The notes below the pieces were generated by a model. It saw nothing but the letters and a program-made list of their open reading frames with translations. It did not search any database and was not told the DNA's origin. The translations under genes were made by a program, and so were the position numbers. Shown here piece by piece: positions 1-64,000 of a stretch of DNA of 64,000 bases. How positions within the stretch are numbered: the first letter of the stretch is position 1; every line of letters starts with the position of its first letter. The DNA comes from Flavobacteriaceae bacterium (GTDB taxonomy: Bacteria; Bacteroidota; Bacteroidia; Flavobacteriales; Flavobacteriaceae), in NCBI GenBank assembly GCA_018657955.1, contig JABHWD010000015.1, forward strand, positions 1 through 64,000. Reading direction: 5' to 3'.

Positions 1-2
1 TT

Positions 3-788
3 GTATGGGGACATCATATGTTTATAACGGGGATGAATCCATTTTTAGGCTCAGTATTTACCTTTACTACATTATTAATTGCCATACCTTCAGCTGTAAA
101 AGCTTTCAACTATATTGCTACATTATGGAAGGCAAACATTCAATTTAATCCTGCAATGTTATTTGCAATAGCTTTCGTTTCTACCTTTATTACAGGAGGT
201 TTAACAGGACTAATTCTAGGTGATAGTGCATTAGACATTAATGTTCATGATACGTATTTTGTCGTAGCACATTTTCATTTGGTGATGGGTATTTCAGCAC
301 TATATGGTATGCTTGCAGGAATTTATCATTGGTTCCCAAAACTATTTGGTAGAATGATGAATAAAAATCTTGGATATATTCATTTTTGGGTAACAGCTGT
401 TTGTGCCTATGGCGTCTTTTTCCCAATGCACTTTATTGGCATGGCAGGATTACCAAGAAGATATTATACTAATTCAAATTTTCCATTATTTGATGATTTA
501 GCTGATACAAATACTATAATTACAGTATTCGCAATAACAGGAGCTTTAATACAAATAGTTTTCTTATATAATTTCATTCATAGTATTTTCTATGGAAAAA
601 AGGCTTCACAAAATCCTTGGAATTCTACAACTTTGGAATGGACTGCATCAATAAAGCATATTCACGGAAACTGGCAAGGAAAAATTCCTGAAGTTTATAG
701 ATGGCCCTATGACTATAGTAAGCCTGGATATAAGGAAGATTTTGTACCTCAGCATATTCCACTTAAAAAAGGTGAAGAAGAGTATTAG
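3..788 (+). CDS. Cytochrome c oxidase subunit I, C-terminal part (gene continues upstream of window)
   Basis: Frame is open to the window edge: VWGHHMFITGMNP then VHDTYFVVAHFHLVMG, hallmark heme-copper oxidase subunit I motifs. Confidence 0.95.
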   Translation, partial: VWGHHMFITGMNPFLGSVFTFTTLLIAIPSAVKAFNYIATLWKANIQFNPAMLFAIAFVSTFITGGLTGLILGDSALDINVHDTYFVVAHFHLVMGISALYGMLAGIYHWFPKLFGRMMNKNLGYIHFWVTAVCAYGVFFPMHFIGMAGLPRRYYTNSNFPLFDDLADTNTIITVFAITGALIQIVFLYNFIHSIFYGKKASQNPWNSTTLEWTASIKHIHGNWQGKIPEVYRWPYDYSKPGYKEDFVPQHIPLKKGEEEY

Positions 789-811
789 CTCTATATTAAG
801 TTATTAATTTT

Positions 812-842
812 AAAGCCTTTCTTTTTAGAAAGGCTTTTTCTT
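812..842 (+). terminator. Intrinsic terminator after cytochrome oxidase subunit I
   Basis: Stem AAAGCCTTTC (812-821) / GAAAGGCTTT (828-837) followed by T-rich tail. Confidence 0.85.
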
Positions 843-856
843 TATCTTTGTTTTAT

Positions 857-1879
857 ATGAATGAGAATTTAGATCCTTCCCAAATTAATATGTCTCCAGA
901 GGAGAAGGAATTTGAGAATAATTTAAGACCTAATTCTTTTGATGAATTTAGTGGACAGGATCAAATTATTGAAAATTTGAAAATTTTTGTTCAAGCTTCC
1001 AATCAAAGAGGTGATGCATTAGACCACACATTATTTCATGGACCTCCAGGTCTTGGCAAAACAACTCTAGCGAATATACTAGCAAAAGAACTTAAAGTAA
1101 CAGTAAAAATAACTTCCGGACCTGTTTTGGATAAGCCAGCTGATTTAGCAGGATTATTAACTAATCTTGAAGAGAGAGATGTTTTATTTATTGACGAGAT
1201 TCATAGGTTAAGTCCAGTTGTTGAGGAATATTTGTATTCTGCAATGGAGGATTATAAAATTGATATTATGATAGAATCAGGTCCAAATGCAAGATCAGTA
1301 GAAATTAATTTAAATCCTTTTACACTAGTTGGAGCTACTACAAGATCAGGATTATTAACTGCTCCAATGCGGGCTAGATTTGGAATCAGTAATAGATTAG
1401 AATATTATTCTTCAGAGATTTTATCTACTATTGTTGAAAGAAGTGCAAAAATTCTAGATTTAAAAATTTCTATGGAAGCAGCTATTGAGATTGCAGGAAG
1501 AAGTAGAGGTACACCAAGAATTGCTAATTCATTATTACGAAGAGTTAGAGACTTTGCCCAAATTAAGGGGGACGGAACTATAGATATGTCTATAACTAAG
1601 AGTAGCTTAAAAGCTTTAAATGTTGATATTAATGGACTTGATGAAATGGATAATAAAATATTGACTACTATTATAGACAAATTTGCAGGGGGTCCTATAG
1701 GAATTACTACTCTCTCTACTGCAGTTAGTGAAAATTCTGAGACAATTGAAGAAGTCTATGAGCCTTTTCTGATTCAACAAGGTTTTATAATGAGAACTCC
1801 AAGAGGACGTCAAGCTACAGAGCTTGCATATAAACATTTAGGAAGAATACCTAAATCTGACCAGAAGGGATTATTCTAA
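857..1879 (+). CDS. ruvB: Holliday junction branch migration helicase RuvB
   Basis: [26 protein letters not shown] Walker A, DEIHR Walker B; ATG at 857 preferred over TTG at 848. Confidence 0.97.
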
Positions 1880-1901
1880 TTCCTAAATATTTTTTCAATA
1901 A

Positions 1902-2828
1902 TTGAAAAATAAAAAACATTACACAGAATTAATTAAAAATGAAGCTAAGAGATTAGGATTTATTTCTTGTGGGGTAAGTAGGGCAGAATTTTTAGAAGAT
2001 GAAGCTCCAAGATTAGAAAAATGGCTGAAAAACAACATGCATGGAGAAATGAAATATATGGAGAATTATTTTGAAAAGCGCCTTGATCCTTCAAAACTAG
2101 TTGACGATGCTAAAAGTGTAATTTCACTTTCATATAATTATTATCCTAAAGATTTACAAAATAAAGAAGCACCAAAAGTTTCCAAATATGCATATGGCAT
2201 AGATTATCATTATGTAATAAAAGAAAAGTTAATTTTTTTTCTATCATTTATAAAAGATAAAATTGGCGATGTTAATGGAAGAGCTTTTGTTGATTCAGCA
2301 CCAATCCTAGAAAAAGCATGGGCCTCTAAAAGCGGCATAGGTTGGGTTGGAAAAAATTCAAATTTAATTACTAAGCAGGTTGGGTCATTTTATTTTTTAG
2401 CGGAACTTATAATTGATTTAGAGCTCGATTATGATGGAATTGAGTCTGACCATTGTGGGGAATGTACAGCATGTATAGATTCATGCCCAACACAGGCAAT
2501 AGTTGAGCCATATGTAGTGGATGGAAGCAAATGTATTTCATATTTTACAATTGAATTAAAAGAAAACATACCCAATGAATTTAAAGCAAAATTTGAAGAT
2601 TGGGTTTTTGGATGTGATATATGCCAGGATGTTTGCCCATGGAATAAATTCTCAAAACCTCATAAGGAACCTTTATTCCAGTCGACTCCTGAACTTATGA
2701 AAATGAGTAGAGAAGAATGGAATGAAATTACTGAAGAAACGTTCAATAAAATTTTCAAAAATTCAGCCGTTAAAAGAACCGGATATAAGGGATTAACGAG
2801 AAATTTAAATTTTATTAAATCCGCTTAG
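1902..2828 (+). CDS. queG: Epoxyqueuosine reductase QueG (TTG start)
   Basis: C-terminal [16 protein letters not shown] and [11 protein letters not shown] 4Fe-4S motifs. Confidence 0.93.
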
Positions 2829-2895
2829 CACTTTAATTTCTTATTTAAGCATTATGGTGATAATTTTAGTAAATTAGATTCTTTAAATTCTTATT

Positions 2896-3477
2896 ATGAT
2901 AACTCATGTTAAAGGAAGATTAGTTGAGAAAGCTCCAACTAGTGTTGTAATTGAATGTAATGGAATAGGCTACTTAATAAATATTTCTTTAAATACATTC
3001 TCGCAAATTCCAGATAATGAAAATTTAAAATTATATACCCATCTTCAAATTAAGGAGGATTCTCATACGCTTTACGGATTCCATACAATAAAGGAACGAG
3101 AAATTTTCAGACTTTTAATATCTGTTAGTGGTATTGGTTCAAGTATAGCAAGGACTATGCTATCATCAATTTCTCCTGATCAAATAATTGAGGCAATATC
3201 AAGAGAAAACGTTTCATTAATACAATCTGTTAAAGGCATTGGATCAAAAACTGCTCAAAGAGTTATAATAGACCTGCGAGATAAGATTCTAAAAGTTTAT
3301 GATTTAGATGAAGGATTTGCTTCTTCAAACAATACTAATAAAGAAGAAGCGTTATCTGCATTAGAAGTCTTAGGAATTAATAAAAAATCCTCTGTAAAAC
3401 TGGTTAACAAAATTGTATTAGAAAACCCAGATATTTCAGCCGAAAGTATTATTAAAGAGACTTTAAATAAGTTGTAA
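2896..3477 (+). CDS. ruvA: Holliday junction DNA helicase subunit RuvA
   Basis: MITHVKGRLVEKAPTSVVIECNGIGYLI; tandem HhH regions SVSGIGSSIAR and SVKGIGSKTAQRVI. Confidence 0.96.
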   Translation: MITHVKGRLVEKAPTSVVIECNGIGYLINISLNTFSQIPDNENLKLYTHLQIKEDSHTLYGFHTIKEREIFRLLISVSGIGSSIARTMLSSISPDQIIEAISRENVSLIQSVKGIGSKTAQRVIIDLRDKILKVYDLDEGFASSNNTNKEEALSALEVLGINKKSSVKLVNKIVLENPDISAESIIKETLNKL

Positions 3478-3507
3478 TAAAGGTTGAACACAATTACTTT
3501 TAATTTA

Positions 3508-6500
3508 ATGAAAACAAGACTTTCAGGGCTGTTATTATTGTTTGTTTTTTATAATAGTTTTTTGATTGCTCAAGAAACACCTACTTCAACAATTCAGGAT
3601 TCTACAGCTAATCAAGGAATTTCATTTGGTGAAATTAACTTACCAACTCCAAGTAGCTATATTGAAAATTATCAATACGACCCGATTAGCGACATGTATT
3701 ATTATAACCTGAGTATTGGGAATTATAATATCAACTATCCAATTATTTTAAGTCCTGAAGAATATAAAAAATTAATTTTAGTTGAAGACTTAAAAGAATA
3801 CTATAAATCAAAAATTGATGCTGCAGAAGGTAAGAAGGATGGTACAGAAGAGATGCAAAAAAATCTTATTCCTGAGATATATGTAAACTCTAAAATTTTT
3901 GAAAATATATTTGGGGGTAATACAATTGAGGTTGTCCCACAAGGATCTATAGAAGTTGATCTGGGGATGTTATTTACTAAACAAGATAATCCTTCTTTTT
4001 CTCCAAGAAATAGAAGTAATTTTACTTTTGATTTTGATCAACGAATTGGATTAAGCCTGCTTGGAAAGGTAGGGACGAGAGTTCAAGTAAATGCAAATTT
4101 TGACACTCAATCTACATTTGATTTTCAAAACTTATTAAAATTAGAATATGAGCCTACGGAGGATGATATAATACAGAAAATTGAGGTAGGGAATGTCAGT
4201 ATGCCTCTTAATAGCTCGTTAATTTCAGGGGCACAGAGCTTATTTGGATTTAAAACTGAATTAAAGTTTGGTAGAACAAGAGTTACAGCCGTTTTTTCAG
4301 AACAAAAATCTGAATCAAGATCGGTAGTTTCTCAGGGAGGAGGAACTATTCAGGAATTTGAATTTAGAGCTTTAGATTACGATGAGAATAGACATTTTTT
4401 CTTAGGTCACTATTTTAAAGATAAATACGATGAAGCATTATTAAATTATCCTTTCATAAATTCTAATGTCCAAATTACTAGAAGTGAAGTTTGGGTTACC
4501 AACAGGAATAATCAAATAAACGATGTAAGAAATATAGTTGCTTTTCAGGATTTAGGAGAATCATCTTCTGTCTCTTCTGCTGTTAATATCTATGTAGGTC
4601 CATCTGCATATCCGGATAATAGTAATAATGGTTTTGATCCAACATCTATAGGAAGTGCTTTATCTCAGCTAACGAATGCTATTAGAGATATATCAACATT
4701 ACAGACAGGGATTTTAGTTCCAAATGTTACAGAAGGATTTGGGTATGGAAAGCTAGAAAATGCAAGAAAACTAAGAGAGGGGATGGATTATAAAATTAAT
4801 AATCAGTTAGGATATATTTCATTAAATCAAAAGTTAGAAAATGATGAGATATTAGCCGTTGCTTTTCAGTATACCGTTGGGGGTCAAGTATTTCAAGTTG
4901 GTGAATTTGCTAATGATGGTGTTCAAGCAACAGAGGTTTCAGTATCTGGATCAAATACTATTGTAAATTCAAATAATTTGGTATTGAAAATGTTAAAAAG
5001 CACTGTAAGTAGTATTGAAGAACCAATGTGGGATTTAATGATGAAAAATATATATAGCACAGGAGCTTTTCAATTAGAAAGAGAAGATTTTAAATTAAAT
5101 ATTTTTTACAATGAATCTTCTGCATTAAATTATATTCGCCCAGTTGAATCAACTCCATTTCCAGATCCTCAGCCGGGCGAACAACAATTAAATGAAATGC
5201 CTTTATTGAATTTATTTAATTTCGACAGATTAAATTTCAATAATGATCCACAACTCTCCGGTGATGGTTTTTTTGATTTTGTTCCTGGAATTACAGTAAT
5301 ACAAGAAAATGGTAATATAGTTTTTACTAAGGCAGAGCCATTTGGTAAATATTTATTTGAAAGATTAAGATTGAATTCTGTAGAAAATTATGAAGGGGAT
5401 CAGAATAATCAAAATGATTATAATTTGAATCAACAAAAATATGTTTATAGGTCGCTATATAAATCTACTAAGACTATTGCTCTTCAAGATTCAGAAAAGA
5501 ATAAGTTTCAAATTACCGGAAGATATAAATCATCTTCCGGTGGTGGAATTCCAATTGGAGCCTACAATGTTCCAAGAGGATCAGTAACTGTTACTGCTGG
5601 AGGAAGAGTGTTAGTTGAAGGAGTTGATTATACTGTAAATTATCAGCTAGGAACAGTTCAAATATTAGATCCTTCTCTTCAGTCATCTAATACACCTATT
5701 AATGTTAGTGTTGAGAATAATGCAGTCTTTGGCCAACAAACTAAGAGATTTTCAGGATTCAATATTGAGCATCAGTTTAGTAAAAAACTTATTGCATCAA
5801 CTACATTATTAAATTTAAACGAAAGACCTTTAACTCAGAAAGCAAATTATGGAACAGAGCCAATTAATAATACAATATTTGGTTTTGATGCAAACTTTTC
5901 TTCAGAAATGCCAATCTTGACAAGACTAGTTAATAAGTTACCAAATATAGAAACTGAAGCTGCATCAAATTTATCTGTTCGTGGTGAACTAGCATATTTA
6001 ATTCCTGGAGCACCTAAAGGAAATAATTTTAATGGAGAAGCTACATCCTATATTGATGATTTTGAGGGCTCTCAGAATGTAATTGATTTAGTATCTCCTC
6101 AATCATGGTATTTATCAAGTAGGCCTAGAGAATTAGGAATGGTCTATAGTCAAGGCGATGAGGATAATAATGGAATACAAAATGGTTTTGATAGAGCATT
6201 ATTGAACTGGTATACAATAGACCCTACTTTTTATAGTAGTCAAAGACCAAATGAAATAACTGACGAAGATATATCAAACTTATATACTAGAAGGATTTTT
6301 ATAGATGAAATTTTTCCTCAAGTGGATTTAGTACAAGGACAGACAACAGTAATTAATTCTCTTGACTTAAATTTTTATCCTAATAGAAGAGGCCCATATA
6401 ATATGGACAGTGAAGCCACAAATGGAGATTTGGATAGTCCAGAAAATAGTTGGGCAGGGATTACTAGATTAATTAATACTACAGATTTTGAGCAATCAAA

Positions 6501-9500
6501 TGTAGAATATATTGAATTTTGGCTTATGGATCCATTTTTAAATGATTCTGAGAATAATGGAGGAAAATTAACTTTCAATCTTGGAAATATTTCAGAAGAT
6601 GTAATAAAGGATGGGAGGAAACAATATGAGAATGGTCTTCCTGAGGATGGAGATATTAGCCTTTTACCACAGACAGTATGGGGGACAGTTGTTCCACAGA
6701 ATCAATCTCTAATTTATTCTTTCTCTTCTTTAGGGCAAGAGCGAATAAATCAAGATATTGGATTGGATGGTTATGATGATCAAGAAGAAGCAATTTTCTT
6801 CCCAAGTTTTGCTGATCTTGAGGATCCGGCAATGGATAATTATAAATATTTCTTAAATCAGTCAGGAAATATTTTTGATAGATATAAAATGTATAATGGT
6901 CTAGATGGTAATTCTCCAGAAACCATTTCTGATACTGATAGAGGATCATCATCTCAACCAGATGTAGAAGATATCAATAGGGATAATACAATGAATACCA
7001 TTGATAGCTATTTTGAATATGAATTAGAAATTACTCCAAATAGCTTAGCTGACATTAATAACCAATTTATTAAGGATAGAAAAGAGAAAAATGTTACGCT
7101 ACCTAATGGAAATTCTGAATTAGTTAAATGGTATCAATTTAGAATCCCTGTAAATGAACCTACAAACGAAATAGGTGGAATTTCTGATTTTAGATCAATT
7201 AGATTTATTAGAATGTATCTAAATGATTTTTCAAGAAATACAATTTTTAGATTTGGATCACTTGATTTAGTAAGAAGTGATTGGAGAAAATATTTGTTAA
7301 CATTAGATCAAGAGATAGACAATAACAATGATAGCACAGATTTTTCAACTGGCACTATTGGAATACAAGAAAACGAAGAAAGTTATGTCTCTCCTCCAGG
7401 GGTTGAACGTGAACAATTTAATAATAATAATACTATTGTTAGACAAAACGAACAATCATTGGTGTTAAATGTATGTGACCTAGAGCCGGAAGATTCAAGA
7501 GGAGTTTATAAAAACTTAAATGTTGATATGAGGCAATTTAAAAGAATGAGAATGTTTATTCATGCAGAAGATGGTTTATTACCTGGCTTAACAGATGGAG
7601 ATGTAGTAGGATTTGTTAGAATAGGAAATGATTTATCCGAGAATTATTATCAAATAGAAGTCCCCCTTAAAAGATCATCTTCTGGCACTCTTAATCCTCA
7701 ATCTGTTTGGCCAGTAGTAAATGAAATTAACCTACCAATAAGTGCTTTGGAGACTATTAAATCTCTTGCAATATTCAATGGAACTCTAGGAAGTCAAAAT
7801 GCTACTTTTTATAATGTGATAAATGACATAGTTGACGAGGAGTCAGTAGGTGAATTTTCAGAACATAATTTAGGACAGCATAGAGTAGCTATAAAAGGAA
7901 ATCCAAATTTTGGAGATATTAGGGCTCTAATGGTGGGAGTTAAGAACCCTAGACAGGACAACATGAATGTCTGTGCTGAGGTATGGTTTAATGAATTAAG
8001 ATTATCTGATATGGATAATAAAGGTGGTTGGGCGGCTATATTATCTTTAGACTCTAATATTGCTGATTTCATGACTATTAGCGCAACTGCACGACAAAGT
8101 ACAAATGGGTTTGGATCTATTGAACAAGGGCCTAGCGAAAGAGATAAAATTGATAAGAAGCAATATGATTTAGTCTCTAATATAAACGTTGGTCAATTAT
8201 TCCCTAAAAAATGGGGGTTAAATATTCCATTTAATTATGGTCTAGGAGAAGAGCTAATAACTCCTGAATATGACCAGCAGTATAGAGATATTAAATTAAA
8301 TTCTAGATTAGATACTGCAGAAACCCAAGAGGAAAAAAATAATATTTTACAACAATCTGAAGATTATACTAAAAGAAAGAGCATTAATTTAATAGGGGTA
8401 AGTAAACAAAGAACAGGTGATAGTAGCCCAAGGTTTTATAACATAGAAAATCTCACTTTCAATTACTCCTATAATCAGGTTGAGCATAGGGACTATGAAA
8501 TTGAAAGCATGTTAGATCAAAATATTCGAGCAGGAGCTAGTTATAATTTTAATTTTAATTCCCTAAAATTAGAGCCATTTAAAAATAATGACTCTTTATT
8601 TACAGGAAAATATTTTAAGATTTTAAAAGATTTTAATTTAAATCTTCTTCCTTCAAATTTATCTATTAATACAGATTTCATTAGACAATTTAATAAACAA
8701 AAATTTAGAGATATTGATTTAGCAGAAGGTAATATTGCTATGCAAGAACTCTTTAGAAGAAATTATACTTTTGATTTTCAGTATAGCTTTACCTATCCAA
8801 TTTCAGATGGATTAAATATTAATTACTCTGCTGCGAATAATAATATTGTTAGAAATTATTTCATTGATGATATAATTAATGGTAGCCAGGACCCTAGCTT
8901 AGATGTATGGAACAATTTTTTTGATATAGGAGATCCTAATCGACAAACCCAGCAACTTGCGGTTAATTATCAATTGCCAATTGATAAAATACCAACATTT
9001 AGTTTTATTAGAGCTATGTATTCATATACTGGAGATTTTCAATGGCAAAAAGGATCTGACCTTTTTGGGAACTTATCTCTTAATGGTCAGGTTTATGATT
9101 TAGGAAATACCATTTCAAATGCGAACACCCATAATTTTAATGGCGTATTAGATATGTCAAAATTCTATAAATATATAGGTCTTACTAAAAATAATTCTGC
9201 AGGCACTAAATCGGGGCCAGGGTTTGGTGGGGATACAAACCCAAAAAATAATAAAACTAAGAAAAAGAAAAAGAGATCTCCTTTTGTTAACTCATTAATT
9301 GAATTGCTAACTGCTGTTAAGAGAATTCAATTTAATTATGCTGAAAATAATGGAACTTTTCTTCCAGGATATTTGCAGACACCTGATTTTATAGGCTCTT
9401 TTAAACCAACATTTGGTTATGTTTTTGGAAGCCAACGAGATATAAGATATTTAGCAGCTAGAAATGGATGGCTAACAGTATTCCCAGAATTCAATCAGCA

Positions 9501-10689
9501 ATACTCAGAAGTAACAAATAAAAACTTAAATTTTTCTGCTAATATAGCACCAATTAGAGATTTAAGAATTGATTTAACTGGAGGAAGAACTTATTCAAGA
9601 AATATTACTGAAAATTTTAATACAATTGACAGTAATGATGATGGACTAAGTGATGACTATAATTTACTTATTAGAAATACTTTAGGAAACTTTAATATCT
9701 CTACTATGCTTATAAAAACAGCATTTTCAAATAGTGATGAAAATAATTCTGAGGCATTTGATGCTTTCAGGAATCATCGATTAATTATTGCAAGACGTCT
9801 AGCTCTTAATGCAGGAATTGATTTTAATAATCCAAACAATTTTGAGGATGGTGATTTAAATAGTTTCCCGCTTGGATATGGTAGAACTAATCAGTCAGTC
9901 TTATTACCAGCTTTTCTATCAGCATATTCTGGAGCTGATCCAAATAAAGTTAGTTTAGGGGCTTTTCGTGATATTCCTATACCAAACTGGACATTAAGAT
10001 ATACTGGGTTTATGAGGCTAAAATGGTTTAAAAAGAACTTTAAAAGATTTTCTATAACACATGGATATAATTCAACTTATACTATAAATCAGTTTAGATC
10101 TAATTTAGATTATCAACCAGGGAATCCAGAATTAGATTTCCTCTCTCAAGATCCCGAAGTATTTGATCAATCAAATAATTATAAAAATGAAATTCTTTAT
10201 AGCAATATTAATTTAATGGAGCAGTTTAGTCCATTATTTAAATTAGATATGGAAATGAAAAATTCTTTTAAAGTTTTGGCAGAGATAAGAAAGGACAGAT
10301 TATTGTCTTTAAGTTTTGACAATAATTTATTGACAGAGATTCAAGGAAATGAATATATTATTGGATTGGGCTATAGAATTAAAGATCTTCAAATTAGGTC
10401 AAGATTAGCTGGATCAAGACAATTAATAAAAAGTGATTTAGTGATGAAAGCAGATTTTTCTATTAGGAATAATAAAACTATTATTAGATATTTGGATTTG
10501 GATAATAATCAAGTAACCTCTGGTCAAACAATATTAAACTTAAAATATTCTGCGGATTATGCTTTTAGTAAAAATTTAACTGGGATTTTTTATTTTGATT
10601 ATTCTTTCTCAGATTACGCCATTTCAACAGCATTTCCGCAAACAACTATTAGATCAGGATTTACAATGAGATATAATTTTGGGAATTAA
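3508..10689 (+). CDS. sprA: T9SS translocon / gliding protein SprA
   Basis: About 2390 aa, signal peptide MKTRLSGLLLLFVFYNSFLIAQ, SprA-type beta-strand-rich architecture, position after ruvA. ATG at 3508 preferred over the 3484 TTG. Confidence 0.93.
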   Translation: MKTRLSGLLLLFVFYNSFLIAQETPTSTIQDSTANQGISFGEINLPTPSSYIENYQYDPISDMYYYNLSIGNYNINYPIILSPEEYKKLILVEDLKEYYKSKIDAAEGKKDGTEEMQKNLIPEIYVNSKIFENIFGGNTIEVVPQGSIEVDLGMLFTKQDNPSFSPRNRSNFTFDFDQRIGLSLLGKVGTRVQVNANFDTQSTFDFQNLLKLEYEPTEDDIIQKIEVGNVSMPLNSSLISGAQSLFGFKTELKFGRTRVTAVFSEQKSESRSVVSQGGGTIQEFEFRALDYDENRHFFLGHYFKDKYDEALLNYPFINSNVQITRSEVWVTNRNNQINDVRNIVAFQDLGESSSVSSAVNIYVGPSAYPDNSNNGFDPTSIGSALSQLTNAIRDISTLQTGILVPNVTEGFGYGKLENARKLREGMDYKINNQLGYISLNQKLENDEILAVAFQYTVGGQVFQVGEFANDGVQATEVSVSGSNTIVNSNNLVLKMLKSTVSSIEEPMWDLMMKNIYSTGAFQLEREDFKLNIFYNESSALNYIRPVESTPFPDPQPGEQQLNEMPLLNLFNFDRLNFNNDPQLSGDGFFDFVPGITVIQENGNIVFTKAEPFGKYLFERLRLNSVENYEGDQNNQNDYNLNQQKYVYRSLYKSTKTIALQDSEKNKFQITGRYKSSSGGGIPIGAYNVPRGSVTVTAGGRVLVEGVDYTVNYQLGTVQILDPSLQSSNTPINVSVENNAVFGQQTKRFSGFNIEHQFSKKLIASTTLLNLNERPLTQKANYGTEPINNTIFGFDANFSSEMPILTRLVNKLPNIETEAASNLSVRGELAYLIPGAPKGNNFNGEATSYIDDFEGSQNVIDLVSPQSWYLSSRPRELGMVYSQGDEDNNGIQNGFDRALLNWYTIDPTFYSSQRPNEITDEDISNLYTRRIFIDEIFPQVDLVQGQTTVINSLDLNFYPNRRGPYNMDSEATNGDLDSPENSWAGITRLINTTDFEQSNVEYIEFWLMDPFLNDSENNGGKLTFNLGNISEDVIKDGRKQYENGLPEDGDISLLPQTVWGTVVPQNQSLIYSFSSLGQERINQDIGLDGYDDQEEAIFFPSFADLEDPAMDNYKYFLNQSGNIFDRYKMYNGLDGNSPETISDTDRGSSSQPDVEDINRDNTMNTIDSYFEYELEITPNSLADINNQFIKDRKEKNVTLPNGNSELVKWYQFRIPVNEPTNEIGGISDFRSIRFIRMYLNDFSRNTIFRFGSLDLVRSDWRKYLLTLDQEIDNNNDSTDFSTGTIGIQENEESYVSPPGVEREQFNNNNTIVRQNEQSLVLNVCDLEPEDSRGVYKNLNVDMRQFKRMRMFIHAEDGLLPGLTDGDVVGFVRIGNDLSENYYQIEVPLKRSSSGTLNPQSVWPVVNEINLPISALETIKSLAIFNGTLGSQNATFYNVINDIVDEESVGEFSEHNLGQHRVAIKGNPNFGDIRALMVGVKNPRQDNMNVCAEVWFNELRLSDMDNKGGWAAILSLDSNIADFMTISATARQSTNGFGSIEQGPSERDKIDKKQYDLVSNINVGQLFPKKWGLNIPFNYGLGEELITPEYDQQYRDIKLNSRLDTAETQEEKNNILQQSEDYTKRKSINLIGVSKQRTGDSSPRFYNIENLTFNYSYNQVEHRDYEIESMLDQNIRAGASYNFNFNSLKLEPFKNNDSLFTGKYFKILKDFNLNLLPSNLSINTDFIRQFNKQKFRDIDLAEGNIAMQELFRRNYTFDFQYSFTYPISDGLNINYSAANNNIVRNYFIDDIINGSQDPSLDVWNNFFDIGDPNRQTQQLAVNYQLPIDKIPTFSFIRAMYSYTGDFQWQKGSDLFGNLSLNGQVYDLGNTISNANTHNFNGVLDMSKFYKYIGLTKNNSAGTKSGPGFGGDTNPKNNKTKKKKKRSPFVNSLIELLTAVKRIQFNYAENNGTFLPGYLQTPDFIGSFKPTFGYVFGSQRDIRYLAARNGWLTVFPEFNQQYSEVTNKNLNFSANIAPIRDLRIDLTGGRTYSRNITENFNTIDSNDDGLSDDYNLLIRNTLGNFNISTMLIKTAFSNSDENNSEAFDAFRNHRLIIARRLALNAGIDFNNPNNFEDGDLNSFPLGYGRTNQSVLLPAFLSAYSGADPNKVSLGAFRDIPIPNWTLRYTGFMRLKWFKKNFKRFSITHGYNSTYTINQFRSNLDYQPGNPELDFLSQDPEVFDQSNNYKNEILYSNINLMEQFSPLFKLDMEMKNSFKVLAEIRKDRLLSLSFDNNLLTEIQGNEYIIGLGYRIKDLQIRSRLAGSRQLIKSDLVMKADFSIRNNKTIIRYLDLDNNQVTSGQTILNLKYSADYAFSKNLTGIFYFDYSFSDYAISTAFPQTTIRSGFTMRYNFGN

Positions 10690-10700
10690 ATGAAATAAAA

Positions 10701-11084
10701 ATGGAAACACCTTTAAATTTAAAATACACAAAAGATCATGAATGGATTTCGATAGATGAAAAAATTGCAACAGTAGGTATTACAGATTTTGCGCAGAGAG
10801 AATTAGGCGATATAGTTTATGTAGAAGTAGAAACTGTTGGTGAATCTTTAAATGCTGATGATATTTTTGGTGCAGTTGAAGCTGTTAAGACAGTATCAGA
10901 TTTATTTCTTCCAATTGCGGGAAAAATAATTGAATTTAATGAGTCTTTAGACAACAATCCGGAGGATATAAACAATGATCCCTATGGAAAGGGATGGGTA
11001 GTTAAGGTAGAGATTGATGACACAAACGAAGTAAACAATTTACTCTCAGCTCAGCAATATAAAGAACTTATTGGTGCAGATTAA
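10701..11084 (+). CDS. gcvH: Glycine cleavage system H protein
   Basis: YTKDHEWISIDEKIATVGITDFAQRELGDIVYVE and lipoyl-lysine region GAVEAVKTVSDLF. Confidence 0.97.
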   Translation: METPLNLKYTKDHEWISIDEKIATVGITDFAQRELGDIVYVEVETVGESLNADDIFGAVEAVKTVSDLFLPIAGKIIEFNESLDNNPEDINNDPYGKGWVVKVEIDDTNEVNNLLSAQQYKELIGAD

Positions 11085-11436
11085 AACGAATTTATTACTT
11101 GCATTTTTTTATTCAATTTTTATATTGTTTATCTCTTTAATAAAGATTGAATCACAGATAGATATAGATGTTTTATATTTAGATAAATTAGTCCATACAA
11201 CAATTTATTTTTTTTTCTGTCTTATTTGGTATGTCCCATTTAAGGATATATTTAAAAATAAAACCTTAATATATCTTTTTATATTCTCAATATTGTTTGG
11301 AGTTTTTATAGAATTTTTACAAGAAAAGACAGTACACTACAGAAGCGCTGAATTACTTGATATTTGGTTCAATGTTCTAGGGACAATAATTGGCTGTGGT
11401 TTTTTGTTGTTAAAAAACAGTATTAAAAAATCATAA
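11071..11436 (+). CDS. VanZ-like family membrane protein
   Basis: Four hydrophobic segments; DKLVHTTIYFFFCLIW and FGVFIEFLQ...R.AELLDIWFNVLGTIIG typical of VanZ-like proteins; overlaps gcvH by 14 nt. Confidence 0.8.
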   Translation: MVQIKTNLLLAFFYSIFILFISLIKIESQIDIDVLYLDKLVHTTIYFFFCLIWYVPFKDIFKNKTLIYLFIFSILFGVFIEFLQEKTVHYRSAELLDIWFNVLGTIIGCGFLLLKNSIKKS

Positions 11437-11489
11437 TCTCTTGTTTTTTATTTAAATAATTGGTTATTTTACTCTTCAACTAAGTAATA

Positions 11490-12203
11490 ATGCAGATCAA
11501 AAAAAATCCAAGTGCTGATGTAGGAAGAAATAGCTCATTATATTTTGCTATAGGGCTAGCTTTTACGGTATTCCTATCCTATGGAGCTATAAACTACAAG
11601 GTTTATGATAAATCTGATTTAGATTTGGACAGGGTTAGTATGGATGCGTTAGACGAGGAGGAGGTCCCAGTTACTGAACAAGTAGTTCCACCTCCGCCAC
11701 CCCCGCCACCTCCACCTGCTCCTGAAGTTATTGAGATAGTCGAAGATGAAGAAGAAGTTGAGGAAACTGTTATTGAGTCAACTGAAACGGATCAAGAAGA
11801 GGAAATAGATATCGAGGACATTGAAGTTGATGAGTATGAAGATGTTGAGGTGCCTTTTGCAGTAATTGAAAATGTTCCAGTTTTCCCTGGATGTGACAAA
11901 GGAAATAATGAAACAAAAAGGAAATGTATGTCTGAGAAAATTGCCAAATTTGTTCAAAGGAAATTCAATACTGAATTGGCAGGAGATCTTGGCCTAACCG
12001 GAAGACAAAGGATTAGTGTTATTTTCAAAATTAACACCGCAGGAATTGTTGTAGGAGTGAGAGCTAGAGCTCCACATCCAAGGTTAGAAAAAGAAGCTGT
12101 AAGAGTTATCAATCTATTGCCAAAAATGCTGCCAGGAAGACAAAGAGGAAGAGCGGTAACTGTTCCTTATTCATTGCCAATAATTTTCCAAGTTCAGGAT
12201 TAG
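11490..12203 (+). CDS. TonB-family energy transducer
   Basis: N-terminal TM, polyproline tract PPPPPPPPPPAP, acidic linker, C-terminal TonB-like fold. Confidence 0.85.
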   Translation: MQIKKNPSADVGRNSSLYFAIGLAFTVFLSYGAINYKVYDKSDLDLDRVSMDALDEEEVPVTEQVVPPPPPPPPPPAPEVIEIVEDEEEVEETVIESTETDQEEEIDIEDIEVDEYEDVEVPFAVIENVPVFPGCDKGNNETKRKCMSEKIAKFVQRKFNTELAGDLGLTGRQRISVIFKINTAGIVVGVRARAPHPRLEKEAVRVINLLPKMLPGRQRGRAVTVPYSLPIIFQVQD

Positions 12204-12298
12204 AAAAATTCATCTACTTTACCCTTTTTTAATTTGTCTAATTAGATATTAGACTTATATTTGAATTTCAAAATTTTTATCTTTTGTAATAAAAAAAT

Positions 12299-13159
12299 AT
12301 GAGTATAAAATCATTATTTGATTTAACAAAATTTAGACTTACCCTAAGTGTAGTTTTTTCATCATTTATTAGCTATATGTTGGGATTCAAGGAGTTTGAT
12401 ATTAAGGTTTTAATACTACTAATTTTAGGAGGTATTTTTGTTGTTTCTGCCTCAAACATTTACAATCAAATTATTGAAAGGGATTTAGATGCATTGATGA
12501 GTAGAACAAAAAACAGACCTCTTCCTACAAATAGAATATCTGTAAATATGGCATTAATTTTGGCGATATTCTTAACTATAACTGGTATTGCATTATTATA
12601 TACAATTAATCCTAAGGTAGCATTGCTTGCAGCTATCTCTATCTTTTTATATGTAGCTGTTTATACACCACTTAAATTAATTACACCTTTGTCTGTTTTT
12701 GTTGGCGCTATTCCAGGGGCTTTGCCTTTTATGTTGGGATGGGTAGCTGCTACCGGAGAAATTGGCATTGAAGCTGTTATGTTATTTTTAATGCAATTTT
12801 TTTGGCAGTTTCCACATTTTTGGTCAATTGGCTGGATGCAAAACAAGGATTATGAAAAAGCTGGATTTAAGATGTTGCCTACAGGAAAAAAAGACAGATC
12901 TACAACATCACAAATATTATTTTATTCTATATGGGCTGTTCTTATGTCAATTGTTCCTGCATTTAATCTAACAGGAGATTTATTTTTAAGTATTTATGGT
13001 TTAATTTTGGTCCTAATGATAGGCCTAGGTTTAATCTACTATGCTGTAAAATTATTCATAAAAAGCACAGATTTAAACGCAAAAAAATTAATGTTAGCCA
13101 GCATTTCGTATTTAACTTTGATGCAGATTGTTTTACTTCTAGATAAATTTTTAAGATAG
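12299..13159 (+). CDS. cyoE: Protoheme IX farnesyltransferase (heme O synthase)
   Basis: NIYNQIIERDLDALMSRTKNRPLP polyprenyltransferase motif, multiple TMs. Confidence 0.93.
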   Translation: MSIKSLFDLTKFRLTLSVVFSSFISYMLGFKEFDIKVLILLILGGIFVVSASNIYNQIIERDLDALMSRTKNRPLPTNRISVNMALILAIFLTITGIALLYTINPKVALLAAISIFLYVAVYTPLKLITPLSVFVGAIPGALPFMLGWVAATGEIGIEAVMLFLMQFFWQFPHFWSIGWMQNKDYEKAGFKMLPTGKKDRSTTSQILFYSIWAVLMSIVPAFNLTGDLFLSIYGLILVLMIGLGLIYYAVKLFIKSTDLNAKKLMLASISYLTLMQIVLLLDKFLR

Positions 13160-13741
13160 ATGGGTAATACAGATAGAAATATAAATAAAAAAAACAAACG
13201 TGCTATCAAAATGATGGTATGGCTTGGAATAGCCTCTTTGTTTATGACTTTTGCAGGTTTTACTAGTGCTTTTATTGTTAGTAAATCTAGAGAGGACTGG
13301 ATATTAAATTTCGATTTACCGACTGCTTTTAGTTTTAGTTTATTTATAATTATCACTAGTAGTTTAAGTTTAATTTTGGCAAGACGAGAATTATTAAAAA
13401 ATAATTTTAGATCAACTACTATATATTTAACAATCACATTTGTCTTAGGAGTAATATTTATTATTAGTCAATTTATTGGGTTTAATGAAATTATTGAAAA
13501 TGGTTATCATTTTACTGGACCAACAAGCACTATAACTACATCATTTATTTTTTTAATAGCATTTGTTCACCTTGTTCATGTAGCGGCAGGATTATTAGTG
13601 CTTCTATTTGTAATATATAGAAATATAAAAAGGAAATATTCAACAAATAATATCTTAGGATTTGAGTTAGCTTCGATATTTTGGCATTTTGTAGATATTT
13701 TATGGATTTACTTATTCTTATTTCTAGTTTTCTTCAAATAA
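13160..13741 (+). CDS. Heme-copper oxidase subunit III, short form
   Basis: GFNEIIENGYHFTGPTSTITTSFIFLIAFVHLVHVAAGLLVLL; ELASIFWHFVDILWIYLFLFL. Confidence 0.88.
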   Translation: MGNTDRNINKKNKRAIKMMVWLGIASLFMTFAGFTSAFIVSKSREDWILNFDLPTAFSFSLFIIITSSLSLILARRELLKNNFRSTTIYLTITFVLGVIFIISQFIGFNEIIENGYHFTGPTSTITTSFIFLIAFVHLVHVAAGLLVLLFVIYRNIKRKYSTNNILGFELASIFWHFVDILWIYLFLFLVFFK

Positions 13742-13780
13742 AATATTTATTTTTGTAACGCTTAAAAACAATAGGAAATT

Positions 13781-14761
13781 ATGAGTTCTGCAGTTAGTGT
13801 TTCATCAAAGGAGACAACATGGGGTGGAGGAAATAAGCCATTACGTACTTCCTATGGGAAGGCGATGATGTGGTTTTTCCTACTTTCAGATGGTTTAAGT
13901 TTTTCTGGATTTTTAGCAGCATATGGCTTTGCTAGATTCAGGTTTCTAGATTCTTGGCCTAAGGCAGATGAAGTTTTTACGCACGTCCCTTTTCTTCATG
14001 GTCAGGAATTACCAATGATTTATGTAGCATTTATGACATTTGTTTTAATCATGTCATCGGTAACAATGGTTTTGGCAGTTGATGCCGGACATCAAATGAA
14101 ACAATCCAAGGTAGCTTTTTACATGCTCCTTACAATTTTAGGAGGTGCGGTATTTGTAGGATCTCAAGCTTGGGAATGGGGAACTTTTATTAATGGCGAT
14201 TATGGAGCTGTAAAAACCAAGGGTGGTAATATCCTGCAATTTGTTGATTCACATTCTCATCATAGAATAGCGCTTGATGATTTCGCTCATAAACATCATA
14301 GTGATAGAATTCAGCATGAAGAGACCAATGGTCTTTGGTTTTATGATGAAGGAGCACTACCAATTTATTCTATAGAAGAAGTAATTGAAGGAATGGAGGC
14401 TTCTCCAAATATTTTGATAAGAACACAAATTTTAGACGAAACTGGAGAAAAAACTATTTTATCTAGAGAAGAATCTTTGAATACTTTAAGGGCAAATGGA
14501 AAATCAATTGTTACTGGAGCTAATTTAATCGAGAATGAATATGGAATGCCTTTATTTGCAGACTTTTTCTTTTTTATAACAGGGTTTCATGGATTTCACG
14601 TATTTTCTGGTGTAGTGATAAATATCATAATATTTTTTAATGTTATTTTGGGTACATATGAAAAAAGAGGTCACTATGAAATGGTCGAGAAGGTAGGTCT
14701 TTATTGGCACTTTGTTGATTTGGTTTGGGTATTTGTATTTACATTCTTTTATCTTGTTTAA
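13781..14761 (+). CDS. Cytochrome c oxidase subunit III, long form with inserted hydrophilic His-rich loop
   Basis: Subunit III motifs ITGFHGFHVFSGVVINI and VGLYWHFVDLVWVFVFTFFY; about 100 aa insertion. Confidence 0.9.
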   Translation: MSSAVSVSSKETTWGGGNKPLRTSYGKAMMWFFLLSDGLSFSGFLAAYGFARFRFLDSWPKADEVFTHVPFLHGQELPMIYVAFMTFVLIMSSVTMVLAVDAGHQMKQSKVAFYMLLTILGGAVFVGSQAWEWGTFINGDYGAVKTKGGNILQFVDSHSHHRIALDDFAHKHHSDRIQHEETNGLWFYDEGALPIYSIEEVIEGMEASPNILIRTQILDETGEKTILSREESLNTLRANGKSIVTGANLIENEYGMPLFADFFFFITGFHGFHVFSGVVINIIIFFNVILGTYEKRGHYEMVEKVGLYWHFVDLVWVFVFTFFYLV

Positions 14762-14774
14762 TAAATTATAATAA

Positions 14775-15158
14775 ATGTCACATCAAGTACATAATTTAGA
14801 GCTTTTTAGGGGATTAATTAAGTTTAAAAATATTACTCAAAAAATTTGGGGCGTATTGATACTGCTTTCAATTGTAACTTTAGTTGAAGTTGCACTGGGC
14901 ATATTTAAGCCTAAGATTTTGTTGTTATATTTTCTAAATATGAAAATTCTAAATTGGATTTTTATTTCACTCACCATTGTAAAAGCATACTATATTACAT
15001 GGGATTTTATGCATATGAGAGATGAGACTAAAACTCTTAGAAGAGTTGTTGTCTGGACTTTTGTTTTTCTTGTTTTATACTTAATCTTTATATTAATTCA
15101 GGAATCTGGATATATTTTTGATCAAGGTAGCGATGATTATATAAAACGAGATTTTTAA
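14775..15158 (+). CDS. Cytochrome c oxidase subunit IV-like membrane protein
   Basis: Small multi-TM protein, WDFMHMRDETKTLRRVVVWTF, position after subunit III. Confidence 0.8.
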   Translation: MSHQVHNLELFRGLIKFKNITQKIWGVLILLSIVTLVEVALGIFKPKILLLYFLNMKILNWIFISLTIVKAYYITWDFMHMRDETKTLRRVVVWTFVFLVLYLIFILIQESGYIFDQGSDDYIKRDF

Positions 15159-15178
15159 TTTTTACATTTTAATTTTTA

Positions 15179-15901
15179 GTGAAAAAGGAATTTATTAGAA
15201 AATGGTTTATTCTAGGCGTGCTATTCTTGCTCCCGGTTATTTTCTTGCTATTTCTGTATCCATCAACTCATAATTACGAGCCTTTAGATATTGTAAAAAC
15301 TAATGTTAATGATATTGATGATTTTAGCTTTTTAGATAGTGAGAAGAAATTACTAAAAGACAATATAACTATATTATCTTTTTTGGGTAATGACCCAATG
15401 AATAATATTACAACGGTCTTAAACTTAAAAGAACTTATATATGATAAGTTTAAAGGATTTAAAAATTTTCAAATACTGAGTTTAGCAACTTCGGGATCGG
15501 AAGAGAATTTAGAAAAGGTTAGGAGTGAATTATATAAGTCAGATGAGCTAAAATATTGGAAATTTGTAACAGGATCAACAGAGCAAATCAAGATGCTTTA
15601 TAATTCCTTATTAAGTAAAAACAAATTAGATTCAACCTTGTCTTCAAGTCAAGTTTTCATTATAGATAAATTAAATAATCAAAGGGGAAGGATTGATGAT
15701 AGGTCAGGTGATGAAGTAGAACAGAATGTACAATTATATGGCCTATATTCATATAATTGCATTAAGGTTTCAGAAATGAAAAATAAAATGGGCGATGATG
15801 TTAGAATATTATTTACTGAATATAGACAGAAAAGAAAGGGAAAGTTTGATTCAAACAATAGAAGAATAAAAAATTTAGAAAACCTTGAAACCAAGAAATA
15901 G
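15179..15901 (+). CDS. Membrane-anchored SCO/thioredoxin-like protein lacking the CxxxC copper motif (GTG start)
   Basis: N-terminal TM then motif order parallel to the adjacent SCO protein: ITILSFLGNDPMNNI, WKFVTGSTEQIKMLYNSL, SQVFIIDKLNNQRGRID. Confidence 0.6.
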   Translation: MKKEFIRKWFILGVLFLLPVIFLLFLYPSTHNYEPLDIVKTNVNDIDDFSFLDSEKKLLKDNITILSFLGNDPMNNITTVLNLKELIYDKFKGFKNFQILSLATSGSEENLEKVRSELYKSDELKYWKFVTGSTEQIKMLYNSLLSKNKLDSTLSSSQVFIIDKLNNQRGRIDDRSGDEVEQNVQLYGLYSYNCIKVSEMKNKMGDDVRILFTEYRQKRKGKFDSNNRRIKNLENLETKK

Positions 15902-16628
15902 TTCTTATATAGGGATATCATTAATAATATTAATCTTTGGAAGTATTTTTATTCCAAAGATTATTGACAGAATTCAAAACAATGATATTGTTAGAAGTGA
16001 TAATAGAAGCTCTAAAATAGATCATTTAATAATTGATTCAGAACCTTTAGCATTTTTAGAAATCGATGGAAATAAAAAGAAAGTTCCTTCATTTGATTTT
16101 ATTAATCAAAATGGGGAGAGAATATCTAATAAGGACTTTTCTGGAAAGGCCTATGTTATTGAATTTTTCTTTACTACATGCACTACCATCTGCCCTGTGA
16201 TGAATAACAATCTTGTGCATCTTCAAAACAATTTAAAAAATTATAAAGATTTTGGAATTGCCTCATTTTCTATTAATCCAGAATATGATACTGTTGAAAT
16301 TTTAAAGCAATATGAGAAGGAGTATGGAATTACAAATCAATCTTGGCATTTACTAACTGGTAATAAAGAAAAAATATACGATTTAGCCAATAATGGGTTT
16401 AACTTATATGCTGCTTCAGGAACTGGGTTTGAAGATGAATTTGAGCATTCCGGATATTTTGCTCTTATTGATAAACAAGGCTATATTAGATGTAGAATTG
16501 ATGAGCTAGGTAATCCAAAGATTTACTACCGTGGGTCAGTAGATGTTAAGGACAAGTATGATATAGATGGAGAGGAAGAAGAAATATCAATACTACAGGA
16601 AGACTTGCTTAAATTAATTAATGAATAA
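15885..16628 (+). CDS. SCO1/SenC family cytochrome oxidase copper-assembly protein (TTG start)
   Basis: YVIEFFFTTCTTICPVMNNNL (CxxxCP) and downstream conserved His (DEFEHSGYFALID). Confidence 0.93.
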   Translation: MKPRNSSYIGISLIILIFGSIFIPKIIDRIQNNDIVRSDNRSSKIDHLIIDSEPLAFLEIDGNKKKVPSFDFINQNGERISNKDFSGKAYVIEFFFTTCTTICPVMNNNLVHLQNNLKNYKDFGIASFSINPEYDTVEILKQYEKEYGITNQSWHLLTGNKEKIYDLANNGFNLYAASGTGFEDEFEHSGYFALIDKQGYIRCRIDELGNPKIYYRGSVDVKDKYDIDGEEEEISILQEDLLKLINE

Positions 16629-17149
16629 TGGAATCAAATAAATTAGGAGGTTATAATAAACTGATTGTATTTGTATCAATACTGGTGCCTGTTGTTGTAG
16701 CAATTTTATTTACGGTGAGGATCCCTAATGTTGAGTCTTTGACTTTTTTACCACCTATTTATGCAGGAATAAATGCCTTGACTGCTATTCTCTTGATTGT
16801 TTCTGTGCAACTAATTAAAAACAAAAAAAGGAAGCTTCATGCATTACTAATGAGAATCTGTATTGGATTATCATTGCTTTTTCTTGTTATGTATATCGCC
16901 TATCACATGACAAGTGATTCTACGCCATTCGGCGGGGAAGGAACAATAAAATATATTTACTATTTTATATTAATATCACACATATTGCTTGCCATTTGTG
17001 TTATTCCATTTGTATCAATAACTTATGTCAGAGCAATTACTAATGATTTTGTATTGCATAAAAAAATTGCGAAAATTACATTTCCTCTTTGGCTATATGT
17101 AGCTGTAACTGGGGTAATAGTGTATTTAATGATATCTCCTTATTATTAA
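16628..17149 (+). CDS. DUF420 family membrane protein
   Basis: Multi-TM, HALLMRICIGLSLLFLVMYIAYH, position after SCO; overlaps its stop codon. Confidence 0.85.
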   Translation: MESNKLGGYNKLIVFVSILVPVVVAILFTVRIPNVESLTFLPPIYAGINALTAILLIVSVQLIKNKKRKLHALLMRICIGLSLLFLVMYIAYHMTSDSTPFGGEGTIKYIYYFILISHILLAICVIPFVSITYVRAITNDFVLHKKIAKITFPLWLYVAVTGVIVYLMISPYY

Positions 17150-17150
17150 C

Positions 17151-17360
17151 ATGAATAAGTTTAAAATTCTCATATTAATTTTCTTTTTTAATTTGACTGA
17201 TCTTTTTAGTCAATGCGCAATGTGTAGAGCTGTCTTGGAGAGTCAGGAAGATCAAAGTATATCAGAGGGATTAAATGATGGAATAATATATTTAATGGCT
17301 ATCCCATATATTGTTGTTGGTGTTATAGGTTTTATTATCTACAAAAAATTCAAAAAATAA
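17151..17360 (+). CDS. Small signal-peptide/TM protein with CAMC motif
   Basis: 69 aa: signal peptide ending FSQ, CAMCRAVLES, one TM, basic tail. Confidence 0.7.
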   Translation: MNKFKILILIFFFNLTDLFSQCAMCRAVLESQEDQSISEGLNDGIIYLMAIPYIVVGVIGFIIYKKFKK

Positions 17361-17388
17361 ATTATTTTACAAATTTTTATATGTAACC

Positions 17389-17419
17389 TTTGCGTTTCAT
17401 TAAAAAAATGTTAAGTTTG
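17389..17419 (+). promoter_or_regulatory. Bacteroidota housekeeping-type promoter
   Basis: TTTG (17389-17392) - N19 - TAAGTTTG (17412-17419), matches TTTG/N19/TAnnTTTG consensus. Confidence 0.75.
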
Positions 17420-17439
17420 CGTTACAAATTTAAAAAATT

Positions 17440-17886
17440 ATGTTTATCAATATTATGTTTATCACTCAGTATCAAGCTGTAGAGTTTATGGATTCTTTAG
17501 GAGTATTAATTCCAATTTTTGCAATACTTATGCCTGTATTTATTGTTTTGATAGTTCATGTTTTGGAGTCAAGAAACAAAAAAAATAAATATGACGCTAT
17601 TATTGAAGTTTCTAAAAATATAAAAGATGGGGAAGAAATCCAAGAACTACTTGAAAGTTTGAAGGAAAAAAAATCATCTACTGATTTAAGAAGAACTGGT
17701 GTAGTTACAATCTTTGTTGGAATTGGCTTATCACTTCTTGGTTATTACGGACTTGGGATAGATGCTGTTTTTGGAGCTGGCTTATTAGTGGCATTTATCG
17801 GCATTGGGCAGATGATTGCAGGGTATATTTATCCCAATCAACCAGATGAAATAAATAAAGCTGTTGAAGGTTATGAAAAGAAATAG
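17440..17886 (+). CDS. DUF6249-like membrane protein
   Basis: N-terminal TM, charged middle, two C-terminal TMs (VTIFVGIGLSLLGYYGLGIDAVFGAGLL). Confidence 0.7.
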   Translation: MFINIMFITQYQAVEFMDSLGVLIPIFAILMPVFIVLIVHVLESRNKKNKYDAIIEVSKNIKDGEEIQELLESLKEKKSSTDLRRTGVVTIFVGIGLSLLGYYGLGIDAVFGAGLLVAFIGIGQMIAGYIYPNQPDEINKAVEGYEKK

Positions 17887-17888
17887 TT

Positions 17889-18110
17889 GTGGGTAAAAAT
17901 CACAAATATCTTCATAATAATCTTGAAGAGATTAGAAAATCTGCAGGGTTAACTCAACAAAAACTTTCAGAGAGTGCAGAGGTTTCAAGAAAAAGCATCA
18001 ATGCTATTGAAAATGGAATTTATGTTCCTTCAACTGTTCTTGCATTAAAAATTGCAAAAACTCTTAAATGTAATGTTGAAGATTTATTTAAGCTCCCTTG
18101 TAATAAATAG
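17889..18110 (+). CDS. XRE-family (YozG/Cro-like) transcriptional regulator, GTG start
   Basis: LEEIRKSAGLTQQKLSESAEVSRKSINAIENGIYVPSTVLALKIAKTLKCNVEDLFKL. Confidence 0.95.
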   Translation: MGKNHKYLHNNLEEIRKSAGLTQQKLSESAEVSRKSINAIENGIYVPSTVLALKIAKTLKCNVEDLFKLPCNK

Positions 18111-18168
18111 AACTATGCAAAACTGAATAAAAACATTAATATTATCTATATTTTTTTTCTAAAAATAA

Positions 18169-18199
18169 TTTGCCTAATCCAATTTTTTGTTTAGTTTTG
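18169..18199 (+). promoter_or_regulatory. Bacteroidota housekeeping-type promoter for the DUF5916 gene
   Basis: TTTG (18169-18172) - N19 - TAGTTTTG (18192-18199). Confidence 0.75.
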
Positions 18200-18215
18200 C
18201 TGCCTTGTAATACAA

Positions 18216-18278
18216 AGTACTATGCAAAACAAAATAAGTACTATGCAAAACAAAATAAGAATTATGCAAAACAAAATA
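18216..18278 (+). repeat. Three tandem 21-bp units overlapping the start of the DUF5916 CDS
   Basis: AGTACTATGCAAAACAAAATA (18216), AGTACTATGCAAAACAAAATA (18237), AGAATTATGCAAAACAAAATA (18258). Confidence 0.95.
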
Positions 18279-20885
18279 AAAATTTTAATATTATTATTAC
18301 TTTTAAACAATTTTTTTTACGGAAAAACAAAAGATGATGTTAATGTAAAAAAAGTTTACACTACTATAAAAATTGATAATGCAAATGGTCCTACTATAGA
18401 TGGATTGATAAATGAACCTATTTGGGACACTGTTGTTTGGGGAGGTGATTTTACAGAATTTGAACCTGACAATAACACTGATCCAAGTCAAGAAACAAGA
18501 TTTAAAATCTTATATGATGATAATAATCTTTATATAGCCGTAAGAGCTTATGATTCAGAGCCAGAAAAAATAATTAGTAGGATATCTAGAAGAGATAATT
18601 TAAATAGTGATGGCGTTTATATTGTCATTGATAGTTATCATGATTTACGAACTGCATTTATGTTTGGAATCGGGGCAGGTGGGAATAAAGCAGACTGGAT
18701 TGCTTCAGATAATGGAAAAAATGAAGATTTATCTTGGAATCCTATATGGGATGTAAAAACTACAATTGATGATCTTGGATGGAATGCAGAGATAAAAATA
18801 CCTATAAATCAACTAAGATTTAAAGATGGAAGCAATATTATATGGGGATTTAATATAATGAGAGGAATTCATCGATTAGATGAAAAATCATTATGGAATC
18901 ATGTTTCAGCAAATTCACCTGGATGGGTAAGTGAAAGCGGAGAGTTGCATGGACTAGATCTTAAATCTAAAAATCAAGTAGATATTCGCCCCTTCGTAAC
19001 TACTTCAATAAACACATACGAAAGTGTAGCTAACAATCCTTATAGGGATGGAAAAGACACTAATTTTAATGGAGGTTTAGATGCAAAGATTGGAATTACT
19101 AATGACCTAATTTTAGATTTAACTTTTAATCCAGATTTTGGACAAGTTGAGGCAGATCCATCTGTAATTACTCTTGATGGTTTCGAAATTTTCATGGATG
19201 AACAAAGACCATTCTTTGTAGAAAGTAAGAATATTTTTGACTATAGCTTTGGTCCTAAAGATGACAATCTGTTTTTTTCTAGAAGGATTGGTAAAGATCC
19301 AAGTGGATCACCAAGTTTAAATTCAGGAGAATATTATGAATCTCCTCAATTTACCAAAATAATAGGTGCAGCTAAATTTTCTGGAAAAACAGAAAACGGA
19401 TGGTCTATTGGAGTCCTTGAGAGTGTAACAGCAAATGAATATGCTAATATTAGCGATGGAGAAAATGGAAGAAAGGAGAAGGTTGAACCACTTACAAATT
19501 ATTTAGTGACTAGAATACAAAAAGATTTTAATGATAATAACACTTTTGTTGGTGGAATTTTTACATCTACAAATAGATCTGAATTACCTGACAATTTAAA
19601 TTTCCTTCATAAATCTGCTACAACAGCAGGGATAGATTTCAAACATCAATGGAATAACAGAAACTATTATTTTGAAGGAAAATTTATTGGAAGCAATGTA
19701 AAAGGAAGTGAAGAATCTATATATAGAACCCAAACATCAATCACACATTTATTTCAAAGAGCTGATGCAACTCATATAGAGGTTGATCCAACTAAAACTA
19801 GCTTAACAGGGACAGGAGGTATATTTATGATTGGAAAAGCAGGTGGTGGAAATTGGACATATGACCTTGGATTTGATTGGCATTCCCCAGAGTTAGAGTT
19901 AAATGATTTAGGCTTTTTAAAACAAGCTGATCATAAGGCTCAGTTTGCACGAGTTTCGTATAGAAGCTTAAAACCGAAAGGAAATGTTAGAGATTTTGAT
20001 ATTGGATTTGAGCAGTTTTCAACTTATGATTTTGAAGGCAATCATAACCGAACACAGTATCAGTTAAGAGGTGGAATTAGATTTAAAAACAATTATGCAA
20101 TTAATATGGGAGGTGCTCATAAGCCAAGAATTTATATTAACACCTTTTTACGAGGCGGACCTAGATGGAAATTTAATGAAGAGAATTATATGTACACATA
20201 TATAATGAGTGATCAAAGTAAAAAATTAATAGGTATGGTAGGGGCTGTTTATTCACAAGCAACACAAAATAATTTTTCGATGTTTAAACTAGAGACTCGT
20301 TTTACTTATTCTCCATCAGATAAACTACTGTTTTCTATAAATCCTGAGTATGTACACAACCCAAATAAAACACAATATGTTACTACTGTAAATTATGATG
20401 GTTCTTATAAGTACATTTTAGCTAGTTTTGATTCTCATATATTATCGGCCTCAATAAGAGTAAACTATACGGTGAATCCCAATCTATCTATTCAATATTA
20501 TGGTCAGCCTTTTATTTTTAGAGCTAAATATAATCAGTTTAAATACGTTACAAATCCTACTGCAGATAATTTAAATAATAGATTTAATCTTTATAATGAA
20601 GATCAAATAAATATTGAAAATAGTTATTACAGTATTGATCATAATCTTGATGGAAACACAGACTATGGATTTTATAATCCTAATTTTTCTACAGTACAAT
20701 TTAGATCAAATTTAGTTTTGCGTTGGGAATATAGAAGAGGATCAGAATTGCATTTTGTTTGGTCACAAGGATTAAACACCTTTATTGATACATCGGAAAG
20801 CTTAGTGGATGGAATTGGTATTGGGTTAAAAGAAAAACCCGAAAACACATTTCTAATTAAAGCAACATTTAGTTTAGGAAATTAA
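18222..20885 (+). CDS. DUF5916 domain protein with N-terminal CBM9-like region; functional start may be the third ATG (18264)
   Basis: IDGLINEPIWDTVVWGGDFTEFEPDNN... DNNLYIAVRAYD; beta-barrel-like C-terminus; signal peptide follows third repeat. Confidence 0.85.
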   Translation: MQNKISTMQNKIRIMQNKIKILILLLLLNNFFYGKTKDDVNVKKVYTTIKIDNANGPTIDGLINEPIWDTVVWGGDFTEFEPDNNTDPSQETRFKILYDDNNLYIAVRAYDSEPEKIISRISRRDNLNSDGVYIVIDSYHDLRTAFMFGIGAGGNKADWIASDNGKNEDLSWNPIWDVKTTIDDLGWNAEIKIPINQLRFKDGSNIIWGFNIMRGIHRLDEKSLWNHVSANSPGWVSESGELHGLDLKSKNQVDIRPFVTTSINTYESVANNPYRDGKDTNFNGGLDAKIGITNDLILDLTFNPDFGQVEADPSVITLDGFEIFMDEQRPFFVESKNIFDYSFGPKDDNLFFSRRIGKDPSGSPSLNSGEYYESPQFTKIIGAAKFSGKTENGWSIGVLESVTANEYANISDGENGRKEKVEPLTNYLVTRIQKDFNDNNTFVGGIFTSTNRSELPDNLNFLHKSATTAGIDFKHQWNNRNYYFEGKFIGSNVKGSEESIYRTQTSITHLFQRADATHIEVDPTKTSLTGTGGIFMIGKAGGGNWTYDLGFDWHSPELELNDLGFLKQADHKAQFARVSYRSLKPKGNVRDFDIGFEQFSTYDFEGNHNRTQYQLRGGIRFKNNYAINMGGAHKPRIYINTFLRGGPRWKFNEENYMYTYIMSDQSKKLIGMVGAVYSQATQNNFSMFKLETRFTYSPSDKLLFSINPEYVHNPNKTQYVTTVNYDGSYKYILASFDSHILSASIRVNYTVNPNLSIQYYGQPFIFRAKYNQFKYVTNPTADNLNNRFNLYNEDQINIENSYYSIDHNLDGNTDYGFYNPNFSTVQFRSNLVLRWEYRRGSELHFVWSQGLNTFIDTSESLVDGIGIGLKEKPENTFLIKATFSLGN

Positions 20886-20955
20886 AATAATAACATAGAA
20901 TAAATAGAATAAATAAATCATACAATAAGTATAGAAAATAAATAACAAATTTAAA

Positions 20956-21186
20956 ATGAAAAAAATGAAAAAAAATATATTGATTTTATTAGTTTTCGTA
21001 TTAACTCTAACTTCATGTAGTCTTGATGTGAAACCTAACGTTGAAGTAAAGAATGATATTCACTTAACTATTGATGGTGAAAACTTAGAAGGTCTTTTAG
21101 GAGAGTGGATTATTACTTCTGAGGAAATGGATAAAGATGGTAAGGAAATAATTATTATTAGAATTGAAAAAAAAGAAATTAACTAA
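20956..21186 (+). CDS. Small putative lipoprotein
   Basis: Signal peptide with lipobox-like LTSC; 76 aa. Confidence 0.65.
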   Translation: MKKMKKNILILLVFVLTLTSCSLDVKPNVEVKNDIHLTIDGENLEGLLGEWIITSEEMDKDGKEIIIIRIEKKEIN

Positions 21187-21200
21187 TATATTCTTTCAAA

Positions 21201-21533
21201 TTGAATACAGAAAATTTTAAAATTCAAATAAGAAAAGGACTCCTTGAATTTTGTATTTTACAAATTATTTCAAGAAATGAAGTCTATACTTCTGATATTA
21301 TAGAGGAATTAAAAAAATCTAAAATAATAGTAGTAGAAGGGACTGTTTATCCTCTTTTAAATAGGCTTAAAATATCAGGCTATATCAAATACCAGTGGAA
21401 GGAGTCTACTCAGGGACCTCCTAGAAAGTATTACTCCATTACAGATCTTGGAATGAAATATATTTCAGAATTAATTGTTTCTTGGAAAGAAATAGATTCT
21501 TCAGTTAAAAAATTATTAAAATCAAAAAAGTAA
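21201..21533 (+). CDS. PadR-family transcriptional regulator (TTG start)
   Basis: KGLLEFCILQIISRNEVYTSDIIEELK...VEGTVYPLLNRLKISGYIKYQWKESTQGPPRKYYSITDLG. Confidence 0.95.
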   Translation: MNTENFKIQIRKGLLEFCILQIISRNEVYTSDIIEELKKSKIIVVEGTVYPLLNRLKISGYIKYQWKESTQGPPRKYYSITDLGMKYISELIVSWKEIDSSVKKLLKSKK

Positions 21534-21534
21534 C

Positions 21535-22743
21535 ATGAAAAAAACATTTACAGTTAATATTGGTCAATCTATTTTTAATATTGATGAAGATGCTTATGAA
21601 ATTTTAAAAAAGTATCTGATCTCAGTAAAAAATTATTTCAATAAAATTGATGATCAAGGGGAAATCATTAAAGATTTTGAACTTAGAATAGCAGAAAATT
21701 TTTCTTCCAAAATTTCAGTGAATAAAAAAAGTATTGATTTAAATGACGTGAGGAAGATGATTGAAATAATGGGAACACTTGAGGATTTTAAAGAAGTTGA
21801 TGGAAATGACAAAAACCAAGAAACAAAAAGTAACGCTGATGATGATAGAAAACTATATAGAGATTCAAGTAATCGAATAATTGCTGGAGTATGTTCAGGT
21901 ATTGCTCAATACTTTAAGATTGATCCACTAATTGTTCGAATTTTATTTTTCCTTGCGGTATTGCCTGGTTTAATTGTTTACCTAATTTTTTGGCTAGGAG
22001 TTCCAACTAAGGATTTTGATTCTAATCTTAGAAAAACTTTTTATAGGGATCCTGATGATAAGATAATTGGAGGAGTTGCAAAGGGAATTGCAAATTATCT
22101 TAAAGCTGATGTGACTTTAATTAGGATCATTTTCTTTATAAGTATTTTCTTTGGAGGATTTGGTTTACTGATATATATATTTTTATGGATTTTTACAAAA
22201 GAGGCTAAGAGTATTGGTCAGAAAATGAATATGTCTGGATATAGTATTAATCTATCAAACATAGAGGATTTTATAAAAAAAAAAATCAATAAAAATGATA
22301 ATAAAGAAAGCACATTAACAGCAATCTTTTTATTTCCATTCAGATTATTAGCCCCATTAATTAACATTTTAGCAAAAGTGTTAATTATTCTTTTTAGGTT
22401 AATTTTATTTATCATTATAACATTTATAGCTGCTTTGTGTTTTATGTTCTTGATTATAATTTTAGCTAATCTATTTAATTTATTAGAAAACCAGTATGCT
22501 ACTTCTTATTTGATAATTTCATTTTGTATAAGTCTAATACTCACTATTGGAATTAGTATTATTATTGCCTGTAAAATTATGTTTAAAAGAACAATTGTTA
22601 AGCTTTACGTTTTTGCTATTTTATTTTTTGTTTGGTTAACTTTTCTATTATTAAATATTTTTTCTTTGCCAAATCTTTTCATTAATCTCCAAGAACAAGG
22701 CCTGATTTTTGAATGGATAGAGTGGAGTAATATTTTTTATTAA
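21535..22743 (+). CDS. PspC-domain membrane protein with two PspC units
   Basis: LYRDSSNRIIAGVCSGIAQYFKIDPLIVRILF and FYRDPDDKIIGGVAKGIANYLKADVTLIRIIF. Confidence 0.93.
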   Translation: MKKTFTVNIGQSIFNIDEDAYEILKKYLISVKNYFNKIDDQGEIIKDFELRIAENFSSKISVNKKSIDLNDVRKMIEIMGTLEDFKEVDGNDKNQETKSNADDDRKLYRDSSNRIIAGVCSGIAQYFKIDPLIVRILFFLAVLPGLIVYLIFWLGVPTKDFDSNLRKTFYRDPDDKIIGGVAKGIANYLKADVTLIRIIFFISIFFGGFGLLIYIFLWIFTKEAKSIGQKMNMSGYSINLSNIEDFIKKKINKNDNKESTLTAIFLFPFRLLAPLINILAKVLIILFRLILFIIITFIAALCFMFLIIILANLFNLLENQYATSYLIISFCISLILTIGISIIIACKIMFKRTIVKLYVFAILFFVWLTFLLLNIFSLPNLFINLQEQGLIFEWIEWSNIFY

Positions 22744-22876
22744 ATTTTAAAAGTGAATTAGATGAAAATTTTAATAAAAAAGTTATTATTTTAACATGGA
22801 ATTAACAGGAATAATCTATATTATTTCTCATATTTGAAAAATAAAATTTGAAATTTATTTTTAATAAAAAAAATAT

Positions 22877-23566
22877 ATGCTTAAAATTAAGAAACTTCAT
22901 AAATCTTATAAAATGGGCGATTCTAGTTTGCACGTTTTAAAGGGTATAGATTTAAATATAGAAAAAGGGGAGATGGTTGCAATTATGGGGTCTTCTGGAT
23001 CTGGAAAATCAACATTATTAAATATAATTGGAATACTTGATGAGCATGATTCTGGCGAATATTCATTGGATGATGTTGAAATAAAAAATTTAAATGAAAA
23101 ATTAGCTGCTCAATATAGAAATAAGTTTTTAGGTTTTGTTTTTCAGTCATTTAATTTAATAAATTTTAAAAATGCAGTAGAAAATGTTGCTCTTCCTCTA
23201 TATTATCAAGGACTAGGCAGAAAAGAAAGACTGGAAAAAGCAATGTTTCATTTAGAAAAAGTTGGTCTTAAAGATTGGGCAAAACATCTTCCCAGTGAAT
23301 TATCAGGAGGGCAAAAACAAAGAGTAGCCATTGCTAGAGCACTTGCTTCAGAACCTAAACTTTTATTAGCAGATGAACCTACTGGAGCTTTAGATTCTAC
23401 CACATCTACTGAAATAATGCAGTTTTTACAACAACTTAATGATGAAGGAAGAACTCTTCTTATTGTCACGCATGAAACAGATATTGCCAATATGTGTAAG
23501 AGAATAGTAAAATTAAAAGATGGAATTGTTATGCAGGATAAAAATATTAAACAAGTTAGGCCTTAA
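22877..23566 (+). CDS. ABC transporter ATP-binding protein (MacB/LolD type)
   Basis: Walker A GSSGSGKST, signature LSGGQKQRVAIARAL, Walker B LLLADEP. Confidence 0.95.
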   Translation: MLKIKKLHKSYKMGDSSLHVLKGIDLNIEKGEMVAIMGSSGSGKSTLLNIIGILDEHDSGEYSLDDVEIKNLNEKLAAQYRNKFLGFVFQSFNLINFKNAVENVALPLYYQGLGRKERLEKAMFHLEKVGLKDWAKHLPSELSGGQKQRVAIARALASEPKLLLADEPTGALDSTTSTEIMQFLQQLNDEGRTLLIVTHETDIANMCKRIVKLKDGIVMQDKNIKQVRP

Positions 23567-23569
23567 ATT

Positions 23570-24808
23570 ATGATTGATTTCGGATTCTTTAGAGAAATTT
23601 TTCAGAGTATTAGTAAAAATAAATTAAGAACTCTACTATCAGGCTTTACTGTAGCATTTGCTATAATGTTATTTGCTGTATTATTTGGAGTTGCCAACGG
23701 ATTACAAAATTCTTTTAACTCTGAATTTTCGGGAGATGCAAATAATTCAATTTTTATATTTTCTGGAAGAACAACAAAGGCTGTTAAAGGGATGCAGGTA
23801 GGAAGAAGAATTCAATTTGATAATGAGCTATATGAAACTCTAAAAAAAGAATATAAAAATGATATAGAGTTTATTTCTGGAAGAGTATATAAAAATTTAA
23901 CTGCTTCTTATAAGGATGAAAAAAGCGGGTATCTTATAAGAGCTGTAAATCCAGATCATCAGTTTATTGAAAAAACTGACATTACAAAAGGAAGATATAT
24001 CAATCAACTTGATTTAAAAAATAAAGCAAAAAATATTGTTATAGGAAAATTAGTTTGGGAAGATTTATTCAATGGAGAGGATCCTATTGGAAAATATATA
24101 GATCTTAGTAAGATAAAATACAAGGTGGTTGGATTATATATAGATAAGGCAGAAGGGTCAGATAGTAATGAAGAAAGAATTATTTACATGCCAATTAGTA
24201 CTGCGCAACAAATCTATGGAAGTAATGATTATATTGATCAGATAAATTTAACATTTAATCCAAGTATGTCAGGTGATCAAGCCATTGCATTTAGCAATAA
24301 GTTACTAAAAAGAATTAAGCAGATTTTTTCTGTTGCACCTAATGATCAAGCTGCAGTTAGAATAAGAAATCAAGCTCAGGCATTAGAAGAAGTAGGAACA
24401 TTTAATGCTGTACTATCGATTTTAGTACTGATTATTGGTTTTGGAACATTAATAGCAGGTATTGTAGGGATTAGTAATATTATGATATTTATTGTTAAAG
24501 AGAGAACAAAAGAGATAGGCATTCGAAAAGCTTTGGGGGCTCCACCAGTTTCTATAGAACGTTTAATAACTTTTGAATCAATTTTAATTACTTCAATTTC
24601 AGGATTTCTTGGATTAATTGCTGGCAGTGTAATTCTAGATTCAATGGAAGAAACATTAAAAGAATATTGGATAACAGATCCTGGGGTGAGTACAAGTTTA
24701 GTTATTGGAGCTACAATAACACTGATTATAGCTGGAACTATTGCAGCATATCTCCCAGCTAAGAGAGCTTCAGAAATAAAACCAATTGTTGCATTAAGAG
24801 ACGAATAA
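23570..24808 (+). CDS. ABC transporter permease, MacB/FtsX family (1)
   Basis: MacB-like periplasmic domain; IVKERTKEIGIRKALGAPP motif. Confidence 0.93.
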   Translation: MIDFGFFREIFQSISKNKLRTLLSGFTVAFAIMLFAVLFGVANGLQNSFNSEFSGDANNSIFIFSGRTTKAVKGMQVGRRIQFDNELYETLKKEYKNDIEFISGRVYKNLTASYKDEKSGYLIRAVNPDHQFIEKTDITKGRYINQLDLKNKAKNIVIGKLVWEDLFNGEDPIGKYIDLSKIKYKVVGLYIDKAEGSDSNEERIIYMPISTAQQIYGSNDYIDQINLTFNPSMSGDQAIAFSNKLLKRIKQIFSVAPNDQAAVRIRNQAQALEEVGTFNAVLSILVLIIGFGTLIAGIVGISNIMIFIVKERTKEIGIRKALGAPPVSIERLITFESILITSISGFLGLIAGSVILDSMEETLKEYWITDPGVSTSLVIGATITLIIAGTIAAYLPAKRASEIKPIVALRDE

Positions 24809-24810
24809 TT

Positions 24811-26049
24811 ATGTTTAGATTTTTATTTGATTTTGACACATGGCAAGAGCTTTCAGAAAGCTTAACCAAAAATAAAATTAGAACCATTATAACTATGATT
24901 GGAGTTTGGTGGGGGATTTTACTTTTAATAGCTCTTTTGGGATCAGCAAGAGGAATAGAAAATAAGTTTAATGTCCAATTTGGAGATTATGCCACAAATA
25001 GTGTATTTATTTGGGGACAATCAACAAGCATGCCATTTAAAGGGTATCAAGAAGGAAGAGCGCCAAGATTAAAATATTCTCATCTTGATAAGATCAATAA
25101 TAATGTTCAAGGAATTAAATTTTTAATTCCTCGTAATCAAAGACAGTCTCAAATAGTTAGAGGTGTTTTATCTTCTGGTTTTGGAGTAATTGGAGATTTT
25201 CCATTATTGGATAAAGTTCAAAAAAAGAATTTGACAAGCGGTAGATTCATTAATCAAAATGATATTGAATACACTAAGAAGGTTGCAGTTATCTCCAAAG
25301 ATGCATATGAACAATTATTTGAAAAAGATGAGAATGCCATTGGAGAATATATTGAAATAGATGATATTAATTATAAAGTGATAGGGGTTTTTAAGCAAGG
25401 GAATTTTGATTTTGGAGGACAGATTCATATACCTTTTACCACCTTTCAGAAGGTTTATAATCAAGGGGATAATATTGGATGGATAATGGTAACAGGAAAA
25501 GATGGGTATGATATTTTACAAATTGAAAAGGATGTCAAGCTTACATTAAAAAACTTGAATTTTGTTCACCCTGATGATAATAGAGCCTTTGGAAGTTTTA
25601 ATCTTGGAGAACTATTCAAAAGATTTGAAGGGTTCTTATTGGGAATGCAATTCCTTACTTGGTTTGTAGGAATAGCTACATTAATAGCAGGTGTTTTTGC
25701 CATTGGAAATATACTATTAATTACCGTCAAGGAAAGAACAAAGGAGATAGGAATTAGAAGAGCAATTGGAGCAACTCCATTTGAGATAAAAAGACAAATT
25801 GTATTAGAAGCAGTTATTTTAACGGTTGTCGCTGGAATTTTTGGGATAATTTCAGGAGGTTGGATACTAATGGCAGTAGACTCTGCCTTTGGTCAAGGCC
25901 CAGATTCAGTATTGGTGAATGCTTCTGTTTCTATATTTATTGTCTTTGTTTCATTGATTATCCTTGTTGTTTTTGGTTCATTAATTGGATTAATTCCAGC
26001 AACAAGGGCAACAATTATTAAACCAATAGACGCATTAAGAGAAGAATAA
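24811..26049 (+). CDS. ABC transporter permease, MacB/FtsX family (2)
   Basis: TVKERTKEIGIRRAIGATP motif; also 412 aa, paralogous to preceding gene. Confidence 0.93.
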   Translation: MFRFLFDFDTWQELSESLTKNKIRTIITMIGVWWGILLLIALLGSARGIENKFNVQFGDYATNSVFIWGQSTSMPFKGYQEGRAPRLKYSHLDKINNNVQGIKFLIPRNQRQSQIVRGVLSSGFGVIGDFPLLDKVQKKNLTSGRFINQNDIEYTKKVAVISKDAYEQLFEKDENAIGEYIEIDDINYKVIGVFKQGNFDFGGQIHIPFTTFQKVYNQGDNIGWIMVTGKDGYDILQIEKDVKLTLKNLNFVHPDDNRAFGSFNLGELFKRFEGFLLGMQFLTWFVGIATLIAGVFAIGNILLITVKERTKEIGIRRAIGATPFEIKRQIVLEAVILTVVAGIFGIISGGWILMAVDSAFGQGPDSVLVNASVSIFIVFVSLIILVVFGSLIGLIPATRATIIKPIDALREE

Positions 26050-26065
26050 ATAAATAAAAAATAAT

Positions 26066-27196
26066 ATGAAAAAAATATTAAAAATTGTAGTAATTGTAGG
26101 GATAGCTGTTTCCTTGCTATTTGTGTTAAAATATTTCAAAGATGCTAATGCTAGTGAAATTATAGACTATGAAACTGAGAAACCATTTTACACCTCTATT
26201 GTAAAAGAAGTAATAGCTACAGGGAAGTTAAATCCTGAAGATGAAATTGAATTAAAACCACAAGTAAGTGGAATTATAGACAAAATATTAGTTGAGGAAG
26301 GAGATGTAGTTAAAAGAGGAGATTTAATAGCAAGAATCCGAGTTGTTCCTAATGAGCAAGCAGTTATTAGTGCTAACAGTAGAATTAATTCTGCAAGACT
26401 CTCTTATAATAATGCAAAAACACTATTTGATAGGAGTAAAAAATTATTTGAAAAGGGAGTTATTTCAAAACAAGATTTTGAAAATAGTGAGCTTTCAATG
26501 GAGCAATCAAAAGAAGGATTAACTCAGTCTCAAAATGATTATAAAATAATAAAAAAAGGAACTCTTACCGGAGGTAGTGCTGCTAATACAAATATTTTCG
26601 CTCAAATATCTGGAACAATTCTTGAAATTCCAGTTAGAGAAGGAAATCAAGTAATTGAAAGTAATAATTTTAATCCTGGCACAACAATAGCTACAGTTGC
26701 AGATATGACTATAATGATATTTGAAGGACAAGTAGATGAAACAGAAGTTTCTAAAATAGAAGAAGGCTCTGAAATTAAAGTTGTATTAGGAGCTTTGGAA
26801 GAGGAAGAATTTAATGCAAAGTTAACTTTTGTAGCTCCCAAGGGAATAGAACTGGCTGGAGCTGTACAATTCAAAATAAAAGCTAATGTAAAAATTCCAC
26901 AAAATGTTAATGTAAGAGCTGGGTATAGTGCTAATGCAATTATGGAAACAGGAAATAAAGAAAATATTTTATGTATTAAGGAATCATTATTACAATTTAA
27001 CAGAATAACTGATAAACCATTTGTTGAAATTCAACAAGAGGATGGCTCATATAAAAGTAAAAATGTTGAGATTGGAATTTCTGATGGTATTAATGTAGAA
27101 ATCTTAGAAGGTGTTACTGAAAATGATGAAATAAAGGTATGGAATATAGTAACTGATGATGATGAGAAAAAAAGTCAGGAAGATATAGATGATTAA
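26066..27196 (+). CDS. HlyD/MacA-type periplasmic adaptor
   Basis: TM, VIATGKLNPEDEIELKPQVSGIIDKILVEEGDVVKRGDLIARI. Confidence 0.92.
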   Translation: MKKILKIVVIVGIAVSLLFVLKYFKDANASEIIDYETEKPFYTSIVKEVIATGKLNPEDEIELKPQVSGIIDKILVEEGDVVKRGDLIARIRVVPNEQAVISANSRINSARLSYNNAKTLFDRSKKLFEKGVISKQDFENSELSMEQSKEGLTQSQNDYKIIKKGTLTGGSAANTNIFAQISGTILEIPVREGNQVIESNNFNPGTTIATVADMTIMIFEGQVDETEVSKIEEGSEIKVVLGALEEEEFNAKLTFVAPKGIELAGAVQFKIKANVKIPQNVNVRAGYSANAIMETGNKENILCIKESLLQFNRITDKPFVEIQQEDGSYKSKNVEIGISDGINVEILEGVTENDEIKVWNIVTDDDEKKSQEDIDD

Positions 27197-27231
27197 GTGA
27201 AAGATTAATTTAATTTTAAAAATTAATATTT

Positions 27232-28548
27232 ATGAAAAGTAAAATTTTAGTGATAACTATTCTAATAATTGCACAATCAATTTTTAGTCAGGAAAAAGCT
27301 TGGACACTTGAAGAATGTGTTAATTATGCTTTAGAAAATAATATTTCAATTCTTCAAGCAAGAAATAGCCTTTTATTAAATGAACAAGATGTAATTAGCG
27401 CAAAGGGAAATTTTCTACCTGGAGTTAGTTCTAGTGTTTCTGGCTCTATGAATATAGGAAAGGTTGAATTATATCAAGGTGAATTTGCTGATAGAGAATT
27501 TTACTCATCAAGTTTGGGTATAGGTTTTTCACAGACTATTTTTAATGGATTTAGAAATACAAATATTTTGAATCAAAGTAAATTAACTCTTGAAAAGAAT
27601 AAATATGAGTTAGGAAAATTAAGAGATGATATATCTTTAAATGTCGCTAATATTTATTTGAATGTTTTATTTAATAAGGAAAATTTAGAATTAGCAAGGT
27701 CACAGTATGAATTTTCAACATTGCAAGTAAAACAAGTTGAAGCACTTGTTGAATCAGGAGTACAGCCTGCATCAACATTGATTGATATGCAAGCAACCTT
27801 AAGCTTGGATAGTCAACAGTTAACAATTGCAGAAAACAATCATGATTTAGCTCTATTAAATTTATCTCAACTACTTCAAATTCCTTATGAAGGTTTTGAT
27901 GTAGCAGTAATTGAAATTGATGTTCCTTCAGAAAATATAATGTATAAGGATATTAGACCAATTCTTAATTATGCATTAGAAAATAGAAATGAAATAAAGG
28001 TTGCAGAACGTGATATAGAAATAGCAAAATTAAATACTAAAATTTCTAAAAGCGCCTATTTACCGAACATTTCACTTGGATATGGATTTAATGCAGCAGC
28101 AAATTTTTCTAATCTAACTAACGACGACCCATTTATAGATCAAATAGATGAGAATAAGGGACATTCAGTTAATATGAATATTTCTATTCCTATTTTTAAT
28201 AGAAATCAAACAAAGACTGGAGTAACTAAATCAAAAATTCTTGAGAACACTAGTAATTTAGCCCTTGAACAGGCTAAATTAAATTTAGAATCTAGTATTC
28301 AGAGAGCATATACTGATGCAAAAGCAGCTTTAAAGTCTTATCAAGCATCCCAAAAATCTTTAGAGGCTCAAAAATTAGCTTTTGATAATTCAAAAGAACG
28401 TTATGATTTGGGAGCATTAAATTCTTTTGATCTTGAACAAGTTAGAATTAGATTATTAAATGCCAAGTCATCCCTTATTAATTCAAAGTATGATTTTATA
28501 TTTAAAACAAAGGTTTTAGATTATTATACAGGTAAAATAATAAATTAA
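27232..28548 (+). CDS. TolC-family outer membrane efflux protein
   Basis: WTLEECVNYALENNISILQARNS; two repeated helical TolC-type halves. Confidence 0.92.
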   Translation: MKSKILVITILIIAQSIFSQEKAWTLEECVNYALENNISILQARNSLLLNEQDVISAKGNFLPGVSSSVSGSMNIGKVELYQGEFADREFYSSSLGIGFSQTIFNGFRNTNILNQSKLTLEKNKYELGKLRDDISLNVANIYLNVLFNKENLELARSQYEFSTLQVKQVEALVESGVQPASTLIDMQATLSLDSQQLTIAENNHDLALLNLSQLLQIPYEGFDVAVIEIDVPSENIMYKDIRPILNYALENRNEIKVAERDIEIAKLNTKISKSAYLPNISLGYGFNAAANFSNLTNDDPFIDQIDENKGHSVNMNISIPIFNRNQTKTGVTKSKILENTSNLALEQAKLNLESSIQRAYTDAKAALKSYQASQKSLEAQKLAFDNSKERYDLGALNSFDLEQVRIRLLNAKSSLINSKYDFIFKTKVLDYYTGKIIN

Positions 28549-29223
28549 TTGGCTTACATATTAAACATAGAAACTTCAACAACAAATTGTTCTGTTTCAC
28601 TTTTTAATGATTTAGAGTTAATTGATTGTCTAGAAGAAAATACTCAAGATTATTCTCATTCAAAATCTTTACATGTTTTTATTGATTCTGTTTTAAAGAA
28701 TTCAAAATTAAAGCCTAAGGATTTATCAGCAATATCAGTTAGTAAAGGCCCTGGGTCATATACAGGATTAAGAATAGGCGTAGCTTCAGCTAAAGGCTTA
28801 TGCTTTGCTTTAGATATTCCACTAATATCAATTGAAACATTAAAAATATTATCAGAAAATACATCAAATAAAGGCATTGCAATACCTTGTTTGGATGCCA
28901 GAAGAATGGAGGTATATTCTGCAGTTTTTAATAATAAAAATGAAAGAATAAGAGATACTAGGGCAGAAATATTAAATGAAGATTCTTTTAATAAATACCT
29001 TAGCGTAGATGAGGTGTATTTTATTGGTAATGCAAACAAAAAAATTAAGGAAATAATTGCTCATAAGAATGCACGGTTCATTGATGATGTGCTTCCCTCA
29101 TCAAGACAAATGGGAGCATTATCATTTAATAAATTTAAAAATAATCAGTTTGAAGATTTAAATAATTTTGAGCCGTTATATTTAAAAGATTTTATAGGCA
29201 CTAAGTGGAGTGCTACTCAATAA
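28549..29223 (+). CDS. tsaB: tRNA threonylcarbamoyladenosine biosynthesis protein TsaB (TTG start)
   Basis: [41 protein letters not shown]. Confidence 0.93.
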
Positions 29224-31303
29224 GCTCTAGAGCCTCTTTAACTGTTTTTACAGGCATTTTGCAAGCTTTATTAACACAAACATATATATAGGTTTCTCCT
29301 TCAACAAATCTGTTTTTAAGCAAAGGAAGAGGATTACTCTCTAGAGATCCTATAATAATTTTGTTTGGAAGATAATTTTCGTTTAATTCTTTAACCTTCT
29401 TAATTGCATTATCTCCGACAATTGCAATTTCATAAAAATTCTTGTTGATATTTAAAATTAAATTCATCCAATTTGAAAATCCACTAGGATACAATTCTAT
29501 TTGATCCTTAATGTTATTTATCATTTGTTGTGATGAATTAAAATATTTCTTATTATCAAAATATAGAGATAATTTAAATAAGTTATTTGCCATTATTGAA
29601 TTACTTGAAGGAATTACATTATCTCTATAATCAATAGTCCTTGAGATCAGCTCATCATCTAATTTTGATGTAAAGAAAAACATATTAGTTTCATAATCAT
29701 AAAAATTCTCATACGTATATTCCATTAAATTATTTGAGAGATTTAACCATTTTTCATCTAAAGTGTTTTCATATAAGTTTAGAAAGGCCTTTATAGTAGA
29801 TCCATAATCATCTAAGTATCCATTAATTTTACTTTTTCCATCTTTATGAGTATGATATAATCCTCCATCATTCTTTTTCATATTTTTTACTATAAATTCA
29901 GCACTAGAATTAGCCATATCAAGAAAATTATCGTCTTTAAAAACCCTATAGGCATCAATAAATGCATTAATCATTAATCCATTCCATGAGGTTAATATTT
30001 TATCATCAATACTAGGCCTAGATCTTTTACCTCTTGCATTAATCAGTATTTCTTTCCAAGTATTTATTTTTTTAGATAATTCTTCTTTTGATATTTTATG
30101 TGCTTTTGCAAGTGCTGCATCAGACTTGTTTTTAATCAGAACATAGTTGTCATCTTCCCAATATCCATATTTATTAATATTATAATAGTCAGAAAAAACT
30201 ATAAATTCATCTTTAAGTAATTTTTTTAATTCATCTTCTTTCCAAACATAATAAGCTCCTTCATTTTCTTTACCATCTAATGATTTACTGTCAGCATCAA
30301 TAGATGAATAGAAACCCCCATTAGGATTTTTTAATTCTCTTAATACAAAATTTATAGTTTCATATACTACATTTTTATATAATTCATTATTTGTAATCAA
30401 ATATGCATCTGAGTATAGGCTTATGAGTTGAGCATTATCATAAAGCATTTTTTCAAAATGTGGGATATGCCATTTTTCATCTGTTGAATATCTTGAAAAT
30501 CCACCTCCAATTTGATCATAGACTCCACCATATGCCATTTTTTCTAGGGTAAGATTAACTAGTTTTAGGGCTGCTAAATCATTATTTTGGTATGCACTTC
30601 TTAGTAAGAAATGAATATTATTTGGCATCATAAATTTTGGTGCTCCAGAGAATCCTCCATTCTTTTTATCAATTTTATTGACAAGGCTGCCAATATGTTT
30701 ATCTAAGTCTATGGATGCTAATTCTTTTTCATTATTTGTTGTAATTATATCTAATGATTTTATGCCTTTTTCTAATGTATTCGCATAGTTAATAAATTTC
30801 TCAGGTTCTTTATTATATAGATCAGAAATTTGTGTTAAAGCATTAATCCACTGATCTTTTGAGAAATATGTTCCTCCCCATATAGGCCTACCATCTGGTA
30901 GTGTAACGACATTTAATGGCCATCCTCCACTTCCTGTCATTAATTGAACAGCATTCATATATACTTGATCAACATCAGGGCGCTCTTCTCTATCAACTTT
31001 AATTGAAATATATTTTTCATTCATTATGCTAGCAACAAGAGAGTCTTCAAAACTTTCTTTTTCCATCACATGACACCAATGACAAGAAGAATAGCCAATA
31101 CTTATAACTACTAACTTGTTTTCTTTTTTAGCTTTTTCTAAATATTTTTTATTCCATGGATTCCAGTTAACAGGGTTATAAGCATGTTGAAGCAGGTATG
31201 GACTAGTTTCTTTAATTAAATTATTACTCATTTTAGAAGTTTGTGAATTGCAGGAGCTAATTATAATCATTAACAATAAAAAAAAGGAAATAACTTTTTT
31301 CAT
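29213..31303 (-). CDS. DUF255/YyaL-type thioredoxin-domain lipoprotein
   Basis: [52 protein letters not shown]; lipobox ISSC. Confidence 0.93.
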
Positions 31304-31329
31304 ATAATCAAAAGTACAAAATGAAATTA

Positions 31330-32211
31330 TTATTCATTAATTGCTTCAACAACTTTTACTTTACCTTTTAGCATTTGCTTGAGCATGGTTTCAATTCCAT
31401 TTTTTAATGTAATAGTTGATGAGGGGCATCCACTGCAAGCTCCTTGAAGAATTACGCTAACAGATTTATTAGTTTTATCATAAGATTTAAACATGATATT
31501 GCCTCCATCAGATGCTACTGCAGGTTTAATATATTCATCTAGAATAGAAATTATTTCTTTTGATATTTCATCTAGGTTTTCTTGATCAACTACTTCTTCC
31601 TTTTTATAATTATCTGATATAATTTTATTATCATTTTCAAGATATTCTTTAATAAAATTTCTTATCGTTAATGTAATCTCATCCCAAGAAGAGATATCAT
31701 TTTTCGTTATAGAAATAAAATTTTCATCAATAAAAATACTTTTAATAAAAGGGAAATTAAATAGCTTTAATGCTAAGGGTGAGTTTTCACATTCATCAAC
31801 AGAATTAAATTCTATTTGAAAGTCTACAAGTTTTTTGTTTGCTACAAACTTTAATGCTGCAGGGTTTGGTGTACTTTCTGAATAGATGCTTATAGGAATT
31901 TTCTTATCACTGCTAATTTCTGAAATAATAGCATTTCCTTGATTGAGATAATTTTCAATTTTTTTAGCAACTTCATCTTGAACATCTTCCCATTCAACAA
32001 TATTAAATCTTTCTATTGCAATAAAATTGGACGCAACATACACTTTTTTAACAAATGGGTAATAAAACAACTCCTTAGCTAATGGAGAGTTAGTAGTTTC
32101 ATCAATATTATTGAATTCATAGTTTTGATGATTTGTAATAAATTCATTTATTTCAAATTTTACTATGAATTTATTTTTCGTTTTACAGATATTAACTTTG
32201 CCCTTGTTCAT
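31330..32211 (-). CDS. NifU-family Fe-S carrier with two Nfu-N-like domains and C-terminal NifU domain
   Basis: Repeated NSPLA.. Nfu-N segments; C-terminal [23 protein letters not shown]. Confidence 0.9.
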
Positions 32212-32364
32212 GCTAAATTTTTTACAAATGTAATGAATTGTAGCATATACATAAAATCAATTACTAGGTATAAAGTCTTATAAAATTTATATATTTGATC
32301 GATTAAAATCATCATGTAATTATTTTTTTATTATAGAATATGATTTTTGTCAATAATTAGTTTT

Positions 32365-33390
32365 ATGGATTTTAAAAAGAAAATATTATACATTTTTTTA
32401 TTTTGCGCAACTTTTTCATCAGCTAATGCGCAGGAAGGATTACCCATATATTCTGATTATTTAACTGACAATTATTATCTATTGTATCCTTCTATGGCAG
32501 GAGTTTCAAATTGTGGCAAGGTTAGAGTTACTGGTAGACAACAATGGTTTGATCATGAAAAAGCCCCTCAATTGCAGACTCTTAGTGTAAATACAAGAAT
32601 TGGAGATTCTCGATCTGCTATTGGAGCAATTGTTTTTAATGACATGAATGGATATCATTCACAAACAGGAGCTTATTTAACATACGCACATCATATTTTA
32701 TTCTCAAGAAGTGAATTAGATTTAGATATGCTATCCTTTGGAATTAGTGCTGGAATGATTCAATACAAACTTGATGAAACTTCTTTTTTAGCTGGAGGAT
32801 TTGATCCTATTATTGCGGGAGTAGAACAAAGTGCAACAGATTTTAATATTGATTTTGGATTCTCATACCAATATTTAGAATTTTATGCACATGCTTCTAT
32901 TAAAAATTTACTTAACAACGATGGTATAAATTTTAATGAACAAGGGCTGAGTTATAATAATTTAAGAACATATTTATTTTCTACTGGTTATTTATTTAGT
33001 GATGCTTCAGAAGAATGGAATTTTGAGCCATCAATCATGTTTGCCTATAAGGATGGAACACAGGAGACATTCTTGGACACAAACCTCAAAGTGTATAAAG
33101 AATTAGATTTTGGAAGAATTTGGGCTGGATTATCATATAGAAGAAGTTTTGATGGGGCAGAATATAGTTCTGAAGATGCATTAGGAAATATAACTACTCA
33201 AGCACAAAAATTAGAATATATAACTCCTTTATTAGGGATAGAAGTTAATAGTTTTGTCTTTGCTTATAATTACTCATATCAGTCAAATTCCATAGTCTTT
33301 GATAATGGAGGATATCATCAAATTACATTAGGATTTAATTTTGGGTGTAGAAAAGAAAGATATGATTGTAATTGTCCTTGGATAAAATAA
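32365..33390 (+). CDS. PorP/SprF-family type IX secretion-associated outer membrane protein
   Basis: Signal peptide ending NAQ; GLPIYSDYLTDNYYLLYPSMAGVSNCGKVRVTGRQQW; ATG 32365 preferred over TTG 32347. Confidence 0.9.
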   Translation: MDFKKKILYIFLFCATFSSANAQEGLPIYSDYLTDNYYLLYPSMAGVSNCGKVRVTGRQQWFDHEKAPQLQTLSVNTRIGDSRSAIGAIVFNDMNGYHSQTGAYLTYAHHILFSRSELDLDMLSFGISAGMIQYKLDETSFLAGGFDPIIAGVEQSATDFNIDFGFSYQYLEFYAHASIKNLLNNDGINFNEQGLSYNNLRTYLFSTGYLFSDASEEWNFEPSIMFAYKDGTQETFLDTNLKVYKELDFGRIWAGLSYRRSFDGAEYSSEDALGNITTQAQKLEYITPLLGIEVNSFVFAYNYSYQSNSIVFDNGGYHQITLGFNFGCRKERYDCNCPWIK

Positions 33391-33391
33391 T

Positions 33392-34171
33392 TTAAAAGTC
33401 TAAAAAATCAACGTCTCCTTTTGAATTAATAATATTTTTAATTATTTCAGTATTCCCATTTACATATACTTTGTTTTTATAACTATTTTTTAAGGGGTTC
33501 TCAAGATTTTCTCTATTCAATATTTTTTTTATTTGTTTTGCAATGACTTTATTGGGGTCTTGAATAGTTATTTCTTTAGGAATTATTTGTCTAATAATTG
33601 GAACAAGAAAATGATAATGTGTACATCCCAACACCAATTGATCAATATTTGAATCCAGCATTGGATCTAGATAGGATTTTAAAAGTTGCTTTGTTTTTTT
33701 TGTATTAATATCCCCTTTTTCAATCAGATTAACCAATCCAAAACCAATTTGTTCAATAATCTCAATATTATCAGAAAATTTATTCGAGGTTTGATTAAAC
33801 AAACTACTAGTTAGTGTCATTTCAGTTGCCAGTATACCTATTTTATTAGTTTTAGTATTTAGGAGGGCTGGTTTAATTGCGGGTTCAATCCCAATAACTG
33901 GAATTGGAAATAAATTTCTAATTTCTTGTATAGCATTTGTTGTAGCAGTATTACAAGCTATTACTATTATTTTGCAGTTCATTTCAGCTAGTACTGAAGT
34001 ATTTTTTAGGCTCAGTTTTATAATTCTACTAATTGACTTAGATCCATAAGGACAGTTTTTGTTATCTGCTAAATAAATAGTGTTTTCATTTGGCAAAATT
34101 CTATTTATTTCTTTTAAAATAGATAGACCACCAATTCCAGAATCAAATATACCTATAGGACTAGTATTCAT
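33392..34171 (-). CDS. murI: Glutamate racemase
   Basis: PIGIFDSGIGGLSILKEI, IVIACNTATTNAI, LVLGCTHYHFL. Confidence 0.96.
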   Translation of the reverse strand: MNTSPIGIFDSGIGGLSILKEINRILPNENTIYLADNKNCPYGSKSISRIIKLSLKNTSVLAEMNCKIIVIACNTATTNAIQEIRNLFPIPVIGIEPAIKPALLNTKTNKIGILATEMTLTSSLFNQTSNKFSDNIEIIEQIGFGLVNLIEKGDINTKKTKQLLKSYLDPMLDSNIDQLVLGCTHYHFLVPIIRQIIPKEITIQDPNKVIAKQIKKILNRENLENPLKNSYKNKVYVNGNTEIIKNIINSKGDVDFLDF

Positions 34172-34183
34172 TTTTTAAAAATA

Positions 34184-34215
34184 AAAAAAGCTGTCTTTAA
34201 TATGACAGCTTTTTA
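34184..34215 (-). terminator. Intrinsic terminator between ompH-like gene and murI
   Basis: Stem AAAAGCTGTC (34186-34195) / GACAGCTTTT (34204-34213) with T tract on the minus strand. Confidence 0.8.
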
Positions 34216-34239
34216 ATATATTTTAGTAAAAAGTTTTTT

Positions 34240-34743
34240 TTAAAACCCTAATTCTGTTTTAACATCTTCAATTAAATTCTTTCCATCTGCAAAAATTACT
34301 CCTTGACCTTGAGTTGAATCAAGTACGTAATCAAATCCTTGAGCTTTAGCAACCTTAATTATTGCAGCTTGAGCTTTTTCAGTAATAGGTTTTAATAAAT
34401 CAAATTCTTTTTTTTGTAATTCTTGTTGTGCTTGGCTTTGATATTGACGAATACTTTGTTCCATTCCTTGAACTTCTTGTAGTCTTCTGCCATTCTCTTC
34501 ATCTGTTTGAGTAGATGCCTCAGTATCATATTGCTTAACTTTACTTTGTAATTCTGCGGCCATAGTCTGTATGTCATTCTCATAGGTTTTAGCAAGTTTT
34601 TCAAGTTCAGCTTTTGCCTCATTCATTTCTGGCATAGATGACACTAATTCAGTACTATTAATATGAGCTACTTTGCTTTGTGAATTGACTGTAAAACTTA
34701 TGGTTACACATAATATTAATAATAAAATTTTAATTTTTCTCAT
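34240..34743 (-). CDS. OmpH/Skp-family periplasmic chaperone (1)
   Basis: Signal peptide ending NSQ, VAHINSTELVSSMPEM..., coiled-coil, DYVLDSTQGQGVIFADGKNLI. Confidence 0.92.
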   Translation of the reverse strand: MRKIKILLLILCVTISFTVNSQSKVAHINSTELVSSMPEMNEAKAELEKLAKTYENDIQTMAAELQSKVKQYDTEASTQTDEENGRRLQEVQGMEQSIRQYQSQAQQELQKKEFDLLKPITEKAQAAIIKVAKAQGFDYVLDSTQGQGVIFADGKNLIEDVKTELGF

Positions 34744-34756
34744 TTTTATATTTGTT

Positions 34757-35524
34757 TCAGTTATCGTTATTTTTTGTAAAGGTACTATCTTTTACTTTTC
34801 TTGAAGCAAGAATTTTTTGTTTTCTTTCTTGCAACATTTTTTCTCTTAATTCTTTTGCACTTAAAACTTTTTCAGGTTTTTTGGTATCTGCCTTATCTTC
34901 CTCCTCCTCAACTTCATCTACATCGGTTTCTAGATTACTGACTAGGATTTCATTTTCTTCTTCAGCCTCTCTTTTTTCTCTTCTAGTATCTAATTGTTTT
35001 CTGTTATTTGTTCTTGTTATTATTCTTAATATTTGATCGCTAATATCAAATTTTCTGTCTGAGTATAACATAACAATATCAGCAGATTTATCAAATATAA
35101 AATCATATTTTCTTGATTTTGCAATTTCTTTTATCGCTATAAAAATTTGATCTTGAATTGGCTGTATTAGATGTTTTCTTTGAATAATTAGATCACCTCT
35201 TGGGCCAAATCTTTTTTGCTGGTAATCTAATATTTCATTTTTTTCAATTTCTATCTCTTCTTCCTTCTCTTTGATTAGTTCTTCTGTAAGCAGTAATCTC
35301 TCGGCATTTAGAGCTTCTTTTTTGTTTTCTAAATCAGAAAATCTATTTTCAATTTCTCTCTTCCATTTTTTTGCTTTTTCTTCTAATTGATTTCTTGTGT
35401 CTTCGTATTCAGACAGATTTTGCAATATATATTCAGTATCAACATATCCAATTCTAACCCCTCTTTGGCTAAATGTATAGCTGGAGATCAAAAGTGCAGC
35501 AAATAGAATTATAAATTTCTTCAT
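34757..35524 (-). CDS. OmpH/Skp-family periplasmic chaperone (2), with acidic/basic C-terminal extension
   Basis: RIGYVDTEYILQNLSEYEDTRNQLEEKAKKWK..., YDFIFDKSADIVMLYSDRKFDISDQIL. Confidence 0.92.
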   Translation of the reverse strand: MKKFIILFAALLISSYTFSQRGVRIGYVDTEYILQNLSEYEDTRNQLEEKAKKWKREIENRFSDLENKKEALNAERLLLTEELIKEKEEEIEIEKNEILDYQQKRFGPRGDLIIQRKHLIQPIQDQIFIAIKEIAKSRKYDFIFDKSADIVMLYSDRKFDISDQILRIITRTNNRKQLDTRREKREAEEENEILVSNLETDVDEVEEEEDKADTKKPEKVLSAKELREKMLQERKQKILASRKVKDSTFTKNNDN

Positions 35525-35580
35525 TTTGAATATCTAACGAAATATATATGAATATATTTTAAAATAAGATTATTTATTGT

Positions 35581-38211
35581 TTAAAACGATTGTCCAATTA
35601 TAAAGTGAGTCTCCCATCCATGTTTTTTAGATTGCCCTGGTACAGCATCAAATCCATGACCAAAATCTATACCAAGTAAACCAAATGCAGGCATGAACAA
35701 GCGAACACCCAGTCCTGCGGAACGTTTAATTAAAAATGGATTAAAATCTCTGAAGCTATTATATGAATTACCTCCTTCAACAAATGCAAGAGCAAATATT
35801 TTAGCTTGTTCTCCAAGGCTTATTGGATATCTCAATTCTAATGAATATTTATTATAAATGGTCCCTCCATCTTGATTTGATAATGATTGATTAGGATAAC
35901 CACGGAGGGCTATAGTTTCTCTACCATCTAAACTATACATACCTAATCCATCTCCTCCTAAGAAAAATCTTTCAAAAGGAATAATTCCTCTATCGTTGTT
36001 GTAAGCTCCTAGGAAACCAAACTCAAATGAAGGTCTTAATATTAATTTTTTTGTTAATGCCGCAAACCATTCCCCTTTAAACTTAATTTTATAAAATTCA
36101 AGCCATCTATATCTTTCTTGATCTATTTCAGCTATCCTTTCGGATGCAGTGGTATTATTTGGGTCATTCGCAAGATCATCTATTAACAGTTCTCTTTCAT
36201 CCTTTAATGCGGTGTAATCAACATTATTAACTGCAGAATAAGGGAATGATAGTTTTGCAGATAAGCTAAAACTTGAACCACCTGTTGGATAGATTGGATC
36301 AGTAAAAGTATTATTTCTACTTAAGGATACAGTATAGGATAGATTATTAGAAGAACCATTCCCAAATGTAAATAAACCAGTGTTGTAATCATTTAACTTA
36401 TAATATTGAAATCCAAGAGAATGAGCAAGAGTAAAATAATCATCTGGGACAGTCAATCTTTTAGCTAGTCCAACAGATATTCCACTAATATTAAATGATT
36501 TTGATTTATCTGCCTTATAAGTAGTTGGATTAAAAAGAAATTGTTTTGTTTGTGATAATTGAATTGAGAATTGAACAGGCTTTTTACCTCCGAGCCAAGG
36601 CTCTGTGAAACTAAAACTATTCTGTGTATAAAATCTGCTTGCTTGTAATCTTAAAGATAGCCTTTGACCATCACCCATTGGCACAGGTTTATATGCTTTT
36701 TTATTAAATAAATCTTTAGCAGCAAAATTATTAAATGATAATCCTAATGTTCCGATAAAACCACCACCACCATAACCACCTTGTAATTCGATTTGGCTAG
36801 ATCCTTTTTCAACAACTGTATATTCTAAATCAACAGTGCCATCATTTGGATTAACATTTTTAAAATCAGGAGATATTAACTGTGCATCAAAGAATCCAAG
36901 TTGCCCAAGCTCTCTAACAGTCCTTATCACATTTGACTTGCTATATAATTGTCCAGGTCGGGTTCTCATTTCTCTATATATTACATGATCATTTGTTTTA
37001 TCATTTCCAATAACAGAAATTTTATTAAAATAAGCAGGCTTACCTTCATTAATTCTAATCTCAAGATCTATTACATTTCCATCAGCACTAATCTCAACGG
37101 GTGTGACAGACGAAAATAAATATCCGCTATTTTGATATAGATTAGATAAATCATCAGAGTCTGGGTCAGAACTGTCAGAAATTCTTTTTTCAAGTTCTAC
37201 GCCATTGTATGTATCCCCTTCTTTAACCTTCAATATTTGATTTAATTGTTGATCAGTATATACAGAATTTCCTAGATAATTTATTTTTCCAAATTTATAT
37301 TTTTCTCCTTCCTGTAATTTAATTTTTAATGTAATAGATTTTTCGTCATATGCTATAATAGTATCTGAAATAACTCTTGCATCTCTATAACCATTTTCCT
37401 TATATTTATCTACCAGACTAACTATGTCTTCTTTAAAATCATCTTCAATATATTTTGATCTTTTCCAAAACCTGTAAATTTTTGATTTTTTGGTATTTTT
37501 CATTGATTTCTGAAGAGATTTTGATTTCTTTCGAAGAGAACTTGTTTTCTTTGAGCTTAAATTGGCTAATTCTATTCCATCAAATATAATTTCTTTAATT
37601 TTTATCTTACTTCCCTTATTAATGTCTAATGACATTTTTACCTTAGCTTTATTTGTTGAGTCAATCACCTCCTCAGTACGTATATTCACCTTTGCATTTA
37701 AAAATCCTTTTTTCTTATACTTGTTTTCTAGGTAATTCTTAGTAGTTGTAATTAAATTTTCAGTTACTTTAACTCCTATCTGTAACTTATTTTCTTTAAT
37801 TATATCTTCATGTTTTCTGTTTTTAACTCCACTAATTTCAAGATTATTCAATTCAGGCAAATCTATTAGCTTTATTTCTAAATCAACAACATTATCTAAT
37901 TGTTTAATTCTAAATACTTCAACTGAACTAAAGAGATTTGATTCCCATAATTTTTTTATTGCTGAACTGATTTTCTCTCCAGGAATTGAGATCTTATCAC
38001 CTTCTTTAAGCCCTGAATAAGTAATAATTGTAATAGGGCTGAACGAAGTATTTCCAGATACCGTTATTTCTCCAATTATATTTTTAGTGGGTTTGTTTAC
38101 CTCTTGAGAAAATAAATTTTGACTGAATGATATAGATAAAAGAAGTATTACAAAAAATTTGATTTTCAATTTCAATCTGTCTTTAATTAATCTGTTCACT
38201 AGTTTTTCCAA
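35581..38211 (-). CDS. bamA: Outer membrane assembly factor BamA (non-ATG start)
   Basis: POTRA repeats and C-terminal Omp85 barrel; FERFFLGGDGLGMYSLDGRETIALRGYPN, ends HFIIGQSF. Confidence 0.94.
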   Translation of the reverse strand: MEKLVNRLIKDRLKLKIKFFVILLLSISFSQNLFSQEVNKPTKNIIGEITVSGNTSFSPITIITYSGLKEGDKISIPGEKISSAIKKLWESNLFSSVEVFRIKQLDNVVDLEIKLIDLPELNNLEISGVKNRKHEDIIKENKLQIGVKVTENLITTTKNYLENKYKKKGFLNAKVNIRTEEVIDSTNKAKVKMSLDINKGSKIKIKEIIFDGIELANLSSKKTSSLRKKSKSLQKSMKNTKKSKIYRFWKRSKYIEDDFKEDIVSLVDKYKENGYRDARVISDTIIAYDEKSITLKIKLQEGEKYKFGKINYLGNSVYTDQQLNQILKVKEGDTYNGVELEKRISDSSDPDSDDLSNLYQNSGYLFSSVTPVEISADGNVIDLEIRINEGKPAYFNKISVIGNDKTNDHVIYREMRTRPGQLYSKSNVIRTVRELGQLGFFDAQLISPDFKNVNPNDGTVDLEYTVVEKGSSQIELQGGYGGGGFIGTLGLSFNNFAAKDLFNKKAYKPVPMGDGQRLSLRLQASRFYTQNSFSFTEPWLGGKKPVQFSIQLSQTKQFLFNPTTYKADKSKSFNISGISVGLAKRLTVPDDYFTLAHSLGFQYYKLNDYNTGLFTFGNGSSNNLSYTVSLSRNNTFTDPIYPTGGSSFSLSAKLSFPYSAVNNVDYTALKDERELLIDDLANDPNNTTASERIAEIDQERYRWLEFYKIKFKGEWFAALTKKLILRPSFEFGFLGAYNNDRGIIPFERFFLGGDGLGMYSLDGRETIALRGYPNQSLSNQDGGTIYNKYSLELRYPISLGEQAKIFALAFVEGGNSYNSFRDFNPFLIKRSAGLGVRLFMPAFGLLGIDFGHGFDAVPGQSKKHGWETHFIIGQSF

Positions 38212-38923
38212 ATCTACGTTCTCTTTTTTGATAATTTACAATTGCTTTATAAAGATCTTCTTTAGAAAAGTCTGGCCATAGCTTTTTTGTAAAATAAAGC
38301 TCAGCATAAGCAATTTGCCATAATAAGAAATTACTAATTCTTTTTTCACCACTTGTTCTTATTAATAAATCTACATCTGGTAAATAATGAGTGTAAAGAT
38401 GCTGATTTATTACGGATTCGTCAATATTTTTTAAAGAAATTAAGTTATTTTTAACTTTATCCCCTATTACCTGTATAGCATTTACAATTTCTTCTCTTGC
38501 TCCATAGTTTAGCGCAAGTGTTAATGTCATCTTATTATTATCCTGTGTTTCTTTAGCGACCTTCTTAAGATATGAAGTCACCTTTTTTGGGAGTTTTTCT
38601 AAATTTCCGATTGTTTTAAATCTGATATTATTCTTGTTTAGAGATTTTAATTCTTTATTTAGAGAAAGTAGAAGTAATTTCATTAAAAAATCTATTTCTA
38701 ATGTTGGTCTATTCCAATTTTCAGTTGAGAAGGCAAATAGGGTGAGATTTTTAATCTCTAATTCAGCACATGCTTCAACTATTTTATTTACAGATTCTTT
38801 TCCTGCTTTATGGCCATAATCCCTACTTTGATTTCTTTTTTTTGCCCATCTTCCATTGCCATCCATTATTATAGCAATATGCTTAGGGACAGAATCATTA
38901 ATAATTTCCTTCTTTAAGCTCAT
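38183..38923 (-). CDS. uppS: Isoprenyl transferase (undecaprenyl diphosphate synthase family)
   Basis: PKHIAIIMDGNGRWAKKRNQSRDYGHKAG; LLIRTSGEKRISNFLLWQIAYAELYF. Confidence 0.96.
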   Translation of the reverse strand: MSLKKEIINDSVPKHIAIIMDGNGRWAKKRNQSRDYGHKAGKESVNKIVEACAELEIKNLTLFAFSTENWNRPTLEIDFLMKLLLLSLNKELKSLNKNNIRFKTIGNLEKLPKKVTSYLKKVAKETQDNNKMTLTLALNYGAREEIVNAIQVIGDKVKNNLISLKNIDESVINQHLYTHYLPDVDLLIRTSGEKRISNFLLWQIAYAELYFTKKLWPDFSKEDLYKAIVNYQKRERRFGKTSEQIN

Positions 38924-39633
38924 TTTATATTACAGTAACATGGTTGTCTTCCAAATGTATAGGTTAAATTAAATCCTGAAAACATGTACCAGTCATTATT
39001 ATTTTCATTACCAAAAGTATAATTATAATTTTCATTATATGGAAGACTGCCATCAATTTTATCAGAAAAAGTATATCTAGCTCCTATTTCAAATGATAAA
39101 ATAATTTTTTCCAATACTCTATATTTTACTCCTAATACCATTGGAATTCCAAAGCTCCATTCATATTCACTACTGTTTTGGAGATTATTTCCATTAAAAA
39201 ACAAATTTTCATATTTAGAATAAATTATTCCTGTATAGATAAAGGGGGTAAATATGACATCATATTCATGTAGATTATAATCAAAAAAATTGAATTCCAT
39301 TCCTGCTGATAGCTCTTTTAAACCACTATTAAAACTATAACCACGCTCATTTCTTCTAGGATCATTAGAGTCTAGATCATTAGCACTGATTGTTGTTGAG
39401 ATAAATGAAAGTCGATAAGAATGTCTTGGACTCCTATTCCATTTGATTATTCCACCAAATGCAGATTTATTAGGATTAATAAATGTAGTATTACCTACAT
39501 CTCCAATAAAATTAGTTCCCCCAATAATTCCTCCAATCTCATATATTTGACTATTACAAAACTGATAATTAAATATTATAATTAATATAAATTGTATTAG
39601 TCTTAATGAGTCTAATTTGGTTTTGAATACCAT
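38920..39633 (-). CDS. DUF6089 (PorG-like) outer membrane protein
   Basis: YEIGGIIGGTNFIGDVGNTTFINPNKSAFGGIIKWN...; position between nadK and uppS. Confidence 0.85.
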   Translation of the reverse strand: MVFKTKLDSLRLIQFILIIIFNYQFCNSQIYEIGGIIGGTNFIGDVGNTTFINPNKSAFGGIIKWNRSPRHSYRLSFISTTISANDLDSNDPRRNERGYSFNSGLKELSAGMEFNFFDYNLHEYDVIFTPFIYTGIIYSKYENLFFNGNNLQNSSEYEWSFGIPMVLGVKYRVLEKIILSFEIGARYTFSDKIDGSLPYNENYNYTFGNENNNDWYMFSGFNLTYTFGRQPCYCNIK

Positions 39634-39685
39634 TAATTTTAAATAAAATTTTAACTATAAAACTAATGACAATTAATTTTATTGT

Positions 39686-40570
39686 TTAGTTCCTCTTATC
39701 TTTTCCCCATAATAGTTTGTCTCTTAATGTCTTAAGGAAATTTCCTTTTTCTAATTCAATCATTTTTATTGTATGTGAGGCCTTTTTTATAGATATCATA
39801 TTTTCATTACTAAGAGCAATTATTTTTGAATCTAGTGAGACAAAGAATTCATTTTCTCTACCACTTATTTTTAAAGCGATCTTTGTGTTATCAGGTATAA
39901 CTAAAGGTCTAGCATTTAAATTGTGAGGCGCTATTGGTGTAATAACCAGATTTTTTGACTCAGGCATTATTATAGGGCCACCACAACTTAGAGAATATCC
40001 AGTTGATCCAGTAGGGGTTGCAATAATTAAACCATCAGCCCAGTAAGTATTAAGATAATTATCATTTAATTTAGTCTCAATAGTAATTAATGATGTAGTA
40101 TTTTTTCTAGTTATACTTATTTCATTAAGAGCATGACCTAATTTTTTTGTTTTACCATTCTTAATTGTAGACAATACTGTGACTAAAGTTCTTTCTGATA
40201 TTTCATAATTTTTATTAATTATTGCATTAATTGCTTCATCAATTTTAATTGCTTTAATTTTTGCCAAGAACCCCAATCTTCCAGTGTTTATTCCTATAAC
40301 AGGAATTGAGAGATTCTTAATAAAAGAAGTAGCTCTTAGTATTGTGCCATCACCACCTATGCAGATTACAAAATCAAAGGACTTATCCAATTTAGAGAAA
40401 GATTCAATATATTTTGAAAAAGAACTATATTTTTTTTTACCCATATTTTCTATAGATTTTTCATCTAAGAAGACATCTATAGATTTATTACGTAATTTTT
40501 TTATAGTTGAGAGTAAATGTTTGGAGGAATAACTTTTATATAAATTCGTAAATACTGCTACTTTCATCAA
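39686..40570 (-). CDS. nadK: NAD kinase
   Basis: FVICIGGDGTILRA, GINTGRLGFLAKI, WADGLIIATPTGSTGYSLSCGGPII. Confidence 0.96.
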   Translation of the reverse strand: MMKVAVFTNLYKSYSSKHLLSTIKKLRNKSIDVFLDEKSIENMGKKKYSSFSKYIESFSKLDKSFDFVICIGGDGTILRATSFIKNLSIPVIGINTGRLGFLAKIKAIKIDEAINAIINKNYEISERTLVTVLSTIKNGKTKKLGHALNEISITRKNTTSLITIETKLNDNYLNTYWADGLIIATPTGSTGYSLSCGGPIIMPESKNLVITPIAPHNLNARPLVIPDNTKIALKISGRENEFFVSLDSKIIALSNENMISIKKASHTIKMIELEKGNFLKTLRDKLLWGKDKRN

Positions 40571-40607
40571 CTTCTAAATATTAAAAAATATTCTGTTATA
40601 ATAGGAC

Positions 40608-40685
40608 ATGAAATCAAGACGCAAATTAATTAAAATTATGTTAGTTTTGGGTGTAACCAGTTTGTATTTTTACATTAAATTTTAA
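40608..40685 (+). CDS. Candidate 25-aa single-TM microprotein upstream of pdxJ
   Basis: ATG...TAA translates MKSRRKLIKIMLVLGVTSLYFYIKF: basic N-terminus plus hydrophobic segment; stop one nt before pdxJ ATG. Confidence 0.4.
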   Translation: MKSRRKLIKIMLVLGVTSLYFYIKF

Positions 40686-40686
40686 T

Positions 40687-41400
40687 ATGACTAACCTAAG
40701 TGTTAATATAAATAAAATAGCGACTCTAAGGAATGCTAGAGGAGGTGATTACCCAAATCTTATAAATTTTGCCAAGAAAATACAATCCTTTGGAGCAGAC
40801 GGAATAACTGTTCACCCAAGGCCAGATGAAAGACATATAAAATACTCAGATGTTTATGATCTAAAACCAGTTATTTATAAAGAATTTAATATTGAAGGGA
40901 ACCCAATCAAAAAATTTATTGATATGGTAATTGACATTAAACCAAATCAAGTTACTTTAGTTCCTGATGCTGAATCTGATTTAACTTCATCTGCTGGCTG
41001 GAACACTATAAAACATAAAAATTATTTAAAAGAAGTAGTATCAGAATTTAATTCTCATGGAATAAGAACATCAATTTTTTTAGATCCTGAACTGAAATAT
41101 ATTGAATCTGCCAAGGAAATAGGTGCTGATAGGATTGAATTATACACCGAAGATTTTGCAAAGAATTATAAAATAAATAAAGAAAAAGCTATAGAGCAAT
41201 ATATAAGATGTGCTAAACTTATTAATGAAATGGGGATTGGACTTAATGCCGGCCATGACTTGTCATTAAAGAATATATCATTTTTTAAAAACAATATTGA
41301 AAATTTGCTTGAAGTTTCTATTGGTCATGCATTAATTACTGAGGGTTTAGACATAGGGATTGAAGCTGTTATAAAAAAATACCTATCATATCTTAAATAA
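40687..41400 (+). CDS. pdxJ: Pyridoxine 5'-phosphate synthase
   Basis: LSVNINKIATLRNARGGDYPNL, GADGITVHPRPDERHI, GLNAGHDLS. Confidence 0.96.
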   Translation: MTNLSVNINKIATLRNARGGDYPNLINFAKKIQSFGADGITVHPRPDERHIKYSDVYDLKPVIYKEFNIEGNPIKKFIDMVIDIKPNQVTLVPDAESDLTSSAGWNTIKHKNYLKEVVSEFNSHGIRTSIFLDPELKYIESAKEIGADRIELYTEDFAKNYKINKEKAIEQYIRCAKLINEMGIGLNAGHDLSLKNISFFKNNIENLLEVSIGHALITEGLDIGIEAVIKKYLSYLK

Positions 41401-42177
41401 ATGTTATTACATTCAAACATTATAGGTGAGGGAAACAATATAGTAGTTATTCTGCACGGTCTTTTTGGTTCTGGAGATAATTGGAAAACATATGCAAACA
41501 AATTAAAACCTGAAGGATTTTGTATTCATCTAATAGACCAAAGAAATCACGGTAGAAGTTTTCATAGCAATGAATTCAATTATGATCTTCTTGTCAAGGA
41601 CTTAAAATATTATTTAGATCATAATAAAATTGATAATTGTGTTTTGATAGGCCATTCAATGGGAGGAAAAACAGCAATGAATTTTGCCTTACAATATTCT
41701 AGATATGTTTCAGATTTAATTATCATTGATATAGCTCCTAAACGCTATCCTATTCATCATGATAAAATTATTGAAGCTTTAGCCTCCTTTAATTTAGAAT
41801 CAATTTCCTCTAGGAGAGAAGTTGACCAGAAATTATCAAATTATATTGATGATATTCTGCTGAAAAATTTTTTACTAAAAAACCTTTATTGGATTGATAA
41901 AAATAAACTTGCTTTCAGGTTTAATTTACTTTCATTATCTAATAATATATCTAATGTAGGCGAAAGAGTAAAACATGAATCTAAATTTTTAAACAACACA
42001 TTGTTCCTCAAAGGAGAATATTCTAATTATATAGATGACAATGATAAGACTGAAATAACAAAATATTTCCCTAAAGCTTCAATTTTAACAGTCCCAGATT
42101 CAAATCATTGGGTGCATGTTGATAATCCAGATAATTTTTTTGATACAATTCTAGATTTTATCAAAGATAAATACTAG
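41401..42177 (+). CDS. Alpha/beta hydrolase (YbfF-like)
   Basis: VVILHGLFGSGDNWKTYA, DQRNHGRS, GHSMGGKTAMNFAL. Confidence 0.92.
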   Translation: MLLHSNIIGEGNNIVVILHGLFGSGDNWKTYANKLKPEGFCIHLIDQRNHGRSFHSNEFNYDLLVKDLKYYLDHNKIDNCVLIGHSMGGKTAMNFALQYSRYVSDLIIIDIAPKRYPIHHDKIIEALASFNLESISSRREVDQKLSNYIDDILLKNFLLKNLYWIDKNKLAFRFNLLSLSNNISNVGERVKHESKFLNNTLFLKGEYSNYIDDNDKTEITKYFPKASILTVPDSNHWVHVDNPDNFFDTILDFIKDKY

Positions 42178-42185
42178 TAATTAAC

Positions 42186-42216
42186 TTTGATGCATTTTAA
42201 AAAAAGTGTATTTTCG
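42186..42216 (+). promoter_or_regulatory. Bacteroidota-type promoter for trigger factor
   Basis: TTTG (42186-42189) - N19 - TATTTTCG (42209-42216). Confidence 0.65.
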
Positions 42217-42239
42217 CAAACCTATTTTTTACCTCTGCA

Positions 42240-43562
42240 ATGAACATAACATCTAACTATATTGATAAGCTTAACGGCAAAATAACAATTGAAGTTGACA
42301 AAAAAGATTACACTAAACAAGTAAATACTGTATTACAGAAATATTCACAAACTGCAAATGTTCCTGGATTCAGAAAAGGTCATGTTCCAATGGGTTTAAT
42401 AAAAAAACAATATGGCAAGGCTGTTATCATGGATGAGGTAAACAAGCTTATAGACAAGGAATTAAGAGGCTACATAAAAGACAAGGAAATAGACATGCTA
42501 GGAGGCCCTATTCCTGTACCTCAAGACAATATTAATTGGGATTCCGATAAAATAACTTTTGAATTTGAAGTAGGATTAACACCAAAATTTGATGTTAAAT
42601 TAAAATTTAAAAAACCTATTATAAATTATATTGTTAAAGCAGATGAAAAAATGATTAATGAGCAGCTAAGTAGTATTCAAAAGCAATATGGTAAACTAAC
42701 GATTAAAAAAAAGATTGAAAAAGATTGTGATATTACAGGCGTCTTTACTTATGAAGATGAAATTAATAATAAGTCAACTTTCAATTTAAATAGAATTAAG
42801 GAAAAAACAGTTATAAAAAAACTTTTAGGATTAAAAGTTGGTGAATCTGTAACACTTGGAACTAAAGATTTATTTGATGATCATCATGAATTAATTCGTT
42901 TACTTAATATCTCTCATGATAGGGCGAAAGATATCGATATAGAGGTCAAGTTAAATATTGAAGAAATTAATTATAAGGAATCAGCAGACTTGGATCAGGA
43001 ATTATTTGATAAAACATATGGAAAGGATATTATAAAAAGTGTAACTGAATTAAAAGATAAGATTTCTCATGATATTGAAAAACAGTTTATTAATCAGACC
43101 GATCAAAAACTAATGAATGATGTTATAGAATATTTAATTGAGAATACTAAATTCAAGCTACCTTCAGAATTTTTAACTAAATGGATCAAGATTAATTCAG
43201 AAAAGAAAATTAATGATGAAGAGGCGAAAGAAGAATATGAGAAATCTGAAAAAGGCATGAAATACCAATTAATAGAAAGCAAATTAGTAACTGATAATAA
43301 TTTACAAGTTAATTTTGAGGACTTAAAATCTTATGCAGGGGATTTAGTCAAGGCTCAAATGAATCAGCATGGTCAATCTAATCCTTCTGATAAGGAGTTA
43401 GATGATATAGTCGCAAGAGTTTTACAAAATAAAGAAGAAATTAAAAGGTTAACAGAGCAATTAACCAGCAATAGGATATTAACTTTCTTTAAAGAGAATT
43501 CTAATATTAAAACAAAAGAATTATCCTATGAAAAGTTCATAAAAGAAGCATATTCTTCCTAA
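42240..43562 (+). CDS. tig: Trigger factor
   Basis: QTANVPGFRKGHVPMGLIKKQYG; Tig C-terminal domain. Confidence 0.92.
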   Translation: MNITSNYIDKLNGKITIEVDKKDYTKQVNTVLQKYSQTANVPGFRKGHVPMGLIKKQYGKAVIMDEVNKLIDKELRGYIKDKEIDMLGGPIPVPQDNINWDSDKITFEFEVGLTPKFDVKLKFKKPIINYIVKADEKMINEQLSSIQKQYGKLTIKKKIEKDCDITGVFTYEDEINNKSTFNLNRIKEKTVIKKLLGLKVGESVTLGTKDLFDDHHELIRLLNISHDRAKDIDIEVKLNIEEINYKESADLDQELFDKTYGKDIIKSVTELKDKISHDIEKQFINQTDQKLMNDVIEYLIENTKFKLPSEFLTKWIKINSEKKINDEEAKEEYEKSEKGMKYQLIESKLVTDNNLQVNFEDLKSYAGDLVKAQMNQHGQSNPSDKELDDIVARVLQNKEEIKRLTEQLTSNRILTFFKENSNIKTKELSYEKFIKEAYSS

Positions 43563-43604
43563 TTTAAAATTACTATATTTATAAATAAATAATTGAATAG
43601 ATAA

Positions 43605-44291
43605 ATGGATTTTGCCAAAGAATTTGAAAAATTTGCCACTAAAGATCAAGGAATAAGCAGTACTTATTATAACAAAATAATAAGCAGTATGTATCCTGTT
43701 GGAAATCCTGTTGGACTCACTCCAAATATTATTGAGGAACGACCAATGAATATAGCCATATTTGATGTCTTTTCAAGATTAATGATGGATAGAATAATTT
43801 TTTTAGGAACTGGAATAAATGATCAAGTAGCAAATATTATACAAGCTCAATTATTGTTTTTAGAAAGTACAGATTCATCTAAGGATATTCAGATTTATAT
43901 TAATTCCCCAGGTGGAGGGGTTTATGCTGGACTAGGAATTTATGACACTATGCAATTGATAAAACCTAATGTAGCTACAATATGTACTGGAATGGCAGCT
44001 TCAATGGGAGCAGTGCTTTTGTGTGCTGGAGAAAAAGGCAAAAGAAGTGGATTAACTCATTCAAGAGTTATGATACACCAGCCTCTTGGAGGTGCTCAGG
44101 GTCAAGCAAGTGATATTGAAATTACCGCTAAGGAAATAGTAACTCTAAAGGAAGAGCTGTATAAGATTATTAGCAAACATACTGGGCAGGATTATAAAAA
44201 GGTGTATGCAGATAGTGATAGAGATTATTGGATGAAATCTGATAAGGCTATTGAATATGGAATGATAGATGAAATATTAACTAAAGAATAA
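43605..44291 (+). CDS. clpP: ATP-dependent Clp protease proteolytic subunit
   Basis: [40 protein letters not shown]. Confidence 0.97.
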
Positions 44292-44299
44292 ATTCTTCA

Positions 44300-45523
44300 A
44301 TGAGTAAGTCTGAGCTACACTGTTCTTTTTGTGGTAAGAAAAAAGCTGAGACAGTTTTGTTAGTTGCTGGAATAGACGCACATATATGTAATGAGTGTAT
44401 CGAGCAAGCAAATGGGATTATTCTCCAAGAATCAAAACAAGAAAAAACAACTGAATCAAAAGATTCTGAGTTATTGAAGCCTCAACAAATTAAAAGTTTC
44501 TTAGACGACTATATTATTGGACAAGATCACACAAAAAAAATTATTTCTGTATCTGTATATAATCATTATAAAAGAATAAACCAATTAGCATCAGATGAAA
44601 TTGAAATAGAAAAAAGTAATATCATCATGGTTGGTAAAACAGGGACTGGAAAAACATTGATTGCAAAAACAATTGCAAAGATGTTAGATGTTCCTTTAGC
44701 TATTGTTGATGCAACAGTTCTTACCGAAGCTGGATATGTCGGTGAAGATGTTGAAGGAATATTAACTAAACTTTTACAAGCGGCAGATTACAATATTGAA
44801 AAAACTGAGAAAGGAATTGTATTCATTGATGAGATTGATAAAATAGCGAGAAAAAGTGACAACCCCTCCATTACTAGAGATGTTTCTGGAGAAGGAGTCC
44901 AACAAGCGTTATTAAAATTATTAGAGGGTACTATAGTAAATGTCCCACCAAAAGGAGGAAGAAAACATCCAGATCAGAAATTTATTGAGATTAATACTGA
45001 AAAAATATTATTCATTGCAGGAGGAGCCTTTGATGGAATTGAAAAATTAATTTCAAAAAGATTAAATCTAAATGTAATTGGATACAAGTCTATTAAGGTA
45101 GATGCTATATCAAATCAAAATATACTCCAATTTATTAACCCTAAAGATTTGAAGGGATTTGGATTAATACCTGAAATAATTGGTAGACTACCAGTGGTAA
45201 CTTACATGGATCCTTTAAGCAAAGATGCACTTAGAAAAATACTAACAGAACCAAAAAATGCTCTCATTAAACAATTCATTAAATTATTTGAAATGGATGG
45301 AATAGAATTAAAGTTTGATGAATCAGCATTAGATCTTATAGTTGAGAAAGCTGTTGATTATAATTTAGGAGCAAGAGGACTTAGATCTCTATGTGAAGAA
45401 ATTTTAAATGACGGAATGTTTAATTTGCCTGGGAGTGATAAGAAAAAACTACATATTACTAAAAGATATGCAAATGAACAATTATCAAGAATTAGTTTAG
45501 AAAAATTAAAGGCTGCATCTTAG
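44300..45523 (+). CDS. clpX: ATP-dependent Clp protease ATP-binding subunit ClpX
   Basis: N-terminal Cys4 zinc finger CSFCGKKK...[34 protein letters not shown]. Confidence 0.97.
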
Positions 45524-47055
45524 CCATTTAGCTTAATTAATTCTTCAATAAGATCTCTATTGTTAGCCAATCTTGGTACTTTATTTTGACCTCCAATTTT
45601 ATTGTTTTTATTAAGCCATTTAAAGAAAACACCTTTTTTCCCAATTATTACTTTAGGAAGATTAAGTGTAAAATCTTTATATCTCTTTGCTTCATAATCT
45701 GAATTTTCATCTTTTAAAGCATTATCTATTTCCTGTTCAATATTTATATTTTTTGGTATGGAATTTTTGAATTCAACAAACCATTCATGACCCCCTTTTT
45801 CTTTTCCTTTCATAAAAATTGGAGCGACTGTATAATCTACTATTTCTAGATTATTTTTTTTACATATTTTGCTAATGACATTATCAGTATTTTCAATAAT
45901 AACTTCCTCTCCAAAAACATTAATATAATGTTTTGTTCTGCCTGTAACAATAATTTTATATGGGTATTTAGATTTAAATTTTATTGTATCACCAATCTCA
46001 TATCTCCAAAGACCAGCATTTGTTGAAATTAATATAGCGTAGTTTTTATTTAATTCAACATCTTCTAGAGGTATAATTTTTTTTTCTTTGGAGTTGTATG
46101 AAGTCATAGGTATAAATTCATAATAAATACCATAATCTAACATTAACAATAATTCATCTGAATTATTTTCATATTGTATTGCAAAAAACCCTTCAGAGGC
46201 ATTATAGACTTCATAGTACTTCATTTTGTCATTGCCAATTATAGATTTATATTGATTGATATAGGGCTTAAAATTTACACCTCCATGAAAATAAACTTCT
46301 AAATTTGGCCAAATTTCAACAATAGTTTTCTTTTTAGATTCTTCTAATATCCTATTTAATACTACAAGCATCCATGATGGAACTCCTGCAAGACTAGTAA
46401 CATTTTCTGATATAGTTTCATCAATAATTGCTTTTATTTTATCTTCCCAGTCATGAATTAATGTTGTTTTACTACTAGGAGTACTGCCAAATTCAAGCAA
46501 TAAAGGCATATTTTCAATTAAAATTGCAGATAGATCTCCATAATAGGTCCCATTTTTTTTATATGGAGATTTACTTCCTCCAAGCCGTAAGCTTTTCCCA
46601 GTAAACAACATTGAGTCTTCATTATTGTTTAGGTACATGCAAAAAAGATCTTTGCCTGCTGCATAGTGACATTCATCTAAGGATTCTTGACTAACAGGGA
46701 TAAATTTACTTTTAGAATTTGTAGTCCCACTAGATTGAGCAAACCACTTAATTTTACTTGGCCAAAAAATATTATTTTCTCCTTTTCTTGCTCTATTTAT
46801 TTTTTCTGCAAAATCTTCATACTTGAATACAGGGACTCTATTAGAAAATTCTCGGTAATTCTTAATAGATTTAAAATCATACTGTTTCCCTATTAATGTA
46901 TCTTTTGCTGTATTTATAAGATTTAATAAAAGATCATTTTGAACTTCATTAGGGTACTTAATAAACAACTCAATTTGATGATGTCTTTTTTTTAAAAACC
47001 AAGAAGCAATTGAATTTATAAATGGATTTGGCACTTTTTCCTTACTTTTATTCAA
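45520..47055 (-). CDS. GH3 auxin-responsive promoter family protein (acyl-adenylating)
   Basis: [62 protein letters not shown]. Confidence 0.92.
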
Positions 47056-47101
47056 CTAAAATTAGCAAATTTTCATGCATTTTCGAGGTGTAATACAAAA
47101 A

Positions 47102-47866
47102 ATGATTTCTGAATTTGATAATCCTGTAAGGTATTATTTGAATTTTGAAGATGATATGCTATGCATGAATCAATTATTAAATAAGGAGATAAAAATAAGT
47201 ACTACAGGTTATCAATGTCTCTCATGTAATTCAGATATTGAAATATATAGACAGGGGTTTTGTAAAAATTGTTTCTTTGAAGTACCACAGGCTGCTGATT
47301 GGATAATTAAACCTGAATTAAGTAAGGCTCATTTAAATATTGAAGAGCGTGATCTTGATTACGAAAAAGAGATTCAACTTCACCCTCACATTGTATATTT
47401 AGCCAATACAGGAAATATAAAGGTTGGAGTAACAAGAAAAAGTCAGACTCCATACAGATGGATTGATCAAGGAGCACATCAGGCTATCGAAATATTAGAA
47501 GTTCCTAACAGATATCTAGCAGGCGTTGCTGAGGTAGCAATCAAAAAATATATTTCTGATAAAACAAATTGGCGAAAAATGCTAATTAATGAAAATAGAA
47601 CAGAAAATATTATAAATTACAAAAATCAAGTTAAAAATTTCATTCCGAATCATTTAATACATTACTTTATAGAAAAGGATAATATAATTGATATAAATTT
47701 CCCAATAATAGAATCCCCATCTAAACCAGAATCTTTAAAATTGAAAAATGGTGAAGAGATTAAAGGAGTTTTAAAAGGTATTAAAGGTCAATATTTAATG
47801 TTTGAAGAAAATAAAGTTTTGAATGTTAGAGCGCATGAGGGATATTTAATCCAAATTTCTCTCTAA
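47102..47866 (+). CDS. DUF2797 family protein
   Basis: CLSCNSDIEIYRQGFCKNCFFEVPQAADWI, NTGNIKVGVTRKSQTPYRWIDQGA; ATG 47102 preferred to ATG 47075. Confidence 0.88.
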   Translation: MISEFDNPVRYYLNFEDDMLCMNQLLNKEIKISTTGYQCLSCNSDIEIYRQGFCKNCFFEVPQAADWIIKPELSKAHLNIEERDLDYEKEIQLHPHIVYLANTGNIKVGVTRKSQTPYRWIDQGAHQAIEILEVPNRYLAGVAEVAIKKYISDKTNWRKMLINENRTENIINYKNQVKNFIPNHLIHYFIEKDNIIDINFPIIESPSKPESLKLKNGEEIKGVLKGIKGQYLMFEENKVLNVRAHEGYLIQISL

Positions 47867-48567
47867 TCAATATTAATTTCTTCATTTATTTTTAGCTTAA
47901 ATTTTCTTCTGAACAAATATACTCCTAGATATAGAAATGGTGTGTCAATTATTGCAATGAGAACTTTAAATAGAAATCCTGAAATTAACAAACCTACAAA
48001 CTGATCCCACATGAGGACATTTGACAAACATAAAAGAAGAATAATTGTAAAGGTGTCAATAAATTGTGAGAAAAATGTAGAAAAGTTATTTCTTAACCAT
48101 AACATTTTTCCTTTAGTTAGATTTTTCCAAAAATGATAAATTTGTATATCAACATATTGGGCAAACAAATAACTTATCATGCTTGCAAAAACAGCTATAA
48201 TTGTACTTCCAAAAACAGTATTGAATAGTTCGTCATTTACTGGGGATCCATTTATTGCAGGGACTGAATTAGCAACATATATAATCAATATTGAAAAAAT
48301 TGAAGCAAAAATTCCTACAGTTACAATTGAATTAGCTCTTTTCTTTCCATAAATTTCACTTATTAAATCTGTTATTAAAAATGTTATTGGATAAGGAAGT
48401 ATGCCAACGGATAATTCAAACAATTGTTCTCCAAAAATTTTTATTTCAAAGGGATGCCAATAAAAAAATTTTTGAAAAATTAAATTTGAAACGACTAAGG
48501 ATGTTATAAATAGGGATCCTAAAATCAAATATATTTTTTGAGCTAATAATTTATCTTGTTTTTTCAT
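47863..48567 (-). CDS. Queuosine precursor transporter (YhhQ/VUT family)
   Basis: FELSVGILPYPITFLITDLISEIYGKKRAN; start chosen at internal ATG (MKKQDKLLAQKI) because CAAAGATA (minus-strand TATCTTTG) lies just upstream. Confidence 0.88.
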   Translation of the reverse strand: MKKQDKLLAQKIYLILGSLFITSLVVSNLIFQKFFYWHPFEIKIFGEQLFELSVGILPYPITFLITDLISEIYGKKRANSIVTVGIFASIFSILIIYVANSVPAINGSPVNDELFNTVFGSTIIAVFASMISYLFAQYVDIQIYHFWKNLTKGKMLWLRNNFSTFFSQFIDTFTIILLLCLSNVLMWDQFVGLLISGFLFKVLIAIIDTPFLYLGVYLFRRKFKLKINEEINID

Positions 48568-48626
48568 AAATTTTATACAACCAAAGATAATAAATGAATT
48601 TCTTTTATTTAATTTGTTCATAGACT

Positions 48627-49754
48627 ATGAATGATTACAAAAAAACACACATATCAATAGGATCAAATATTGGAGATAAGTTAAAAAATCTTGAAAAGGC
48701 AATAGAATTAATTCATCTAAAGATAGCAGTTATTGAATCTATCTCTAGTATTTATAAGACAGAAGCAATAGGCTTTAAAGGTGAGGATTTTCTAAATATC
48801 TGCATTAGCATATTTTCAAACGAGATCCCTAGCTATATAATGCAAAACTTATTAGATATTGAAAAGATTTTAGGAAGAGTAAGAAATAAAACAAATAAAC
48901 CTGAGTCTAGAATTATAGATATAGATATTATTTTTATCGAGGAGATAGTAATAAACTCTAGTTTGCTACAAGTACCTCATCCGAAAATGCAAAATAGAAA
49001 ATTTGTATTAAAACCATTATTAGAAATAGATCCAAAAATAAATCATCCAATCACTAAAGAAAGCATTCCAGAAATGTTAAGAAATTGCAAAGATACTAGT
49101 CAAGTTAAAAAAACTAATTTAAAAGTCTTCAATCCTAAGAATAACCTAAAAATAAGCAAGTATAAATATATTGCAATAGAGGGAAATATTGGTGCCGGTA
49201 AAACTAGCTTAGCAAAAAAAATAGCAGTTGATTTTAATTCAAAATTAATAATAGAAAGATTTGCAGACAACCCATTTTTACCAAAATTTTATAAGGACCC
49301 TGAAAGATATGCGTTTACTCTTGAGATGTCTTTTTTATCTGAAAGATATCAGCAAATTTCAGAGGACTTATCTCAGCTAAATATTTTTAATGAGCTAATA
49401 ATAAGTGATTATGATATTCACAAATCACTAATTTTTTCGAAAGTAAATTTAAGTGTAGAGGAATTCTCTTTATACAGAAAACTTTTTTATGATATGTATA
49501 AAAAAATTCTTAAACCAGACTTATTTGTCTTTTTAAATCAAGATATACCTAGGCTACAAAAGAATATTAGTAGGAGAGGAAGAGACTATGAAAATAGAAT
49601 TAGCAATGAATATCTTTCAAAAATAAACTCAGGATATTTTGAATTTTTTAGGTCTAGGCCAGATCTTAACATTAAGATAATAGATATAACAAATTTAAAT
49701 TTTGTTGAGAATAGATTGGATTACTTATCAATTCTAGATGAAATAACTAGTTAA
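48627..49754 (+). CDS. folK: Fusion: FolK (HPPK) N-terminal + deoxynucleoside kinase C-terminal
   Basis: SIGSNIGDKLKNLEKAIELI and SRIIDIDIIFIEE (HPPK); then YIAIEGNIGAGKTSLAKKIA (dNK P-loop) and ISRRGRDYE. Confidence 0.9.
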   Translation: MNDYKKTHISIGSNIGDKLKNLEKAIELIHLKIAVIESISSIYKTEAIGFKGEDFLNICISIFSNEIPSYIMQNLLDIEKILGRVRNKTNKPESRIIDIDIIFIEEIVINSSLLQVPHPKMQNRKFVLKPLLEIDPKINHPITKESIPEMLRNCKDTSQVKKTNLKVFNPKNNLKISKYKYIAIEGNIGAGKTSLAKKIAVDFNSKLIIERFADNPFLPKFYKDPERYAFTLEMSFLSERYQQISEDLSQLNIFNELIISDYDIHKSLIFSKVNLSVEEFSLYRKLFYDMYKKILKPDLFVFLNQDIPRLQKNISRRGRDYENRISNEYLSKINSGYFEFFRSRPDLNIKIIDITNLNFVENRLDYLSILDEITS

Positions 49755-50274
49755 TTTTATTATAAATGTCCCATAAAACAATTCCAACTGACACTGATAT
49801 ATTAAATGAGTGCTTAGTGCCATATTGGGGAATTTCAATAACTTCATCGCTCGAATTAATTACTTCTTGAGAAATACCATTAACCTCATTTCCAAAAATA
49901 AATGCATAATTTGCATTTTTTTCATATTTAAAACTATTAAGAGCTGTTGAGTTTTCTACTTGTTCAACTGAAATTATTTTCAAATCAGTTTTTTTTAATG
50001 AATCTACTAGATCTAAGATATTATTATGATATTCCCAGTTAACTGAATCAGTACTTCCCAATGCTGTCTTATGAATATCTTTATTTGGAGGTTTTGCAGT
50101 TATTCCACATAGATAAATTTTATCTATAAGAAAGGCATCAGCAGTTCTAAATATGCTGCCAATATTATTTAGGCTTCTAATGTTATCAAGAATAATTGAA
50201 ACAGGGGTTTTCTTAGAGTTTTTAAATTCTTCAATTGATAATCTATTAAGCTCTATGTTTTTTAATTTTCTCAT
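49747..50274 (-). CDS. TrmH-family (SpoU) RNA methyltransferase
   Basis: VSIILDNIRSLNNIGSIFRTADAFLIDKIYLCG, FGNEVNGIS, IPQYGTKHSFNISVSVGIVLW. Confidence 0.94.
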   Translation of the reverse strand: MRKLKNIELNRLSIEEFKNSKKTPVSIILDNIRSLNNIGSIFRTADAFLIDKIYLCGITAKPPNKDIHKTALGSTDSVNWEYHNNILDLVDSLKKTDLKIISVEQVENSTALNSFKYEKNANYAFIFGNEVNGISQEVINSSDEVIEIPQYGTKHSFNISVSVGIVLWDIYNKIN

Positions 50275-50374
50275 TTGTAATTATTTCTAATAATCAGTTT
50301 TTAAAAAAACAAATATTGGTTACATTAGCAAGGGCTATGTTTATGCAAAAATAATATTAATTAATAAGATTTTC

Positions 50375-52981
50375 TTGGAAAAAACTGTAAAAAAAGTAAC
50401 TCCATTAATGAAGCAATATAATGCTATTAAAACTAAACACCCTGATGCTATTTTGTTGTTTAGAGTAGGAGATTTTTATGAAACTTTTGGAGAGGACGCT
50501 ATTAAAACATCAAAGATTTTAGATATTATTTTAACAAAAAGAGGTGCAGGGAGTCAAAGTGAAATTGAGCTTGCAGGATTTCCTCACCATTCTTTAAATA
50601 ACTATTTGCCAAAATTAGTTAAGGCAGGAAATAGGGTTGCTATATGTGATCAACTTGAGAACCCTAAGCTCACAAAAACTATTGTAAAAAGAGGTGTAAC
50701 TGAGCTGGTAACACCTGGACTAGCAACAATTGATGGAGTCTTAAATCCAAAGGCAAATAATTTCCTAGCATCTGTATATCTTGGCAATAATATAGGCGTA
50801 TCTTTTTTAGATATATCTACAGGAGAATTTATAATTTCAGAAGGATCAATTGATTATATTGATAAATTATTGCAAAATTTTAATCCTAGTGAAATACTTA
50901 TTTCAAAACAGAAGAAATTAAATTTCTTATCAAAATTTAACAATAACTTTCGATTGTTTTTTCTAGAGGACTGGGTATATCAATATGATTTTGCAATAGA
51001 ATCTCTTTGTAGTCATTTCAAAACAAAATCATTAAAAGGCTTTGGTGTAGAAAAATTAAAAGACGGACTTGTTTCTGCTGGAGCTATAATGCACTACTTG
51101 AGTGAGACTCAACATCAGAAAATTAATCATATTACTTCTATAAACAGAATTCCAAAGGATGATTATGTCTGGATGGATGGATTTACAATTAAAAATTTAG
51201 AAATTTTTCAGTCATTCTCCAGGGATGGTAAAAGTTTAATCGATGTAATTGATAAAACTATTTCTCCCATGGGAGGAAGACTCCTTAAGAGATGGGTTGC
51301 TTTACCATCCAAGAATATTAAGTTAATTCGAAAGAGGCATATGATAGTTAAATATTTGATAGATAATGAAACTTCATTAAACAGTATACAAGAAAACATT
51401 AAGGAAATAGGAGACTTAGAGAGATTAATTTCAAAAGTTGCTACAGGCAAAATAAATCCAAGAGAAATTGTTCAATTAAAAAATTCACTAGCAGCAATAG
51501 AGCCTATTAAAAAATTAATAAAAAGAACAAAAGAAAAATCTTTAAAGGAACTATCAAATTCTTTGGATAATTGCAATCAACTAAGGAAACTTATTGAAAA
51601 AACATTAAATGAAGAAGCTCCAGTTAGTATTTTAAAAGGAAATTCTATTTCCTCAGAATTTTCTAAAGAATTAAAAAACTTGCGTGGTATAGCATTTTCA
51701 AGTAAAGATTTTTTAAATAAAATGTTGCAAGAGCAAAGTGAAATTACAGGGATACCTTCATTAAAAATTTCTTCTAATAATGTTTTTGGTTATTACATTG
51801 AAGTTAGAAACACCCATAAGGATAAAGTCCCAGAACAGTGGATAAGAAAACAAACTTTAGTGAATGCTGAGCGTTATATTACTGATGATTTAAAAAAATA
51901 TGAATCAAAAATTTTAGGAGCAGAAGAGAGAATTTTAAAACTTGAAATAGAGATATTTCAAGGGCTCATTAATAAAATGTATAAGTATATTAAAACAGTT
52001 CAAAATAATGCTTTAATTATTTCCCAATTAGATTGTTTCTCATCATTTGCTCAAACTGCTAAAGAAAATAGTTATTGTATGCCAGAGATAGACGAATCAT
52101 ATGATATAAATATTGTTAAAGGGAGACATGCAGTCATAGAAGCACAGTTGGCAGCTGAAAACCCTTATGTAGCAAATGATTTATTTTTAGACAGAGAAAA
52201 GCAGCAGATAATTATGATTACAGGGCCAAATATGTCTGGAAAATCTGCTCTTTTAAGACAAACTGCATTAATAGTTGTTATGGCTCAAATTGGATCCTTT
52301 GTTCCTGCAGAAAATTTAAAAATGGGAATAATTGATAAAATATTTACTAGAGTTGGCGCTAGCGATAATATATCTATGGGAGAATCTACTTTTATGGTAG
52401 AGATGAATGAGGCAGCTACAATTCTTAATAATATTTCTGATAGAAGTTTAATACTCCTTGATGAAATTGGTAGAGGGACTAGTACATATGATGGAATTTC
52501 AATAGCTTGGGCTATTAGTGAATTTATTCATGATCATTCAACTAAAGCAAAAACTCTTTTTGCAACACATTATCACGAGCTTAATGAAATGACTTTATCA
52601 TATGATAGAATCAAAAACTTTAATGTTTCTATAAAAGAAGAAAAAAATGATGTTTTATTTTTAAGGAAGTTAATTCCTGGGGGCAGTGAACATAGTTTTG
52701 GCATACACGTTGCAAAAATGGCCGGAATGCCAAGAAAAGTCTTAAACAAGGCTAATTCTATATTGAGAAAACTAGAAAAATCTCATTCTAATGAACAGCT
52801 TAATAAAGATATAAAATCAATTAAGAGTGATATTCAATTAGAATTTTTTAAACTTGATGATCCAGCTTTAGAGGAAATAAAAGAGGAGTTGTTAGATATT
52901 GATATTAATTCAATGACTCCTATGGAAGCATTATTAAAATTAAGTGAAATAAAAAGGAAAATTAACGATTCAAAAGATTAG
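50375..52981 (+). CDS. mutS: DNA mismatch repair protein MutS (TTG start)
   Basis: KKVTPLMKQYNAIKTKHPDAILLFRVGDFYETF, ITGPNMSGKSALLRQTALIV, LLDEIGRGTSTYDG. Confidence 0.97.
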   Translation: MEKTVKKVTPLMKQYNAIKTKHPDAILLFRVGDFYETFGEDAIKTSKILDIILTKRGAGSQSEIELAGFPHHSLNNYLPKLVKAGNRVAICDQLENPKLTKTIVKRGVTELVTPGLATIDGVLNPKANNFLASVYLGNNIGVSFLDISTGEFIISEGSIDYIDKLLQNFNPSEILISKQKKLNFLSKFNNNFRLFFLEDWVYQYDFAIESLCSHFKTKSLKGFGVEKLKDGLVSAGAIMHYLSETQHQKINHITSINRIPKDDYVWMDGFTIKNLEIFQSFSRDGKSLIDVIDKTISPMGGRLLKRWVALPSKNIKLIRKRHMIVKYLIDNETSLNSIQENIKEIGDLERLISKVATGKINPREIVQLKNSLAAIEPIKKLIKRTKEKSLKELSNSLDNCNQLRKLIEKTLNEEAPVSILKGNSISSEFSKELKNLRGIAFSSKDFLNKMLQEQSEITGIPSLKISSNNVFGYYIEVRNTHKDKVPEQWIRKQTLVNAERYITDDLKKYESKILGAEERILKLEIEIFQGLINKMYKYIKTVQNNALIISQLDCFSSFAQTAKENSYCMPEIDESYDINIVKGRHAVIEAQLAAENPYVANDLFLDREKQQIIMITGPNMSGKSALLRQTALIVVMAQIGSFVPAENLKMGIIDKIFTRVGASDNISMGESTFMVEMNEAATILNNISDRSLILLDEIGRGTSTYDGISIAWAISEFIHDHSTKAKTLFATHYHELNEMTLSYDRIKNFNVSIKEEKNDVLFLRKLIPGGSEHSFGIHVAKMAGMPRKVLNKANSILRKLEKSHSNEQLNKDIKSIKSDIQLEFFKLDDPALEEIKEELLDIDINSMTPMEALLKLSEIKRKINDSKD

Positions 52982-53010
52982 AAGAGTACAATCGTTTTTT
53001 TAAAATTCTC

Positions 53011-53040
53011 TTTGCTTTTACCTAAATTGTTATAAATTTG
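53011..53040 (+). promoter_or_regulatory. Promoter of the tRNA-Gly/tRNA-Leu transcript
   Basis: TTTG (53011-53014) - N18 - TAAATTTG (53033-53040), about 38 nt before tRNA-Gly. Confidence 0.65.
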
Positions 53041-53077
53041 CATCCGCACTAAGATAGTGTACGTTCATTTAAATAAT

Positions 53078-53152
53078 GCGAAAGTAGCTCAGGGGTAGAG
53101 CATCACCTTGCCAAGGTGGGGGTCGCGGGTTCAAATCCCGTCTTTCGCTCCA
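53078..53152 (+). tRNA. tRNA-Gly (anticodon GCC), CCA encoded
   Basis: Acceptor GCGAAAG/CTTTCGC, anticodon loop CCTTGCCAAGG, T-arm CGGGTTCAAATCCCG, terminal CCA. Confidence 0.95.
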
Positions 53153-53173
53153 GAAGATACTATTCTATATAAT

Positions 53174-53259
53174 GCTGAAGTGGTGGAATTGGTAGACACG
53201 TTGGACTTAAAATCCAATGGATAGTAATATCCGTGCGGGTTCAAGTCCCGCCTTCAGTA
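53174..53259 (+). tRNA. tRNA-Leu (anticodon UAA)
   Basis: Class II tRNA: GCTGAAG/CTTCAGT, anticodon stem-loop TTGGACTTAAAATCCAA, variable arm, GCGGGTTCAAGTCCCGC. Confidence 0.95.
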
Positions 53260-53262
53260 CAC

Positions 53263-53302
53263 AACGGGACAAATTTTCTTTTTGAGATTTGTCCCGTTTT
53301 TT
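53263..53302 (+). terminator. Strong intrinsic terminator after tRNA-Leu
   Basis: Perfect 12-bp stem AACGGGACAAAT (53263-53274) / ATTTGTCCCGTT (53287-53298) plus T run. Confidence 0.95.
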
Positions 53303-53337
53303 GTTTATTATCTTCTTCCCATATAAAACAGGTGAAC

Positions 53338-55266
53338 TTAATTAATGTGTTTCATTACATCAATAGCAGCTCGTGACCCTTCAATAAGTGCCAGAGTGTG
53401 CGACATATAACCGCTGAGTTCTGAATGACCAAATTGAATTCGTCCAAATCCTTTTCTTACAACCTCTTTAGGTGCTTCCTCGCCGTTTATACCAAAATGA
53501 AATCCTGGTTGTGGCGATATATAAGCGTGCCCCCAACGATTTAAAACAATACCTGCAATATCACGCTCGGCATTAAACCCATATCCTGCAAACATTTCGG
53601 TCATTTGTTCAACGACTTCTTGCTCGTATTGCGCATAGGATTTTCTAAGTAGTTCCGCTCGTCCTAGTACGCCTTGCACCTTAATGGGGTAACCCGGGTT
53701 GTTAAATGGCACATAAAAGGTGATAACTGCTGGTTTTTCTGGGTCAAAAGGTTGGGTTAGCTCACCCGTAATCATGGGTCTGCGAATTGAAAAAAAACGT
53801 CCAAATCCTTCAAACCATCTACCCGATGAAATGCCAAGCTTATCTAAAAAGCGCCAATTGCGTACTGCGACGTTAACCACAAGAATAGGTGAATGATGAA
53901 ATTGGCTATAAGCCGTTTTAATAGAATCTGGTATATCACTGACAATATTCTGCGCTACCCATCCACCAATTCCCAGCACAACAGTTTTCGCTTTTATTTT
54001 CTTAATCTTACCATCAACATGGTAGCATACGTTTACATAGTCTGCATTCTTGGCTAACCCCTCATGACTTATATCTATTGCTGTAGCATTTAAACGCATG
54101 CGGATTGGGTTTTCAGTGTTGTCCAAAGTCGAAAAATTGATGGGATTAAAAAGAATCTCTTCAAATGATTTTCCACCTTTTATGCTTTTTGGAATGAGAT
54201 ATTTTATAATATGCCTAAAAATACCAGCATTACCTCCCGGAAAACTGTAGGCACCCACATCATGATCATTTTTACTTTTATCGTAAGTATAGCGTGCTTG
54301 TGTCCCTGGCATTTCAAGTAATTTAGCAGCATAGCCTGAGTATACATCAGCTCCTACTCCTCCCATAGAAATAGCTAGAATTGGATCAAAATACTCGGTT
54401 ACCTCTGGGCTAAAACCCATGACTTTTTCTAATAGATCTTTATAGGACATGCTGTCTAGCCAGTGGTCTAAATCTGCACCCGTATAGTAATCCTTTTTAT
54501 CGTCAAAAACACGATTCAATTCTGCTTTGAATTTGTCAGACCAGGGCAATCTAGCTAACTTATCGGCCCTTGGATTAATAACCCAAGGTGTTTTTGAATC
54601 CTTGCCCATAAAATAACCAGTGTCGTAACGCTCTTCTTCCCAAAACACACCGTAATAGTTTTCGAGTGGAGCACGCACTTTAGTCTTTTTTGGATCTTGT
54701 TTAACAAAATCATAATCAAATGGGAGGCCGGTATCTTTATAAATATTGGCTATCAACCCGCCACTGTCTTTGAGTGGGGGTCCAAAATCGTTAGAACCCT
54801 GGGGCCCATATAATTTGTATCCATCTACGTCAAATTCATTTTGTTTTGCTTCACCACCAAAAACCGGATGGTTTTCCAGAATGAGACATTTTTTAGTGTT
54901 ACCATATTTTTTATAAAATTCGTAGGCAGCTCCAATACCAGAAAATCCCCCACCAATGATGACCATGTCGTATTCTTCACCGGTTTCCTCTGCGTCTGCA
55001 CGCATTTTATTGGTAAACCCGTCTCTTATTAAATGGGCTGCGTCTCTGGTGGAAGCTACATTGCCGTTAGAAATGGCATAATCACCTACTCCGCCGTAAC
55101 CGGTCCAGGAGTCATTAATCACACCATGTGGATCCTTAGACACCGTATTTATTACATCTTTACATGAGTATAGAAGTGCAGCTCCAACTCCAACTAAGGT
55201 GCCGCCTATAAAATCCCTACGACTAATATTAGCATTAAGTTTTATCTTTATCTTTTTTTTTGCCAT
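53338..55266 (-). CDS. FAD-dependent oxidoreductase with Tat signal (spermidine dehydrogenase-like)
   Basis: SRRDFIGGTLVGVGAALLYSC twin-arginine region; YDMVIIGGGFSGIGAAYEFYKKYGN dinucleotide-binding motif. Confidence 0.8.
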   Translation of the reverse strand: MAKKKIKIKLNANISRRDFIGGTLVGVGAALLYSCKDVINTVSKDPHGVINDSWTGYGGVGDYAISNGNVASTRDAAHLIRDGFTNKMRADAEETGEEYDMVIIGGGFSGIGAAYEFYKKYGNTKKCLILENHPVFGGEAKQNEFDVDGYKLYGPQGSNDFGPPLKDSGGLIANIYKDTGLPFDYDFVKQDPKKTKVRAPLENYYGVFWEEERYDTGYFMGKDSKTPWVINPRADKLARLPWSDKFKAELNRVFDDKKDYYTGADLDHWLDSMSYKDLLEKVMGFSPEVTEYFDPILAISMGGVGADVYSGYAAKLLEMPGTQARYTYDKSKNDHDVGAYSFPGGNAGIFRHIIKYLIPKSIKGGKSFEEILFNPINFSTLDNTENPIRMRLNATAIDISHEGLAKNADYVNVCYHVDGKIKKIKAKTVVLGIGGWVAQNIVSDIPDSIKTAYSQFHHSPILVVNVAVRNWRFLDKLGISSGRWFEGFGRFFSIRRPMITGELTQPFDPEKPAVITFYVPFNNPGYPIKVQGVLGRAELLRKSYAQYEQEVVEQMTEMFAGYGFNAERDIAGIVLNRWGHAYISPQPGFHFGINGEEAPKEVVRKGFGRIQFGHSELSGYMSHTLALIEGSRAAIDVMKHIN

Positions 55267-55485
55267 CTTATATTTTTTGATAACAGATTTTAAAACAATA
55301 CATATTAACTTCCATTGAGAATTAACTTACTCGAAAAGTAATATTGTTTATTTTGAAACCTGAAAAGCTATGCTGCTATTAGGTTGTAGAAACGAAGATA
55401 ATAAAAGTAGGAGGATTTTTTACGTGAGAAAACTAAGGGAGACCGTATCAAGAATATGAGCTGCCAAAAACATGTTTATTTATTA

Positions 55486-57234
55486 TTAAAATCTATTTTT
55501 TCTTCTTTTCTTTCTTGAATTACCACTTGATTTGAAATCCCTATCAGATTTTCCTCTTCTTTTATTTTTTGAAGAATGTGATCTATTTCTATTTTGTTTA
55601 GAGGGTCGTGCTTCAATTTTATCATCAGTTTCTTTTATAGATAAATCATTTCCTCTAAAATTAATTTTTTTAATTCCTTTACTTAAATCAGTACTTAGAC
55701 TTTTATCCATCTCAAATATTGTATGATCCCCTCTAATGTCTATTTTTCCAATTTCAATTTGATTAGATTTCATTACTCTATTTATTAATGAAATTAATTC
55801 TATAGGAGAGATACCTTTCTTCCTCCCAATGCTAATTGAATAATTAACAAAGGAATTCCTATTTGACTTCCCATTTTTAAATTTTGAATCTGATCTACTT
55901 TTTACTTCTTTATTATTTATATTATTTGAATTCTTATAATATTCTAAAAACCTATTAAATTCTGCTGAAACAAAATGTTTTATCAAATCCTCTCTACTAA
56001 GCCATTCAAGTTTTTTATATATATCATCTAAATATGGTTCAATTTGTTTATTATCAACCTTAACCTTTTCAATTTTTTCAATTAATTTAAAAAGTTGTTT
56101 AGAGCAAATATCTTTTCCTGTAGGAACTTCTTTTTTTAAAAATTTAATTTGACTCTTATTCTCAATTGATTTAATTTTTCTACTTTCTCTGCTATTGCTA
56201 ATGGCAATAGAGATTCCACTTTTACCAGCTCTTCCAGTTCGTCCGCTTCTATGAGTATATATTTCAGGGTCATCTGGAAGAGAATAATTAATTATATGAG
56301 TTAAATCCTCGACATCTAAACCTCTTGCTGCAACATCTGTGGCAATAAGCATTTGTAATGATTTATCTCTAAACCTAGACATTACTTCATCTCTTTGGCC
56401 TTGGGAAAGATCTCCATGAATAGCATCTGCATTGTAACCATCATTAATAAATTTATTTGTTATTTCTTTTGTTTGGCGTCTTGTTCTACAGAATACTATT
56501 CCGTAAATATTTGGATTATAATCCGCTATTCTTTTTAAAGCTTCATATTTATGCCTAGAGCTAATATCATAAATATGGTGTTCAACATTTTTTGCTGCAG
56601 AATTTTTTTTTGCTACAGCAATCTCTTTTGCATCCTTCATATACTTTTTAGAAATTGATATTACTTCTTTTGACATAGTGGCTGAAAATAACATAGTTTG
56701 CCTGTTGTTAGAGGTTTTATCTAAGATAAAGTCTAGATCATCTTTAAACCCCATACTTAACATTTCATCAGCTTCATCTAAAACCACTCTATTAACTATA
56801 TCTAGTTTTAATATTTTACGTTTAATTAGATCTTTAGTTCTACCGGGTGTTCCAACTATTATTTGAATACCTTTTTTAATTGATTTTATCTGATTTTCAA
56901 TTTTTGTCCCACCATATACAGGCAATACTTTAACATAATCAAGGTATTTAGAAAATGCTATTAGATCTTTAGCAATTTGAATGCATAATTCTCTTGTTGG
57001 ACATAATACAATTGCTTGTACGTGTTTTATTTTTGGATCTATCTGTTGAATGATAGGTAGTCCAAAAGCAGCTGTTTTCCCTGTACCAGTTTGAGCTAGT
57101 GATATTAAATCTTGACGGCTTGTTAAGAGACAAGGTATAGATTCTTTTTGAATAGGAGTTGGCGTTTCAAATCCCATTTCTTGAATAGATTTAAGTAATT
57201 CTTTATTGACCCCTATATCTTTAAAATTTGCCAT
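55486..57234 (-). CDS. DEAD-box RNA helicase with DbpA-type RNA-binding domain and basic tail
   Basis: AQTGTGKTAAFGLP, VLDEADEML, SATM, HRSGRTGRAGKSG; C-terminal KKGISPIELISLINR. Confidence 0.95.
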   Translation of the reverse strand: MANFKDIGVNKELLKSIQEMGFETPTPIQKESIPCLLTSRQDLISLAQTGTGKTAAFGLPIIQQIDPKIKHVQAIVLCPTRELCIQIAKDLIAFSKYLDYVKVLPVYGGTKIENQIKSIKKGIQIIVGTPGRTKDLIKRKILKLDIVNRVVLDEADEMLSMGFKDDLDFILDKTSNNRQTMLFSATMSKEVISISKKYMKDAKEIAVAKKNSAAKNVEHHIYDISSRHKYEALKRIADYNPNIYGIVFCRTRRQTKEITNKFINDGYNADAIHGDLSQGQRDEVMSRFRDKSLQMLIATDVAARGLDVEDLTHIINYSLPDDPEIYTHRSGRTGRAGKSGISIAISNSRESRKIKSIENKSQIKFLKKEVPTGKDICSKQLFKLIEKIEKVKVDNKQIEPYLDDIYKKLEWLSREDLIKHFVSAEFNRFLEYYKNSNNINNKEVKSRSDSKFKNGKSNRNSFVNYSISIGRKKGISPIELISLINRVMKSNQIEIGKIDIRGDHTIFEMDKSLSTDLSKGIKKINFRGNDLSIKETDDKIEARPSKQNRNRSHSSKNKRRGKSDRDFKSSGNSRKKRRKNRF

Positions 57235-57290
57235 GTTTTCGTTAAAGGGTGCAAAGGTCGACTATTTAGTTGGTTATTATCTTATATATA

Positions 57291-58634
57291 TTATTTTTTA
57301 ATAAGTTTTTGAGTATATGAATTATTGATTTGCATAAAATATATACCAGCATTTAATTTGGATATATTTAATTCTTGTGAAGAATAATTATTATGTTCAA
57401 TAACTGTTCGGCCATTAATATCATATATGATCAAATCAAATGGTTCACTGTAATTATTAAATAAAATTACTCCCTCCGTTGGGTTTGGATAAAAATTTAG
57501 TTTGTTTTGATCAACTGAATTTAAACCTAGCGCAGCATCAGTTATCTTATAAATACCACCATTTATAGAAGCTACATATAGCTCTCCATTTATATCCTCT
57601 CCAAAAGTCACCCACTCTCCGGTTGCATTTGGACTATCTAAATACATATCCCATGAATCTGAGCTAGAATTATATGAAAGCATACCAATTTCTTGGCTAC
57701 AATAATCAGCAAAGAAATATGCTCCATTCATTCCACTAATTTGACTTCCTCTGTAAATATATCCTCCAGTTATTGAACATTTATAGAACCCGCTATTACT
57801 ATGTGAATATTCGCTAACAGGGAAGGTTAATGTACTCGAATCTGGACAATTAGAGCTTGTGTTAAATGTGTGATTTCCCTCATAACATCTCCAACCGTAG
57901 TTTAATCCTCCAGTATCATCTGTAACCAAGTTGATTTCCTCCCATGTATATTGTCCTACATCAGCAATCCATAAATCTCCATTAGTATCAAAGGAGAACT
58001 TCCAAGGATTTCTTAGCCCACTTGCCCATATTTCATCTCCATAAGGATTATCATTAGGTATAGCATAAGGAGAACCACTATCAACATCTATTCTAAGCAT
58101 TTTCCCTAATAGAGAATTTAGGTTTTGAGAATAATTATTTGGATCACCTCCACTTCCTCCATCCCCCATCCCTATATATAAATATCCGTCGGGACCAAAA
58201 TTAATACAACCACCATTATGATTACTATATGGCTGATTAATGGTTAAAAGTATAGTTTCGCTTGTGTCTGCAATTTCAGAATTAGAACTTACGCTATATT
58301 TAGCAATAACTGTATTTCCACTATTGTTTATATAATTAACAAAGAAATATGGTGTTGAAGGATAATTTGGATGAAATGCAAGCCCTAATAATCCTCTCTC
58401 ACCTCCATAATAAACTTTGTCTTTTATATCTAAAAAAGGAGTTGAGTTAACGGTTCCATTTGAATTTAATATTTTTATTTCTCCAGGTTGCTCAACAATA
58501 AAAAGCCTATCATCCCCTGCATGTTTAATTTCAACGGGACTATCAAATGATGTCCCAAAACTCTCTAGAGTAACATTTTGAGCATAGATATTATTAAATA
58601 ATAATAGTATGCAAAGAATTAATATTTTTTTCAT
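57291..58634 (-). CDS. PQQ-dependent sugar dehydrogenase-like secreted protein with T9SS C-terminal sorting domain
   Basis: GGERGLLGLAFHPNYPSTPYFFVNY, GDGGSGGDPNNYSQNLNSLLGKMLRID; C-terminal LNFYPNPTEGVILF...LNAGIYFMQI...QKLIKK. Confidence 0.93.
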   Translation of the reverse strand: MKKILILCILLLFNNIYAQNVTLESFGTSFDSPVEIKHAGDDRLFIVEQPGEIKILNSNGTVNSTPFLDIKDKVYYGGERGLLGLAFHPNYPSTPYFFVNYINNSGNTVIAKYSVSSNSEIADTSETILLTINQPYSNHNGGCINFGPDGYLYIGMGDGGSGGDPNNYSQNLNSLLGKMLRIDVDSGSPYAIPNDNPYGDEIWASGLRNPWKFSFDTNGDLWIADVGQYTWEEINLVTDDTGGLNYGWRCYEGNHTFNTSSNCPDSSTLTFPVSEYSHSNSGFYKCSITGGYIYRGSQISGMNGAYFFADYCSQEIGMLSYNSSSDSWDMYLDSPNATGEWVTFGEDINGELYVASINGGIYKITDAALGLNSVDQNKLNFYPNPTEGVILFNNYSEPFDLIIYDINGRTVIEHNNYSSQELNISKLNAGIYFMQINNSYTQKLIKK

Positions 58635-58642
58635 TTTTCCAT

Positions 58643-59866
58643 TTATAAATAGTTCATAATTTTATTGGTTGCTCCTTTATTATCCAAAACAAAATTAGAA
58701 TTTATTAGCCCAATTTTATTAGCTGCTAATTTATTTTTAGATAAGTAATCTACACGATCTTTAAATTCTTGATCATTTTTAATACTAAACATTCCTCCAA
58801 GTTCAATCATTTGTTTTGCTTCAGAGAATTTAGAGTAGTTTTTGCCAATTATAATTGGAACTCCATAAATGGCCGGTTCTAATGTATTGTGCAAGCCAGA
58901 AGGTCCCATTCCACCACCAATATATACCATATCTGCATATTTATATAATCTTGCCAGGATTCCAACATTATCAATTATTAAAACATCACTTTTATTATTT
59001 TTTTCAGAAAATTCCGAATATAATATTGAAGTTTGGGATATTGATTCCCTTAATTTGCTGATTTTTTGTTTATTTATTTCATGAGGCACAAGAATAAATT
59101 TAAAATCTTGTTCACATGTATTAATATAATTAACTAATATTCTTTCATCTTCCTCCCAAATGCTACCTGCAACCATGCATAATTTATTTCCTTTAAAACC
59201 TTCTATGATCTCTATAGAATCATCTTGACTCATTGTATCGTATACTCTATCAAATCGAGTGTCTCCACATAGATATGTATTATTGTGTCCTAGGTTTTGA
59301 ATTATTTTCTTTGATTTCTCATCTTGAACTAAAATATAATCAAATTTTAAAATACTATTGGCTAGGAAGTTAAAAGGCCATAAAAATTTAAGCTGCCCTT
59401 CTCTAAATAATCCACATATCAATGCAGACTTAATATTATATTTTTTAATATATTTTATATAGTTTGGCCAGATTTCATTTTTTACAAAAACTACTAGTTT
59501 TGGTTTTATTGCAGTTATGAATTTTTTAGCATTTCTATTTGAATCAATGGGAAGATAAATGACTAAATCCGCAATACTAGATGCTTTTTTTACTTCATAT
59601 CCAGAAGGGGATAAGAAGGTTAATATAATTTTATGATCATTATATTTTTCTTTAAGACATTTAAAAACTGGCAGCCCTTGCTCATATTCACCTAAGGATG
59701 AGCAATGTACCCAAATGACCTTATCATTTTCATTAATTAAAGATTGAATCGTATTAAAAGACTCCTTTCTTCCAATTAATCCAAGTCTAATCTTTCTGTT
59801 AAATCTAGATAAGATTCTAATAAAAATTTCTGTTATGTTAACTAATAAATTATAAATAATCTTAAT
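58643..59866 (-). CDS. kdtA: 3-deoxy-D-manno-octulosonic acid transferase, probable ATT (59866) or ATA (59869) start; ORF-track start 59422 truncates the N-terminal domain
   Basis: Reverse-strand reading gives MKIIYNLLVNITEIFIRILSRFNRKIRLGLIGRKESFNTIQSL..VIWVHCSSLGEYEQGLPVFKCLKEKYNDHKIILTFLSPSGYEVKK..IWPNYIKYIKKYNIKSALICGLFREGQ, continuous with the annotated ORF. Confidence 0.85.
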   Translation of the reverse strand: MKIIYNLLVNITEIFIRILSRFNRKIRLGLIGRKESFNTIQSLINENDKVIWVHCSSLGEYEQGLPVFKCLKEKYNDHKIILTFLSPSGYEVKKASSIADLVIYLPIDSNRNAKKFITAIKPKLVVFVKNEIWPNYIKYIKKYNIKSALICGLFREGQLKFLWPFNFLANSILKFDYILVQDEKSKKIIQNLGHNNTYLCGDTRFDRVYDTMSQDDSIEIIEGFKGNKLCMVAGSIWEEDERILVNYINTCEQDFKFILVPHEINKQKISKLRESISQTSILYSEFSEKNNKSDVLIIDNVGILARLYKYADMVYIGGGMGPSGLHNTLEPAIYGVPIIIGKNYSKFSEAKQMIELGGMFSIKNDQEFKDRVDYLSKNKLAANKIGLINSNFVLDNKGATNKIMNYL

Positions 59867-59980
59867 TATATTTTTAGCTAAAGTACATTACTTAATATAA
59901 ATATTTAATTTTTATATTAAAATAATCATCTAAAATAAATTCCTATATTAGTTAATTCATACTAATTAAAAAAAATAAAA

Positions 59981-61258
59981 ATGACAAGGATTGCAACCAT
60001 ATGTTTAGCTTTATTTACCACAGTGTTATTTTCTCAAAATACATATATTCAATGCGGAAAGTTAATTGATACCAAAAAAGGAAAAGTCTATAGTAATAAA
60101 ACAATTATAGTGTCTAAGGATAGAATTGTTGAGATTAAAAATGGTCACGTAACTTCAACTGATTCAGCTGATACTACAATTGATTTAACAAATGCTACAG
60201 TAATGCCTGGATTTATAGATTTGCATGTGCATATTGAAAGTGAATATAACCCTCAAAAATATTTAAATGAGTTTACAGCAAATGAGGCTGATCTTGCTTT
60301 TAATTCACTTGAATATGCAAGGATTACATTAATGTCAGGATTTACAACAGTAAGAGATTTAGGAGGGTCAGGCGTAAATATATCATTAAGAAATGCAATT
60401 GAAAAAGGAAAAGTTATTGGACCAAGAATTTTTACTGCAGGGAAAGGAATAGGAACAACTGGAGGCCATGCAGATCCAACAAATGGCTGGAAGAAATCAA
60501 TGCAAGGTGACCCAGGACCTTTAGACGGAGTAATTAATAGTGTTTCCGATGCAAGAAAAGCTGTAAGACAAAGATATAAGGATGGAGCGGATAATATTAA
60601 AATTACTGCCACAGGAGGAGTTATGAGCATAGCAAAAAATGGACAAAACCCTCAATTTACTTTAGAAGAGATTAAATCAATATGTGATACAGCTAAAGAT
60701 TATGGTATGATTATAGCAGCTCATGCTCATGGGGATGAAGGGATTAGAAGAGCAATAATAGGAGGAGTCACAACTATTGAACACGGGACATTGATGAGTG
60801 AAAATAGCATGGAGTTGATGAAGCAATATGGGACTTACTATGTACCAACAATAACTGCAGGAAAGGAAGTTGCAGAAAAAGCAAAAATACCAGGATATTA
60901 TGATGAGCTTGTAGTCCCAAAAGCATTAGCTATTGGCCCTCAAATTCAGTCTACATTTAAGAAAGCATATGCAAAGGGAGTAAAAATTGCTTTTGGAACG
61001 GATGCAGGTGTTTTCCCACATGGTAAAAATGCTAAGGAATTTGCATATATGAATGAAGTTGGCATGCCTGTTATGGAATGTTTGCAGTCAGCTACCATCA
61101 CTAACGCAAATATTTTGGGATATGCTGATAAATTAGGTCAAATTAGTCCAGGATTTATTGCTGATATTGTTGCAACAAATGATGATCCAACAGAAAATAT
61201 TTCTACATTAGAAAATGTAATATTTGTAATGAAAAATGGAATTGTCTATAAAGACTAA
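59981..61258 (+). CDS. Secreted amidohydrolase family protein
   Basis: VMPGFIDLHVHIESEY, GVTTIEHGTLMSENSM, IAFGTDAGVFPHG; signal peptide ending FSQ. Confidence 0.93.
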   Translation: MTRIATICLALFTTVLFSQNTYIQCGKLIDTKKGKVYSNKTIIVSKDRIVEIKNGHVTSTDSADTTIDLTNATVMPGFIDLHVHIESEYNPQKYLNEFTANEADLAFNSLEYARITLMSGFTTVRDLGGSGVNISLRNAIEKGKVIGPRIFTAGKGIGTTGGHADPTNGWKKSMQGDPGPLDGVINSVSDARKAVRQRYKDGADNIKITATGGVMSIAKNGQNPQFTLEEIKSICDTAKDYGMIIAAHAHGDEGIRRAIIGGVTTIEHGTLMSENSMELMKQYGTYYVPTITAGKEVAEKAKIPGYYDELVVPKALAIGPQIQSTFKKAYAKGVKIAFGTDAGVFPHGKNAKEFAYMNEVGMPVMECLQSATITNANILGYADKLGQISPGFIADIVATNDDPTENISTLENVIFVMKNGIVYKD

Positions 61259-61259
61259 T

Positions 61260-61742
61260 CTATTTATTCTTAAAGCTCATTAGTAAGATCATTATCATTC
61301 CTGTAGTAACAGACAAATCAGCTATATTAAAAATACCTGTTTTAAAAATTCCGCCTAGGTCAATAAAAAGAAAATCAGTTACTGATCCATATATGATTCT
61401 GTCATAAATATTAGCAATTCCCCCTCCAATAATAAAGCAAAAACCAATTAGTGAAATTTTGTCAATTTCTTTATCTCTGTAAACATAAATCATTATACAT
61501 ATTAATACGATTATTGGAAGAATAAGTAAAAAAATTGTTTTTATAAAAGGAGAAAAATCACTTCCCATTCCTAGAAATGCACCACTGTTTTCAACATTTG
61601 TTAAAATAAAATATTCACCTATTAATTTAATCTCTGAATATTGATCAATGTTCTCGCGAATTAAAGCCTTACTAAGTTGATCTAATACAATACTTACAGT
61701 AATAAGAATACTAATTGAAATATTTCTGTTTTTCCCCATCAT
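61260..61742 (-). CDS. lspA: Lipoprotein signal peptidase
   Basis: LDQLSKALI, GGGIANIYDRIIYGSVTDFLF, FNIADLSVTTGMIMI. Confidence 0.94.
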   Translation of the reverse strand: MMGKNRNISISILITVSIVLDQLSKALIRENIDQYSEIKLIGEYFILTNVENSGAFLGMGSDFSPFIKTIFLLILPIIVLICIMIYVYRDKEIDKISLIGFCFIIGGGIANIYDRIIYGSVTDFLFIDLGGIFKTGIFNIADLSVTTGMIMILLMSFKNK

Positions 61743-61744
61743 AA

Positions 61745-62626
61745 TTAACTTGATAACGAAGATGCCTCTACATCACTATTGATTTTACGTGCTAATCCTT
61801 GCAATACTTTTCCTGGCCCTAGTTCAATAAAATTAGTTGCGCCATCAACTATCATTTTTTGAATTGACTGTGTCCATTTTACAGGAGATGTTAATTGAGC
61901 TATTAAATTTTCTTTTATTTTTATTTGATCAGAAACCGCAAATGATGTTACATTTTGATAAATTGGACATATAGGGTTACTAAATGTAGTATTGCTAATG
62001 GCATTTTCTAATTCTTGTTTTGCTTCCTCCATTAGTGGAGAATGGAAGGCTCCTCCAACTGGCAATACAAGAGCTCTTCTTGCCCCTTGTTCTTTTAATT
62101 TTTCACAAGCTAAATCAATGGCATTAATTTCACCTGAGATTACTAATTGACCTGGACAATTATAGTTTGCAGCTACCACTACGCCTTCTATTTCTTTACA
62201 TACATTTTCTACAGTAGTATCCTCTAATGCAAGAATAGCAGCCATTGTTCCAGGATTATTATCACATGCTTTTTGCATAGCTTGAGCTCTGGCTGAGACT
62301 AATTTTAAACCATCTTCAAAATTAAGAGTATTATTTGCTACTAGTGCAGAAAATTCACCAAGGGAATGACCTGCAACCATATCAGGTTTAAAATTATTAC
62401 CTAATGTTTTAGCTAAAATTACTGAATGTAAAAAAATGGCAGGTTGAGTTACTTTGGTTTGTTTTAAATCTTCTGATGATCCATTAAACATTATTTCAGT
62501 GATATCAAATTCTAGAATATTATTAGCCTTTTTAAATAGATCTTTTGCTATGGAAAAATCATTATATAAATCTAAACCCATTCCAGAATATTGTGCCCCT
62601 TGACCAGGAAATATATATGCTCTCAT
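61745..62626 (-). CDS. fabD: Malonyl CoA-ACP transacylase
   Basis: YIFPGQGAQYSGMGLDLY, VAGHSLGEFSALVA, GGAFHSPLM. Confidence 0.96.
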   Translation of the reverse strand: MRAYIFPGQGAQYSGMGLDLYNDFSIAKDLFKKANNILEFDITEIMFNGSSEDLKQTKVTQPAIFLHSVILAKTLGNNFKPDMVAGHSLGEFSALVANNTLNFEDGLKLVSARAQAMQKACDNNPGTMAAILALEDTTVENVCKEIEGVVVAANYNCPGQLVISGEINAIDLACEKLKEQGARRALVLPVGGAFHSPLMEEAKQELENAISNTTFSNPICPIYQNVTSFAVSDQIKIKENLIAQLTSPVKWTQSIQKMIVDGATNFIELGPGKVLQGLARKINSDVEASSLSS

Positions 62627-62647
62627 AATAATTAAATATACTTTAAA

Positions 62648-63163
62648 TTATTTTCTTTCATATGTCTCATAAGTAAATGAATGATTATGATTACTGTCAA
62701 TATCATGAAAAGTTTTAGATATAAGCCTCCATTTATCTAGATTTAATTCTGGAAAAAAAGTATCTGCTTCAAAAGTATTGTGAACTCTAGTAAGCTCTAT
62801 TTTATCTACAAGATTAATGCCAAGTTTGTAAATTTGGCCACCCCCTATTATGTATGGGTTAGGATCATTTTTGCTAATTCCTATTGCATCTGAAATATTA
62901 TTTACAACAATTACTTCATCAGGAACTTTAAGGTTTTTTTTATTAGAAACTACTATATGCGTTCTATTTGGCAGTAATTTTGGAAATGTATCAAATGTTT
63001 TTCTGCCCATAATTATGTAGTGCCCTGATGTTAAATTTTTAAATCTCTGCAGATCGTCTGGAAGATCCCAAATAAGTTTATTATTTTTCCCAATTGCATT
63101 GTTTTCAGAAGCTGCAACTATTATGGTTAAACAATTTTTTTTAGAATTTTCTTTTGATTTCAT
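62648..63163 (-). CDS. folA: Dihydrofolate reductase
   Basis: IVAASENNAIGKNNKLIWDLPDDLQRFKNLT, IMGRKTFDTFPKLLPNRTHIVVS, YIIGGGQIY. Confidence 0.95.
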   Translation of the reverse strand: MKSKENSKKNCLTIIVAASENNAIGKNNKLIWDLPDDLQRFKNLTSGHYIIMGRKTFDTFPKLLPNRTHIVVSNKKNLKVPDEVIVVNNISDAIGISKNDPNPYIIGGGQIYKLGINLVDKIELTRVHNTFEADTFFPELNLDKWRLISKTFHDIDSNHNHSFTYETYERK

Positions 63164-63170
63164 AATATTC

Positions 63171-63995
63171 TTAGACAGCTACATCTCCTTTTATATGAGG
63201 ATCTGGATCATAGTTAATTAACTTAAAATCTTCAAAACTGAAATTAAATATATCAGTAATTTCTGGATTTATTTCTATAGTTGGTAATTGTTTTGGAGAT
63301 CTACCCAATTGTAATTTTACTTGATCAAAATGGTTAGTATAAATATGAGCATCTCCAAATGTATGTATAAAGTCGCCAGGTTTGTATCCACATACTTGAG
63401 CAATCATTAGAGTAAATAGGGAATATGAAGCAATATTAAAAGGAACACCTAAAAAAATATCAGCACTTCTTTGATAGAGTTGACATGATAATTTTCCGTC
63501 ATTTACATAAAATTGAAAAAGGGCATGACATGGAGGTAGAGCTGCTTTTCCTTCTGAAACATTTTCGCTAAATGATTTTGATCCATCAGGAAGAACTGAT
63601 GGATTCCAAGCAGACACTAACATTCTTCTACTATTCGGATTTTTCTTTAAATTATCTATCAGTTCTCTTATCTGATCTATATTATCACCATTCCAATTTC
63701 GCCATTGAAATCCATAAACAGGACCTAAGTTTCCATTTTTATCAGCCCATTCATTCCATATTCTAACACCATTTTCATTTAAATATTTGATGTTAGTATC
63801 CCCTTTAAGAAACCAAAGCAGTTCATATATAATTGATTTTAAATGTAATTTTTTCGTAGTGAGCATTGGAAACCCTTTACTTAAATCAAACCTCATCTGG
63901 TAGCCAAAAACACTTTTTGTTCCAGTGCCAGTTCTATCTTCTTTAAAATTGCCTTTTTCTAAAACATGTTTTACAAGATCTAAATATTGTTTCAT
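63171..63995 (-). CDS. thyA: Thymidylate synthase
   Basis: [51 protein letters not shown]. Confidence 0.97.
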
Positions 63996-64000
63996 AAGAA

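Follow-up and report, generated by a model that had tools for sequence, protein, structure and literature searches.

An AUU codon conserved across a genus as the probable start of waaA in small-genome Flavobacteriaceae

Results

The waaA frame and its missing standard start

The window, i.e., the whole stretch of 64,000 nucleotides that was analyzed, carries on its minus strand waaA (kdtA), an LPS gene that is normally regarded as essential. The features that define its reading frame are the following.

58643..59866, minus strand: coding sequence of waaA/kdtA, with an ATT-to-stop length of 407 codons (PF04413 and NCBIfam WaaA models, match to PDB 2xci, alignment)
59864..59866, minus strand: inferred AUU start codon, invariant in six congeners; the aligned codon is the start in relatives
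59888..59890, minus strand: upstream TAA in frame, where the open frame ends; all six congeners have a stop at this position

The frame (58643-59887) comprises 414 open codons counted from the TAA at 59890-59888. Its first ATG, GTG or TTG is the TTG at 59422, located 148 codons past the ATT at 59866, and none of these three codons occurs in frame between the stop and this TTG. Reading from the ATT yields (M)KIIYNLL. The original prediction had described exactly this situation, with TTG 59422 as the first standard start, a frame open for 148 codons further and no standard start up to the stop; its coordinates and translation proved correct on the minus-strand frame, and so did its proposal that the stretch before 59422 is the missing N-terminal KdtA domain. 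PF04413 (Glycos_transf_N) was found only when this stretch was included (residues 42-214, E=1e-40; 139.5 bits, cut-off 23.9), while the ORF started at TTG 59422 gave no match when searched alone against Pfam. The ATT-started protein also matches the WaaA structure 2xci and the NCBIfam WaaA models, among them NF004388 over residues 2-405 (E=1e-48; 165.9 bits, below its cut-off of 438). Because the NCBIfam scores lie under the curated cut-offs, the name WaaA is based on the domain, on the alignment over the full length and on orthology across the family. Judged from its sequence, the gene is an intact waaA/kdtA with the predicted activity of a lipid IVA Kdo transferase.

Compared with five congeners, the codons before TTG 59422 have a dN/dS of 0.08-0.15, lower than the remainder of waaA, so that the codons of the N-terminal Kdo-transferase domain are under purifying selection. 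This bears on the possibility that translation begins at TTG 59422 and the upstream frame is untranslated. Although that TTG is the first standard start in the frame, its use would drop the N-terminal domain together with every Pfam match, the codons upstream of it are under strong protein-level constraint, and a TTG at this codon is missing from four of the five other congeners. Domain content, selection and non-conservation thus rule this start out almost completely. Gene finders restricted to ATG, GTG and TTG would nevertheless shorten the product to 259 amino acids.

To place this frame in the context of its own genome, ORFs of 200 codons or more, 249 in all, were surveyed in 362 kb, about a quarter of the total sequence. 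In waaA, 155 open codons precede the first standard start. Only one other ORF exceeded 35, a case of 80 codons that we take to be an antisense shadow rather than a sense ORF, and no other sense ORF of this size in the 362 kb was found to run open for long ahead of a standard start. A start habit changed throughout the genome was rejected, since waaA is the sole such ORF in the survey and the AUA start of infC is an order-wide feature. In this genome infC starts at AUA (locus L149, G000:C20, near 68084), and of 30 infC loci across the order, 26 start at AUA or AUC (24 AUA, 2 AUC). The Flavobacteriales infC loci (L121-L149) share a conserved ATA-GCx context, and most of them, including those of this genus, lack a Shine-Dalgarno sequence; an AGGAG motif precedes infC in L139 and L146. 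PF05198, the IF3 domain, had a match here as well as in four of the five congeners. A search for an odd initiator tRNA, in which the tRNA loci were run through ARAGORN, returned nothing out of the ordinary and CAU as the sole Met anticodon; this negative is weak, given a genome completeness of 85% and the overlap between the loci. Control of the waaA AUU start by IF3 is plausible; sensitivity to IF3 would follow from the identity of the codon.

Conservation of the start in the genus and its position in other genera

The genus set consists of six genomes including this one, from a small-genome Flavobacteriaceae genus (1.1-1.4 Mb, 29% GC), whose waaA proteins are 69-91% identical to this one and occupy the same 414-codon frame. 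All six genomes read ATA-ATT-AAR at the waaA start region, within the common sequence TGTACTTTAGCT(A/G)AAAATATAATTAA(G/A)(A/G)TTATTTA(T/C), which is accompanied by the upstream in-frame stop. Between that stop and codon 18 after the ATT, no ATG, GTG or TTG was present in any of the six. Codon 18 is a TTG in three congeners and not in the other three; downstream standard starts vary among the species, and none is a conserved alternative. The comparison of 5' ends that had been proposed with the prediction therefore produced no congener with an in-frame ATG near the waaA start. An assembly or sequencing error concealing a normal ATG might be suspected in a draft of 31 contigs, but it has next to no probability, since six separate draft genomes of six species agree on the same start sequence. 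In all six species, waaA almost certainly starts at this AUU.

The position of the ATT agrees with that of the start in relatives. In 109 of 120 other genera a standard start (54 TTG, 33 ATG, 22 GTG) occupies the codon that aligns with ATT 59866, and this codon is the start in 79 of 80 named genomes; the WaaA N-terminus of the relatives reads M-x-x-[I/L]-Y-N. The central claim made earlier for this locus, a kdtA start at ATT 59866, is supported by both lines of comparison, within and beyond the genus. ATT itself was seen as the waaA start in none of these 120 genera. Two loci that had appeared to be further ATT/ATA-start genera, L403 (G084) and L387 (G076), were rejected because a TTG stands at or near the right place. 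ATT 59860 was likewise discarded as a start codon, being GTT in three congeners. A neighboring codon has to be considered as well.

59867..59869, minus strand: ATA, alternative start one codon upstream, invariant in six congeners; infC of the same genome starts at ATA

Initiation at this ATA or at ATT 59857, which would still be non-standard, appears unlikely. Both codons are invariant in the genus, the start of infC shows that ATA occurs as an initiator in this genome, and a few relatives start one to three codons off the usual waaA place. However, that usual place, in the 109 genera, is ATT 59866.

Promoter, leader and intergenic region

The region between waaA and its divergent neighbor contains four further elements.

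59878..59885, minus strand: -7 promoter box TACTTTAG (consensus TAnnTTTG); a similar box precedes waaA across the family
59867..59873, minus strand: predicted leader of 7 nt (AAATATA) that lacks a Shine-Dalgarno sequence and has A at -3 and -6, placed by the box-position rule
59874..59888, minus strand: out-of-frame mini-ORF ATG TAC TTT AGC TAA, overlapping the promoter box
59900..59956, no strand assigned: 57-nt block within the intergenic stretch that separates waaA from the divergent amidohydrolase gene at 59981, identical in six congeners

Of 120 genera, 110 carry a TATTTTAG-like box upstream of waaA, in most cases at a distance of 14-18 nt from the start; in this genus the box TACTTTAG is one base off the consensus and lies 11 nt before the ATT. 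In Flavobacterium psychrophilum the TAnnTTTG box is located at -12 to -5 (PMC9723704). When this rule is applied to the position of TACTTTAG, transcription is predicted to start at about 59873, giving a leader of about 7 nt. Little structure is predicted for the waaA leader, a GGAG-like motif is absent from it in every congener, and no RNA element was matched in Rfam. Shine-Dalgarno sequences are absent from Bacteroidota mRNAs, and initiation is favored by A at -3 and -6 (PMC6847099). Over the family loci (L286-L405), the spacing between box and waaA start is bimodal, with 14-18 nt at TTG, GTG and ATG starts and 4-9 nt mostly at ATG starts; the shorter class corresponds to a nearly leaderless waaA.

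The ATG at 59888 is out of frame and meets a stop after four codons, as had been pointed out. The mini-ORF is kept as ATG TAC TTT AGC TRA in all six congeners, which might suggest that it is translated up to the TAA at 59874 and that ribosomes reinitiate at the AUU 8 nt on, by translational coupling. We consider this very improbable, because the mini-ORF shares sequence with the promoter box and the family-wide conservation of that box accounts for the persistence of the mini-ORF, and because its ATG would sit upstream of the predicted transcription start. The mini-ORF is probably not transcribed.

The 57-nt block is identical in all six genomes even though the synonymous divergence of waaA reaches 0.65-0.84. 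It is A+T-rich and without a match in Rfam, and it is possibly a promoter/operator shared by waaA and the amidohydrolase gene. On the other side of waaA, directly downstream and on the same strand, 57291-58634 encodes a secreted protein of the glucose/sorbosone dehydrogenase type with a Por secretion tail (PF07995, PF18962), an unrelated neighbor that may share an operon with waaA.

Weak waaA starts across the family

The start codon of waaA is TTG or GTG in 80 of 118 assignable Flavobacteriaceae genera. In contrast, the control genes fabD, lpxC and a DEAD-box helicase start with ATG at 89 of 90 loci (38 relatives, read by eye). Fisher's test on these start codons gives p ~1e-26, a value that overstates the case since the genomes are related and the sets overlap only partly. 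In other families of the order waaA starts mostly with ATG (about 16 of 20, read by eye). In a phylogeny of 106 WaaA proteins, the six ATT sequences cluster as a single clade within a mostly-TTG group, and the start codon changes only 14 times, compared with 49 under shuffling. Rather than an isolated oddity, the AUU is the most extreme case of a tendency to weak waaA starts seen across the family. Such a bias at one LPS gene suggests selection on its dose; weak starts across the family argue that low amounts of WaaA are at minimum tolerated and may be favored. In the same window, the mutS-like gene at 50375-52981 (PF01624, PF00488) seems to be TTG-started as well, with its first ATG inside the N-terminal stretch VTPLMKQYN.

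Discussion

The explanation that we favor, with a probability of roughly three in four, is that waaA is translated from the genus-fixed AUU at 59866 and that this codon throttles WaaA synthesis. Transcription would proceed from the box TACTTTAG, start near 59873 and leave about 7 nt of leader before the AUU. A ribosome without Shine-Dalgarno pairing would then set fMet-tRNA on the AUU, presumably assisted by the A-rich, weakly structured leader with its A at -3 and -6. AUU being a poor codon that is normally rejected by IF3, the output of WaaA should be low, and the likely benefit would be that WaaA is kept scarce. The nesting of the ATT clade in a mostly-TTG group, the conserved promoter box and the need of the N-terminus for the domain speak for this reading. 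In S. aureus, AUU and AUA starts give about 10% of AUG output (PMC13009471). The amount of WaaA is limited by FtsH degradation in E. coli, and a pathway model links excess WaaA to extra Kdo transfer (PMC4412817).

Some points speak against it. The promoter box departs from its consensus at one base. The known AUU/AUA sites of S. aureus lean on strong Shine-Dalgarno sequences (PMC13009471), which waaA lacks. Conservation of the ATT at this divergence would also be expected from weak selection and a low rate of T-to-G change, and three congeners have the TTG 18 codons after the ATT whereas the other three do not.

The live rival is that the AUU start is real and not regulatory, a nearly neutral change that was fixed by drift while a low WaaA output was tolerated. 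The genome is small and A+T-rich, the ATT has a single origin on the WaaA tree, and a return to ATG would need the rare T-to-G change. On the other hand, weak waaA starts are common in the larger genomes of the family and phylogenetically stable, which argues for selection on dose. Drift accounts for the final change to ATT almost as well as the functional reading does, and we regard it as a serious possibility, if somewhat short of an even chance. The confidences of the two explanations overlap because both share the AUU start and differ solely on its benefit.

More speculatively, waaA may be a translational control point throughout the Flavobacteriaceae, at which weak starts on very short leaders, read by Shine-Dalgarno-blind ribosomes, tie Kdo-lipid A synthesis to IF3 activity and initiation capacity; we hold this to be doubtful, with odds well below even. 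If true, the weak starts of waaA (UUG/GUG, and AUU here) would play a part corresponding to that of WaaA degradation by FtsH in E. coli.

A search of the literature on waaA start codons returned nothing relevant. Documented chromosomal AUU starts are few. As the original prediction noted, those of E. coli infC, with autocontrol by IF3 (Butler et al., 1987, cited in PMC1780047), and pcnB (Binns and Masters, 2002, cited in PMC1780047) are among them. In infC, AUU is the sole start codon of a housekeeping gene, as it probably is in waaA, but infC is autoregulated by its own product, whereas waaA encodes an LPS enzyme whose regulation is putative. The closest functional parallel is pcnB, in which AUU is believed to hold down the level of an enzyme; it differs in its function and in belonging to a phylum that is not Shine-Dalgarno-blind. 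S. aureus cvfC1 (AUU) and ccpN (AUA) share with waaA a genus-conserved non-standard start, theirs reducing output, but have extended Shine-Dalgarno motifs that waaA does not (PMC13009471). Streptomyces sigR, with a GTC start, is likewise genus-conserved and dose-sensitive; its repression by IF3 is experimental and its RBS strong, whereas for waaA such repression is inferred (PMC5472188). The waaA genes of other Flavobacteriaceae encode the same enzyme behind a similar promoter box, with the start at the same position and usually a weak TTG or GTG, but have no ATT in the sampled genera and a box-to-start spacing of 14-18 nt instead of 11. AUU starts as such are thus already known from infC, pcnB and cvfC1, and waaA adds a case that stands out as genus-fixed, in an LPS gene and in an unusual setting without Shine-Dalgarno sequences, which makes the acceptance of non-AUG codons by the ribosomes of such a phylum directly testable.
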